Assembly: GCA_902793375.1 (NCBI GenBank)
Contig: CADBDE010000003.1
Coordinates: 94,039 to 139,593 of the forward strand
Direction: 5' to 3'
Source of the DNA: an uncultured Erysipelotrichaceae bacterium
GTDB taxonomy: Bacteria; Bacillota_I; Bacilli_A; RF39; UBA660
DNA length: 45,555 bases
Below are positions 1 through 45,555 of this stretch, in pieces. Below the pieces are notes generated by a model, which searched no databases, was not told the origin of the DNA, and saw only the letters and a list, made by a program, of their open reading frames with translations. Each line of letters starts with the position of its first letter. The stretch's first letter is position 1. The position numbers were made by a program, and so were the translations under genes.

Positions 1-268
1 TTAAATTACTATTAAGTAAATCTAATTTATAAGAAAATACTGGAATAAATCTACTTATTATATGTCCTATTTCAACTTTCTCAATTCCAAGTTCTGATAA
101 ATAGTTAACTAATTCTACATTCTTTTTATAAAAAGTTTCTACGTTATAACTATATCTTTTATTGAATGCTTCTAATAAATTCATGCATTTATCTTTAGAT
201 ATTCCTAAACTATTAAATAATTCTAATAATTTTTTTAAATAAACGTTATCTAAATCATTAGTAATCAT
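1..268 (-). CDS. Partial helical protein, possibly mTERF-like (C-terminus outside window)
   Basis: An open frame begins at ATG 268-266 behind a good AGAGGGG ribosome binding site and runs off the left edge after 89 codons without a stop. The visible part is predicted all-helical, with repeated units of the form LLELFNSLGIS, YLSELGIEKVEIGHII and FIPVFSYKLDLL. The spacing and the I..II..FIPVFSY pattern recall the short helical repeats of mTERF-like proteins, but this is a guess from pattern only; no catalytic motif is visible. It is the first gene of the minus-strand run and is separated from the upstream metalloprotease-like gene by a terminator hairpin. Confidence 0.6.
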   Translation of the reverse strand, partial: MITNDLDNVYLKKLLELFNSLGISKDKCMNLLEAFNKRYSYNVETFYKKNVELVNYLSELGIEKVEIGHIISRFIPVFSYKLDLLNSNL

Positions 269-330
269 ACTATCCCCTCTTTGCGAGTAGTTATTATACC
301 ACAAATTAATGAATAATTCAAACTATTATA

Positions 331-361
331 AAAGATTAGAAAATTCTCTCTAATCTTTTTT
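331..361 (-). terminator. Hairpin terminator of the metalloprotease-like gene
   Basis: AAAGATTAGA and TCTAATCTTT form a perfect 10-bp stem that overlaps the stop codon of the gene at 336. A/T runs on both sides let it act on either strand. Confidence 0.7.
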
Positions 362-1013
362 CATAATACTCTTTTGCTTCTTCAAATAATCTTGGTGCTT
401 CTTTTGTTGCTAATTCATTATTACCAAATAACTCTAAGAAATAATCTTTACCATATTCTTCAATAATATATTTAGTAAGCAAGTACCATGCATCATAACA
501 TGTTTTACTAACTAATATATCATCAAGTGTATAGTTAAATGGTATGTTCATATTTTCTTTTTGTCCACTTAAATATGTTGCTATTCCTTCATTTAAGAAT
601 TTTACTGGCCAATCTAAATTATTTTTCTTACAATAAAGTCCACCTACAAAATGAACATACTCATGTACTATTGTCTTTTTAAAATAATCTAATTTTTCTA
701 AATACTTATCTTCACTAAACTTATGTGCAGTATTCTTATAATCATGTAAAGATACATACTCTATCTTATTGTCATAAGATAATCCAATTGACCCATTAGG
801 AATAGAGTCCATTCCTCTTATCTTTTTAGATAATTCATCATATTCTTTCTTAGTAGGTATTATATTTATTTCTACTTGTTCTCTTTGTAAAGAACTGTCA
901 AAGAAATTAAATATATCTTCTCTTTTTTGATTTAAATAGTCTTCTAATACTACTATTAGACCTTCATCTTCTTTAGAATAAGTAAATTTATAATAATCTG
1001 TTATTCTTTCCAT
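336..1013 (-). CDS. HExxH zinc metallopeptidase-like protein (gluzincin type)
   Basis: The 225-residue protein contains HEYVH (about residue 117), the zinc-binding and catalytic HExxH motif, followed about 20 residues later by LNEGIATYLSG, where the Glu would be the third zinc ligand as in gluzincin peptidases of the peptidase_MA type. There is no signal peptide or membrane segment, so it is predicted cytoplasmic. The start is ATG 1013, 7 bases after the stop of the small membrane protein gene upstream, so the two are probably co-transcribed and translationally coupled (weak AGG site in the overlap zone). The substrate is unknown. The catalytic assignment rests on the two motifs; the rest of the protein is not recognised. 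Confidence 0.75.
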   Translation of the reverse strand: MERITDYYKFTYSKEDEGLIVVLEDYLNQKREDIFNFFDSSLQREQVEINIIPTKKEYDELSKKIRGMDSIPNGSIGLSYDNKIEYVSLHDYKNTAHKFSEDKYLEKLDYFKKTIVHEYVHFVGGLYCKKNNLDWPVKFLNEGIATYLSGQKENMNIPFNYTLDDILVSKTCYDAWYLLTKYIIEEYGKDYFLELFGNNELATKEAPRLFEEAKEYYEKRLERIF

Positions 1014-1020
1014 AAAATAC

Positions 1021-1263
1021 CTATTTATCTATTTTATTAGAAATTTCGTCAAGTTTTTTTATAACAGTTCCAATCCCCATACATATTTCTCCAATTGCAA
1101 TAAGTAAAAATCCAGAAATAAGTGATGAAAATGCGATTGAAATTTCATAGTCTTTGGCACTTTGGTTTTTAAGTAAGAAACCGATAGAGAAAACAACAGA
1201 TATGAAACCTATTGCATCCAAAATACCTCCAACAATTTTTAAAGTAATATTTTCACTATTCAT
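1021..1263 (-). CDS. Small membrane protein, two transmembrane segments
   Basis: The 80-residue protein has two hydrophobic helices (about residues 9-31 and 42-64), the second rich in small residues and Met, and a short charged tail (KKLDEISNKIDK) that may be helical. A strong AAGGAGG site lies 5 bases before ATG 1263. It sits directly upstream of the HExxH metalloprotease-like gene on the same strand with a 7-base gap, suggesting one transcript. I do not recognise a family. It could be a membrane partner of the protease, but only the adjacency supports that. Confidence 0.65.
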   Translation of the reverse strand: MNSENITLKIVGGILDAIGFISVVFSIGFLLKNQSAKDYEISIAFSSLISGFLLIAIGEICMGIGTVIKKLDEISNKIDK

Positions 1264-1318
1264 ATAATCCTCCTTTTAATAATATTATATATTATAGTTA
1301 AAAAAATAGTAAACAATA

Positions 1319-1346
1319 AAAGAAACTATGTTTCAATAGTTTCTTT
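1319..1346 (-). terminator. Terminator of the UvrD-like helicase gene
   Basis: AAAGAAACTAT and ATAGTTTCTTT form a perfect 11-bp stem with a 6-base loop, overlapping the TAG stop at 1326 and followed on the minus strand by a U-rich stretch. Confidence 0.75.
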
Positions 1347-3629
1347 ATTTTGATCATTTAAAATTATTCCTTTCAATTCTTTTACAAAAGGACTTACTTT
1401 ATTTGAATCATTATTAACTAACAAATATACTTTATGTTTGGTTCTAGTAAGAGCAACATAAAACACTCTTCTTTCTTCTGCATCATCTATTTGTTCTTTA
1501 ACAACTTCATTTTTAAATAAATCAATTAACCAATTATCACTATACCCCTCTATAGGGAAGTGATCATTAAGTCCTATTACAATCACATCATCTGCTGTTA
1601 GACCCTTTGATTTATGAATACTCATTCCATCTATAGTAATATCATTAATATTTCTAACACTTATTTTTGTTCCAATGTCATCTTTAAAATCAGCATCTTC
1701 AAATATTTTATCAATTGCATAATTCTTTCTAGCTAGTATTAATATATGATGGCCAGGATGATATTTATCTATTTCAAATATTAGATCTTTTAATTTTTCA
1801 TATTCGTAATTATTCTCAAATGGTACAAATACAATTGGATTTAATTCTTCATTAACAGATATCAAATCCTTAGGTATTTGACTCTTATTTCTCATTATAA
1901 ATTCTCCAGCATAATTAACTAGACTTTGACTATTTCTGTATGTAGTAGATATTCTAAAGATTTTTGCTCCTTTATAATATTTATCAAAATTATATACATA
2001 CTCTATTTTTGATCCACTAAATCCATAAATACTTTGCCAGTCATCTCCTACCGCTACAATCTTTCCATGATTACTATCAATTATACCTTTTGTTAATAAA
2101 TATCTTCCTTGTGATATATCTTGATACTCATCAATTATTAAATATTTATAATTAAATGGAAACTTTGTTGGGTCTTCCAAGCAGTTACTTGCATAATATA
2201 TCATATCATTGTAATCGATTCCAAAAATAGTTTTATTACTAGTTAAAATAGCATCATAATAATTATAAAAATCTAATACAAAATATGAATTTGCTTCATA
2301 ACTTAATCTTGTTGAATAATCCATATTATCTAAATATTCTTTTATTACTTTATCCTTTTGTTCTCTTTTATTTGAGGCTTTAATAGTGTCTATAATTTCA
2401 TACCATAAGCTTTTTAATTTATACATTTCTCTAGTGGGATTTTGATCTAAAATATCATTATATATTTCTATTTCACTTCTCTCTTTTAATTCTATACCAA
2501 GTTTAGTCAATTCGACTCTTAGTGTATTGATTATGTTTTCTCCTTTAACATAATCAATTTTTATAAACTTGTTATGTCTATTATAATGATATTCTTCTTT
2601 TATCTTTTTTATCTTTTGATATTCTTTTACTTCTTCACTTTCATAATTGGATAATCCAAAATATTCAATATATATTTCCTCTCCTGCATAATTAATAGTA
2701 AAATCCGGTCTATATTCTTTTCTATCTTCAATTAATTCTTTGTATACTTTTTCATATTTATAATCTATTCCATTAATAAATAGGAAATTAGCTATTCTTG
2801 CTTCTCCAATCGATTTAACTAACTCTCCTTTTAATGTTCTTGGAGTATCTTCATTCATTCTTCTATTAATTGTTCTATATATTTTTTCTCTTAATTTATC
2901 CCCTGCTTCTTTAATACAATTTTCTTTATATGCTTTAAAGTATTCATCAAAAGAATTAAATTTAAAATAATTATTTGCTAGAAATTTACCTAATATCCAT
3001 GGTTTATTACCTTCCATTGGATTAAATTCATTATTAACATAAATGCTTGCTAATTGCCTAAGCTTATTATTATCACTAAATACTTTGTCTCTCATGTAAA
3101 ATTCAAAAATTTTATTTCTATAATTATCTTCCACTATAAATATTTTTCTATCTTGATAATAATTTCTAATATATTTATATCCAAGTGAGTGAAATGTAAA
3201 AACATTAGCAGGGATATTGAAATCATCTACTATTCTTTTTCGTATCTCTTCTGTTGTTTTCTTGGTAAAGCTTAATACAACAATATCAGTTGGATTAACA
3301 TGTTTTTTGTCCACTAGATACTTTACTTTAGCTGCCATGGTAGTCGTTTTTCCTGTACCAGCTCCTGCTAAAATTAAAGAGTAGTCTTCATCAGCTAAAA
3401 TTGCTTTTGCTTGTTCATTATCTATATGAATATTTGGATCAACTTCATTAAACATATTATCGAAATATATTTTATTTTCTTCATACATTTTATCTAGTAC
3501 TTTTTCATTATATTTATCAATACCAAAATCCATAGGAATTACTTCACTATGGTTTTCTTTTATATTAGTAAACAAATAATTAGAAATATACAAATTGTTA
3601 TTTAGTTTATGTAAAAACTCTTCTATCAT
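1326..3629 (-). CDS. Superfamily 1 UvrD/HelD-type DNA helicase with an inserted nuclease-like domain
   Basis: The 767-residue protein has the SF1A helicase motifs in order: Q-type region and Walker A LAGAGTGKTTT (about residues 87-97), motif II LIIDEYQDIS (about 498-507), motif III VGDDWQSIYGFSGS, motif IV TTYRNS, and motif VI FYVALTRTKHKVYLL near the C-terminus. DEYQDIS with GDDWQSIYGFSG is typical of the DNA helicase IV (HelD/RecQ-independent UvrD) branch. Between Walker A and motif II lies an insertion containing YRPDFTI and IYIEYFGL, the D-x(n)-E-x-F pattern of a PD-(D/E)xK nuclease-like fold. The start ATG 3629 has only a modest upstream site (GGTGGTTG). It probably unwinds and processes damaged or recombining DNA. 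It is monocistronic with its own terminator. Confidence 0.85.
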   Translation of the reverse strand: MIEEFLHKLNNNLYISNYLFTNIKENHSEVIPMDFGIDKYNEKVLDKMYEENKIYFDNMFNEVDPNIHIDNEQAKAILADEDYSLILAGAGTGKTTTMAAKVKYLVDKKHVNPTDIVVLSFTKKTTEEIRKRIVDDFNIPANVFTFHSLGYKYIRNYYQDRKIFIVEDNYRNKIFEFYMRDKVFSDNNKLRQLASIYVNNEFNPMEGNKPWILGKFLANNYFKFNSFDEYFKAYKENCIKEAGDKLREKIYRTINRRMNEDTPRTLKGELVKSIGEARIANFLFINGIDYKYEKVYKELIEDRKEYRPDFTINYAGEEIYIEYFGLSNYESEEVKEYQKIKKIKEEYHYNRHNKFIKIDYVKGENIINTLRVELTKLGIELKERSEIEIYNDILDQNPTREMYKLKSLWYEIIDTIKASNKREQKDKVIKEYLDNMDYSTRLSYEANSYFVLDFYNYYDAILTSNKTIFGIDYNDMIYYASNCLEDPTKFPFNYKYLIIDEYQDISQGRYLLTKGIIDSNHGKIVAVGDDWQSIYGFSGSKIEYVYNFDKYYKGAKIFRISTTYRNSQSLVNYAGEFIMRNKSQIPKDLISVNEELNPIVFVPFENNYEYEKLKDLIFEIDKYHPGHHILILARKNYAIDKIFEDADFKDDIGTKISVRNINDITIDGMSIHKSKGLTADDVIVIGLNDHFPIEGYSDNWLIDLFKNEVVKEQIDDAEERRVFYVALTRTKHKVYLLVNNDSNKVSPFVKELKGIILNDQNKETIET

Positions 3630-3716
3630 ACAACCACCTAATTATACAAATAGTATAACATATTTTTATTTATTAAAAGAAGATAAAAATAATTACTAGA
3701 TAATAATTCTAGAATT

Positions 3717-3861
3717 GGTTTTAGTTTATATGAGTTAGATAAGAATAATGAAATAAAAGATATCAACAAAATTGTTGATGAAAATACAGAATTATTAGAA
3801 GAATTAAATAGAATTAATTCAACAGTTGAAGAAGAGATTAATAAACTTCTTAATAGATAGT
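3717..3861 (+). pseudogene. Decayed coiled-coil gene tail, copy A
   Basis: The 318-base gap between the helicase and TraX-like genes holds an open plus-strand stretch from about 3717 ending in TAG at 3859-3861. It has no start codon or ribosome binding site of its own. It would encode a charged helical tail, including ELLEELNRINSTVEEEI and ending KLLNR, with heptad-like spacing. The first ~55 bases and the last ~30 bases are repeated in degenerate form at 4831-4909. The simplest reading is the surviving 3' end of a once longer gene of a multicopy family. Confidence 0.5.
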
Positions 3862-3907
3862 AATTCTTAACGTTTTAATTATCTTATAACTTTAGTTTAA
3901 CAAACAA

Positions 3908-3938
3908 AAAAGTGAACCATGTTTTTGTGTTCACTTTT
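3908..3938 (-). terminator. Terminator of the TraX-like gene
   Basis: AAAAGTGAAC and GTTCACTTTT form a 10-bp stem with an 11-base loop just past the stop at 3948, followed on the minus strand by TTTTTTGTTTG. Confidence 0.75.
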
Positions 3939-3947
3939 ATCTTACAA

Positions 3948-4751
3948 CTATTGACCTAACAACACTCTAATTACTCCAATTACAAATGCATGAAGTGGAT
4001 AGAATGATATGTATAGTTTTTTAAACCATCCTTCATGATATCCAAGTTTTCCATTATACAAACTTATTACTAATGCAGCTCCAACATGACCTATAATCCA
4101 AGGTATGTAATCTTGCATTTTCTGAACCCAACTTGAAAAACTACCAAAATCAGTTCTTACCCAGAAATAAAATGGTAAGTATACTGCAAATATTAGAAGT
4201 AAAACTAAAAAGCGTTTCCACCATTTCCAAGTATATTCTTTAGTTTTAGGATTTCTTGCTATTCTAATAAACCAATAATAAGCAATTACTAACCATGGAC
4301 CTACTAGATTAAAGTTTCCTTTTATCATATAGTTTGCAAATCCAAGTAATAAATATGAACTAGCAAGAACAAACAATACTTTAATATCAAATTTATTCTT
4401 TTTATCTCTTGGAACTAATTCTTCAGTAATAAACATTCCTAAGAATCCTAAAAATAAAGTAAGTATATTATTTTGAGAATCAAAATAATTAGAAAATTCT
4501 AAACCACATTCCATCAAATCATAAAAGAACTCAGAAACAACTATCAATACAATTAATGATGATATATGTTTTAAGACTTTATCTTTGTTTTTACAGTAAA
4601 CTAAAAATCCTTCTGCAAGCAAGAATGCATATATTGGAAATGCTATCCTTCCAATGCTTCTCATTATAATTTGATTATCAAGTAAAGTAAATGCAATATG
4701 ATCTGTTAGCATAGTAACCATTGCTATAATTCTTAATACAAAACCGGTCAT
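3948..4751 (-). CDS. TraX family polytopic membrane protein
   Basis: The 267-residue protein is almost entirely membrane embedded (about eight hydrophobic segments). The N-terminal block, with MLTDHIAF (about 14-21), RSIGRIAFPIYAFLLAEGF (about 31-49) and a following Lys-rich loop, matches the TraX family signature, in which DH, GR and FPI/L are conserved. TraX in the F plasmid N-acetylates pilin; chromosomal relatives in Bacillota have no settled substrate and may be membrane acyltransferases. ATG 4751 is preceded by AAAGGAG. The gene is monocistronic, flanked by its own terminator and by gene remnants on both sides. Confidence 0.8.
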   Translation of the reverse strand: MTGFVLRIIAMVTMLTDHIAFTLLDNQIIMRSIGRIAFPIYAFLLAEGFLVYCKNKDKVLKHISSLIVLIVVSEFFYDLMECGLEFSNYFDSQNNILTLFLGFLGMFITEELVPRDKKNKFDIKVLFVLASSYLLLGFANYMIKGNFNLVGPWLVIAYYWFIRIARNPKTKEYTWKWWKRFLVLLLIFAVYLPFYFWVRTDFGSFSSWVQKMQDYIPWIIGHVGAALVISLYNGKLGYHEGWFKKLYISFYPLHAFVIGVIRVLLGQ

Positions 4752-4830
4752 TTTATCTCCTTTCTACTTTTTCTTACTACTAAGACTAAAGTTAATATTA
4801 TTATAACATATAAATCTGATTATTTATTAT

Positions 4831-4909
4831 AGTTTTAGTTTATATTAACTTGATAAGAATAACGAAATAAAAGATATCAACAAATTTTAAGAAGATATTA
4901 ATATAAATA
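4831..4909 (+). pseudogene. Decayed coiled-coil gene tail, copy B (internally deleted)
   Basis: AGTTTTAGTTTATAT, GATAAGAATAA and GAAATAAAAGATATCAACAA repeat copy A at 3717 almost base for base, but GAG has become a TAA stop and the middle of the copy is missing; the sequence then resumes with AAGAAGATATTAAT and AATAGATA, matching the end of copy A. It cannot encode protein. It fills the left part of the 324-base gap at 4752-5075. Confidence 0.5.
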
Positions 4910-4913
4910 GATA

Positions 4914-4944
4914 AAAAAGAATCCAGTAAAACTGGATTTCTTTT
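4914..4944 (-). terminator. Terminator left of the Fic remnant
   Basis: ATCCAGT and ACTGGAT with a 3-base loop, continued by AAG/CTT-type pairing and followed by a run of T on the minus strand. It now ends the cystatin-like lipoprotein transcript, since the gene it originally served is only a fragment. Confidence 0.65.
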
Positions 4945-5071
4945 ATTTTATTATTTCTAAATATCTATCAAGTATCTTCTCTTCTTCTTTTGCTACTATT
5001 TTAATAAAATCTGTATAGTCTTTTTCTGTATGAGCTTTATCAAGTGCTTCATAGTACTCTAAGCATCTTTT
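4943..5071 (-). pseudogene. C-terminal remnant of a probable Fic family protein
   Basis: Immediately after the stop of the lipoprotein gene, a minus-strand frame of 42 codons runs to TAA at 4943. It has no start codon. It contains YYEALDKAHT and DYTDFIKIV followed by a short helical end ILDRYLEIIK. This is the pattern I know from the C-terminal end of small Fic (AMP-transferase fold) proteins, which lies after the catalytic HPFxxGNGR motif; that motif is absent here. The upstream part of the gene appears to have been replaced by the lipoprotein gene. The family call is from memory of the pattern. Confidence 0.45.
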
Positions 5072-5075
5072 TTAT

Positions 5076-5810
5076 TTAATTAAAATCAGCTAAATTAATA
5101 TATGCATGAGATATTATTTCTTCTTTTCCTTCTAAATCTTTATATAGTGTTAATAAATAAACTCCTTCAGTATTTCCATTAGTACTTGCTTTCCCATAGC
5201 AAAGCACTGCATAATTTGTTCCGGAAACTAATTGTTTTCCAACAACAGCTATTGGATTATAAGACATTCCTGTTAATGTTTTAGTTACTTTTTCCCATGC
5301 ACTTGAAACTTCTTCATCATCTAAAACATTTAATTTTCCAGGAGCTTCTACAGTCCATCCCCCTACTACATCGTTAGAATTATAATCTACATTCTTATTT
5401 GTGTATTTAGAAAAATCAAAATCTAATACAGAAGTAATTGATGATTTACCTTGTAAATCATTATAAACAACAACTATTTTATATGATGTAGTTGGATTTT
5501 GTACAACTGGAGTTCCCTTTGCTAGAAACATATAATTAGTTCCTGCTACCAATTGTTTTCCAAGTAATGCTACTGGTTCAATTTTTAACCCAGTATATTT
5601 TTCTTTTGCATCATTAAATATTTTGATTTCTGCTTCTTCTAATCCAACTTGCTTATCAGTTAAAACTGTTTCCCATCCTCCTACCATATGAATATTTTCA
5701 CCAGTTTCAACCTCTTCATTCTCTTTTTCTTCTTCTTTTTCTTTTCCACATGCTGTAATAGTTAAGCAAAGAACAACTGCTAATGTAAGTATAAATAATT
5801 TCTTTTTCAT
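5076..5810 (-). CDS. Lipoprotein with two cystatin-like repeats
   Basis: The start is ATG 5810, chosen because GGAGGTG lies 6 bases before it and because it yields a proper signal peptide ending in the lipobox LTITAC; a longer frame starting at 5879 would bury this. The mature protein (about 225 residues) has an acidic linker and two homologous domains, each beginning VGGW and each containing a helix and then LLGKQLVAGTNY (first) or VVGKQLVSGTNY (second), followed by two beta-strand blocks (YKIVVVYNDLQG and YLLTLYKDLEG). GxxxxxQLVxGTNY is the QxVxG loop and fold signature of the cystatin superfamily. Domain roles: surface-exposed, possibly protease inhibiting or ligand binding; function is inferred from fold only. 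Transcribed downstream of the GGDEF gene. Confidence 0.75.
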   Translation of the reverse strand: MKKKLFILTLAVVLCLTITACGKEKEEEKENEEVETGENIHMVGGWETVLTDKQVGLEEAEIKIFNDAKEKYTGLKIEPVALLGKQLVAGTNYMFLAKGTPVVQNPTTSYKIVVVYNDLQGKSSITSVLDFDFSKYTNKNVDYNSNDVVGGWTVEAPGKLNVLDDEEVSSAWEKVTKTLTGMSYNPIAVVGKQLVSGTNYAVLCYGKASTNGNTEGVYLLTLYKDLEGKEEIISHAYINLADFN

Positions 5811-5844
5811 TAAAACACCTCCAATATAATTATAATAGAAAAAA

Positions 5845-6915
5845 TTAAAATCTACTAGTTTCTTTCTTTCTTTTATCATGATATTTTTCTTTTTCTATAT
5901 ACATCTTATTATCTGCTTCTTTATATAGATCAAATATATCTTCACCATCATTAATAGCATATCCAAAAGAGCATGTATATCTTGTTTTAGTTAATTTATT
6001 TTTTACTTTTTTAATATATTCTTCTACTTTTTTCTTTTCTATATAGAAACAAAGTACTACAAATTCATCTCCACCTACTCTATATACTCTTACATATCTT
6101 TTATCAATACTTAATAATACATCAGAAATAGTTATTAATGCTTCATCTCCACCAGTATGACCATATGTATCATTAATCATCTTTAAATCATTCATATCAA
6201 TTGATATTACTGAGGTAATTCTAGTTTTATACCTTTCTAATTCTCCATAAAAAGTATTTCTATTGAATGCACCAGTCAATTCATCAATTTTGTTATATTC
6301 CATATATAAATATAAATAATAAACTAATATACATATTAATATTACATGATCAAATAAATTATTATCGTTTCCTTTAAAATCAAAAAATGCCGCTACTGTA
6401 CAAGCAATAGCTATGAATGAAACCATAATAGTTTTCATTTTATTTTGACTACTATGCTTTCTCACTATTATATATATAAGTAGTAATAAATATAATATAC
6501 ACAAAATATGTGTAGAATAACCTAAAGGTCCTCTTTGAAATGCATTACTTTCACTAAAAGAAAATGCTATATCAGAAAAGAAACAAGTACTACATATTAA
6601 GCAATTGATAACAGTCAATAATTTAAAATAAATAATACTTTTATTTTCCGTTAACAAAGAAATAAAACTTATAACCACAACTGGTCTTATGGAATAACAT
6701 ATAAAAGAACAAAATAATCTTTGATAATTAAATGAGTTCCAAGTTCCAAAATATTCTTCCAAAGCGTTAAAAAAAGTGACTATTGTAATAGCCAATAATA
6801 ATTCTTTTAATTTATTTGATTTACTTTTTTCTATCTGTAAGTTATTTTTTAATAATAAAGTAAACCCTATAATTAAAACAATTAATATATAGTTTTTTGA
6901 AACAAAATCAATCAT
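5845..6915 (-). CDS. Membrane-bound GGDEF diguanylate cyclase
   Basis: The 356-residue protein has about six hydrophobic segments in its first 200 residues and a C-terminal GGDEF domain: DELTGAFNRNTF (start of the domain, about residue 213), the metal-binding SIDMNDLKMINDTYGHTGGDEAL, and the active-site loop RVGGDEFVVL. All signature residues for c-di-GMP synthesis are present. No RxxD inhibitory site is obvious five residues before GGDEF. ATG 6915 has a GAAGGAGA site. It acts at the membrane and would convert 2 GTP to c-di-GMP in response to a signal sensed by the membrane region. It lies 34 bases upstream of the cystatin-like lipoprotein gene. No EAL phosphodiesterase is in the window. Confidence 0.9.
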   Translation of the reverse strand: MIDFVSKNYILIVLIIGFTLLLKNNLQIEKSKSNKLKELLLAITIVTFFNALEEYFGTWNSFNYQRLFCSFICYSIRPVVVISFISLLTENKSIIYFKLLTVINCLICSTCFFSDIAFSFSESNAFQRGPLGYSTHILCILYLLLLIYIIVRKHSSQNKMKTIMVSFIAIACTVAAFFDFKGNDNNLFDHVILICILVYYLYLYMEYNKIDELTGAFNRNTFYGELERYKTRITSVISIDMNDLKMINDTYGHTGGDEALITISDVLLSIDKRYVRVYRVGGDEFVVLCFYIEKKKVEEYIKKVKNKLTKTRYTCSFGYAINDGEDIFDLYKEADNKMYIEKEKYHDKRKKETSRF

Positions 6916-7022
6916 TACATCTTCTCCTTCATTATATTTACATTATAACATATTAATATAATTTTCTAATATAGATTTTATAATCAAAATTAAACTAATA
7001 TTAATAAGTTATTATTTCTTGA

Positions 7023-7097
7023 TATATTAATTCTGCATATCAAGTTGAAAGATTAGAAGACAAACAAAACAAAGTTACTTTAAATAGAGTAGTTTAA
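7023..7097 (+). other. Possible gene-tail remnant in intergenic gap
   Basis: The 225-base gap between the GGDEF and YitT genes contains a plus-strand open stretch of 24 codons ending at TAA 7095-7097, with the charged sequence AYQVERLEDKQNKVTLNRVV and no start or ribosome binding site. Like the fragments at 3717 and 4831 it reads as the end of a lost gene, but it is too short to be sure it was ever coding. Confidence 0.25.
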
Positions 7098-7114
7098 AAA
7101 TAGTAAAGTATTAT

Positions 7115-7142
7115 TAAAAAACAGCAAAACGCTGTTTTTTTT
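7115..7142 (-). terminator. Terminator of the YitT gene
   Basis: AAAAAACAGC and GCTGTTTTTT form a 10-bp stem around AAAAC, overlapping the stop codon at 7141; U-rich on the minus strand. Confidence 0.8.
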
Positions 7143-8022
7143 ATAATCTTTTATTAAAATTACCATCTATTCCAACATAATCATTTTTTACCATAAATAC
7201 ATCTTCTTTATTTATTTTAATAAATTTTTCCAACTTATGTAGTTCATATCTTGATAGTATTAAATATGTAATATATGTAGGTGTTTTAGTACCATCGCCT
7301 ACTCCTTTCCACCATGTTGCTCCTCTATTTAAATCTTTATTAACAAAATCAAGTATCTTAGTTGGTTTATTCTTTGTAAAAATAATTGCACAACTGCAAA
7401 CATTTTGATCATGTAATTTATCTAATGAAATATTTTCAACTATAGAATACATTATTGAATAAATCATTGTAGGTATTCCATACACAAGTCCACATACACC
7501 ATATACAATTGAATTAAACATTAAAGCAAATCTTCCTACACTAAACTGTGGAAATTTATTAGTTAAAACAATTCCCAAAATATCAGTTCCTCCAGTTGAC
7601 CCAGTTGATGATAATATAAACGCACAACCAACTCCTACTAAAGTTCCCCCAATTAATACGTTAGCAAGTAAATCATCAACTAAAGGATCTTTTGGTATAG
7701 GAACAATTAACATTACTATTGTCTGTACCACAATGGTATATATTGTTCTAGTACAAAAACTTTTATTGATTTTATGATAAGCTAGTATAAATAATGGAAT
7801 ATTAATTGCAAAATAAATCAAACTTGTAAAATTATTAGTAATATTTAATAAATATTGTACTAAATGATTTAATAACTGAGCTACTCCTAGTACTCCACCA
7901 CTATATAAATTATTAGGTTCTACAAATAGATTTATTGACAATGAAAAAAGTATTACTCCCATAGTACATTTAATTAAATCTTGAGTATTCCATTTAAAAA
8001 TCTTATGTAATTTATTTGCCAT
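7141..8022 (-). CDS. YitT family membrane protein (DUF161 + DUF2179)
   Basis: The 293-residue protein has the YitT layout: a start rich in basic residues, five to six membrane helices with NLFVEPNNLYSGGVLGVAQLL (Pro-Asn-Asn and Gly-Gly motif, about residues 30-50) and SSTGSTGGTDILGIVL (about 137-152), then a cytoplasmic C-terminal DUF2179 domain of about 80 residues with CAIIFTK, LNRGATWWKGVG and a final VGIDGNFNKRL. The family's transport substrate is not established. Monocistronic, with a terminator directly behind it. Confidence 0.9.
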   Translation of the reverse strand: MANKLHKIFKWNTQDLIKCTMGVILFSLSINLFVEPNNLYSGGVLGVAQLLNHLVQYLLNITNNFTSLIYFAINIPLFILAYHKINKSFCTRTIYTIVVQTIVMLIVPIPKDPLVDDLLANVLIGGTLVGVGCAFILSSTGSTGGTDILGIVLTNKFPQFSVGRFALMFNSIVYGVCGLVYGIPTMIYSIMYSIVENISLDKLHDQNVCSCAIIFTKNKPTKILDFVNKDLNRGATWWKGVGDGTKTPTYITYLILSRYELHKLEKFIKINKEDVFMVKNDYVGIDGNFNKRL

Positions 8023-8071
8023 AAAAAATCACCATAGATATTGTATCATTTTAAAAAAAAAGAACAAGAGT

Positions 8072-8103
8072 AAAAAGAGAAAACAATTAGTTTTCTCTTT
8101 TTT
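8072..8103 (-). terminator. Terminator of the 184-residue protein gene
   Basis: AAAAAGAGAAAAC pairs with GTTTTCTCTTTTT (one base offset) across a short loop, just beyond the stop at 8108. Confidence 0.7.
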
Positions 8104-8107
8104 ATCA

Positions 8108-8662
8108 TTATCTTTTCATTGGATTTTCTAATGAGTGCTCTTGTTCTATTAATGGCTCTAAAGGAATAATTCTATTATTATTTTTTTCTAATTCTTGTTT
8201 ATAAAAATCAATGAATCTTCTTGGAATAGTCCAAATGATATTTGCCTCTTTTTCAAATACTTCATCATAGCTGCTATGCCCAATTACAACTAATTCCTCT
8301 TTTCTTGGTATACTATGATGTCTTTGTCCATAACATCCTCCAAAATTCATTTTATCAAAATAAAATTGTTTCATCATAATATCCTTAATTTCTAAATCAT
8401 CACTCAAAGATCTTAAATATGGTAATTCACAAATTAGACATCTAATCTCAAATGGTTTACCATCCCCAATAGCATAACCTTGTAAATGATTTTTTCCATA
8501 ATGTCTTAATTCTTGATAAATATCACTTTCTGTTACAACACTCATTAATTTTTTTACCTCTATAAGATCTTTATCAAATGGATTTTCATCCCATCTAGAT
8601 GTATTAGTTCTATGAGCAAAATAAGTCCATCCTTCAGGGATCATTATACAATCTTTATTCAT
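8108..8662 (-). CDS. Uncharacterised 184-residue cytoplasmic protein
   Basis: I do not recognise the family. There is no signal peptide or membrane helix. Notable clusters are EGWTYFAHRTNTSRWDENPF near the N-terminus, YGKNHLQGYAIGDGKPFEIRCLICELPYL in the middle, and FGGCYGQRHHSIPRKEEL, which has conserved-looking Cys, Gln, Arg and His residues that could form an active site or a metal site. The start ATG 8662 is preceded by AAAAGGA. It begins 13 bases after the stop of the S41 protease gene, so the two are probably one operon. Confidence 0.65.
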   Translation of the reverse strand: MNKDCIMIPEGWTYFAHRTNTSRWDENPFDKDLIEVKKLMSVVTESDIYQELRHYGKNHLQGYAIGDGKPFEIRCLICELPYLRSLSDDLEIKDIMMKQFYFDKMNFGGCYGQRHHSIPRKEELVVIGHSSYDEVFEKEANIIWTIPRRFIDFYKQELEKNNNRIIPLEPLIEQEHSLENPMKR

Positions 8663-8675
8663 AAAGAATCCTTTT

Positions 8676-9920
8676 TTAATAAGTTAACACTTCAAGCGCT
8701 TTGTCTAATACTACATCTGATTCACAAGATTCTTCTTCACATTTTATTTCAATTGTTGGAGTTATTCCAACTTCTTCAATTTTATTTTTCTTAGAAGTAA
8801 CCCACTCTTTTGATGAGTACATAATATTTCTTCCATTTGCTAAAGGAATCATATTTTGAGATAATCCTTTTCCAAATGTTTTTGTTCCAATTACTGGAAT
8901 ATTCAAATTTTCACTTAATGCTGATGCTAGTAATTCACCACTATGAATAGTTCCTTCATTTACAACAACTACAGTTGGAATAGTTATTTCTCTTTTTTCT
9001 TTATTAATTACTTCTTCATATTTACCATTATTATAATTATGATATATTATTGAATCTTTTTCTAAGAATAAAGATGCTATTTTAGAAGCCACTTCAAGTT
9101 TTCCATCTTGATTACATCTTAAATCAATTACTATTCCATCTATATCTTTTTCTGCTTCTTTATAATACTTATAGAATTGATCATAAGTATTATCAGCAAA
9201 ATTGTCTATTTTAAATACTCCAATTGTTTTACCATTTTTCTCTTGACTATAATAATAAACTGATTCAATATTAACTAAGTCTAATTCAAATTCCTTTTTA
9301 ATAGTTTCATCATTTCTTAATAATTCTAATTCAATTTTTTTACCTTTTTTATATGCACTAATAGTATTAGAAAAATCATTATAATTGCTTGAATTATATT
9401 CTACACCATCCATTTTTAATATAACATCCCCAGCTTGGATACCATTTTTTTCTGCTGGAGAATCTTTAATAGTAGATTGAATAAATATTTGTCCAGCTTC
9501 GTTAACGTAAATATTTATACCAATTCCAACAAAACTACCTTCATTTGCTTTTTCATAATCAATTATTGCATTTTTATCATCATTTATATATGCATATCTA
9601 TCATTTAGTCCACTTATTAAGCCTGATAATGAAGAAAACAACAAATTGTTTTTTGATGTTGTCTTATAAGAATTTTCTCTTATTTCATTATAAACTTCAT
9701 CAAACTCTTTCAAACCTTTTTTACTGTCACAAAAATGACGAGTAACTATACTTCCTACACCTACTCCAATTATCATAGATAAGATCATTACAATAATTGT
9801 TTCTTTTGAATTATATGTTTTTTCTTTGATTTTACTTTCCTTTACAATTTTTTCTTCTTTTACTTTTTTTGAAATTATTTTTCTTGGCTTTTTAGTTTCT
9901 TTTTTAACTTCTTTTGCCAT
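8676..9920 (-). CDS. S41 family C-terminal processing peptidase (CtpA-like)
   Basis: The start is ATG 9920, preceded by GAGGTGA; a longer frame to 9959 lacks a site. The 414-residue protein has a Lys-rich cytoplasmic N-terminus, one membrane helix (about residues 40-60), a linker, a PDZ domain (about 120-200: GIGINIYV, IKDSPAEKNGIQAGDVILKMDGV) and an S41 peptidase domain with IDLRCNQDGKLEVAS, TIHSGELLASAL (catalytic Ser, about 327) and GTKTFGKGLSQ (catalytic Lys, about 351), the expected Ser-Lys pair and spacing. It is a membrane-anchored extracytoplasmic protease that would cut exported or membrane proteins at their C-termini. Followed at 13 bases by the 184-residue protein gene. Confidence 0.9.
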   Translation of the reverse strand: MAKEVKKETKKPRKIISKKVKEEKIVKESKIKEKTYNSKETIIVMILSMIIGVGVGSIVTRHFCDSKKGLKEFDEVYNEIRENSYKTTSKNNLLFSSLSGLISGLNDRYAYINDDKNAIIDYEKANEGSFVGIGINIYVNEAGQIFIQSTIKDSPAEKNGIQAGDVILKMDGVEYNSSNYNDFSNTISAYKKGKKIELELLRNDETIKKEFELDLVNIESVYYYSQEKNGKTIGVFKIDNFADNTYDQFYKYYKEAEKDIDGIVIDLRCNQDGKLEVASKIASLFLEKDSIIYHNYNNGKYEEVINKEKREITIPTVVVVNEGTIHSGELLASALSENLNIPVIGTKTFGKGLSQNMIPLANGRNIMYSSKEWVTSKKNKIEEVGITPTIEIKCEEESCESDVVLDKALEVLTY

Positions 9921-9966
9921 ATATTTCACCTCTATTATAATTCTATCACAATAATTCAATAAAAAA

Positions 9967-9989
9967 AGTAAAACAATATATGTTTTACT
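9967..9989 (-). terminator. Terminator of the 171-residue membrane protein gene
   Basis: AGTAAAACA and TGTTTTACT form a 9-bp stem around ATATA, followed on the minus strand by a run of seven T. Confidence 0.8.
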
Positions 9990-9998
9990 CTACTTTAC

Positions 9999-10511
9999 TT
10001 ATTGAACTGTAAACAATTCATTCTTGATTTGTTCTACTCCAATTGCTTTAGATATTCCTTGTCCGCCTTCTACTTTCATAAGTGTTCCATTAACTACCTT
10101 CAAAGTATCTTCTGAATTAATATTTACAAAAGAAGCATCCTCTACAACATATTTAGAATTAAATTTTTTACTTAAATCAACAACATACAATTTTGAAGTA
10201 TTTACATTTTCTCTAAAAAGTGTATATATATCAGAATACTTGTATGAATCTTTAGCATCAAAATCATAGAACAATACATAATATGAGCCTTCTTCACGTT
10301 TAAATGAATTACCTGCTAATATTTCTACATTTTGAATTTGCGTATCTTTCTTTTTACTTCCAAAAGATATTTCACCAGATGCAATCGCAAATATTAGATA
10401 GAATGCTCCAAGAATTAATATAACTAATCCAAGCATTTTAATCATTCTCATCATTTCATCAGAATCACTTGAATAACTATTTACTTTTTTAATTTTATTT
10501 TTTTTACTCAT
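9999..10511 (-). CDS. Membrane-anchored protein with a thioredoxin-like region lacking CxxC
   Basis: The start is ATG 10511 with GGTGATT before it; a TTG twelve bases upstream would overlap that site. The protein (170 residues) has a basic N-terminus, one membrane helix (about 28-50) and an outside domain with alternating strands and helices: YYVLFYDFDAKD, a helix, KLYVVDLSKKF, TLKVVNGTLMKVEGG and a final helix EQIKNELFTV. The strand order and the TLKVVNGTLMKV hairpin recall the thioredoxin fold, but the active-site CxxC is missing and the protein has no Cys at all. The fold call is inference. A 30-base gap separates it from the transglutaminase-like gene upstream. Confidence 0.6.
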   Translation of the reverse strand: MSKKNKIKKVNSYSSDSDEMMRMIKMLGLVILILGAFYLIFAIASGEISFGSKKKDTQIQNVEILAGNSFKREEGSYYVLFYDFDAKDSYKYSDIYTLFRENVNTSKLYVVDLSKKFNSKYVVEDASFVNINSEDTLKVVNGTLMKVEGGQGISKAIGVEQIKNELFTVQ

Positions 10512-10540
10512 AATAATCACCAAAAAAATTATAACACGTT

Positions 10541-11572
10541 CTATAAAACAATGCTACCTTTTTCCCTTTTCTTTACTAATACTTTTTTTTCATCTTTGTT
10601 ATTACATTCAATTCCATAGTCCCTAATATTATCCTTTGTTGCTTTAAACATATGTCCATTTATAATTACAACAAAGAAATCATTAAGTTGAACACGTTTT
10701 CCTTCATTAACAAATTCTTCATAAAAATGTTCTTCCTTTTGAATTTGTTCTTCACTTTTCTCAAATTGTACTTCTTTATATTCATCATTTGGAAGAATAA
10801 TAAACTTTCTTTCTTTTGTATCTATTTTTTCATAAAATGGATATCTTCCAACATATTTAGATAACTCATCATATGCGAATGCACAATGAGAATAATCTAA
10901 TATATAACCTTCATAATCATTTTCTTCTGTTTCATCAAAAACTACATTAAATGCATGAGTAGTATCCATACAATAAAATACAGGAATCTTAAATATACTT
11001 AACAAATTACTAGCTATTAAAGCATATTCAGTACATTGTGCACTTCCTGTACCATAAAAATCTTTAATACTATGTTCTTTAATTGGTTCATAAAAAACAT
11101 AATCTTCTTTTAATAATAACTTATGCATTTGCACTCTATTCTTAGGTTCAAAATAATTATCAAAAAGCTTTCTACTAAAGCCATTAATTAAAGAAACTAA
11201 ATCAAATATATCTTCTATATCCCAATCTTTAACATACTTAATAAAATCATATACATAACTGTCATCATCAACATAATAATAATATCCACAATTTGAATCA
11301 AAAGTAAATTGTTTACCACATGCTATTCCATATACAATTTTTGTTCCTAAAGGAATATAACCATCCCAAAAAGGAACACTAAAACTATATCTTTCTTTTT
11401 TATTTGGATCAAAATCACATTCTTTTCTATTTATTTCTGATTTTGTTCCAATTAATCCTCTATAACCATTTAATTCTTTCGATTCTTTTGTGGCTTCTTT
11501 AATTAATTTTTTAGTAAGCCAGTATAATTGTTCATCATCTTTACATTTTTTAATTCTTTCAACCACTTCCAT
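10541..11572 (-). CDS. Transglutaminase-like cysteine protease/peptidase fold protein
   Basis: The 343-residue protein carries the papain-like transglutaminase core triad in order: Cys in GSAQCTEYALIASNLL (about residue 180), His in MDTTHAFNVVF (about 206) and Asp in GYILDYSHCAF (about 228). No signal peptide or membrane helix is seen. The C-terminal part (after about 250) is charged and contains an RVQLNDFFVVIINGHMFKA strand segment. Bacterial members of this fold are usually cysteine peptidases or ligases of unknown substrate. ATG 11572 has a GGTGG-type site. Probably in one transcript with the 170-residue membrane protein that follows. Confidence 0.7.
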   Translation of the reverse strand: MEVVERIKKCKDDEQLYWLTKKLIKEATKESKELNGYRGLIGTKSEINRKECDFDPNKKERYSFSVPFWDGYIPLGTKIVYGIACGKQFTFDSNCGYYYYVDDDSYVYDFIKYVKDWDIEDIFDLVSLINGFSRKLFDNYFEPKNRVQMHKLLLKEDYVFYEPIKEHSIKDFYGTGSAQCTEYALIASNLLSIFKIPVFYCMDTTHAFNVVFDETEENDYEGYILDYSHCAFAYDELSKYVGRYPFYEKIDTKERKFIILPNDEYKEVQFEKSEEQIQKEEHFYEEFVNEGKRVQLNDFFVVIINGHMFKATKDNIRDYGIECNNKDEKKVLVKKREKGSIVL

Positions 11573-11629
11573 AAAAAACCACCCATATAACTATTTATTA
11601 TAATATAAAAATACAAAAATGAAACAAAA

Positions 11630-11651
11630 AAATAGAGATTTCTCTCTATTT
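11630..11651 (-). terminator. Terminator of the LolA-like lipoprotein gene
   Basis: AAATAGAGA and TCTCTATTT form a perfect 9-bp stem over a 4-base loop at the stop codon, then seven T on the minus strand. Confidence 0.8.
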
Positions 11652-12638
11652 CATTATAGGTATAGTGCTAATTGAATTAGCAATTTCTAAAAGTTCAGTT
11701 TTATTCATTACATCTGATACTAAATAGTATTCTATTCCTCCACTAGTCCAATTGAGTGAATTATCTGTTATAGCTCCAACAGTATCATTTAAGAAATATG
11801 GTTCACCAAAGATAGGTATTATTGAAAAATCTTTATCAATATTAGCAGTTTCTTCTACTAATAAGAATGGTTTTTCTCCATCAAAAGTAAGAATAATTCT
11901 CTCTCCATTATCTTTAACTACTTTTTCTTCATGAGTTAGTACAGTACCATTTGGAACATATAGTGGATATATTATATTATCTATTGACGCAGTTTTCTCA
12001 TCTTGTTCTGGTGTTTCTATATCTGATACTATACTATCTAAGTCAAAGAAATCATCATCAAACTTTGGATTATCATCAATCTTATCAAAAGTCATTTTCA
12101 TTTCTATAACATCTTTGTCATTTAATACTTCTATTTTTTCTATATTAGCATCTTTATCAACATATATTTTTTGTTTAACTAAATCAATATTATTTGGATA
12201 ATTTACTTTAGTAGTAATAACATATTTATTATCATTTTCTGTTACTTCTTTTTCAGAATCATTATTAATATCATTTAGAATAGAACTAAAAATATATATT
12301 TGAGAATTATTAAGTGGCCAATTACTTTGAAATTTAAAACTCTTATTTAAAGCAGGAGTAATTACATACACTTCATCATTACTCTTAAGTATTATTTGTT
12401 CATGTCCATTTGATTTATTAATAATACTTACTCTATAATTATCTTTTTCCTTATATGAAACATTAACATCATAATTATAGGTATCTTCATTATTTGAAAT
12501 TGATAAGACGCCTTGTATTGTATATTTTGATAAATCACTTAACTTCTTATCTAGTTTTTTTACTATATCATTACTTCCTTTTGAACATCCAATAAATAAA
12601 ATTGAAATCATTAACACTAATAATAATCTTTTTTTCAT
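11646..12638 (-). CDS. LolA/GerS-fold lipoprotein with C-terminal DUF4367-like domain
   Basis: The 330-residue protein has a classic lipoprotein signal with Cys in LFIGCSKG (residue 18). Residues about 25-205 form the half-barrel pattern of LolA/RseB-type proteins: YTIQGVLSI, YDVNVSYKEKDNYRVSIIN, EQIILKSNDEVYVITPALN and VKQKIYVDKDANIEKIEVLND. Residues about 225-330 (GTVLTHEEKVV, LLVEETANID, NWTSGGIEYYLVS, LLEIANSI) resemble the DUF4367 domain often found on such sigma-factor-related or sporulation lipoproteins. It is anchored on the outer face of the membrane and likely binds a lipid or senses envelope state; function is inferred. ATG 12638 has AAAAGGAG. Monocistronic. Confidence 0.7.
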   Translation of the reverse strand: MKKRLLLVLMISILFIGCSKGSNDIVKKLDKKLSDLSKYTIQGVLSISNNEDTYNYDVNVSYKEKDNYRVSIINKSNGHEQIILKSNDEVYVITPALNKSFKFQSNWPLNNSQIYIFSSILNDINNDSEKEVTENDNKYVITTKVNYPNNIDLVKQKIYVDKDANIEKIEVLNDKDVIEMKMTFDKIDDNPKFDDDFFDLDSIVSDIETPEQDEKTASIDNIIYPLYVPNGTVLTHEEKVVKDNGERIILTFDGEKPFLLVEETANIDKDFSIIPIFGEPYFLNDTVGAITDNSLNWTSGGIEYYLVSDVMNKTELLEIANSISTIPIMK

Positions 12639-12736
12639 TATTAACTCCTTTTCTCAATTAATTATATTTATATTTTTATTTATTATTACGAATATTTAAA
12701 TAATTTATGGATACCATAATAATAAAAGGAGGTAAT

Positions 12737-12958
12737 ATGAGAATACTTCAAAAAATTGCCCTAGTATTAACAATTATTGGTGCACTAAACTGGGGAATGG
12801 TTGGTTTATTTCAAATAGATTTAGTAGCTTCTTTATTCAATGGAAGTGATGAAATCATTTCTAGAATAATATATACTATAATAGCTATAGCAGGAATTAT
12901 AAACATTGGTCTATTACTTGAACCAATGGATAATGAAAATGAAAAAATGCACAGATAA
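12737..12958 (+). CDS. DUF378 family small membrane protein
   Basis: The start is ATG 12737, directly behind AAAGGAGGT (12726-12733); an in-frame ATG at 12707 has no site. The 73-residue protein has the two membrane helices and the hallmark GALNWGMVGLFQIDLVA of DUF378 proteins (about residues 20-36), then IYTIIAIAGIINI. Function is unknown for the family. It is the only plus-strand gene in the first 24.7 kb and converges on cdaR, sharing a bidirectional terminator with it. Confidence 0.9.
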   Translation: MRILQKIALVLTIIGALNWGMVGLFQIDLVASLFNGSDEIISRIIYTIIAIAGIINIGLLLEPMDNENEKMHR

Positions 12959-12970
12959 TGTGCATTTTTT
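12941..12970. terminator. Bidirectional terminator between DUF378 gene and cdaR
   Basis: AAAAAATGCACA and TGTGCATTTTTT form a perfect 12-bp stem with a GATAA loop, so both strands read hairpin plus U-tract. It covers the end of the convergent genes. Confidence 0.9.
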
Positions 12971-14325
12971 TAACCTAATTTTGTAATTCTAACTTTGATT
13001 TCTTTTACTCTCGGTGAATAAGTCACTGTAGAATTATCTCCTCTTGCTTTTACTTCAACAGAATGTTCTCCTGCCCCTAATCCTTTTAGATCTACATAAG
13101 CGTAAATTGTTGCAGGCTCAATACTATCAACAGCTTCCTTGCTTCCATTTACAATAATTGTTGCAGTTCTATTTTGTTCACCAATAACTTGAACACTATA
13201 TCCATCTGGAACATTATCCGCATTAATTGGAACATTTTCTATATCACGTGATACTATGTCACCAATTTCTACTTTAACATTTATTGTTTTTTCACTTATT
13301 TCTCTTACTCCAGTTGGTTTAGTTAAGTTAATACTATAAGTTTTGTTTTCTTTTAATCCTGTAACATCTACAACAACAGGTAAACTATCAATAGCATTTA
13401 TAGATTCTTGGTTACCATAAATAGTTACTTTTTCAACAGATGGAGTAATAGTTTTTATAGCAACACCTTCAAGTTCTCCATCAAGAGATATTTTAATTGG
13501 AACTTCTTTCTTAGGAGAAGATATTTTCAATGTTGCATTTACAGTAGATGGAACTATTTCTACATTTAATTTATTTCCTTCATCATCATATGCAATTAAA
13601 GGTATTTCTTCAAGAGTTGTTGTTCCTTCTTTAATATTACTTAATTTGTTCATATCTACTATTGCTTTTACTGTTGCTACTTCATCAAGTCTATGAGAAG
13701 CACCTTTAACAATTACATCATCACGATCAAGTACAATTCCTTCAATATTTAATTTAGAATCCAAACTTTCTTTATGAATTATATCGGAAGAAACTTCTTT
13801 AGTAATAGATATCTTATCATATATTCTAATGTTTACTGATGAAGGATCTACTTTATATTCTACTGATGAAACTTTTTGTTCATATTTAAATCCAACTGAA
13901 TAGTTTCCTGGAGTATAACCAGTAAGGTCAAGTGTAACACCATTTAATGGGTATTGTTTTGCTAGATATACATCCATTTTTCTACCAACTAAAGTTACAT
14001 CTACTTCTTCAGGTACTCCCTCAACTACATATAATGCTTCATTATAATTAACATTAACTTTTTGATTGTATAAAACTTCTGCAGAATTATCTATCAATGA
14101 TATATGCTTTTTATCTATTGCATAAAATGTTATTAATGCAAACAATAATGAAATTATTATTAATGACTGTCTATTTGTTAATACTTTTTCAAATTTTGTA
14201 TTTCTATTTGAAAATAATTCTATAATATTAACAAAGAATTTAGTTACTGGTGTAACAACCCATTTATCAAGGAATTTAATTATGGATTTAATAAATTTAA
14301 CAATGTTCTTACTTATTTTCTTCAT
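12970..14325 (-). CDS. cdaR: YbbR-domain protein CdaR, regulator of c-di-AMP synthesis
   Basis: The start is ATG 14325 with GAGGAAG before it, giving a 17-base overlap with the end of cdaA; a longer frame exists but has no site. The ~451-residue protein has a basic N-terminus, one membrane helix (about residues 54-72) and then a series of four YbbR repeats outside the membrane, each with a strand pattern like VDVTLVGRKMDV, DRDDVIVKGASHRL, VEKVTIYGNQESI and RTATIIVNGSKEAV. In Bacillota CdaR is encoded next to CdaA and modulates its activity. Gene order, overlap and repeats all fit this. Confidence 0.92.
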   Translation of the reverse strand: MKKISKNIVKFIKSIIKFLDKWVVTPVTKFFVNIIELFSNRNTKFEKVLTNRQSLIIISLLFALITFYAIDKKHISLIDNSAEVLYNQKVNVNYNEALYVVEGVPEEVDVTLVGRKMDVYLAKQYPLNGVTLDLTGYTPGNYSVGFKYEQKVSSVEYKVDPSSVNIRIYDKISITKEVSSDIIHKESLDSKLNIEGIVLDRDDVIVKGASHRLDEVATVKAIVDMNKLSNIKEGTTTLEEIPLIAYDDEGNKLNVEIVPSTVNATLKISSPKKEVPIKISLDGELEGVAIKTITPSVEKVTIYGNQESINAIDSLPVVVDVTGLKENKTYSINLTKPTGVREISEKTINVKVEIGDIVSRDIENVPINADNVPDGYSVQVIGEQNRTATIIVNGSKEAVDSIEPATIYAYVDLKGLGAGEHSVEVKARGDNSTVTYSPRVKEIKVRITKLG

Positions 14326-15139
14326 AAATTTCTTCCTCGTCAATCTCATCGCCAATATCTAATTCTTTTTTAGGTCTTAATTCATCAACCAACATCATTC
14401 TAACATCATCAATTGATAAATTATAGAATAATTCTCCCTTTATGGCAATTGATAATCTACCAGTTTCTTCAGATACTATTAAAGCAAGACAGTCAGTTTC
14501 TTCACTAATACCTAAAGCAGCTCTATGTCTAGTTCCTAATCTTTTATTTATTTTTTCACTACCACTTGTAGGGAATACTGCTCCACCACAAGTGATTCTA
14601 TTTCCTTGAATAATTACTCCACCATCATGCATTGGGTTATTTGGGAAAAATAAAGCAATTAATAAGTCACTTGTTAAGTCACCATATATTGGTTTAGCTT
14701 TTGAAATATAATCATTTAAGCTTACATCTCTTTCTATTACAATTAAAGCACCAATCTTTGATTTTCTCAAATAATCCATTGATTGAACTATTTCATAAAT
14801 CATTTTTTCTCTTTCATCAACTGTAAGTACTTTATGTCTTCCTAATAATTGACTTCTTCCTAATTGTTCAAGAACTGATCTTATTTCTGGTTGGAATATT
14901 ATAATTAATGCAAGTGGTCCCCACATAATTATATACTCTAATAACCACCCAATTGTTACTAAATTAAATATATCACTTGCTATTTTTAAGACTACCATTA
15001 TTAATAGTCCTTTGAATAACAAAGTTAATTTAACATTATTTTTGATATTTTTTAATATATAGTAAAAAATTAACCATACAATTAATATATCAACTGCTTT
15101 TGTTAAAGCAGATAATACTGAACTTAATGTTATTGTCAT
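14309..15139 (-). CDS. cdaA: Diadenylate cyclase CdaA
   Basis: The 276-residue protein has three N-terminal membrane helices (within residues 1-85) and a DisA_N domain with the two catalytic motifs PMHDGGVII (DGG, about residue 170) and LGTRHRAALG (RHR, about 202), followed by SEETGRLSIAI. It makes c-di-AMP from two ATP at the inner face of the membrane. ATG 15139 is preceded by AAGGAGG. It is in one operon with the 157-residue membrane protein upstream (18-base gap) and cdaR downstream (overlap). In many Bacillota glmM follows; it is not here. Confidence 0.95.
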   Translation of the reverse strand: MTITLSSVLSALTKAVDILIVWLIFYYILKNIKNNVKLTLLFKGLLIMVVLKIASDIFNLVTIGWLLEYIIMWGPLALIIIFQPEIRSVLEQLGRSQLLGRHKVLTVDEREKMIYEIVQSMDYLRKSKIGALIVIERDVSLNDYISKAKPIYGDLTSDLLIALFFPNNPMHDGGVIIQGNRITCGGAVFPTSGSEKINKRLGTRHRAALGISEETDCLALIVSEETGRLSIAIKGELFYNLSIDDVRMMLVDELRPKKELDIGDEIDEEEIYEENK

Positions 15140-15157
15140 AAATCCTCCTTTGTTTTA

Positions 15158-15631
15158 TTAGTTTGTGCTTGAATTTAATACTAAAGGTTCTTCAACTTTT
15201 TTTTGTTCTACTTGAGGTGGAGTTACTGCAGGTTGAACTACAGCAGGTTGAACTACAGCAGGTTGATCTACACTTGTTTGCGATTTCTCATCACTTGAAT
15301 TAAGTTCCAAAACAGCCGGAACTTCTTCTTGTCCTTCTTTTTTCATAGCATCAACATTATTATTCCCGTTTGCCATAGCACTAATAGGCATTTCGTTAGC
15401 CACTTCTTCATCAACTGATAAAACTTGTTTTGTTTCCATGGCAGCAATTGCTGCTTCTCTACCAGACTCGATATCATAAGTTTTCTTTTCTTTTAATTTT
15501 TTATTTATCTTTTCCCTTTTATTATCTCCAAGAATTCCAAGAACGTAAAAGAAAGCAAAGATACAACCAGCTAAATAAAGCCAGTAAAAAATACCATCGA
15601 AAATATCCCTAAATAATTCCAACACTATCAT
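15158..15631 (-). CDS. Single-pass membrane protein with Pro/Val/Gln repeats, cdaA operon
   Basis: The 157-residue protein starts at ATG 15631 behind AGGTGAAGG. It has one membrane helix (about residues 14-32), a basic stretch, and a long polar tail that is probably disordered, ending in a PAVVQ-type tandem repeat and PPQVEQKKVEEP. No domain is recognised. It is the first gene of a transcript with cdaA (18-base gap) and cdaR, so an accessory part in c-di-AMP signalling or envelope assembly is possible; only position supports that. Confidence 0.65.
   Translation of the reverse strand: MIVLELFRDIFDGIFYWLYLAGCIFAFFYVLGILGDNKREKINKKLKEKKTYDIESGREAAIAAMETKQVLSVDEEVANEMPISAMANGNNNVDAMKKEGQEEVPAVLELNSSDEKSQTSVDQPAVVQPAVVQPAVTPPQVEQKKVEEPLVLNSSTN
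15228..15272 (-). repeat. Three tandem 15-bp repeats inside the cdaA-operon gene
   Basis: GCAGGTTGAACTACA occurs twice without a gap and a third time with one change (GATCTACA). It keeps the frame and encodes the PAVVQ-type tail repeats, so copy number can change by slippage without frameshift. Confidence 0.85.
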
Positions 15632-15695
15632 TAGCCTTCACCTCTATCATAATATATGATACCATTTAAGAGTAAATTTTACAAGATTACAATAA

Positions 15696-15724
15696 AAAAA
15701 ATATAATTAATAATTATATTTTTT
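15696..15724 (-). terminator. Terminator of the aldolase gene
   Basis: AAAAAATATAATTA and ATTATATTTTTT pair over a short loop at the stop codon, A/T only, followed on the minus strand by eight T. Confidence 0.7.
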
Positions 15725-16610
15725 AAGTTATTGAAGCTTCATAGATTTTACTAATCGAATCTCTTAACTTGTTATCAAATTCTTCTTCGGTTTGATTAAC
15801 ATTTAATCCTTCTAGAAGTGCTCTGGAAAAACTTGCAATCATTTTATTATTTAATGCAAGTAATGAACAAGCAACATCATTAGTATATCCACCTGACAAT
15901 GCTACTATTCTTACTACAAAGTCATAATTATTTAAATCAAAATAATAATTTGGAATAGTTGGAATAGTAAATTTAAACATTATTTTATATTCAGGATTCC
16001 AATTTAATAAATGCATTATTATTTCTTCTTTTAGAATTTCTTCACATAACTCTTTATCTTTTGAATTAATATCTACTTCTGGTTCTATAATTGGAACTAA
16101 ATCATTTTCACATATTATTTTAGCAAATTCAAATTGTTGATTAACTACTTGTTTAATTCCTTCCCTATTTGCTTCATAAATAACTGATCTCATCTTTGTT
16201 CCAAAAATATTTTTTTCTTTTGCAGCTTTTAAAGTATCAACAAGTCCTGGAATATCTTTCATAAGTTTTACTCCATTTTCTTGTTCTTTTAGTCCTTTAT
16301 CTACTTTCAAAAAAGAAATAATATTCTTATTTTCCCACAAATAATCAGCAGTATATTTATCTTCTATTTTTGAATTCATTGTTTTTTCAAATAAAATAGT
16401 TCCAAGAATATGCTCACTAGTAAATTCTTTACTTGTTATTACTCTTTTTCTCATTTCGTGAATCAAGTCAAACATTTCTTCTTCACTATTATATTTATCT
16501 TCTCCAATTCCATAAAGTGCTAAAGTTTTAGAACTACTTCCTCCACTTTGATCTAGTGCTGCAACAAATCCCTTTCTTGATTTGGCAATTTCTAATTTTA
16601 AAGTATCCAT
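15723..16610 (-). CDS. fda: Fructose-bisphosphate aldolase, class I
   Basis: The start is ATG 16610, preceded by GGAGGT; an ATG 12 bases upstream is part of that site. The ~295-residue length matches the bacterial class I family typified by staphylococcal FdaA. Signature segments are FVAALDQSGGSSSKTL (about residues 15-30), ILGTILFEKTM, SFLKVDKGL, MRSVIYEANR, VPIIEPEVD, the Schiff-base Lys region KIMFKFTIPT (about 205-214) and ALSGGYTNDVAC with MIASFSRALLEGL near the end (phosphate binding). It cleaves fructose 1,6-bisphosphate to DHAP and glyceraldehyde 3-phosphate in glycolysis, in the cytoplasm. Monocistronic. Confidence 0.93.
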   Translation of the reverse strand: MDTLKLEIAKSRKGFVAALDQSGGSSSKTLALYGIGEDKYNSEEEMFDLIHEMRKRVITSKEFTSEHILGTILFEKTMNSKIEDKYTADYLWENKNIISFLKVDKGLKEQENGVKLMKDIPGLVDTLKAAKEKNIFGTKMRSVIYEANREGIKQVVNQQFEFAKIICENDLVPIIEPEVDINSKDKELCEEILKEEIIMHLLNWNPEYKIMFKFTIPTIPNYYFDLNNYDFVVRIVALSGGYTNDVACSLLALNNKMIASFSRALLEGLNVNQTEEEFDNKLRDSISKIYEASIT

Positions 16611-16648
16611 ATATACCTCCATATAATATATTTTATCTTAAAAAAGAA

Positions 16649-16680
16649 AAAAAGAAATAATTATTGATTATTTTCTTTTT
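16649..16680 (-). terminator. Terminator downstream of the pilin locus
   Basis: AAAAAGAAATAAT pairs with ATTATTTTCTTTTT (one bulged base), followed by T-rich minus-strand sequence. It lies ~265 bases beyond the pilin stop, leaving a long 3' untranslated region that contains the two hairpins at 16869-16909. Confidence 0.6.
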
Positions 16681-16868
16681 ATTTTACAGATAATTATACA
16701 TTTTGATATTGAAAGTTAAATTCATTGATTAATTATGTTATTACTTTTTTCCTAGTTTTTCACTCTTAATTCTTAGTTGTTTCACAAGAAAAGTATTTAA
16801 TTGTTATTTTCATATGTCTTAATAACAAACAAATAACCTTGTTTTAACACTTTTGTTTTGCACTATTC

Positions 16869-16909
16869 GGAGTCTATCGACTCCTCAACATCTTTGCTTA
16901 CGCAAAGAT
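16869..16909 (-). other. Two perfect short hairpins with 4-base loops after the pilin gene
   Basis: Read on the coding (minus) strand, 34 bases past the pilin stop: ATCTTTGC-GTAA-GCAAAGAT (8-bp stem) then GGAGTC-GATA-GACTCC (6-bp stem). Neither is followed by a U-tract, so they are not ordinary terminators. In the Bordetella phage BPP-1 DGR a short hairpin/cruciform with a 4-base loop lies just downstream of the variable region and promotes homing. The rest of the 320-base gap (16623-16943) is A/T-rich and otherwise featureless apart from the terminator at its left. Confidence 0.6.
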
Positions 16910-16930
16910 TGATTCTAGAACTATAGATGC

Positions 16931-17093
16931 TCGGCGACCACTACTAGCTGCATTTCACAGAACCATCACCATACACGCTGCAGTTCTCGTACGCACCGTA
17001 ATCGTTGCAGTAGACGCTGCCATCCGAGTAGACGTCGCAGTTGAAATTGGGGGCATAGCAGTACACGAAGGACGAGTAAACATCGCAGCTATT
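16931..17093 (-). other. GC-rich 3' module of the pilin gene, candidate DGR variable region
   Basis: By hand count 84 of 160 bases (16931-17090) are G or C, about twice the level of the surrounding genes. All six Cys codons here are TGC and six of eight Tyr codons are TAC, while the Cys codons in the earlier part of the same gene are TGT. The encoded tail has three Cys-bracketed units (CDVYSSFVYC, CDVYSDGSVYC, CSVYGDGSVKC). An abrupt compositional border inside one reading frame, at the C-terminus of a surface protein, is what a DGR variable region or a swapped 3' cassette would look like. Confidence 0.55.
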
Positions 17094-17834
17094 ATCTGAG
17101 AATACCTCTTGTACGTGTTCTTTTTCTGCATCATAATTATTTGATTTAAAACAATGCTCAGTTCCATTTCTTTTTATACAAACTGCCAAACTGTTATCTG
17201 AATATAATCCTAATGTTGTTGGGGGATTTGTTCCATCATATATGTAATTTGTTGGATTATTACTTCCGCTAGAATTTGATTCTTCTCCTGTTTCAGAGTT
17301 TACTGGTATTAGATTCTCTGTTATTTCTCCTTCTTTCTTACAACTATTTCTTTCTGTTATTAATATTACTTTTCCTCTTCCATCTAGACTTCTATTAGTC
17401 TTTATATCTTCTGTTGTTAGATCACTTTCTATTGAATCAGTATCTAGTTTATCATATGATACAATTCCTTTTACACCTTGTCCTGCATCATCTACACTTG
17501 TCCAAAAATATGAGTATCCTTTTCCATCATATGTTACTACTACATATGCTCCATTATCGACAAAATCACCATATGGACTTTTCATTGCATTTTCTGTCTT
17601 CACACATTTAACATCTAGATAATATGTTGCATCTGTATCATACATTTCAAGCTTTCCTGCATTAACTAAGTTTCTAGCTGACCCAATTACCTCTTTTGCT
17701 GTATCTACATAAGCATTTTTTCTTGAATCACTAATATATCTTGTTACACTTGGTATTGCTATTATCATTAAAATACCTAGAATTATGATAACTGCTAAAA
17801 GTTCAATTAAAGTAAATCCATTTTTCTTTTTCAC
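16944..17834 (-). CDS. Type IV-pilin-like (pseudopilin) surface protein with a hypervariable-looking C-terminus
   Basis: Translation starts at GTG 17834 (AGGAGA about 10 bases upstream). The class III signal KKKNG/FTLIELLAVIIILGI is perfect: prepilin peptidase cleavage after Gly6, Phe1 and Glu5 of the mature protein, then a 20-residue hydrophobic helix. The middle has an RNAYVDTAKEVIGSARNLV helix and a beta-rich globular part (YVVVTYDGKGYSYFW, GRGKVILITER), then a Ser/Asn/Pro linker (about 185-205), the unit VCIKRNGTEHCFK, and the GC-rich Cys repeat tail. No pilus assembly ATPase or prepilin peptidase gene is in the window, and the gene stands alone between tRNA-Thr and aldolase. It would be exported and assembled or displayed on the surface; the tail is the likely ligand-contact region. 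Confidence 0.85.
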   Translation of the reverse strand: MKKKNGFTLIELLAVIIILGILMIIAIPSVTRYISDSRKNAYVDTAKEVIGSARNLVNAGKLEMYDTDATYYLDVKCVKTENAMKSPYGDFVDNGAYVVVTYDGKGYSYFWTSVDDAGQGVKGIVSYDKLDTDSIESDLTTEDIKTNRSLDGRGKVILITERNSCKKEGEITENLIPVNSETGEESNSSGSNNPTNYIYDGTNPPTTLGLYSDNSLAVCIKRNGTEHCFKSNNYDAEKEHVQEVFSDNSCDVYSSFVYCYAPNFNCDVYSDGSVYCNDYGAYENCSVYGDGSVKCS

Positions 17835-17893
17835 CTAACTTCTAATCTCCTACTCTACTTTGATTTTATCATAATTGATAATATAAGTAAATT

Positions 17894-17925
17894 AAAAAAA
17901 AACTAACAATAATGTTAGATTTTTT
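17894..17925 (-). terminator. Terminator of the gmk / tRNA-Thr transcript
   Basis: CTAACA and TGTTAG form the core stem around ATAA, extended by A/T pairs and followed on the minus strand by nine T. Confidence 0.75.
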
Positions 17926-17957
17926 ACTTCTTGGAATAATCCAAGTATCATTCAATA

Positions 17958-18033
17958 TGGTGCCGACTATCGGATTCGAACCAATGACCTACGCGTTACG
18001 AGTGCGTTGCACTACCAGCTGTGCTAAGTCGGC
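17958..18033 (-). tRNA. tRNA-Thr (anticodon CGT)
   Basis: The 76-base minus-strand sequence folds as a cloverleaf: acceptor stem GCCGACT/AGTCGGC, D stem GCAC/GTGC with AGCTGGTA loop, anticodon loop CTCGTAA (anticodon CGT, U33, A37), variable loop AGGTC, T stem ATTGG/CCGAT with loop TTCGAAT, and an encoded ACCA 3' end. The anticodon stem has one A-C mismatch next to the loop. It starts 9 bases after the gmk stop and shares its terminator. Confidence 0.95.
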
Positions 18034-18042
18034 ATATAAGAA

Positions 18043-18690
18043 TTAATTGTTAAAATCAACAAGCAATTCATGTATTAACTCTTCTTGATTATTTACATCA
18101 AATTCTTCAATTCTATCTACTCTACAACGTTCTGCTATTAATATAGCTTCTACTTTTTTTACTGCTAAATCAAGTTCATCATTAATAACTACATAGTTAT
18201 ATTTAGACATTTCATTAACTTCTTTATAAGCATTTTTAAATCTTTCGATTAAAGCATCTTTAGTTTCAGTTCCTCTTTTAACAAGTCTATTTTTTAATTC
18301 TTTCATAGAAGGTGGCATTACAAAAATAAATATTCCATCTTCTTTTTGTGCTTTAATATTTATTGCTCCTTGAATATCTATTTCAAGAAGTACATCATAA
18401 CCATTATCTATATCTCTTTCAACTTCTCTTTTTAATGTTCCATAATAATTTCCATGTACTTCTGCATATTCAAGAAAACTATTATTTTCTATTTCTTTTT
18501 TAAATTCTTCTTCTGTTACAAAAAAGTAATCTACTCCTTCAACTTCACCATCTCTTGGCTTTCTAGTTGTCATTGAAACAGATAACTTTAAATTTGAATC
18601 ATGTTTAAGTAACTCATTATGAATAGTACCTTTTCCTGCTCCAGATGGACCAGAAAGAATAATTAGACTACCATGATTTTTCTTACTCAT
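18043..18690 (-). CDS. gmk: Guanylate kinase
   Basis: The 215-residue length and motifs fit Gmk: P-loop LSGPSGAGKGT (about residues 11-21), GMP-binding SMTTRKPRDGEVEGVDYFFV (about 39-58), EYAEVHGNYYGT (about 74-85), LLEIDIQGA (about 99-107) and the lid arginines in RLVKRGTE. It phosphorylates GMP to GDP with ATP. ATG 18690 follows a GGAGGATATTGT site. Starts 28 bases after the stop of the YfcE-type gene upstream, so probably one transcript, ending in tRNA-Thr. Confidence 0.96.
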   Translation of the reverse strand: MSKKNHGSLIILSGPSGAGKGTIHNELLKHDSNLKLSVSMTTRKPRDGEVEGVDYFFVTEEEFKKEIENNSFLEYAEVHGNYYGTLKREVERDIDNGYDVLLEIDIQGAINIKAQKEDGIFIFVMPPSMKELKNRLVKRGTETKDALIERFKNAYKEVNEMSKYNYVVINDELDLAVKKVEAILIAERCRVDRIEEFDVNNQEELIHELLVDFNN

Positions 18691-18718
18691 ACAATATCCT
18701 CCGTAAATATATTATAAC

Positions 18719-19225
18719 CTACCAAAGGCTTTTTTCAATTATATTTTTTTCTAAATCTTTTAAATATATTCCATTATCATCTATAATCATATAACTAGCA
18801 CGAGATCCTCCTCTTGGAATAGTAGTTGATCCAGGATTTAGATAATATTTATTTCCCTCTTTTTCAATTAATCCAACATGAGTATGACCATTAACAAAGA
18901 TATCAAAATCAACTTCAGGTAAAAAGTATTTATTGTATCTATGTCCATGTGTACAAAATATCACTTTATTAAATGCTTCAAAGTAATAATAGTTCATAAA
19001 TCCTAGTCCTGATTCTTCTACATCTAAGTCTCTATCACAGTTTCCTTTTATAAAAAATGCATTATTAAACTTTCTATATTTTTCAACAAGATTACTAGAA
19101 TCATATCCATAAAATAAATCACCAAGAAATATTATTTTATCTGGTTTTTCAAAATCATATATATCTTTAACTAAATCAAGTTTATCACTTGATCCATGAA
19201 TATCAGAGACAAACATTATTTTCAT
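18719..19225 (-). CDS. YfcE/MJ0936-type metallophosphodiesterase
   Basis: The 168-residue protein contains every calcineurin-like metallophosphatase motif in order: FVSDIHG (D8, H10), FLGDLFYG (about residue 36), KGNCDRD (N and D), CTHGHRYN (H) and NGHTHVG (GHxH), then LNPGSTTIPRGG, the end typical of YfcE/MJ0936 proteins. It binds two metals (Mn in relatives) and cleaves phosphodiesters; the natural substrate is unknown. No signal peptide. ATG 19225 follows GGTGATAT. It is 28 bases upstream of gmk. Confidence 0.92.
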   Translation of the reverse strand: MKIMFVSDIHGSSDKLDLVKDIYDFEKPDKIIFLGDLFYGYDSSNLVEKYRKFNNAFFIKGNCDRDLDVEESGLGFMNYYYFEAFNKVIFCTHGHRYNKYFLPEVDFDIFVNGHTHVGLIEKEGNKYYLNPGSTTIPRGGSRASYMIIDDNGIYLKDLEKNIIEKSLW

Positions 19226-19252
19226 AATATCACCATAATTATTATAACAAAA

Positions 19253-19275
19253 CAGAATGTATTTTGTACATTCTG
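19253..19275 (-). terminator. Terminator of the CotH-VTC-DUF4956 operon
   Basis: CAGAATGTA and TACATTCTG form a perfect 9-bp stem around TTTTG, then TTTTGTTATAA on the minus strand, just past the stop at 19284. Confidence 0.8.
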
Positions 19276-19283
19276 CTTATTAT

Positions 19284-20309
19284 TTATTTTATTTTTTCAA
19301 TTGATTTAAATACATAATGATTGTTTTCTTTATCAAATGTTAACTTATATTGTGAAGCATCATTTTTGTAATCACTTAAATCATCAAAAGTTATATCATT
19401 TATTTTCTTAGTTTTATCAAACTTTGTAGACATATTACTATCATTTACTTCAAAGGTCTTAATTGCATTTGTATTTGACATAGCATCATTTAAAGTTTTA
19501 TAGAAACCAAATGTGTTATTATTACTATTCATTTTACGAACAACTACATAACCGTATATTTCAAGTTTATCTTCAGTCTCTACTGTTTTATAAAAATCTT
19601 TTAAATATCTCTCATATACATAATCTCCACCTTCTAAAGCTGAATAATATACTTTTTTGTTCTTTTCAAAGAACATACTTAAACTACTAATATGATATGA
19701 TTCAAAACTTTCTTCAACATATTCAGCTGTTTCACCGAATAATTCCTTAAAATATTTTTCTAAAGTTGCTGATGATAGGTAATATTGTTCTTCATTATTT
19801 CCAACATAAGTACTATTAACATCTTTTCCTTCAAAATAGTTTTCATCACTTCCATGTGTACTATAAAAATTACTTACAAAATAAGCAAATGCTAGTCTAT
19901 TCTTATATTTTGAAGATAAATCATTAAACGTTACTAGGTCTTTACTAAATAATTCTTCATTTTGAATGTCATGAACATAATAACTAAATGTTCTCATAAG
20001 AATAACAGCGTCTTTATCAAAATCTTTTTCTTTTACTATTTCATTTACTTGAGGTTGTGGTTCAGTATTACTTTTTTCATTATTAGATTTATTTTTGTTT
20101 TCCTTTTCGCTAAATACTTCTTTACCAAAATAAATACCTAATCCAAAAGTAAATAACATAAATATTACAATCATTACGATTAACCATGCTGACAATGCTT
20201 TTCCTTTTACTGTTTTCTTATTGTTCCAAAATGTTCTTTTTTGTTGATGTACTTGTTGTTGAGATTCTTGTTTTTCATCTAATATTTCTTTTATTTTATC
20301 TTCTTCCAT
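19284..20309 (-). CDS. Uncharacterised single-pass membrane protein, last gene of the CotH operon
   Basis: The 341-residue protein has a charged, Gln-rich cytoplasmic start (about 40 residues), one membrane helix (ALSAWLIVMIVIFMLFTFGLG, residues about 39-59; shown as its hydrophobic core only), a Lys/Asn linker, and about 250 residues outside the membrane with alternating strands and helices, including FSYYVHDIQNEELF and KLEIYGYVVVRKM. No known domain is recognised. The gene begins 39 bases after the DUF4956 gene and shares the operon terminator, so it may be an envelope part of the same CotH/VTC system. Confidence 0.65.
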   Translation of the reverse strand: MEEDKIKEILDEKQESQQQVHQQKRTFWNNKKTVKGKALSAWLIVMIVIFMLFTFGLGIYFGKEVFSEKENKNKSNNEKSNTEPQPQVNEIVKEKDFDKDAVILMRTFSYYVHDIQNEELFSKDLVTFNDLSSKYKNRLAFAYFVSNFYSTHGSDENYFEGKDVNSTYVGNNEEQYYLSSATLEKYFKELFGETAEYVEESFESYHISSLSMFFEKNKKVYYSALEGGDYVYERYLKDFYKTVETEDKLEIYGYVVVRKMNSNNNTFGFYKTLNDAMSNTNAIKTFEVNDSNMSTKFDKTKKINDITFDDLSDYKNDASQYKLTFDKENNHYVFKSIEKIK

Positions 20310-20348
20310 TTTATTTTTCTCCTATCCTTATTATTATAACATATTTTT

Positions 20349-20990
20349 TTAAATATCTATTACATTAATTGCAATAATATCAATGTTTGATTTCATTTTT
20401 ATTATATCTTCAATTTGTTTTCTATTTTTACATTCATATGTTAATTCTGCAACACCATCTCTATATGTTTCAGTTTTTAAAATGCATTTCTTTTTATTCA
20501 TTAAATTAATTATATCTTCTGATTTAACACTATTAACATTTAATACTAATAACTTTTTACTATCTTTCTTTGCTTGAAATATAAATGATATAAAGTATAA
20601 TACTCCAATAATTAGAGTTGATAAAATAGTTACAACGTATAATCCAGCTCCAGACATAATTCCAATAGTTATCGCCCAAAACATAAATATTGTATCAATT
20701 GGATCTTTAACAGATGTTCTAAATCTTACTATTGATAATGCTCCAACCATACCAAGTGATAAAGATAAATTAGAATTAATTGTTCTAATAACAATAGATG
20801 TAACTAGGGCAAGTAATATAATTGATAATGAAAAAGAATGATTGTAGTTTGCACCCATATAAGTTCTTCTATAAACAAAATTAATAATAATTGCTGATAA
20901 AATTGCTATTGTTAAAGAAAGCAAAATATCATTAGTAGGTATTGTATTATTAAACTCTTTACTAATATCATCTACTATACTCAAAAACAT
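20349..20990 (-). CDS. DUF4956 membrane protein
   Basis: The start is ATG 20990, overlapping the TGA stop of the VTC gene by one base (TGATG); a GTG three bases earlier is also possible. The 213-residue protein has four to five membrane helices and the family hallmark GMVGALSIVRFRTSVKDP (about residues 80-97), followed by FMFWAITIGIMSGAGLY, then a soluble C-terminal part of about 75 residues. DUF4956 proteins are regularly encoded next to VTC and CotH genes, as here. The family's role is not established. Confidence 0.9.
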   Translation of the reverse strand: MFLSIVDDISKEFNNTIPTNDILLSLTIAILSAIIINFVYRRTYMGANYNHSFSLSIILLALVTSIVIRTINSNLSLSLGMVGALSIVRFRTSVKDPIDTIFMFWAITIGIMSGAGLYVVTILSTLIIGVLYFISFIFQAKKDSKKLLVLNVNSVKSEDIINLMNKKKCILKTETYRDGVAELTYECKNRKQIEDIIKMKSNIDIIAINVIDI

Positions 20991-21688
20991 CACAAATCAA
21001 TCCCTTTCTTTTCCATACATAAAGCATATTTTGATAATCCAATATTTGTCATATACACTTCTTTTAATAACTGCTTAATTACATATGGTAATCTTTCATT
21101 AAATTTTATTTCTATTAATATTTCATTTGGTTCTAATACATTAAATAATGGTAAATTCTTATCAAATAAATCATAATTAAATCTACTTGATTTTATTTCT
21201 TCATCAAAAGTAATTCTTGTATCTTCTAATTCATATACATAAGCAAGTCTTTGATAATCTACTATTACCATTGGTACTAGATTTTTATTCTTTATGTCAA
21301 ATATTAATTTATCTAATATTTTTCTATCCCCTATTTTAATTTTATCATACTCTTTTTTAATTAGATAGGAATATTCTTTTTTATTTATAATATCTTTTTT
21401 CTTATAAGATAAATCATTATGTTTTCCTTTTATTTCAACTGAAATATAAATATCTTCTAGATTATAAACTCTTATTCTGTATTTACTTCTATCTATAATT
21501 CCATCTATTTTATCATGATATGCAGTATGGTATATATCATCGAAGTATAAACTTCTTATATTATAATATCCATCGTAATGAGGATCTTTTTTCATAACTG
21601 AACGAAGTTTGTGTTTTAAAAGTCTCGCTGTATTTTCTGATATTAAGTATTTTAACTCATGTCTATAACTCTTTTCAAAAGTATTCAT
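20990..21688 (-). CDS. VTC-domain polyphosphate polymerase-like protein
   Basis: The start is ATG 21688 with AGGAGGAAT before it; the longer frame to 21712 lies inside cotH and has no site. The ~232-residue protein is a bare VTC tunnel domain: RHELKYLIS (basic first strand), YNIRSLYFDD (about 46-55), KYRIRVYN (about 75-82), ISVEIKGK (acidic-basic strand), VPMVIVDYQRLAY, RITFDEEI and ILIEIKF (final metal-binding Glu). In yeast Vtc4 these residues line the tunnel that polymerises ATP gamma-phosphate into polyphosphate. No SPX or membrane domain is attached. Overlaps CotH by 14 bases and DUF4956 by one. Confidence 0.9.
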   Translation of the reverse strand: MNTFEKSYRHELKYLISENTARLLKHKLRSVMKKDPHYDGYYNIRSLYFDDIYHTAYHDKIDGIIDRSKYRIRVYNLEDIYISVEIKGKHNDLSYKKKDIINKKEYSYLIKKEYDKIKIGDRKILDKLIFDIKNKNLVPMVIVDYQRLAYVYELEDTRITFDEEIKSSRFNYDLFDKNLPLFNVLEPNEILIEIKFNERLPYVIKQLLKEVYMTNIGLSKYALCMEKKGIDL

Positions 21689-24530
21689 TGTATTCCTCCT
21701 GAGATAAGCCAAAATATTGTTTTGTATATCTAGGGATTTTACTTACTTTTGATAAAGATTCTGTTCTTACTCTGTCAACATAATATTCCCATGAATTATA
21801 ATTTCCACCCCATCTTGCAATTTCTTTATTCATTTCATCTTTAATTGATTCATATAAATGGTTATACACTGTATTAACATGCTCTTCTGTCCATACATTT
21901 TTCATAATATATGATACTCTTTCAACAAATCTCATTCTAAATTGTTTATTTTTAAAAAGTCCTTTAATTAATGAAGTATCTGGAGGAAATGTAGATAAAT
22001 ATGGGTTTTGTAAATAATCTAAAAATCCAGGACCAGAATCATTTTTTAATCCATAATCACTATCATATAAAACCATTCTAATTTTACCATTATTGATATT
22101 ATTATTACTATACATTCTAATATTTTGCAAATCATAATTAAACAAAATAAATTCAAAAACATAGTAATCTATATAATTATCTATATCTAATATTGTTGAA
22201 ACATAATCATATGCTTCCTTACTACTTAAGTCATGTGTTTTTACATAATTTAACAAATTCCAATAAAAATCTCCCGTTCCATTTTCTACTCTATTATAAA
22301 CAGGATGATAAATATTAGTAACGCCATCTACATTATGATTATTTAATATAAAATTATTATTAACTTTTTCTCTTATAAAGTATAATCCATAATAATTACC
22401 ATTTATATATAATGCGGCAGGTTTAGCAGCTTGCGCATCAAGTGAAGAATAATCAACTGCCATTGTGGAAACGAATTCATCTCTAATCATTGAATAATTT
22501 TGTTCCTGTGATCCACTTCTTAAAACTAAATCATTAAATTCCACTAATTCTTTATCATCAAATACTTTAAATTTTAAACTATTATCATATTCTTTACTAA
22601 ATTTTAAAGAATAACTCTTTTTATTATATTTTTTACTTTCACCACCAAAAATCTTCATACCACAACCTAAAGAAAAAGAGGAACTATCATCATAATACTC
22701 AATAAAAGATGGGACAGTTATATTTGCCCAAGGATTATTAACTAATAATCGATAATTCTTACTATCCATACTTAAAGATACTACTGGAATTTTATGGTTT
22801 TCATTTATTATATAAGTATTAGTAATTATCTCACTATTTGCTTTTTGATTCTCGTAAGAAATTGCTTTTACTACAGTTGTTTTATTTATATTAAGTGGGC
22901 TTTCATATTTCATTGAATTAGTATTTGGAGTACTACCATCTAGTGTATAGTATATATCTCCAAGACCTTCAATTTTTACTTCTAAACTAGATACATCATT
23001 ATATACTCCACCATCTTTACTAAATTCAGGATTAATTGCTAGTTCTCTTATTCCATTATCACTATTTGTATATCCAGGAGTAGGAGTTTGAAAGTAATAG
23101 AATCCATTTTCATTTCCTCTTCCATAACTACTTCCTCTTGGAATATTATGAATATATAAAGAATCAATTAAAACATCATCTTTATAAAGTAATAATCCTT
23201 TAGCAGAAGATAACTTAAAATTAGTATGATTATATGATGAATTAGATAAAGAAGTATTTCCTGAGGCCATTAAAATATAATGTATATTTGGAGCAAGAAC
23301 AAAATCAGGTAACTTATACATTTTTTTATCATCTTTATCAGTTGTTAAATAATATTCTCCAAGATTAATTGCTACTGGACTATTATTATATATCTCAATC
23401 CAATCATAAAATTGATTTCCATTTTGAGGTAAATAAGCTGTATTAGAACTCATTACTTCATTAATTAAAAGTCCATTAGTATTTTTAAAATATTCTTTTT
23501 GAGAAGATATTTTCCCATCAGTTGTATTTGGAAATCCTGGTGAGATATCTGAACTTTGTCTCCATCTATCTGAAAATTTAACATATGCTAAACCATTTTC
23601 CAAATCATCATATTTTACTCTATCGACAATTCCATCATGTCTTGTTAATAGAACTTCTCCTACTTTATTTTTTAATTCAAAAGAAGAATTATTCTTATCA
23701 TTTATCCTATTAGTAAATACTAAATAAGAACTATGAGGTTGTAATACATCATTAGGAAATCTCCATTTATATAAAGCCTTTTCATCATTTGTTAAATAAT
23801 AATCATTTAAATTAATTGGATTATCACTTTCATTTGTAACTTCAACATATCCATATAATTTTCCATTAAATGAAACATTTCCTTCATTAGAAGGTAATAC
23901 TTCAGTTAATGATAATCCATTATTATCTAATGGTTTTGGTGCAACTAAAAGTTTTTGTCTTCCTTCTTCATTATTCTCATATCCAGGAGTAAGTAAATTA
24001 GATATAACCCATGCACCATAATGATTTCTTGACATAGAATAATTGTTTTCCATCTCAAGTGTACGAACAGAATCAAGTACTTTTCCATTTGGTCTTTTTA
24101 AAGTAATTAATTCTCCACCTTCTTCTTTTAAAGCAAAATTAGCATATAAGCCATCTTTCTTTTCACCAATTAGATGAACAACTAAATAAGATTTCTTTTT
24201 AATAATTACTTCAGGAAAAATCCATTTAACTTTACCATTATCTTTATCACTTAATCCATAATTCAATAAATTAATATCTTCTTCTGTACCATTATATAGT
24301 TCAATATAATCATAAGAGTTTCCATCAGAGTCAATATAAGCTCCTTTATTAGAAGTTACTATTTCATTAATTACTAATTTTCCAATTTCTATATCATCAC
24401 CAGTAAGTGAAATAGAAGTAAATAACTTATTTTTGTCTAAGCCACTATTAAAAAGTAATAAAGTAATTATTACAATGATTGATCCAAATAAATAAACAAA
24501 GTTCTTTTTTAGTGCCTCTACATTAATCAT
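21675..24530 (-). CDS. Surface CotH kinase-family protein with three lamin-tail domains
   Basis: The 951-residue protein has an N-terminal membrane helix (about 11-27), then three lamin-tail domains (about 45-150, 205-310, 350-455), each with a start like LVINEIVTSN or LLINEVMSSN and a DYIELYN-type strand, a chitobiase C-terminal-like domain (about 515-570: DIYYTLDGSTPN, TTVVKAISYENQ), and a CotH domain (about 580-900) with VSLSMD, SYSLKFSKEY, LVLRSGSQE, MIRDEFVSTMA, YINGNYYGLYFIREKVN and VLYDSDYGL, the last including the Asp expected of the atypical kinase metal site. CotH in spore formers phosphorylates coat proteins; this one is extracytoplasmic. First gene of the CotH-VTC-DUF4956 operon; a TATAAT-like box at 24563-24568 may be its promoter. 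Confidence 0.92.
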   Translation of the reverse strand: MINVEALKKNFVYLFGSIIVIITLLLFNSGLDKNKLFTSISLTGDDIEIGKLVINEIVTSNKGAYIDSDGNSYDYIELYNGTEEDINLLNYGLSDKDNGKVKWIFPEVIIKKKSYLVVHLIGEKKDGLYANFALKEEGGELITLKRPNGKVLDSVRTLEMENNYSMSRNHYGAWVISNLLTPGYENNEEGRQKLLVAPKPLDNNGLSLTEVLPSNEGNVSFNGKLYGYVEVTNESDNPINLNDYYLTNDEKALYKWRFPNDVLQPHSSYLVFTNRINDKNNSSFELKNKVGEVLLTRHDGIVDRVKYDDLENGLAYVKFSDRWRQSSDISPGFPNTTDGKISSQKEYFKNTNGLLINEVMSSNTAYLPQNGNQFYDWIEIYNNSPVAINLGEYYLTTDKDDKKMYKLPDFVLAPNIHYILMASGNTSLSNSSYNHTNFKLSSAKGLLLYKDDVLIDSLYIHNIPRGSSYGRGNENGFYYFQTPTPGYTNSDNGIRELAINPEFSKDGGVYNDVSSLEVKIEGLGDIYYTLDGSTPNTNSMKYESPLNINKTTVVKAISYENQKANSEIITNTYIINENHKIPVVSLSMDSKNYRLLVNNPWANITVPSFIEYYDDSSSFSLGCGMKIFGGESKKYNKKSYSLKFSKEYDNSLKFKVFDDKELVEFNDLVLRSGSQEQNYSMIRDEFVSTMAVDYSSLDAQAAKPAALYINGNYYGLYFIREKVNNNFILNNHNVDGVTNIYHPVYNRVENGTGDFYWNLLNYVKTHDLSSKEAYDYVSTILDIDNYIDYYVFEFILFNYDLQNIRMYSNNNINNGKIRMVLYDSDYGLKNDSGPGFLDYLQNPYLSTFPPDTSLIKGLFKNKQFRMRFVERVSYIMKNVWTEEHVNTVYNHLYESIKDEMNKEIARWGGNYNSWEYYVDRVRTESLSKVSKIPRYTKQYFGLSQEEYNEYF

Positions 24531-24592
24531 AATTATTTTTAGATACTCCTATTATTAAGATAATTATAACATATTCTATTATATAAAAAAAG

Positions 24593-24613
24593 GTTAAACA
24601 ATTATTGTTTAAC
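24593..24613 (-). terminator. Hairpin with U-tract upstream of cotH-type gene
   Basis: GTTAAACAAT and ATTGTTTAAC form a perfect 10-bp stem with a one-base centre, followed on the minus strand by a run of seven T. No minus-strand gene lies upstream of it, so it either insulates the operon or acts as a leader terminator. Confidence 0.55.
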
Positions 24614-24726
24614 TTCTTTCAAATAGACTCTAACTCTAATAGTTTTTTAATGACTATAATTAATATTTGACTTTTAATTAAATATAATTTATATTATTTT
24701 TTATCTTTAAAAGAAAAGGACGCTTT

Positions 24727-25869
24727 ATGAAAAAAAATATTAAAATAACTAATAAAGTAATAGCATTTATTACTTCAACTGTATTAAGTATGATTGGATA
24801 TACAGTAGTTAAAAAGAATAAAGCATTAGGGGAAGACACTTTTTTTAAAGGAGATAGTGTAATATCTACAAAAAATGTAAATATGAGACTTGATACATCA
24901 AAAGAATCATTTAAACTTGGTGAAGTTAAAAAAGGTACTATTGTCGATAGAATTATTTCTTTAAATGGTTTTGATTTAATAAAATACAATGATAAGTTAG
25001 TATTTGTATCAAATGAATTTACAAATGTTGATGTTAAAGATACTAATAATGAGTATTATAAAATTGAAAAAGATAGTGATATTATACATACAACAACAAA
25101 AGTAAACTTTAGACTTGGTCCATCTACAAATGAAAAAAAGATTTGCTTACTTGATAAAGATGAAGAATTAGTTGTATTAGGAAAATCTATTTCATATAAT
25201 GATCCAGAAGATATTTGGTATTTAGCAAAATACCAAGACAAAATTGGTTTTATTAAAGCTGAATTTACAAAATCATTAAAAGAATATATTAATAGTATTG
25301 ATCCATCAATTAAAGATGTAAATATTAAAGAAATTGGATATTTAAATGATAATTCTCAAATATTTGATTATCAAGGATCTGTTATTGATAATATTGAAGC
25401 ATATCAAGTAGTAAAAGTTTTAGAAGATAAAGGTGAATACTATTTAGTTGAAATAAATAATACTATTGGATTAGTATTAAAAAATAATGTTAATACATAT
25501 GAAGGTAACTTTGTTGTTGTTGATTTAAGTGATCAAAATGTGTGTATGTATAATAATACAGATATTGTATTTAAAAGTCCATGTACAACTGGATCTGATC
25601 AAAGACCAACAAGAGTTGGAGCTTTTTCAGTATATGAAAGAACTGACACACGATACTTTAGTGAGTCAGCACAATCAAAACATATGTGGGCTAACTTTGA
25701 TCATGGAAATGGTTTACACGATGCACCATGGGAAGATCCAAAGAAATTTGGAAATGAAAAGTTTAGAAAGAATAATGGTAGTAAAGGCTGCGTAAGACTT
25801 CCTGATGAAGCTGCAATATTCCTAAAAAAATATGTTAAAAAAGGAACTAAAGTATTAGTTAAAAAATAA
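24727..25869 (+). CDS. L,D-transpeptidase (YkuD) with N-terminal SH3b domains
   Basis: The 380-residue protein has a basic start and a short hydrophobic segment (export signal or anchor, about 8-26), two to three SH3b-type repeats (about 40-100, 105-165 and 175-255: NVNMRLDTS, KVNFRLGPST), and a YkuD catalytic domain (about 258-380) with VVDLSDQNVCMY, TRVGAFSVYE, GLHDAPW (His) and the active-site motif NGSKGCVRLPDEAA (Cys355). It would form 3-3 cross-links or attach proteins in peptidoglycan, outside the membrane. ATG 24727 has AAAGGA. Transcribed alone, converging on the GH5 gene. It shows that the organism has a peptidoglycan wall. Confidence 0.93.
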   Translation: MKKNIKITNKVIAFITSTVLSMIGYTVVKKNKALGEDTFFKGDSVISTKNVNMRLDTSKESFKLGEVKKGTIVDRIISLNGFDLIKYNDKLVFVSNEFTNVDVKDTNNEYYKIEKDSDIIHTTTKVNFRLGPSTNEKKICLLDKDEELVVLGKSISYNDPEDIWYLAKYQDKIGFIKAEFTKSLKEYINSIDPSIKDVNIKEIGYLNDNSQIFDYQGSVIDNIEAYQVVKVLEDKGEYYLVEINNTIGLVLKNNVNTYEGNFVVVDLSDQNVCMYNNTDIVFKSPCTTGSDQRPTRVGAFSVYERTDTRYFSESAQSKHMWANFDHGNGLHDAPWEDPKKFGNEKFRKNNGSKGCVRLPDEAAIFLKKYVKKGTKVLVKK

Positions 25870-25871
25870 AA

Positions 25872-25891
25872 AAGGACACTTAAGTGTCCTT
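25872..25891. terminator. Bidirectional terminator between convergent transpeptidase and GH5 genes
   Basis: AAGGACACTTAAGTGTCCTT is a perfect 20-base palindrome flanked by A-run and T-run. Confidence 0.85.
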
Positions 25892-27701
25892 ATTTTACTA
25901 TTATTCTAGCAGTTGTTGTTTTACCAAAGTTAGAAGTAGTAGAAAAAGATGTCTCACCTTTTTTCAAACAATTTATTTCAATTGTTTGACAAGCTGTTCC
26001 AGTACATATAGTTCCTGTTGGACTTATTTTTGTTACTGTTGCAATTTTACTATTTCCAACAGCTATCTTAGATAACTTAGCTTCTCCATCCATTGAATAT
26101 GTTTTAATTGTAGATATTATTTTTTCACCAACACTACATGTATATTCTACTGATGATATTTTTGAAATTGAATCATTTGAAACTATATGGTTCTTTATTA
26201 CTCCATAATAATTAGCTTCATTAAAAGTATAATTTGCAGTTGTTGTATTTAAACTAAACTTGTTTTTAATATCATTAAATGAATCATCCCATAATCTTGC
26301 AAAAATACTTGGATTATCTTTTTCATATGAATAATAAATTAATCCAAAAGATTTATAATCAGTTGCCTTGTATGCCCAGAAAGAATAACTTATAAAGTTA
26401 AAATCATACAATGACATAGCATAACTCCATACCTCTTCTACATCTTTCCATAAGAAACATGTTTCTCCAACATAAAGAGGTACTCCATATTCTTTCATTT
26501 CTTTAACATCTTTATCAACTTTAGTTTTTATTGCATTTTTTAAATCGTTAGTTGTTCCATTTCCTGGAAGAATACTATTGTTATTTGTAAAGTAATCATG
26601 TACTGAATAAGCAACATTTGTAAATCCATACGCACTAGGTTTCTTTAACCTACTAAGTGAATGTACTGTTGCTGACTCCATTGGAGCTTCAATAAATATT
26701 ATATGTTTATTCTTACATCCATTTTCTACATTTCTTATTGTGTTATATGCTTCTTTAATAAATTCTTCATAAACAGTTACTTCATCAGTTCCAATAGATG
26801 GTCCTGGTTCATTTAATAATTCATAACCAGCTACTCCAGGATTATCTTTGAATCTTGAGGCAATTATTCTCCATATTTCTATTGCATTATCTCTTGCTGC
26901 TTTACTCTCTCTTTTAAAGAATGTATAACCACCTTTATCATTTCTAATTCCACCATTATTTTGTCCACCATCTACAACATGTAAATCAAATATAACATAT
27001 ATACCATATTTCCTACATTCAGATACTATCCAATCTAATCTTTTTAATCTTGATTCTAAATCTTGTCCAGTTAACATTTGATATGTATATCTTTCTTGTG
27101 CTGGGAAAAATGTAAATGATACAAAGTAACTCCATTCAACAGGAACTCTTACAACATTAATTCCCATTTCAGAAAGTTTAGAAATATCAAAACTAGTAAT
27201 AAAATTATCATAATATGCATCATTTAATTCATTATATCTATTTGGGAATCTTTTCTTAATAACATAATTTATTTGAGCATTATTATCAGCATATTCTCTA
27301 TTAAATGGTTTTTCAGCTGTTCCTATTTTTGAAACATTAGTAACTGGACTAAGTGAAATTGCTCTACTTAACCATTCACCTAAATTAAATCCTCGTAGTA
27401 ATACAGTATTTCCACTTCCTACTTTTACAAATTTTGTTCCTTCAGTTTTTAAGAAATCTACATCTTGAATGCTTTTATCTTTTCTAACATTAATACTAAC
27501 TTTAACAGTTTCAGAACCATTTTTATCTTTTCCAACAAGTGTTACAGTTCCAGTTTTCTTACCAACTATTTCTCCATTAGTACCAACTGTAGCAACACTA
27601 CTGTCACTAACATCCCATGATACAACTTCATTTGATTTTTCAATTTTATTTGTTATTGTTTCACCAACATTTACTGCAATTATTTGATTATAATCACTCA
27701 T
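25890..27701 (-). CDS. GH5-type glycoside hydrolase with bacterial Ig-like domains (downstream part of a split gene)
   Basis: Residue numbers are for this 603-residue piece. It has a Big2-type Ig domain (about 5-72: AVNVGETI, SDSSVATVGTNGEIVGKKTG split by strands), a GH5 cellulase-family barrel (about 95-480) with RGFNLGEW, NVVRVPVEWSYF, YVIFDLHVV, ELLNEPGPS (acid/base Glu298) and LYVGETCFLW (nucleophile Glu413), and a second Ig-like domain at the end (GNSKIATVTKISPTG). It probably cleaves beta-linked polysaccharide outside the cell. The first Met (27701) has no ribosome binding site: this piece is in frame with the upstream gene at 27816 and cut from it only by a TAA. Confidence 0.85.
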   Translation of the reverse strand: MSDYNQIIAVNVGETITNKIEKSNEVVSWDVSDSSVATVGTNGEIVGKKTGTVTLVGKDKNGSETVKVSINVRKDKSIQDVDFLKTEGTKFVKVGSGNTVLLRGFNLGEWLSRAISLSPVTNVSKIGTAEKPFNREYADNNAQINYVIKKRFPNRYNELNDAYYDNFITSFDISKLSEMGINVVRVPVEWSYFVSFTFFPAQERYTYQMLTGQDLESRLKRLDWIVSECRKYGIYVIFDLHVVDGGQNNGGIRNDKGGYTFFKRESKAARDNAIEIWRIIASRFKDNPGVAGYELLNEPGPSIGTDEVTVYEEFIKEAYNTIRNVENGCKNKHIIFIEAPMESATVHSLSRLKKPSAYGFTNVAYSVHDYFTNNNSILPGNGTTNDLKNAIKTKVDKDVKEMKEYGVPLYVGETCFLWKDVEEVWSYAMSLYDFNFISYSFWAYKATDYKSFGLIYYSYEKDNPSIFARLWDDSFNDIKNKFSLNTTTANYTFNEANYYGVIKNHIVSNDSISKISSVEYTCSVGEKIISTIKTYSMDGEAKLSKIAVGNSKIATVTKISPTGTICTGTACQTIEINCLKKGETSFSTTSNFGKTTTARIIVK

Positions 27702-27815
27702 ATTGTTTCTATCATTTTCAGTATAATTAGCTGGTTTAGTAGATTCTTTATTATTATTTTCAGAATTTTGCTCATTATTGTTAACTATATCATTAGGTGT
27801 ATCATTATCATTTAA

Positions 27816-28265
27816 TTATTCATTAGACTCTTCAACAATATTACCAAATTCATCAATATTACTTTTATCTCCAATTATTATTTCACAATAACTATATTTA
27901 TCCGGACTAGTTTCAACATATACTTTAATTCTAGTCTTTCCTTCTTTTAGTGCTGTTATAACACCTGTTCTTTTTTCAACAGTAGCTATTGTTGGATCTT
28001 CTGATTCATATATAAGTAATGAAGAAAAACCTACATCATTTATATAACTTCCAACAAGAATAAATTCATTTCCAGTTTTCATATATAATCTAGAAGTATT
28101 TAACTTTATATCATTACTCTCTTTTTTATTGTTAAAGAAGAGAAAAAATGAAACAATTGCCAATATTATAACTGTAAGTATTACTCCTATTATTATCTTA
28201 GTATTACTCTTTTTTTGTTCCTGATTATAAAAAAATGGTTGATTATTAATATAACTATTATTCAT
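27816..28265 (-). CDS. Membrane anchor and first Ig-like domain of the split GH5 gene
   Basis: The 149-residue product starts at ATG 28265 with AAGGAG six bases upstream. It has a polar Asn/Gln-rich cytoplasmic start, one membrane helix (about 24-44) and a Big2-type domain (about 55-130: SRLYMKTGNEFILVG, YESEDPTIATVEKRTG, VITALKEGKTRIKVYV) whose DPTIATV and LKEGKTRIKV strands match the Ig domain at the start of the GH5 piece. It would stay membrane-bound without an enzyme. Its frame continues directly into the GH5 part after the TAA. Confidence 0.8.
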   Translation of the reverse strand: MNNSYINNQPFFYNQEQKKSNTKIIIGVILTVIILAIVSFFLFFNNKKESNDIKLNTSRLYMKTGNEFILVGSYINDVGFSSLLIYESEDPTIATVEKRTGVITALKEGKTRIKVYVETSPDKYSYCEIIIGDKSNIDEFGNIVEESNE

Positions 28266-28319
28266 ATATAACTCCTTATATTAATAATACCATTTATATT
28301 GATTTATTTATTAAAAAAA

Positions 28320-28343
28320 TTATTAATTATACATAATTAATAA
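28320..28343. terminator. Terminator between the 99-residue gene and the GH5 gene
   Basis: TTATTAATTA and TAATTAATAA form a 10-bp stem over TACA, with T-runs on both strands. Confidence 0.65.
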
Positions 28344-28379
28344 CTTTTTTTACACTACTTAACTTAATTATTAAATCTA

Positions 28380-28679
28380 TTAACTTATTTCTTTAAAATC
28401 AACAGCAAATCCACCAACATCTGCTAGTTTGTTAATAAGTAAATTTAAGTTGTTTATTTCTTGTTCTGTTTTGCATGACAAAAGTGCTTCAGAAAAATAA
28501 AAAAGAGACTTTTTAAAATGGTCAATTTTTTTTGTAATATCTGCTATTGCTAAAGAAACTTTTAAAGAAGTGCATTTACTGTTTAATTCACCATTAGATT
28601 TATCTTCGCTTGGTAAATACCATACATCAAAGTAAGCACTTTGAACTCCACCTGGTATTTTTTTTGATACTGATTCCAT
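28380..28679 (-). CDS. Uncharacterised 99-residue protein
   Basis: No family recognised. The N-terminal 45 residues have a GGVQSAYFDVWYLPSED segment likely to be strand-rich; the rest is two amphipathic helices (LAIADITKKIDHFKKSLFYF and EQEINNLNLLINKLADVGG). No export signal. ATG 28679 is preceded by AGGTGATAAAAT. It lies alone, with terminators or repeats on both sides, next to the 42-bp repeat at 28745. Confidence 0.5.
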   Translation of the reverse strand: MESVSKKIPGGVQSAYFDVWYLPSEDKSNGELNSKCTSLKVSLAIADITKKIDHFKKSLFYFSEALLSCKTEQEINNLNLLINKLADVGGFAVDFKEIS

Positions 28680-28744
28680 ATTTTATCACCTAGTATCAGT
28701 ATATCATAATAAAATGTGTTTTAGTAGTTAAACAATTATTAATA

Positions 28745-28786
28745 AACAAAATGAGATTAGTCTCACGACTAAGCTCTTCAGGGGGA
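28745..28786. repeat. 42-bp hairpin repeat, copy 1
   Basis: AACAAAATGAG, ATTAGTC, loop TCAC, GACTAAG, CTCTTCAGGGGGA. The stem GAGATTAGTC/GACTAAGCTC has one mismatch. It is identical to copy 2 at 33612-33653 except for one base. There is no U-tract after it, so it is not a normal terminator. It sits in the 381-base gap between the 99-residue gene and the ABC permease, and TTCAGGGGG can pair with AACCCCTG 33 bases further on. Confidence 0.8.
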
Positions 28787-28918
28787 GCAACTTACCAAGT
28801 GTTGTATTAATCATAACCCCTGCAAAATAAAGGTTTTCTATTTTTATAGTTTATTATCATTTATCCATTATTCATTAAAAATATATAAATATAATGGGTG
28901 AATAATGGGTGAAAATTT

Positions 28919-28982
28919 ATGACATTAATGACGTTATGACATTACTTTGTGAGAGCCTCGCACACAAACGTCATAATGTCAT
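28919..28982. repeat. Iteron-like and inverted ATGACATTA repeats
   Basis: ATGACATTA, ATGACGTTA and ATGACATTA follow each other directly, and the inverted ACGTCATAATGTCAT closes the element 50 bases on, giving a 16-bp stem with one bulge. An inner TTTGTG/CACAAA with GAG/CTC forms a second hairpin. It looks like a protein-binding or recombination site rather than a terminator of the ABC operon. Just before it ATAATGGGTGA occurs twice. Confidence 0.65.
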
Positions 28983-29060
28983 TTTTAATTTTTATTAGCT
29001 TTATCACATACAAAAACTATTGCATTTAATATTATTAATATAAAAAGTCTCTTTAAATTA

Positions 29061-29837
29061 TCAACTGTTTAATATCTCAAGTGAGTCTATTTTCTTTATT
29101 ACAAAAAAACTTCTTATTGAATCAAGCAATAAAATCATTATTATAAATTTAAAACCATACACATTTAATCTTAAAATATTAATTTGACTAATATATTTTC
29201 CTAATAAACTATTATCAAATAATAAATAAATGAAGCTAGCAAAGTATAATAATAGAATAATCATAATAAAACTAATTAGCAAAATCATTAATAGTTTTGT
29301 AAATAAAAACAAAGTAATTTTTATATAGCTATATCCCATTATTTTTAACAAAGCTATATTTTTCAATTCATTCATAAATATATTTTTAATAATAAATAAA
29401 GATACTATTAAAACGATTACTAAAATAATCATACAAACAAAATCAAATGTTGTTTGTTTTTTTTCCATTAATTCTATTTCCTTTGTATTTGCACTCCCAT
29501 CAAGTATCCCATTTATCTCATGTTTATCAAAATAATTTTTTAATTCTTTTGTATCAATATAGTTTTTTAAAATAGCATTATACTCATTATTACCATTACT
29601 ATTAAATTCTTCAAATTCAAAACTATTTTTCAACTTATCTATTTTTTCTTCATCCTCTTCTAAAATAAAATACGTTCTATTTTCAACGGGGTCTCCATAT
29701 TTTTCTGCAGTAAAAAATTCATAATATCCACTTATTAGCTGAAAAACAAATGATGTTAATAATATCAAAATAAACATTGCAATATATATTATGTTTATTT
29801 TTTTATTTCTAAAAGAACTAATTAATATATTAATCAT
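29061..29837 (-). CDS. ABC transporter permease (FtsX-like), second subunit
   Basis: The start is ATG 29837, overlapping the stop of the first permease by 8 bases; the frame extends to a TTG at 29846 with no better site. The ~258-residue protein has the MacB/FtsX half layout: one N-terminal membrane helix (about 15-38), an extracytoplasmic domain of about 100 residues, and three C-terminal helices (about 132-250) with NIALLKIMGYS, the cytoplasmic coupling motif of FtsX permeases. Works with the ATPase at 31052 and the permease at 29830, probably exporting or extracting a peptide or lipid substrate. Confidence 0.85.
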   Translation of the reverse strand: MINILISSFRNKKINIIYIAMFILILLTSFVFQLISGYYEFFTAEKYGDPVENRTYFILEEDEEKIDKLKNSFEFEEFNSNGNNEYNAILKNYIDTKELKNYFDKHEINGILDGSANTKEIELMEKKQTTFDFVCMIILVIVLIVSLFIIKNIFMNELKNIALLKIMGYSYIKITLFLFTKLLMILLISFIMIILLLYFASFIYLLFDNSLLGKYISQINILRLNVYGFKFIIMILLLDSIRSFFVIKKIDSLEILNS

Positions 29838-31050
29838 ACTTACCAACTTTTCTTAAATGAATAATAGAACTGATAAAGGCAATTATAAAAGGTATAACAA
29901 TAAATAGTAATATCAATTTTATAATATCATCATATGGAATAACAACACAATATTTAAACATCATAAATGGATATATTTTTAATAATAAGTAAGCTATACC
30001 ACATATGACAGAAGATAAAATTATTCCTAAAAATATGCATAGTAATATCTTTATAAAATTTGATAATAAATAAACTCTTCGAATATTTCCTTTATTGTAA
30101 CCTAATATGTTCAATTCTTTATAGTAATCTTTATTCTCTAAATAATCTTTTTCTAAAATAATTACTATCAAAACCACTACAATTATTATTAATGGGATAG
30201 ATACCTTATTTGTTTGTTTTTCTAATTCCTCAATTCCTTCTTCGTCAAAAAACAATGTAGGAGTTATAGTGTATCCTTCTTCTTCTAGTTGTTTTGTAAT
30301 CAAATTAACATTTTCTTTGGCATCAACTTCTATTATAAATCCCATGCCTTTTTGTAATTCATATCCTTCTTCATCATCTTTGTATTGTTGTAAAACAATA
30401 TCATGCATTGCTTTCTTGTTTACATAACACGTATATTCATCAATATTATAATCATTATTTTTATATGTTCCGATAATTTTAAAATCTGTGTTAAAAACAT
30501 ATGAATGATCATTTTTATTAAAATATAAAATTCCGAAATATTTAGCAGTGATTTTTTGTCCAATATATTTACTTATATTCAATTTATCAAAAATACTATA
30601 ATTCTTTAAATCGGCACTAACAGGATAAAAGTTTTCAGGACATATCATATAATAATTATCATCATCAGGGAAATTTGTTCCCTCAACTATTTCTGGAAGC
30701 GAATTATTATTAGCAGGAATTATTCTAAACTCTCCTGTTAATTTACCCTTATTAAATTCTTCTACTGTTACCCCAAAACCAAGATATTCATACATATATG
30801 ATGCTATATTAATATGTTCTTTTTTTTCTAATTCATCTATATAAATTGAATCATAAGTATTTTCTTTACTTACTTGTAATGTTCTATATTCTAAAGAATC
30901 AAAAACCTCTTTTTCATACATATTTTTTTCTGATTCATTATTTACATAATTTATAATTGTGATGCTCATAGCAATACCTATGATTAATACACTTATAATG
31001 TTTGTTTTTTTTCTCAATTGAAATCTTACTAAATCAAATATGTGCTTCAT
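29830..31050 (-). CDS. ABC transporter permease (FtsX-like), first subunit
   Basis: The start is ATG 31050 with GAGGT six bases before it, two bases after the ATPase stop. The ~406-residue protein has an N-terminal helix (about 16-36), a large outside domain of about 230 residues (YRTLQVSKENTYDSIY, GFGVTVEEFNKG) and three C-terminal helices with KELNILGYNKGNIRRVYLL, the FtsX coupling loop. Pairing of two unequal FtsX-type permeases with one ATPase is usual for peptide-resistance or lipoprotein-release exporters in Bacillota. Substrate not identifiable. Confidence 0.88.
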   Translation of the reverse strand: MKHIFDLVRFQLRKKTNIISVLIIGIAMSITIINYVNNESEKNMYEKEVFDSLEYRTLQVSKENTYDSIYIDELEKKEHINIASYMYEYLGFGVTVEEFNKGKLTGEFRIIPANNNSLPEIVEGTNFPDDDNYYMICPENFYPVSADLKNYSIFDKLNISKYIGQKITAKYFGILYFNKNDHSYVFNTDFKIIGTYKNNDYNIDEYTCYVNKKAMHDIVLQQYKDDEEGYELQKGMGFIIEVDAKENVNLITKQLEEEGYTITPTLFFDEEGIEELEKQTNKVSIPLIIIVVVLIVIILEKDYLENKDYYKELNILGYNKGNIRRVYLLSNFIKILLCIFLGIILSSVICGIAYLLLKIYPFMMFKYCVVIPYDDIIKLILLFIVIPFIIAFISSIIHLRKVGKYD

Positions 31051-31051
31051 A

Positions 31052-31720
31052 TTATACCTCAATTAATTGATGATTCTTTATTGTTAAAACAACATCTGCA
31101 TATTTTTTAACTCTATCATCATGACTAACTATAATTACACATCTATTATTTTGCCCTAAAAGTTTTAATATTGATAAAATATGTTCAGCATTTTCTAGAT
31201 CTAATGCACCAGTTGGTTCATCTGCTAGAATAACATGTGGCTCATTCCCTAATGCTCTAGCAATAGCTACTCTTTGCTGCTCTCCACCAGATAGTTCTTT
31301 TGGAAAATGTGTTTCTCTATTTTCCAATCCAACAAGTCTTAATAACTTGTATGCTTTTTCTTTCATTTCTTTTTTTGTCATTTTCTTATTTAAATACATT
31401 GGAAGCATTACATTTTCATAAGCTTTCATAAATGGATTTAAGTAATACGATTGGAATATGAATCCTATTTCTTTATTTCTTATTCTTGCTTTTTCATTTT
31501 CTGTCTTTGCTTTAACATCTTTATCATTAATAAATATTTTTCCAGTATCGTAATCAAGAAGTAAACCAAGAATTTCAATTAATGTACTTTTCCCAGCTCC
31601 GCTTTTCCCTATAATGCAGTATACCTTGTTTTTTTTAAATTCGTAAGAAATATTTTTTAATACTTCTACTTTCTTCTCTTTTGTAATATAGCTTTTTGAA
31701 ACATTTTCTAATTTTAACAT
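31052..31720 (-). CDS. ABC transporter ATP-binding protein (MacB/LolD type)
   Basis: The 222-residue protein has Walker A IGKSGAGKSTLIE (about residues 37-49), Q-loop IFQSYYLNPFM, signature LSGGEQQRVAIARAL (about 142-156), Walker B VILADEPTGALD (about 163-174) and switch His in IVSHDDRVKKYAD. The GxxF-Q-x-YYLNP type Q-loop and DEPTGALD belong to the MacB/LolD/FtsE group that works with FtsX-like permeases. ATG 31720 directly follows the TAA of the 31721 gene, and AGAGGA lies in the end of that gene, so they are translationally coupled. Confidence 0.95.
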   Translation of the reverse strand: MLKLENVSKSYITKEKKVEVLKNISYEFKKNKVYCIIGKSGAGKSTLIEILGLLLDYDTGKIFINDKDVKAKTENEKARIRNKEIGFIFQSYYLNPFMKAYENVMLPMYLNKKMTKKEMKEKAYKLLRLVGLENRETHFPKELSGGEQQRVAIARALGNEPHVILADEPTGALDLENAEHILSILKLLGQNNRCVIIVSHDDRVKKYADVVLTIKNHQLIEV

Positions 31721-32062
31721 TTAATCCTCTTTTCTTAAAACAATTTTATTATTTATTTCTTTTGTTTTTAAATAAAAATAATTACCATTTGTTAATATAT
31801 ACTTATCAAAAGTATTTTTTTCAATCTTTAATAAATCAGATAAATATATGGAATATAACTCTTCTTTTTTTCTCATATAATTAACTCCTTTTGATATTCT
31901 TAAAGTTTCTTGATAATCATAATTATTTGGATAATCCAAAAAAACTAATCTCATATTTGTTAATATTACACTTAGTTCTATTTCTTTTTCATCAACAATT
32001 AAAGTACAATTATCTTCAATTAATTCTATTTTTTCTCCCTTTTTTTTCTTAAAATCATACAT
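31721..32062 (-). CDS. Small PH/GRAM-like domain protein of the ABC operon
   Basis: The start is ATG 32062, because GGAGTG lies 9 bases before it; the frame opens further to 32092 without a better site. The ~113-residue protein shows the seven-strand pattern of a GRAM/PH-like domain: GEKIELIEDNCTLIV, ELSVILTNMRLVFLDY, a strand pair, LYSIYLSDLLKIEKN, FDKYILTNGNYFYLK and NNKIVLRK. The LTNMRLVFLD hairpin is the most typical part. No membrane helix. It is the first gene of the ABC operon, so it may regulate or tether the transporter. Fold assignment is by pattern only. Confidence 0.6.
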   Translation of the reverse strand: MYDFKKKKGEKIELIEDNCTLIVDEKEIELSVILTNMRLVFLDYPNNYDYQETLRISKGVNYMRKKEELYSIYLSDLLKIEKNTFDKYILTNGNYFYLKTKEINNKIVLRKED

Positions 32063-32207
32063 ATTTAAACACTCCATTCTTTTTAAAATCATAATAGTTT
32101 TTTTTATACTTCCACATTTTTTTCTTTTTTTATATGCTCTCTAATCTTAACATTTTAAGTCTCTTTTCTTAGAATAATTTTATTATTAAAATGAAAATAA
32201 AAAAAGA

Positions 32208-32235
32208 GCAAATATTTCACATTTTGATTATTTGC
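32208..32235 (-). terminator. Terminator of the 32249 regulator gene
   Basis: GCAAATA and TATTTGC form a 7-bp stem, followed on the minus strand by TCTTTTTTTATTTT. Confidence 0.7.
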
Positions 32236-32248
32236 AAAATATCTCTCT

Positions 32249-33340
32249 TTATTTTATATAAACTAAATATTCATTTTCTATTTTTTTTATTAATTCTAAA
32301 TCACAATTTCCTAGTACGCATGAATTAGATTTAAAATCATATATATATTGATCTATTTGATCATCATTACTAAATGAAATATATTCTAATGTATTACTAT
32401 CTAAGCCATAAAAAAGTTGCTCTTCAATCTCTTCGTTTTGTATTGTTATTAAATATACATTTACATTATAGAAGTATTCCTCTTTAATATTATTGTTTAT
32501 TCTTTCGTATGACTCTGATGATTTATTATAATTAAAATTTTGTTTTATATACTCTGGCATTATTTCTTTAACTATATTACTTTCTCCATCAGATATTGGT
32601 TTTTTATATTTATTAAAAATATTGCTATTCTCATACATTTTTTTTAACTTTAATTCTAATGTATTGGTACTACCATCTTCCAATTTAACATCTAGTTTTA
32701 GGTTATTGATAATAAATTCTAAATCATTATATTCAAAATATTCGTTATAGTTAAATATATTTTCATATAAGTTATCTAAATGTGATAAACTACCTTCAAA
32801 TATTAGATTATCCATATTATTCTTTTTAAAATATAATTTAACATTTGATACATTTTGATTCTTCTTAAGTTCTAAGTTTCCTACTCTAAAGTAGCTTTTC
32901 TCTTTTGAAAAAACAAGTATACCATTTCTTATAGCAAACTCTTCATTTTCTCCTTCAATTTTATAAACCTTAATCGAATTAAAATTATTGATAAAGTAAT
33001 ATGTTAAAAAGCTAAATAATAGTCCTAATATAACTATAATACCAATTATTAATATCTTTTTCCTTTTCTTTTTTTCTGCTTTTATTATCTCTAATGGTAT
33101 AGAGTCAACTTTAATACTATTATTCTTTGTCTTTCTTTCTCCAAATAATAATTCATTAATTGAAACATCAAATAATTCTTGCATCTTAAATAATAATTCA
33201 GTATTTGGTATATACACTCCTCTTTCCCATTTTGAAACCACAGTTCGATCAACATACAATTTTTCTGCAAGTTCTACTTGAGTCCAATTTTTTTCTTTTC
33301 TTAATTTTGAAATAAACATTCCGATTTTCTTATTATTCAA
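32249..33340 (-). CDS. Membrane-anchored XRE-type HTH regulator (next to ABC operon)
   Basis: The likely start is TTG 33340: GGGAG lies 8 bases before it, whereas the upstream TTG 33349 directly abuts that site. The ~363-residue protein has an N-terminal XRE HTH (about 6-60: FISKLRKEKNWTQVELAEKL, VDRTVVSKWERG, IPNTELLFKMQELFDVSINELLFG), a short basic linker, one membrane helix (about 93-115) and about 240 residues outside with several beta-strand blocks. It may sense an envelope signal and control the adjacent ABC exporter, whose operon starts 186 bases to the left. Related layout at 36813 and 40865. Confidence 0.8.
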   Translation of the reverse strand: MNNKKIGMFISKLRKEKNWTQVELAEKLYVDRTVVSKWERGVYIPNTELLFKMQELFDVSINELLFGERKTKNNSIKVDSIPLEIIKAEKKKRKKILIIGIIVILGLLFSFLTYYFINNFNSIKVYKIEGENEEFAIRNGILVFSKEKSYFRVGNLELKKNQNVSNVKLYFKKNNMDNLIFEGSLSHLDNLYENIFNYNEYFEYNDLEFIINNLKLDVKLEDGSTNTLELKLKKMYENSNIFNKYKKPISDGESNIVKEIMPEYIKQNFNYNKSSESYERINNNIKEEYFYNVNVYLITIQNEEIEEQLFYGLDSNTLEYISFSNDDQIDQYIYDFKSNSCVLGNCDLELIKKIENEYLVYIK

Positions 33341-33486
33341 AATAATCAACTCCCATATAGAATCACAATGATACTCTTATTTTAACATAAAAAGAGAGTA
33401 TTAACATAAATAATCTCTTAAAAAAAGGGTACCATCATTTAAATCAATGCCCTTACAAAAATATATTATTATTTTTATTTTGTCAA

Positions 33487-33510
33487 TTTTGTATTATGTA
33501 AAATACAAAA
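33487..33510. repeat. Inverted repeat TTTTGTATT / AATACAAAA with a third half-site
   Basis: A perfect 9-bp inverted repeat with a 6-base centre, and another TTTTGTATT at 33527-33535. Possible operator or recombinase arms. It lies in the 532-base gap 33341-33872, which otherwise holds hairpin repeat copy 2, the abiE promoter and A/T-rich sequence with no gene. Confidence 0.5.
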
Positions 33511-33611
33511 GTGCGTTTTTTGATGTTTTTGTATTATTAAAACAAATTCTTATTTTTTTATATAGGCAAATAATGGGTAGAGGTCTTAAGTAATGCTCAC
33601 AAACCCCTTAA

Positions 33612-33653
33612 AACAAAATGAGATTAGTCTCACGACTAATCTCTTCAGGGGGA
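33612..33653. repeat. 42-bp hairpin repeat, copy 2
   Basis: It is the same as 28745-28786 except for T instead of G in the stem, which makes GAGATTAGTC/GACTAATCTC a perfect 10-bp hairpin with loop TCAC (GTGA on the other strand). It is preceded by ACCCCTTAAAA, able to pair with the terminal TTCAGGGGG. The two copies, in direct orientation, enclose the ABC module and its regulator. Confidence 0.8.
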
Positions 33654-33818
33654 AATATAATTATCAGTCTGTAACGATACAAATTAATCTAAAAGTCTTA
33701 TATTTAAATGATTTGCTATTTTACTAAATATATTATAATATACTAAAAATCATGTCATTTTAGACTATTGGTAGTTTAAATGGTAGTTAAATAACAAAAA
33801 GAAAAAAATAACATTGTA

Positions 33819-33864
33819 TTTCCTTTTACGATTATTTGTGTTATAATTTAATCGTGAAAGGAAA
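33819..33864 (+). promoter_or_regulatory. abiE promoter with autoregulatory inverted repeat
   Basis: TTTCCTTTTACGATTA (33819-33834) and TAATCGTGAAAGGAAA (33849-33864) are inverted with 15 of 16 pairs, and the -10 box TATAAT (33842-33847, with TG three bases before it) lies exactly between the arms. AbiEi antitoxins are known to repress their own promoter by binding inverted repeats, so this is the expected operator. The right arm also contains the AAAGGA site of abiEi. Confidence 0.8.
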
Positions 33865-33872
33865 CGATTGAT

Positions 33873-34460
33873 ATGAAATATGAGGAGAAAATTTTAAGCT
33901 TATTTAATAATGGTTATCTTACAACTAAAGATGTTACTAACAATAATATTCCTAAAGTTTATTTAACTAAAATGGTTCGTAATAATATTATTGAAAGAAT
34001 CAGTCGAGGTGTCTATATTAAATCAAATGATATTCCAGATGATATGGTAGTATTACAAAACAAAAGCAAAAATGCTGTTTATTCTAATACTACATCACTA
34101 TTCTTACATGGATTATCTAATAGATTACCAATTAAATATGATATTACAATTAAAAGTGGTTATAATGGATCTTTACAAAATACATCTAATGTTAATTTAT
34201 TCTATGTAAAAAAGGAATTATTAGAATTAGGTGTTATGGATTTCGAACTTGATTCAGGATACTCTATTAGAATTTATGACTTAGAAAGAACTATTTGTGA
34301 TATTATTAAAAATAAAAAGAAACTTGATCAAGAATTAGTTAATAAAGCCATTAGAGAATACTTCTATAGTAAAAAGAAAAATACCATTAAACTATATAAT
34401 TATGCAAAACAATTAAATATCTATGAAAAGGTAAAAAATACATTTGAGGTGTTAAAATGA
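33873..34460 (+). CDS. abiEi: AbiEi family antitoxin / autorepressor
   Basis: The 195-residue protein has an N-terminal winged HTH (about 1-50: ILSLFNNGYLTTKDV, IPKVYLTKMVRNNIIERISRGVYI) followed by the AbiEi C-terminal domain with AVYSNTTSLFLHGLSNRLP, YDITIKSGYN and IRIYDLERTICDII, which is the pattern of the AbiEi_4 antitoxin family. The N-terminal part binds DNA and represses the operon; the C-terminal part neutralises the toxin indirectly. It overlaps abiEii by four bases (ATGA). Type IV toxin-antitoxin systems of this type can abort phage infection. Confidence 0.93.
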   Translation: MKYEEKILSLFNNGYLTTKDVTNNNIPKVYLTKMVRNNIIERISRGVYIKSNDIPDDMVVLQNKSKNAVYSNTTSLFLHGLSNRLPIKYDITIKSGYNGSLQNTSNVNLFYVKKELLELGVMDFELDSGYSIRIYDLERTICDIIKNKKKLDQELVNKAIREYFYSKKKNTIKLYNYAKQLNIYEKVKNTFEVLK

Positions 34461-35293
34461 TTAAAAATAAAGATTCTTTAAAAGCTAAAGTTTCCAATTT
34501 ATCAAAAGCAACAAATATACCAAATAAATATATCATTCAAAATTTCATGTTTGAATCATTACTAAAAAGAATATCATTATCAAATTACAAAGATAAATTC
34601 ATAATTAAAGGCGGATTATTATTATCCAGCATATTTGGAGTAAATCTAAGAAGTACTATGGATTTAGATACAACTATAAAAGGTTTTCCACTTACTAAAG
34701 AAAATTTAGAAAAAGTTATTAATGAAATAATATCTATTGATATTAATGATAATATAAAACTAACATTAGAGAATATTAAGGATATTAGAATAGAAGATGA
34801 GTATTCAGGCTTTAATGTTAATATAAATGCTGAATTTGACGGATTAAAAACTAATTTAATGATTGATGTTACTACAGGTGATGTAATTACATATAGTGAA
34901 GTTGAATTCAATTATAAAACTATATTTGATGATGAAACAATTTCAATAATGAGTTATAACTTTGAAACAATAATTGCTGAAAAATTTGAAACAATCGTAT
35001 CTAGAAATATAGATAATACAAGAATGAAAGACTACTATGACTTATATATGTTTGTAAATCTTAAATGGAATGATATTGATAAAGTTGTTTTAAAAGAAGC
35101 TATTAAAAATACATCTAGAAAAAGAGAAACTGAAAGTTTCATTGAATCAGCAGGTAAATATATAGACATAATTGAGAATGATAATTCAATTAAAGAATTA
35201 TGGAATAGTTATATATCTAATTATGAATATGCTAAAGATATATCATATGATGATGTAATTAAAGCTATAAAAACAATAAATGAAATTTTATAA
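34457..35293 (+). CDS. abiEii: AbiEii family nucleotidyltransferase toxin
   Basis: The 278-residue protein has the AbiEii motifs: KFIIKGGLLLSSIFGV (motif I, GG-L-L, about residues 48-63), RSTMDLDTTIKG (motif II, D-x-D, about 66-77), LMIDVTTGDVIT (motif III, about 134-145) and the conserved Lys/Glu segment ETIIAEKFETIVSR (about 175-188) with RMKDYYDLYMF. Such toxins transfer nucleotides (to tRNA in the studied cases) and stop growth when the antitoxin is lost. Coupled to abiEi by ATGA overlap and ended by a strong terminator. Confidence 0.93.
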   Translation: MIKNKDSLKAKVSNLSKATNIPNKYIIQNFMFESLLKRISLSNYKDKFIIKGGLLLSSIFGVNLRSTMDLDTTIKGFPLTKENLEKVINEIISIDINDNIKLTLENIKDIRIEDEYSGFNVNINAEFDGLKTNLMIDVTTGDVITYSEVEFNYKTIFDDETISIMSYNFETIIAEKFETIVSRNIDNTRMKDYYDLYMFVNLKWNDIDKVVLKEAIKNTSRKRETESFIESAGKYIDIIENDNSIKELWNSYISNYEYAKDISYDDVIKAIKTINEIL

Positions 35294-35302
35294 AAAATAA
35301 AA

Positions 35303-35334
35303 AGCTTTGTGCCAAGTTGGCGCAAAGTTTTTTT
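35303..35334 (+). terminator. Terminator of the abiE operon
   Basis: CTTTGTGCC and GGCGCAAAG form a 9-bp stem (one G-T pair) over AAGTT, then seven T. Confidence 0.9.
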
Positions 35335-35404
35335 ATGACACTTGTGTCAGTTATGTCACTTTATATGTGATACCCCTCATACTTTTAAGTGTCACAAGTG
35401 ACAT
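35335..35404. repeat. Palindrome array with TGACAC/GTGTCA half-sites
   Basis: TGACACTTGTGTCA, TATGTCAC...GTGATA and GTCACAAGTGAC are three palindromes, and the outer two also pair with each other (ATGaCACTTGTGtCA against ATGtCACTTGTGaCA). It directly follows the abiE terminator and abuts the end of the VanZ-like gene. Layout resembles the array at 28919-28982. Confidence 0.65.
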
Positions 35405-35406
35405 TA

Positions 35407-36765
35407 TTAATCTTTTTCTAATAATTCATATGTAATTTTTAAATTCTCATCAATAATTACTTTATATAAGCATTTTGTTTGCTTTCCAGAATTATCATCT
35501 TTAAATATTACTTCAAGATTAGATGCACCACTATCTTTAGGGATTAAATATAAAGCAATTCTATATTTATAATTATCTACATCAAGAACTGAATTTCTAC
35601 TATCAAATTTAACTTCTAGATTATTTTCATTACCAACAAATGCTTTAAATTCTGGTGAACCACATACATCATTACCACAATTTATATCAATATCAAAATT
35701 TATTTTATTATATTTATCTTCCTCATAGTATGTAACTTTATATTCATCTAATTTTAATTTAATCTTATTAATATCAATATTATACTTAAAATTCTTTGTG
35801 TTAAGTATGTCTTTAACCAAATACTTTTCTTTATCATTTATAATGGCATACACGTTATCACTTTTTATACAAGGAAAATAATAAGTTCTAAAGTCATCCT
35901 CATAAAATTTTTCTAATGCTTCGGCACATGTTTCAGTTTCATCAACAATCTTAATTGTTGGATTCATTTTTTTCATATAATCGTCTACATTTTTATCATA
36001 TAGCTTATTACGAAAAAAGACTAATAATATAGTTGATAATACAACAATAATAAGAAAACTATATATTACAATATAACTTTTTTTAGATATTTTATTTTTT
36101 TCTAATAAAAATATGTTTCTAATTAAATTGTTTACTGATTTTATTCTAATAATTGAATATAGGATTAGTGCTCCAGATAAATTTAAAATTATATCATCAA
36201 TATCAAATCTTCCAGATGAAGTAATTAATTGTAAGAATTCAATTAATAAAATAATTCCTGTTGTAGTAATAGCAAAGTATTTATATTTATTTTGCTTTTT
36301 AAATAATAATGGTAAAAAGAATGCCATAGGCATAAGTGCTACTATATTTCCTATTAAATTAAATAATACATTTCTAGTAGAATACATACTATTAAACTCT
36401 CTAATATATTCACTTATCGTTTTAAATGGTATTAAATTAATATTTTGTTTCATATTTGAAAGATTACTAATATTTATATTAATACCACTTCTTCCCCACA
36501 TTGAATCAAACATTGTTAACGTTAACAATAGTAATAAATAAAGTGCAAAGAAAATATATAAATTAATAATCATAGGTTTATTATCATTTCTATATTTTGA
36601 CATATATCTTCCGCCAAAATATATAAATAAACAATTAACTGACAATAAAATAATTCTTCCATTTTCAGATAATATTATTTTTGAACTAATTTCAAATATA
36701 AAATAGATTCCTAATATAATAATAGATAAAATATAAAAAAATAGAGATTTATTTTTTTCTTTCAT
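35407..36765 (-). CDS. VanZ-like membrane protein with an extra C-terminal outside domain
   Basis: The start is ATG 36765, eight bases after GAGGTT; an upstream GTG overlaps that site. The ~452-residue protein has seven or so membrane helices. Residues about 105-210 match VanZ: NLIPFKTISEYI, RNVLFNLIGNIVALMPMAFFLPLLF, IEFLQLITSSGRFDIDDIILNLSGALILY (quoted in parts). A last helix (about 228-250) is followed by about 200 residues of strand-rich outside domain with CGNDVCGSPEF, which is not part of VanZ. VanZ proteins confer low-level glycopeptide resistance in some hosts; the role here is unknown. It has no clear own terminator and lies 32 bases left of the 36813 regulator stop side, so the two may be one transcript. 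Confidence 0.8.
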   Translation of the reverse strand: MKEKNKSLFFYILSIIILGIYFIFEISSKIILSENGRIILLSVNCLFIYFGGRYMSKYRNDNKPMIINLYIFFALYLLLLLTLTMFDSMWGRSGININISNLSNMKQNINLIPFKTISEYIREFNSMYSTRNVLFNLIGNIVALMPMAFFLPLLFKKQNKYKYFAITTTGIILLIEFLQLITSSGRFDIDDIILNLSGALILYSIIRIKSVNNLIRNIFLLEKNKISKKSYIVIYSFLIIVVLSTILLVFFRNKLYDKNVDDYMKKMNPTIKIVDETETCAEALEKFYEDDFRTYYFPCIKSDNVYAIINDKEKYLVKDILNTKNFKYNIDINKIKLKLDEYKVTYYEEDKYNKINFDIDINCGNDVCGSPEFKAFVGNENNLEVKFDSRNSVLDVDNYKYRIALYLIPKDSGASNLEVIFKDDNSGKQTKCLYKVIIDENLKITYELLEKD

Positions 36766-36812
36766 CAATCTTAACCTCACAATCTTTTAAAATTCAAATA
36801 ACAATATGCACA

Positions 36813-37622
36813 TTATTTCATACTTGCTAAATTTAAATTCATTATTTTTCCTCGCATTATTTTATCAATATAATCAGCTTCATTCCAACAATTCATCTTA
36901 TGGGACTTTGTTAATAATTCCCTTATTTCATTTTCAGTTGCTTTATCAAATTTGCTTAATGGAAGTTCAGTATAATATACTTCTACATTTTCATTTTTTA
37001 GTGTAAAGTTGTGATGACTTGCTTGCAACCAATAATTGTCATTAGCTGATCTACTTACTCCTTGTTTTAGTTCCCAAGCATAAAAGTCTTTATTTTTTCT
37101 TAATAAAGTATAATTAAATATGTATATATCTTTTCCATCAATATTTTTAACAACATGGTGTTCATTCAAAATCGATGTTCCCCTTATACTAAAAGTTAGT
37201 TCTTTGTTGTAGATATTACACATCATCATATAGTTATCAAAAGTTACAGTTTCTTCATACGAATTATAATAATAATTATACATAAAGAATCCTAATAACA
37301 ATATTATAATTATTAAAATACTTATTTTAATCTGTCTTTTTCTATTTTGCTTTAATGAATCTGCTAAGCTTACCATGTTTTTTTCTAGATTTTTAATATA
37401 TTCTTTATCATCAACTTTTTCTCCACTCATTAAATCATTAATTGTTATATCTAGAATTTCACATAATTTAGAAAATAAAGACAAATCTGGTAAACTTCTT
37501 CCATTTTCCCAATGAGAAACTGCTCGATCTGTTACATTTAGTTTATCTGCCAACTCTTGTTGAGTCATATTTTTTTCTTTACGAAGCTTAAGTATAAATT
37601 TACCAATTTTTTCTTGATCCAT
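36813..37622 (-). CDS. Membrane-anchored XRE-type HTH regulator
   Basis: The start is ATG 37622 behind GAGGTGAAAAT. The ~269-residue protein has an N-terminal HTH (about 6-62: FILKLRKEKNMTQQELADKL, VTDRAVSHWENGRSLPDL, LCEILDITINDLMSGE), a coiled cytoplasmic linker, one membrane helix (about 99-116), and about 150 residues outside (FDNYMMMCNIYNKELTFSI, IYIFNYTLLRKNKDFYAWEL). It probably senses outside signals and controls the VanZ-like gene directly downstream (47 bases to its start). Second of three such proteins in 10 kb. Confidence 0.8.
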   Translation of the reverse strand: MDQEKIGKFILKLRKEKNMTQQELADKLNVTDRAVSHWENGRSLPDLSLFSKLCEILDITINDLMSGEKVDDKEYIKNLEKNMVSLADSLKQNRKRQIKISILIIIILLLGFFMYNYYYNSYEETVTFDNYMMMCNIYNKELTFSIRGTSILNEHHVVKNIDGKDIYIFNYTLLRKNKDFYAWELKQGVSRSANDNYWLQASHHNFTLKNENVEVYYTELPLSKFDKATENEIRELLTKSHKMNCWNEADYIDKIMRGKIMNLNLASMK

Positions 37623-37715
37623 ATTTTCACCTCTACATAACAATTATAATATATAAATTATTAATTGTATCCACAGCGTTAGTAGAGTTTTATAAAATCG
37701 TAAAATTACTTAAAA

Positions 37716-37737
37716 AGGAATCGATTTCTCAATTCCT
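37716..37737 (-). terminator. Terminator of the ECF sigma operon
   Basis: AGGAAT and ATTCCT stem with inner GA/TC pairing, 22 bases past the stop at 37759, then TTTTT on the minus strand. Confidence 0.6.
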
Positions 37738-37758
37738 AATATCTTAATAGTCCGATTA

Positions 37759-38670
37759 TCATTTTTCTATAATAGTATTCAATAATTCTTTATCAATATT
37801 TATCAAATTGTAATATTTTGAATTTAATTCAATATTAAAATAGTGTTCTATATTATATTCTATTTTTGCAATACTATTATTATTGTCATCAAATAATTCA
37901 ATATGATAGTTTGGAGATGGTTCAGTTACAGGACCTGTCCATACTTTAGAATTACTAATTGCTGATATAAAATTATTAATATCATTTTCATCGGTTATTG
38001 TTTTGTTTTTATTACCAGTAATAATTATTTTTTTGGTTTTAGTCATAGTATCTTCAATTATATTCGGTAGTTCAAGTGTTCCTTGTTTTTGTAATGTAAA
38101 TGTACCAAAATTATTATCACATTCTAATACTGCGATTAAATCTTTTTCTTTTCCAATTTTACATATTATCTCTTTATTCGAATTATCCGGTGTTAAAACA
38201 ATATCAGCATTTCTAGTAATACTAAAACTACCTCTTATTTCTGAAATAGGTTTTGAATTATCATCGTTTTTGAAAAATGCAAACTTATTTTGTCCTGTAC
38301 CATGAAAGTTAATAAATGAATGGTGATCATATACATATTCACCTTTATCATTTATTTCAGTTAAAGTCCATGCAGATTCAGTATTTTTAATTAATTCTAA
38401 AGTATCTCCACACATACACCCATCACAACATTCAGCTTGAACATGAGTATTAATTTCTCCTCCAATATGGATTCCCAATACTTCTAAATCCCAGCCATCT
38501 TCATATCCTGTAGATGAGTTTTCATTTAACCTATGTATTTTTGTGTATTTATATAATAATGATTTATATTCTACAGATCCACCATCTTTAAATCGTACTA
38601 TAGAAAAGGGAATTAACATTATAATAAGTATTACTGCAACAACAATAATTATTACTTTTTTCTTTTTCAT
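37759..38670 (-). CDS. Membrane-anchored protein of the sigma operon, Cys-rich motif
   Basis: The 303-residue protein has a Lys-rich start, one membrane helix or uncleaved signal (about 6-25), the segment VEYKSLLYKYTKIHRL, common at the start of small exported Bacillota proteins, and the unusual Cys cluster AECCDGCMCGD (about 79-89), which could bind metal or form disulfides. The rest is mostly beta (GSFSITRNADIVLTPD, GTFTLQKQGTLELP), and the C-terminal third has an ENDINNFISAISNSKVWTG segment. ATG 38670 follows GGAGGATAAAG. Last gene of the ECF sigma operon, 42 bases after the lipoprotein gene. Function unknown. Confidence 0.65.
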   Translation of the reverse strand: MKKKKVIIIVVAVILIIMLIPFSIVRFKDGGSVEYKSLLYKYTKIHRLNENSSTGYEDGWDLEVLGIHIGGEINTHVQAECCDGCMCGDTLELIKNTESAWTLTEINDKGEYVYDHHSFINFHGTGQNKFAFFKNDDNSKPISEIRGSFSITRNADIVLTPDNSNKEIICKIGKEKDLIAVLECDNNFGTFTLQKQGTLELPNIIEDTMTKTKKIIITGNKNKTITDENDINNFISAISNSKVWTGPVTEPSPNYHIELFDDNNNSIAKIEYNIEHYFNIELNSKYYNLINIDKELLNTIIEK

Positions 38671-38712
38671 TCTTTATCCTCCAAAACAATTTTACCATAC
38701 ATATATAAACTA

Positions 38713-39429
38713 TTATTTGTTAATTATATATTCAGTTCCATACTCATTATTAATAACTCTATCTTTTTTACTTTCACCATATTGCTGATAAAAGTATAAT
38801 TGATATGTATAAATTAATTCATCAGTATTATAGCGATATGTATAAGTTATATCTTCTTTAAGAAACTCTTCATTTACATTAAATTCTTTTTTTTCTTGTA
38901 TTGTATGCTCCTTAAAATCATTAATAAGATTAATTAACTTTTCTTCATCAGTTTCATAATCCAAATTAACAAAAGATATTTTATCTATAGTATTGTTATT
39001 GACAGTTAAAATTATGCTTTTATTAGTATCAATAACATCTTTGATTTGATAATTAAATTTGATAATTCCATTACCATCATTTACGGCAAACATGTTTACA
39101 ATAATATTCCATTTAACCGGATCAAAATTAGGATATTTTGACTTTATATAGTCAATAACTCTAGCATACTTATCTTTATATTCATTTAACATACCTTTAT
39201 CAATATTTTCAAGCTTAATACCTGAAATATTGATGCTTTCGGTTTTGATTACCATGCTACTGTCGTATTCTTCATTCTCTTCAAGAGAAAAATCAAATTG
39301 TTTCAACTTCAAAACTGTTTTTCCTTCTTTATTTTCTTCTTGTACTTCAGATTGTTGATTCTTTCCACAACCTGTAATAGTTATAAATGAAAGTATTAAT
39401 AACATACTTAAAAAAAGTTTACTCTTCAT
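38713..39429 (-). CDS. Lipoprotein of the sigma operon
   Basis: The 238-residue protein has a clear lipoprotein signal ending FITITGCGKN (Cys21). The mature part is charged and strand-rich, with NWIIV-like core segments (WNIIVNMFAVNDGNGIIKFNYQIKDVI in parts), ILTVNNNTIDKISFVNLDY and YTYRYNTDELIYTYQLYF. No family recognised. ATG 39429 is preceded by AGAGGTAAAAT. It is 16 bases downstream of the anti-sigma-like gene, and could be the surface sensor or a target of the sigma factor. Confidence 0.75.
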   Translation of the reverse strand: MKSKLFLSMLLILSFITITGCGKNQQSEVQEENKEGKTVLKLKQFDFSLEENEEYDSSMVIKTESINISGIKLENIDKGMLNEYKDKYARVIDYIKSKYPNFDPVKWNIIVNMFAVNDGNGIIKFNYQIKDVIDTNKSIILTVNNNTIDKISFVNLDYETDEEKLINLINDFKEHTIQEKKEFNVNEEFLKEDITYTYRYNTDELIYTYQLYFYQQYGESKKDRVINNEYGTEYIINK

Positions 39430-39445
39430 ATTTTACCTCTACGAT

Positions 39446-40189
39446 TTATTTAATAATTGATGATAATAAATTAACAAATTCTTCTTCTGTTATATCATAA
39501 GATTCTATATCAAAATTATATCCTTTATATGAAAAAATAGAGATAAAACTATTTTGATTTTTAATTATCAACACTTCATGTCCATTAATTACTGATTTAG
39601 GATAGCTCAATACATAATCACTAGGACATCTAAGTGGCTTATACTTATCCGATAATGAAATTATAATTATTCGATTATTACTAGTATTTCTATAATAAAA
39701 ATTATAGTTATTTAAAATATCATATTCATTCGAATTAGGATCACTTTTTACCCAAACTGTATCAGCATTACCATTATTGTCAAAATCTTTTGGAATTTCT
39801 AAATCTGAAAGTATTCCAAAATAAGGTATGCAAATACCATTTTTTATTTTTCCATCAACATCATTTGACGATGTAGTATTTTTACCACTATATTCATTAA
39901 TAATTATATTATTGTTCTCATTATTATTAAATTCATCAAAATCATCTTCATTTTGATCGACTGATGAAGTATTCATATTATTGTCATGTTTTAATGATTT
40001 AGTCCTATTATCCACATTAATAGTAATAGAAAATATAGTGATAACAATAATAAATAATAATGGGACAAATACATATTTATAATATGTTTTAGATGAATTA
40101 TTATCAATTTTATCAATTATTTTGTCATAATTATTCTTTTTATCAAAATCTTTTTTTATAGTCGTTTTCATTTTTTCTTTATTATTCAT
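39446..40189 (-). CDS. Putative membrane anti-sigma factor
   Basis: The start is ATG 40189, one base after the sigma gene stop, with AAAGGAGTG in the end of that gene. The ~247-residue protein has a basic cytoplasmic N-terminus of about 40 residues (KTTIKKDFDKKNNYDKIIDKI), one membrane helix (about 43-62), a long Asn/Asp-rich linker and an outside domain (about 115-247: ICIPYFGILSDLEIPKDF, IIIISLSDKYKPL, GHEVLIIKNQNSFIS). Position and topology are those of an anti-sigma factor; the canonical zinc-binding HxxxCxxC is not present. Function is inferred from operon position. Confidence 0.65.
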   Translation of the reverse strand: MNNKEKMKTTIKKDFDKKNNYDKIIDKIDNNSSKTYYKYVFVPLLFIIVITIFSITINVDNRTKSLKHDNNMNTSSVDQNEDDFDEFNNNENNNIIINEYSGKNTTSSNDVDGKIKNGICIPYFGILSDLEIPKDFDNNGNADTVWVKSDPNSNEYDILNNYNFYYRNTSNNRIIIISLSDKYKPLRCPSDYVLSYPKSVINGHEVLIIKNQNSFISIFSYKGYNFDIESYDITEEEFVNLLSSIIK

Positions 40190-40190
40190 A

Positions 40191-40739
40191 TTAATTACAC
40201 TCCTTTCCAAAAAGTGAGCACAATTCTTTTAGTGTTCTATATATAATATTTTTTACATATGATTCACTAACATCTAAATCTTTAGATATTTCTTTAATAG
40301 TTAATTCAAGGACATAATATAAATAAAAAATTTTTGGTATATTTTGATTCTTCTTGTTTTTAATATAATTCCATATGTTATCCCATTCGTCTTTTTCTAT
40401 TATTAATGATTCAATGTTAATACTATCACCAATATTTTCTATTGAATCATTTTCATTTTCGTTATTATCAGTATTAAATAAAGAAATAGTTTTAATCTTT
40501 TGAATTAATTTATAGTGTTTTTTTATTTTATTATTAGCTATACCTATTAAAAAACTTTTTATATTAGAATCACTTATTTCTTTTTTGTTAAGTATTTTCC
40601 AAAACTCAAAATAAACTTCTTGTACTATATCATTGGCATCATTTACATTATGACATTTTATTATTACATACTTTAAAAGATCAGAATAAGTTTTATCATA
40701 TATACTATTAAATTTCTTTAGGTTTTGTTGACTAGCCAT
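40191..40739 (-). CDS. ECF-type RNA polymerase sigma factor
   Basis: The start is ATG 40739, because AGGTGA lies 5 bases before it, although GTG/ATG codons exist just upstream. The 182-residue protein has sigma2 (about 10-78: YSDLLKYVIIKCHNVNDANDIVQEVYFEFWKIL, cited in parts, and IKSFLIGIANNKIKKHYK) and sigma4 (about 128-180: IFYLYYVLELTIKEISKDLDVSESYVKNIIYRTLKEL, HTH within). NDANDIVQEVY is the usual region 2.2 motif. First gene of an operon with anti-sigma-like protein, lipoprotein and Cys-motif membrane protein. Likely redirects transcription in response to envelope stress. Confidence 0.9.
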   Translation of the reverse strand: MASQQNLKKFNSIYDKTYSDLLKYVIIKCHNVNDANDIVQEVYFEFWKILNKKEISDSNIKSFLIGIANNKIKKHYKLIQKIKTISLFNTDNNENENDSIENIGDSINIESLIIEKDEWDNIWNYIKNKKNQNIPKIFYLYYVLELTIKEISKDLDVSESYVKNIIYRTLKELCSLFGKECN

Positions 40740-40810
40740 TTTCATCACCTACATAATAATAATTCTCTTTTTTTAGAAAAAAGTTTCATTTTCAATGATA
40801 TTTTAACATA

Positions 40811-40837
40811 AAAAGGAAAGATTTTTTCTTTCCTTTC
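40811..40837 (-). terminator. Terminator of the 40865 regulator gene
   Basis: AAAGGAAAG and CTTTCCTTT form a perfect 9-bp stem over a T-rich loop, with TTTTTATG following on the minus strand. Confidence 0.65.
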
Positions 40838-40864
40838 TAATCAGCTTTAAAACATTCAATCAAA

Positions 40865-41974
40865 TTAATCATTATAATCAATTTTATTTATATCATCTAA
40901 CATATAGATTAAATGTGTATACACAATATCTTTATCAAACTTTTCAGGTAAATTTAATGATTGATTTGTTAGTATATAGTTTTCAATTATTGGTATATCT
41001 TCCAATATTATTTTTTGATAGTCTGTTTTTTCTTTTATATCATTTAACCATACATTATCATATTTACAATCTAAATATACATTTTCTATCCTACCATGAA
41101 ATACATTATAACCAAATGTCCATTCATAACCATTTATATTCATTGATTTTAAAACGTTTACTGGTTGATAATCCATAAACTTTCCAAAATGTAATACTTT
41201 TCTACTATTAACTGCTTTATTATAAAGATCTAATACTTCAGCCTTATCAATATCTGTTTCTAATTTTAAATCTTTTAAATCATCTATTGTTATAGTATTT
41301 TTAAAATTTCTTTCTTGAAAATAATTTGATATTTTTCTTATATCAGGTTCATAATTACTCCAAATATAGTCAACCCATATTGGTTTTACTCTATATTCAA
41401 ACATTTCACCATTTTTATCCATTTCAGTTCCAATAGCATAAAAGTCATCTAAAGTTTTATATTTAAGATTAACACAATTATAGCTATAGTAATTATAGTC
41501 ATTTTGATAATTTGATATTTCAAAATAACAAACCCATCCATCATCTTTTTCAACTGACGCATATCTACTAATAAAGCTTATTGGTTCATATGTTTGCTTT
41601 TTATTATTGTTAATTTCATAAATAGCAGCAATAATTGTTCCTATAATAATTAGTATTGATGCAAAAATAATAATAATTGTTCTCTTTTTCATATTTTTAA
41701 TTTTTTTATCATTAGTTTTAATTGTATTAAAAATACTATCCTCCATTTCTTTTTTATTTCTTTCTTTTTGCTCACCATTCATTAGGTCTAAAATACTAAT
41801 ATCTAATATTTCACATAATTCTTTCCATAATGAAATATCTGGTAAGTAGTGACCATTTTCCCATCTAGAAACGGTTTTATCAGTAACTCCAAGTTTTTCA
41901 GCCATTTCTTTTTGAGTGATATTCTTTTTTCTTCTAGCTTCACTAATAAATTTTCCAATTTTAACTTGATCCAT
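40865..41974 (-). CDS. Membrane-anchored XRE-type HTH regulator (next to ECF operon)
   Basis: The start is ATG 41974 behind AAAGGAGG. The ~369-residue protein has an HTH (about 5-62: FISEARRKKNITQKEMAEKL, VTDKTVSRWENGHYLPDISL, LCEILDISILDLMNGE), a basic linker, one membrane helix (about 97-118) and about 250 outside residues, including VEKDDGWVCYFEISNYQ and IWVDYIWSNYEPDI. The HTH is closely similar to that at 36813. It lies upstream of the ECF sigma operon, separated by a terminator. Confidence 0.8.
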   Translation of the reverse strand: MDQVKIGKFISEARRKKNITQKEMAEKLGVTDKTVSRWENGHYLPDISLWKELCEILDISILDLMNGEQKERNKKEMEDSIFNTIKTNDKKIKNMKKRTIIIIFASILIIIGTIIAAIYEINNNKKQTYEPISFISRYASVEKDDGWVCYFEISNYQNDYNYYSYNCVNLKYKTLDDFYAIGTEMDKNGEMFEYRVKPIWVDYIWSNYEPDIRKISNYFQERNFKNTITIDDLKDLKLETDIDKAEVLDLYNKAVNSRKVLHFGKFMDYQPVNVLKSMNINGYEWTFGYNVFHGRIENVYLDCKYDNVWLNDIKEKTDYQKIILEDIPIIENYILTNQSLNLPEKFDKDIVYTHLIYMLDDINKIDYND

Positions 41975-42117
41975 TTTTTCCTCCTTTCGAGACAATATTA
42001 ACAATTATTACCACCGATAAACATACCATAGATGTAGAATTGAATAAAATGATAAGACAATTATATAGATTTTATTTAATTTTAACTATAAAAAGGGGAG
42101 TAACAATCTTACAATAA

Positions 42118-42139
42118 AAAGACCAAATTATAGGTCTTT
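42118..42139 (-). terminator. Terminator of the element repressor gene
   Basis: AAAGACC and GGTCTTT stem over AAATTATA, overlapping the stop at 42128, T-run on the minus strand. Confidence 0.75.
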
Positions 42140-42823
42140 ATCATTATTATACATTCCACTAAGATTAATAGAAGGGTTGATTCTAGGAGGTTTAATTCCT
42201 TTTTTCTTATCTTCAATCCATCTTTTTTCTTCTTTTTCGTATCTAACATATAAATCATCTTTTTCTCTTCCATCTTCATAAACAGATGCAAACATTTTTG
42301 CTCTTCTTCTAAGATCCTCTATATTCCAAGCATATTGTTCTAAAAATTCTATGTATGCACTATTAAATAAATTTTTTTCTTCTTTAGACATATCTTTAGT
42401 AACACTATTTAATACTTCTTTTTTAGAAAAAGTATCCACAAGAATGTGGGTTTTATCAAGTTTATCTAGCTTATCTTTTAAGTTTTTAGTGGCTATTGTA
42501 CCTGAATCTTCAGCATCTATAGAATTAAGTAGTTTCATATTTTCTTCAAATTGAAGATAAGCTTCTTCACTTATTTGATCATAATGACATGCTTTTAAAA
42601 GTTTACTAAAAGGGATATCTAATTCATCTGATAATGATTTTAGAGACTTAAGATTTGGCTTCTTTCGAATTCCTCTTTCGATTTTTGCAAGAGTATTGTT
42701 ATCTACACCAGTTCTTCTAGATAACTCACGTTGTGAAATATTTTTCATTAATCTAGCTTCCTTAACTAAAACAGCCAATATAAGTTTTTCATCATTATTA
42801 TTTTTAACATTCTTTTTATTCAT
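42128..42823 (-). CDS. HTH repressor of the mobilizable element
   Basis: I choose ATG 42823 (AAGGAG lies 12 bases upstream, a long spacing); the frame extends to 42886 without any site. The ~231-residue protein has an XRE HTH at about 18-75 (VLVKEARLMKNISQRELSRR, VDNNTLAKIERGIRKKPN, LKSLSDELDIPFSKLLKACH), then a helical part and a charged C-terminus with RRRAKMFASVYEDGREKDDLY. No membrane helix, unlike the three HTH proteins to the left. It is divergent from the mobilization genes and is likely their repressor, acting on the repeats at 42878-42958. Confidence 0.8.
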   Translation of the reverse strand: MNKKNVKNNNDEKLILAVLVKEARLMKNISQRELSRRTGVDNNTLAKIERGIRKKPNLKSLKSLSDELDIPFSKLLKACHYDQISEEAYLQFEENMKLLNSIDAEDSGTIATKNLKDKLDKLDKTHILVDTFSKKEVLNSVTKDMSKEEKNLFNSAYIEFLEQYAWNIEDLRRRAKMFASVYEDGREKDDLYVRYEKEEKRWIEDKKKGIKPPRINPSINLSGMYNNDKDL

Positions 42824-42877
42824 AATAAAAAACAACTCCTTATACATAATATCCGACAAATACATCATAACACAAAA

Positions 42878-42958
42878 TGTGAGCATTGTGAACTTTTTTG
42901 TTGACTTTTTAATTTTTTATGTGTTAATATGATTTTAGAAAAGTTGTGAGCGTTGTGA
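42878..42958 (+). promoter_or_regulatory. Divergent control region: two operator repeats around a promoter
   Basis: TGTGAGCATTGTGA (42878-42891) and TGTGAGCGTTGTGA (42945-42958) are direct repeats with one difference. Between them lies a promoter reading toward the mobilization genes: -35 TTGACT (42901-42906), 18-base spacer, -10 TAATAT (42925-42930). The left copy overlaps the likely promoter of the repressor. A repressor bound to both would shut off the element. Confidence 0.75.
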
Positions 42959-43018
42959 GTTTCACAAAATAGTGATCAATACTTTTCAAAGAATATTAAA
43001 AAGGAAAGGAGGATAAAT

Positions 43019-43258
43019 ATGACTGCACAAGAAACTTTAAATATTATTTCAAAACAATGGTGTAATCTAGCTGACTTAATGAAATTAGCTGGTGTTGGCA
43101 GATCCACTGCTTTAGTTATTAAAAATAATATAAAGACTAAACTAGAGAAACAAAACTACTATGTTCCAAAGAAAGCTGTACCTATGCAAGAAGTAGTTAA
43201 ATATTTAAACATTGATGTTCCATATTTGGAATCAAGAGTTAACTTGAAAGGAGAATAA
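43019..43258 (+). CDS. Small excisionase-like / DNA-binding protein of the element
   Basis: The 79-residue protein starts at ATG 43019 behind GGAAAGGAGG. It looks like a single winged or simple HTH: ISKQWCNLADLMKLAGVGRSTALVIKNNI (residues about 10-38, cited for its order), then a basic strand YYVPKKAVPMQEVVKYLNID. Such proteins (excisionase- or DUF3173-like) sit beside integrase or replication genes of integrative elements. It is followed at 4 bases by the ATPase gene. Role (Xis or replication initiation help) not decided by sequence. Confidence 0.7.
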   Translation: MTAQETLNIISKQWCNLADLMKLAGVGRSTALVIKNNIKTKLEKQNYYVPKKAVPMQEVVKYLNIDVPYLESRVNLKGE

Positions 43259-43262
43259 AATT

Positions 43263-44219
43263 ATGGAGGCTTTTGAAGATATAAAAATAAGCACAAAAAA
43301 AGACATCATAATCGAAGGATTAATGAAGTCTAACGGTGTTTACTTAATTGTTTCACAACCTAAAGTTGGTAAGTCATTATTCGCACTACAACTTGCCAAT
43401 TCTATCGCAAATGGAAAACCATTTATGGGTCATGAAGTTCTAAAGCCTTCACCTGTCTTATATGTTACTACGGAAATGTGTAACAGTCAAATGAAAGAAA
43501 GGTGCATATTACTTGATATAGATTTTAATCATAAAAACTTCTTTGCTATTGATTGTAAAGACTCTATGTCAGTAAATCTTATGGATATAGAATATCAAGT
43601 AAAAGAATTTGCCGAAGATTATAACGGAAAAGTTCTAATATTAGATATGTTAAAAGATATTGATTTTGGAGTTTCATATGATATTAACAGTTATCAAGAT
43701 GTTGCACAGAAATTAATGCCTAAGATTAGAACTTACGCTAATAAATATAATTTAACAATAGTTCTTGTTCATCATATGAATAAGTCAGGTAAGACATTAG
43801 GATCAACTGGATTTGATGCTGTTGTTGATGGAATTATTAGGTTAAATAAAAGCACATATGATTCATCTACTATAAAGATGGAAACAGATAGTAGATTTTT
43901 TCCAAGTATATGTGATTATCTTAATAAAGATAAAAATGGTGTTCTTACACTTTCTCCTGATGGAATCGAGGATTATATAAACCCAAGCTTAGTCTATTTA
44001 ATTAAATTAGTAATTATTAGAAAAAGTTTTGATACAACCATCGGAGAATTGATAGAAGACCCAAAGCTCTTTTGTACACCAACTCAACTTGGAAAGTTAA
44101 TTAACAACAATAGAGCTTTGCTAGCTAATGATGGTATCACTTTTAAAGAATATAGAACTTCCAAAGGAAGAATGTATCACTTTGAATATCATGAGCCATC
44201 ATTAGATGAAAATGATTAA
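43263..44219 (+). CDS. RepA-like RecA-fold ATPase (AAA_25 type)
   Basis: The 318-residue protein has a RecA-type ATPase core: Walker A SQPKVGKSLFALQLA (about residues 32-46), a motif VLYVTTEMCNSQMKERC (about 67-83, with the Glu of Walker 1a), Walker B VLILDMLKDID (about 118-128), and the sensor VLVHHMNKSGKTLGSTGFDAV (about 157-176, quoted in order). This is the AAA_25 / RepA hexameric helicase family of plasmids and phages. A C-terminal part (about 230-318) is probably a DNA-binding winged helix. It likely unwinds DNA in replication of the element. ATG 43263 is preceded by AAAGGAG. Confidence 0.85.
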   Translation: MEAFEDIKISTKKDIIIEGLMKSNGVYLIVSQPKVGKSLFALQLANSIANGKPFMGHEVLKPSPVLYVTTEMCNSQMKERCILLDIDFNHKNFFAIDCKDSMSVNLMDIEYQVKEFAEDYNGKVLILDMLKDIDFGVSYDINSYQDVAQKLMPKIRTYANKYNLTIVLVHHMNKSGKTLGSTGFDAVVDGIIRLNKSTYDSSTIKMETDSRFFPSICDYLNKDKNGVLTLSPDGIEDYINPSLVYLIKLVIIRKSFDTTIGELIEDPKLFCTPTQLGKLINNNRALLANDGITFKEYRTSKGRMYHFEYHEPSLDEND

Positions 44220-44303
44220 CGTGGCACGTTTTGTTTCGAAGAAATGAAAGTGGCGATAGTGATTCATTTTCTTGTTTTATTAATTTGATAAAAATTGATA
44301 AAA

Positions 44304-44435
44304 CACTTGTTGCACAAGTGGAGGGAATAAATCCATTTTGTTCTCTCCTAACTTTGTAACAAGGCTATGGGATTTTTAAGGATCCCCTTAAACTCACGAA
44401 TGGGCTATGCCCTAGTGAGATATGTCACTTTTATA
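44304..44435 (+). other. Candidate oriT upstream of the relaxase gene
   Basis: The 252-base gap 44220-44471 contains several hairpins: CACTTGT-TGC-ACAAGTG (44304-44320), GGGAT...ATCCC, and CTCAC...GTGAG enclosing GGGC-TAT-GCCC (44393-44419). Immediately after the last hairpin comes TAGTGAGATATGTCACTTTTA. In pMV158, the type plasmid for MobV relaxases, oriT is a hairpin followed by TAGTGTG with the nick next to it, so TAGTG at 44413-44417 is the candidate nic region. Confidence 0.55.
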
Positions 44436-44471
44436 AAAAAAGATGACTATATATAAGAAAGGAGTATAAAT

Positions 44472-45555
44472 TTGGACAAAGATTATCAAGTTTTAAGGTT
44501 TGAAAACAAAATAAAACCGAAAGATATTGGTGGTCTAGGAGTCGAATTAGATGCTCGAAAAGGATCAGGAAATTACGATAAAGAACGTACTCAATTTAAT
44601 ATAGAATATGTTGGCCTTGATGGTCACACTAACCTAAAAAGTAAAGTTTATGACACTATATATACTAATAAAATTCACTTTAATAAAGGTGATAATACTA
44701 ACCTTCTTAATGGTTGTATTATAACTAGTGGACCAGACTTTTTTAAAAAATTAGGACTACCTATGAAAGATACTGGAAGAACTTATATTGAAGGAAAACA
44801 TATAGGAGAACCAATATATTGTCCTGATTTAAAATCAAAAGATGATATACCAGAGCAAGTATATAAATACTTCAATGAAAGTTTTAATTTTCTATCTGAT
44901 TTTGTTGGAAAAGAGAATGTTGTTTATGCAGCGATTCATTTAGATGAAGACACTCCACATATGCACTTCTACTTCTTACCTGTTGTTAATTCAGTTCAAA
45001 GAAAAGTATTTGAAACTGATGAAACTGGTAAAAGAATAACAAAAGAAATTACAAATAAAGATGGACAAACTAAGCAAGTTCCAATTCAAAAAAGAGATGA
45101 AAATGGCAACTTAATATATAAAAATGAGTATGGAAAATTTCTAGATTCAGATCAATTTTGGAAACAAAAAGGTGGTAAAGCATCATTCGCAAAGATTCAA
45201 GATGACTATAACGAGTTTATAATATCTAAAGGATTTGATTTAGATAGAGGTCATATTGGAGCTAATAAACATCACCAAACGAAACTAGAACACAGAATAA
45301 AAGTATTAGAAGAAACAGCTAATCAATTAGAAAATCAAATAGCATTATATGAAGAAACAAAAACTATAAATATTGACACAAATAAGAATTTAGAAGAGAT
45401 AAATGAAGATATAATTCTCTCTCCAACTAAAAATATATTGAATCAATATAATTCAAAAGATGTAGATAAACTAATTGATAAAGCTAAAGATATTAGTAAA
45501 AAAAATATATATCAAAAAGGAAAAATTAAAAGCAAAGAAGCTGAAATTAAACAAC
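44472..45555 (+). CDS. MobV family relaxase (Mob/Pre), N-terminal part
   Basis: Start is TTG 44472, seven bases behind AAAGGAG; the frame is open for 361 codons to the right edge. The N-terminus begins MDKDYQVLRFENKIKPKDI (TTG read as Met), and the first 230 residues have the Mob_Pre layout, with VVYAAIHLDEDTPHMHFYFLP containing the HUH motif: His156, Asp158, Glu159, His163 and His165, as H-x-DE-x-TPH-x-H in the pMV158 MobM family. After about residue 260 it turns into a long coiled coil (KLEHRIKVLEETANQLENQI). It nicks oriT and pilots the element into recipients using another element's transfer machinery. No own conjugation genes are seen. Confidence 0.9.
   Translation, partial: MDKDYQVLRFENKIKPKDIGGLGVELDARKGSGNYDKERTQFNIEYVGLDGHTNLKSKVYDTIYTNKIHFNKGDNTNLLNGCIITSGPDFFKKLGLPMKDTGRTYIEGKHIGEPIYCPDLKSKDDIPEQVYKYFNESFNFLSDFVGKENVVYAAIHLDEDTPHMHFYFLPVVNSVQRKVFETDETGKRITKEITNKDGQTKQVPIQKRDENGNLIYKNEYGKFLDSDQFWKQKGGKASFAKIQDDYNEFIISKGFDLDRGHIGANKHHQTKLEHRIKVLEETANQLENQIALYEETKTINIDTNKNLEEINEDIILSPTKNILNQYNSKDVDKLIDKAKDISKKNIYQKGKIKSKEAEIKQ

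What the first reader, a model, noticed from the sequence alone, without database searches (positions are those of the whole stretch)
16869..16909. Two perfect 4-base-loop hairpins 34 bases past the pilin stop
Seen: ATCTTTGC-GTAA-GCAAAGAT and GGAGTC-GATA-GACTCC on the coding strand, not followed by a U-tract; the real terminator lies 190 bases further on. Known: in the BPP-1 DGR a short-stem, 4-base-loop hairpin/cruciform just downstream of the variable region is needed for efficient homing. Inference: these mark the target side of a DGR, or the site of another structure-directed recombination such as a cassette exchange.
Basis: partly seen in the sequence, partly recalled or inferred. Interest (0 to 1): 0.6.

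Follow-up and report, generated by a model that had tools for sequence, protein, structure and literature searches.

The report
Hairpins marking a hypermutation target site
Two small DNA hairpins just after a pilus-like gene in a gut bacterium turn out to be the docking marks of a diversity-generating retroelement, a natural machine that rewrites one end of a gene at random; here the target gene is present but no part of the machine was found in the genome assembly.

Summary
On the minus strand, 34 bases past the stop of a type IV prepilin gene, lie ATCTTTGC-GTAA-GCAAAGAT (H1) and GGAGTC-GATA-GACTCC (H2); a close pair like this was not seen in 100 simulated windows. The gene's GC-rich, Cys-rich tail is a DGR-type variable region (VR). 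The only paralogue in this genome differs from it at 32 of 147 VR bases but at 5 of 171 flanking bases; 24 of the 32 fall on the 42 template adenines of a relative's DGR. That relative (G211) carries target, VR, a hairpin with the same stem, TR, Avd and the start of the RT. A covariance model found 18 such sites in 11 of 386 same-family genomes; 17 follow a Cys-rich tail, one is cut by a contig end. All eight H1 pairs show compensatory changes. A third conserved stem-loop (H3) follows, decayed in the window. A predicted non-C-lectin, single-layer beta-sheet VR domain is the most unusual part.

The parts
16944..17834 (-). Target gene: type IV prepilin-like protein, 296 aa, with Cys-rich C-terminal tail
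   Evidence: ORF; PF07963 N_methyl E=3.2e-8; TIGR02532 over its cut-off
16931..17087 (-). DGR-type variable region (VR), GC-rich; 5' limit uncertain because the cognate TR is not in the assembly
   Evidence: 32 of 147 differences from the C7 paralogue against 5 of 171 in the flanks, p=1e-7; 24 of 32 on TR adenine columns of the G211 DGR, p=4.7e-10
16931..16943 (-). IMH-like GC-rich 3' end of the VR (TAGTGGTCGCC after the first stop)
   Evidence: occupies the place where the VR/TR identity ends in L057 (TAGTAGTCGCTCGCCCC); inference for the window
16911..16919 (-). conserved motif TCTAGAATC ahead of hairpin 1
   Evidence: alignments A1/A2, coordinates
16890..16909 (-). Hairpin 1 (H1): 8-bp stem, loop GTAA
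   Evidence: conserved with compensatory changes in 18 sites
16869..16884 (-). Hairpin 2 (H2): 6-bp stem, loop GATA; facultative element
   Evidence: counterparts of different sequence at the same place in L099, L102, L105, L109; absent from 8 of 18 sites
16841..16863 (-). Decayed remnant of conserved stem-loop H3 (GTGCAAAACAAAAGTGTTAAAAC against GTGCCGAACGAAAGTGTAGGCAC in G211)
   Evidence: alignments A1/A2, coordinates; stem unpaired here, paired and covarying in most relatives

Best explanation
The hairpins are the target-side recognition structure of a diversity-generating retroelement. Shown by sequence: the 3' end of the pilin gene is a DGR-type variable region; in relatives the order is VR, H1, optional H2, H3, TR, Avd, RT; H1 follows VRs and not TRs. 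Inferred from the BPP-1 work: H1 extrudes as a hairpin or cruciform that marks the VR as recipient, so that adenine-mutagenised cDNA copied from the TR RNA replaces the VR and rewrites one face of the pilin's Cys-rich tail. In this genome the target looks orphaned: no RT, Avd or TR was found and H3 is decayed at both copies, so it is either a retired target or one served by a DGR missing from the assembly.
For: VR differences between the two genomic copies are confined to the tail (32/147 against 5/171), 22 of 23 differing codons nonsynonymous, and fall on TR adenine columns of the G211 DGR (24 of 42 against 8 of 105, p=4.7e-10). G211 contig (L057): target, VR, hairpin with the same stem, TR, Avd-like gene and start of RT (bAvd). 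Five loci of this kind: 106 of 207 template A changed against 20 of 505 other bases. A same-genus genome (G001, L091) has target, VR, H1, H3, TR, Avd and RT with the LGNLTSQ/YMDD signature. Model R1 found 18 sites in 11 of 386 genomes; 17 follow Cys-rich tails, one is cut by a contig end. H1 covariation 8 of 8 pairs. Published need for a downstream hairpin in BPP-1: PMC3240598.
Against: No DGR RT, Avd or TR in the window's own assembly. Window H1 loop is GTAA, outside GRNA; only 3 of 18 sites have a 4-nt GRNA loop, so the loop rule of phage DGRs does not hold here. H1 stems are often A/T-rich, whereas the published phage stems are GC-rich. H3 decayed in the window. No experiment has tested homing in this clade.
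Confidence: 0.9

Rival explanations
1. The hairpins are an mRNA 3'-end element: a transcription terminator or a stabilising stem for the pilin message.
For: They lie just past the stop and fold well as RNA.
Against: No U-tract; the terminator scan finds nothing here. The element follows only hypervariable Cys-rich tails, not the roughly 50 other pilin paralogues of this genome, which gave no model hit. No Rfam match.
Confidence: 0.05
2. Cassette exchange or gene conversion between silent and expressed pilin tails (Neisseria-like antigenic variation), with the hairpins as recombination sites.
For: Pilin paralogues share an N-terminal part and differ in the C-terminal part; 87 aligned bases upstream of the VR are identical in the two copies while the N-terminal part is 85-91% identical.
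Against: No store of silent tails: only one other copy in the genome. Differences are single bases on adenine columns, not blocks; relatives carry TR, Avd and RT. Module swapping may occur besides, but does not explain the VR.
Confidence: 0.04
3. A relic: a former DGR target whose element has been lost; the hairpins persist without present function. (A version of the best explanation that differs only in present activity, so the confidences overlap.)
For: No RT, Avd or TR found in a 96.6%-complete assembly; H3 decayed at both copies; the C7 copy is frameshifted; H1 loop GTAA. G352 and G132 also have target sites without a matching RT.
Against: The pilin frame, H1 and H2 are intact in the window. 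The assembly breaks repeatedly at pilin genes, so a DGR could be missing.
Confidence: 0.5

Closest known systems
BPP-1 (Bordetella phage) DGR target site: VR + IMH + downstream hairpin/cruciform (PMC3240598)
   Same: 8-bp stem with 4-nt loop on the coding strand within 4-34 bp of the VR end; GC-rich VR end; hairpin on the target side only; stem structure conserved rather than sequence
   Different: Bacterial prepilin target, not a phage tail fibre; A/T-rich stems; loops often not GRNA; extra hairpins H2 and H3; RT/TR absent from the window's assembly
Nanoarchaeal DUSEL4 DGRs with trinucleotide GRA hairpin loops (PMC4372165)
   Same: Hairpin near VR with loop size departing from 4; the same-genus DGR (L091) can be drawn with a 3-nt GAA loop
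   Different: There the hairpin lies inside the target gene; here it lies outside, after the stop
C-type-lectin DGR variable proteins (Mtd, TvpA, AvpA and the catalogue of PMC8144416)
   Same: C-terminal VR, AAC/AAT template codons, probable surface protein
   Different: VR domain here is a short Cys-rich tail predicted as a single-layer beta-meander, without Pfam or PDB sequence match

Membership tests
DGR target site (VR with downstream hairpin) | short perfect inverted repeat just downstream of the VR, structure conserved | tested here: met
DGR target site (VR with downstream hairpin) | sequence variation focused on template adenines | tested here: met
   tested against a relative's TR, since the cognate TR is not available
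DGR target site (VR with downstream hairpin) | 4-nt GRNA loop and GC-rich stem (consensus of phage DGRs, not of all DGRs) | tested here: not met
   window H1 loop GTAA, stem 3 of 8 G/C; H2 loop GATA fits but its stem is 6 bp; consensus from PMC3240598
DGR target site (VR with downstream hairpin) | IMH at the VR 3' end | tested here: inconclusive
   GC-rich end present at the matching place, but no cognate TR to delimit it
Complete DGR cassette in the window's genome | DGR reverse transcriptase ([IL]GxxxSQ) | tested here: not met
   only a retron-like RT with QGYPTSP in the assembly; assembly is incomplete
Complete DGR cassette in the window's genome | template repeat (TR) and Avd | tested here: not met
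   assembly is incomplete
C-type lectin DGR variable protein | C-type lectin fold of the VR domain | tested here: inconclusive
   AlphaFold2 model pLDDT 90 is a beta-meander; fold search lists other single-layer sheets, which does not exclude unlisted folds
Type IV prepilin | GFTLIE class III signal and N-methylation helix | tested here: met
Intrinsic terminator | GC stem followed by U-tract | tested here: not met

The most novel reading that the evidence does not exclude
A bacterial DGR lineage of gut Bacilli uses a three-hairpin target site (H1, optional H2, H3 with its own GNNA tip) and diversifies a non-C-lectin scaffold: a Cys-rich single-layer beta-sheet in which the template Asn codons alternate with Val/Cys, so that one whole face is programmable. 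The sheet is mounted on type IV prepilins and other surface proteins, and can be targeted away from the cassette.
Probability: 0.5. Interest if true: 0.78.

Novelty: new variant of a known kind. Interest (0 to 1): 0.62.

Why it matters
DGR variable domains have so far been annotated systematically as C-type lectin folds (PMC8144416). A small disulphide-rich sheet with one fully templated face would be a second natural scaffold for programmed diversity, and a compact one. Type IV pilins diversified by reverse transcription would be a second route to pilin variation besides gene conversion. The 18-site set, with natural loop and stem variants, losses of H2 and decayed H3, gives a ready series for asking what a DGR target needs beyond the phage rules.

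Tried and rejected
Phage records and viral contigs: no relative of the tail, of the post-VR sequence or of H3, so a phage origin has no support here. The RT of this genome (L041) was considered as the DGR RT and rejected: QGYPTSP motif, retron-like. Cassette exchange by block identity: only a modest mosaic. Rfam: only a tRNA. A brute-force TR/VR scan timed out and was replaced by blastn with an A-bias filter. PDB fold matches (CPAP G-box, OspA, Polo-box; Z at most 7.3) are within the range expected of a common arrangement and are not read as homology; no C-type lectin was listed, which does not exclude one. Some homologous tails have no hairpin of this kind after them (L058, L059, L061-L063: A/T-rich codons, no VR signs; L060: GC-rich, no hairpin). 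L124 has the VR directly joined to post-TR sequence and lacks H1-H3.

Full report
Observation. The minus-strand gene 16944-17834 encodes a 296-aa protein with a type IV prepilin N-terminus (PF07963; TIGR02532). Its last ~50 codons are GC-rich (GC about 0.49 in 16900-17099 against 0.2-0.3 around) and Cys-rich. After the stop (16946..16944) come 34 bases, then ATCTTTGC-GTAA-GCAAAGAT (16909..16890, H1), GTTGA, and GGAGTC-GATA-GACTCC (16884..16869, H2). No close pair of this kind appeared in 100 first-order Markov simulations.

The tail is a variable region. The genome (1.59 Mb, 31 contigs, 96.6% complete) holds one other copy of the tail, on contig C7. The two copies differ at 32 of 147 VR bases but at 5 of 171 flanking bases (p = 1e-7), with 22 of 23 differing codons nonsynonymous. 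The C7 gene itself is frameshifted upstream of the tail.

A relative supplies the machine. A search of 386 genomes of the family found G211:C98 (L057). It reads: target gene, VR, ATCTTTGC-GATA-GCAAAGAT (same stem as in the window), then a template repeat whose translation is almost all Asn at the variable places (CNVNSESVNCNASDFNCNVNSNGNVNCNDNGAGSNCNVNSDGSVNCS), an Avd-like gene and the start of an RT cut by the contig end. TR to VR: 19 of 43 A changed, 3 of 118 others. Projected onto this TR, 24 of the 32 window/C7 differences fall on its 42 A columns and 8 on 105 others (p = 4.7e-10). Avd is recognised by NF033474 and PF22296 (below the curated cut-offs). The same-genus genome G001 has a full set: target, VR, H1, H3, TR, Avd, RT with LGNLTSQ and YMDD. 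Over five loci of this kind, 106 of 207 template A are changed against 20 of 505 other bases. One of the five (G206:C8) has no RT recognised next to it.

The hairpins track targets. A covariance model (R1) built from six post-VR regions found 18 sites in 11 of 386 genomes. Seventeen follow a Cys-rich tail, several on prepilins (window, L097, L106, L110, L100, L107); one starts at a contig end and cannot be judged. All eight H1 pairs have changes on both sides and 97.8% of cells pair; slid controls give 36-50% over the whole structure against 96.4% (the alignment was fitted to the model, so this leans towards the structure). The model found one coding-strand site per cassette and none after a TR. 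H2 has counterparts of other sequence at the same place (L099 GGACC-GAAA-GGTCC, L102, L105, L109), and is absent elsewhere. A third element, H3 (GTGCC-GA-AC-GNNA-GT-GTA-GGCAC), is conserved in sequence and covaries in its stem (GCGCC/GGCGC, GCGAC/GTCGC); it is decayed in both G000 copies.

How it likely works. By the BPP-1 precedent (PMC3240598) a hairpin or cruciform next to the VR is needed for efficient homing; stem structure matters, stem sequence does not, and the loop must be GRNA. Position, size and covariation of H1 agree. The loop rule does not: only three of 18 sites have a 4-nt GRNA loop at H1. That H3 carries a GNNA tip is suggestive, but its role is inference.

State in this genome. 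No DGR RT (the single RT is retron-like), no Avd and no TR were found. With H3 decayed and H1's loop off the consensus, a retired target is about as likely as one served by an element missing from the assembly.

The variable domain. AlphaFold2 on the tail with 18 relatives gives pLDDT 90 and pTM 0.78. Residues 42-90 form three successive beta-hairpins; the nearest solved folds are single-layer sheets such as the CPAP G-box and OspA, at Z up to 7.3, which can be a common arrangement. In the G211 template, Asn codons alternate with Val, Cys or Phe along the predicted strands, so the variable residues would lie on one face (inference from sequence plus predicted strands). No Pfam or PDB sequence match. 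The catalogue of PMC8144416 found annotated VR regions systematically C-type lectin; my paper searches found no report of this domain or of type IV prepilins as DGR targets, within an open-access library only.

Host.

Verdict. Target-side hairpins of a DGR: a known kind of element in a new variant, with an unusual target scaffold and an extra conserved stem-loop.

Noticed in passing
G000, whole genome: About 50 prepilin-like paralogues share the window pilin's N-terminal ~190 residues but carry different C-terminal parts; many sit at contig ends, where the assembly breaks.
   Followed up: partly
L057 2947-2969 and the other sites of alignment A2: H3, a sequence-conserved stem-loop GTGCCGAACGAAAGTGTAGGCAC after the hairpins, with no Rfam match; its role is unknown.
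   Followed up: partly
L124 6001-6360: A related target in which the VR runs directly into post-TR sequence: TR and hairpins seem deleted by VR-TR recombination.
   Followed up: no
L041 1072-2307 (G000:C2:84774-85319): Single reverse transcriptase of the window's genome, retron-like by its QGYPTSP and YVDD motifs.
   Followed up: no
L084, L085, L087, L088, L089, L090: Relatives also carry other DGRs with GVRPV-type VR ends that look like the usual C-type lectin class, without this hairpin array; G206 has five DGR-type RTs.
   Followed up: partly
L091 3882-5255: The same-genus DGR targets a SipW-dependent BsaA/TasA-like surface protein (TIGR04090), not a prepilin.
   Followed up: partly
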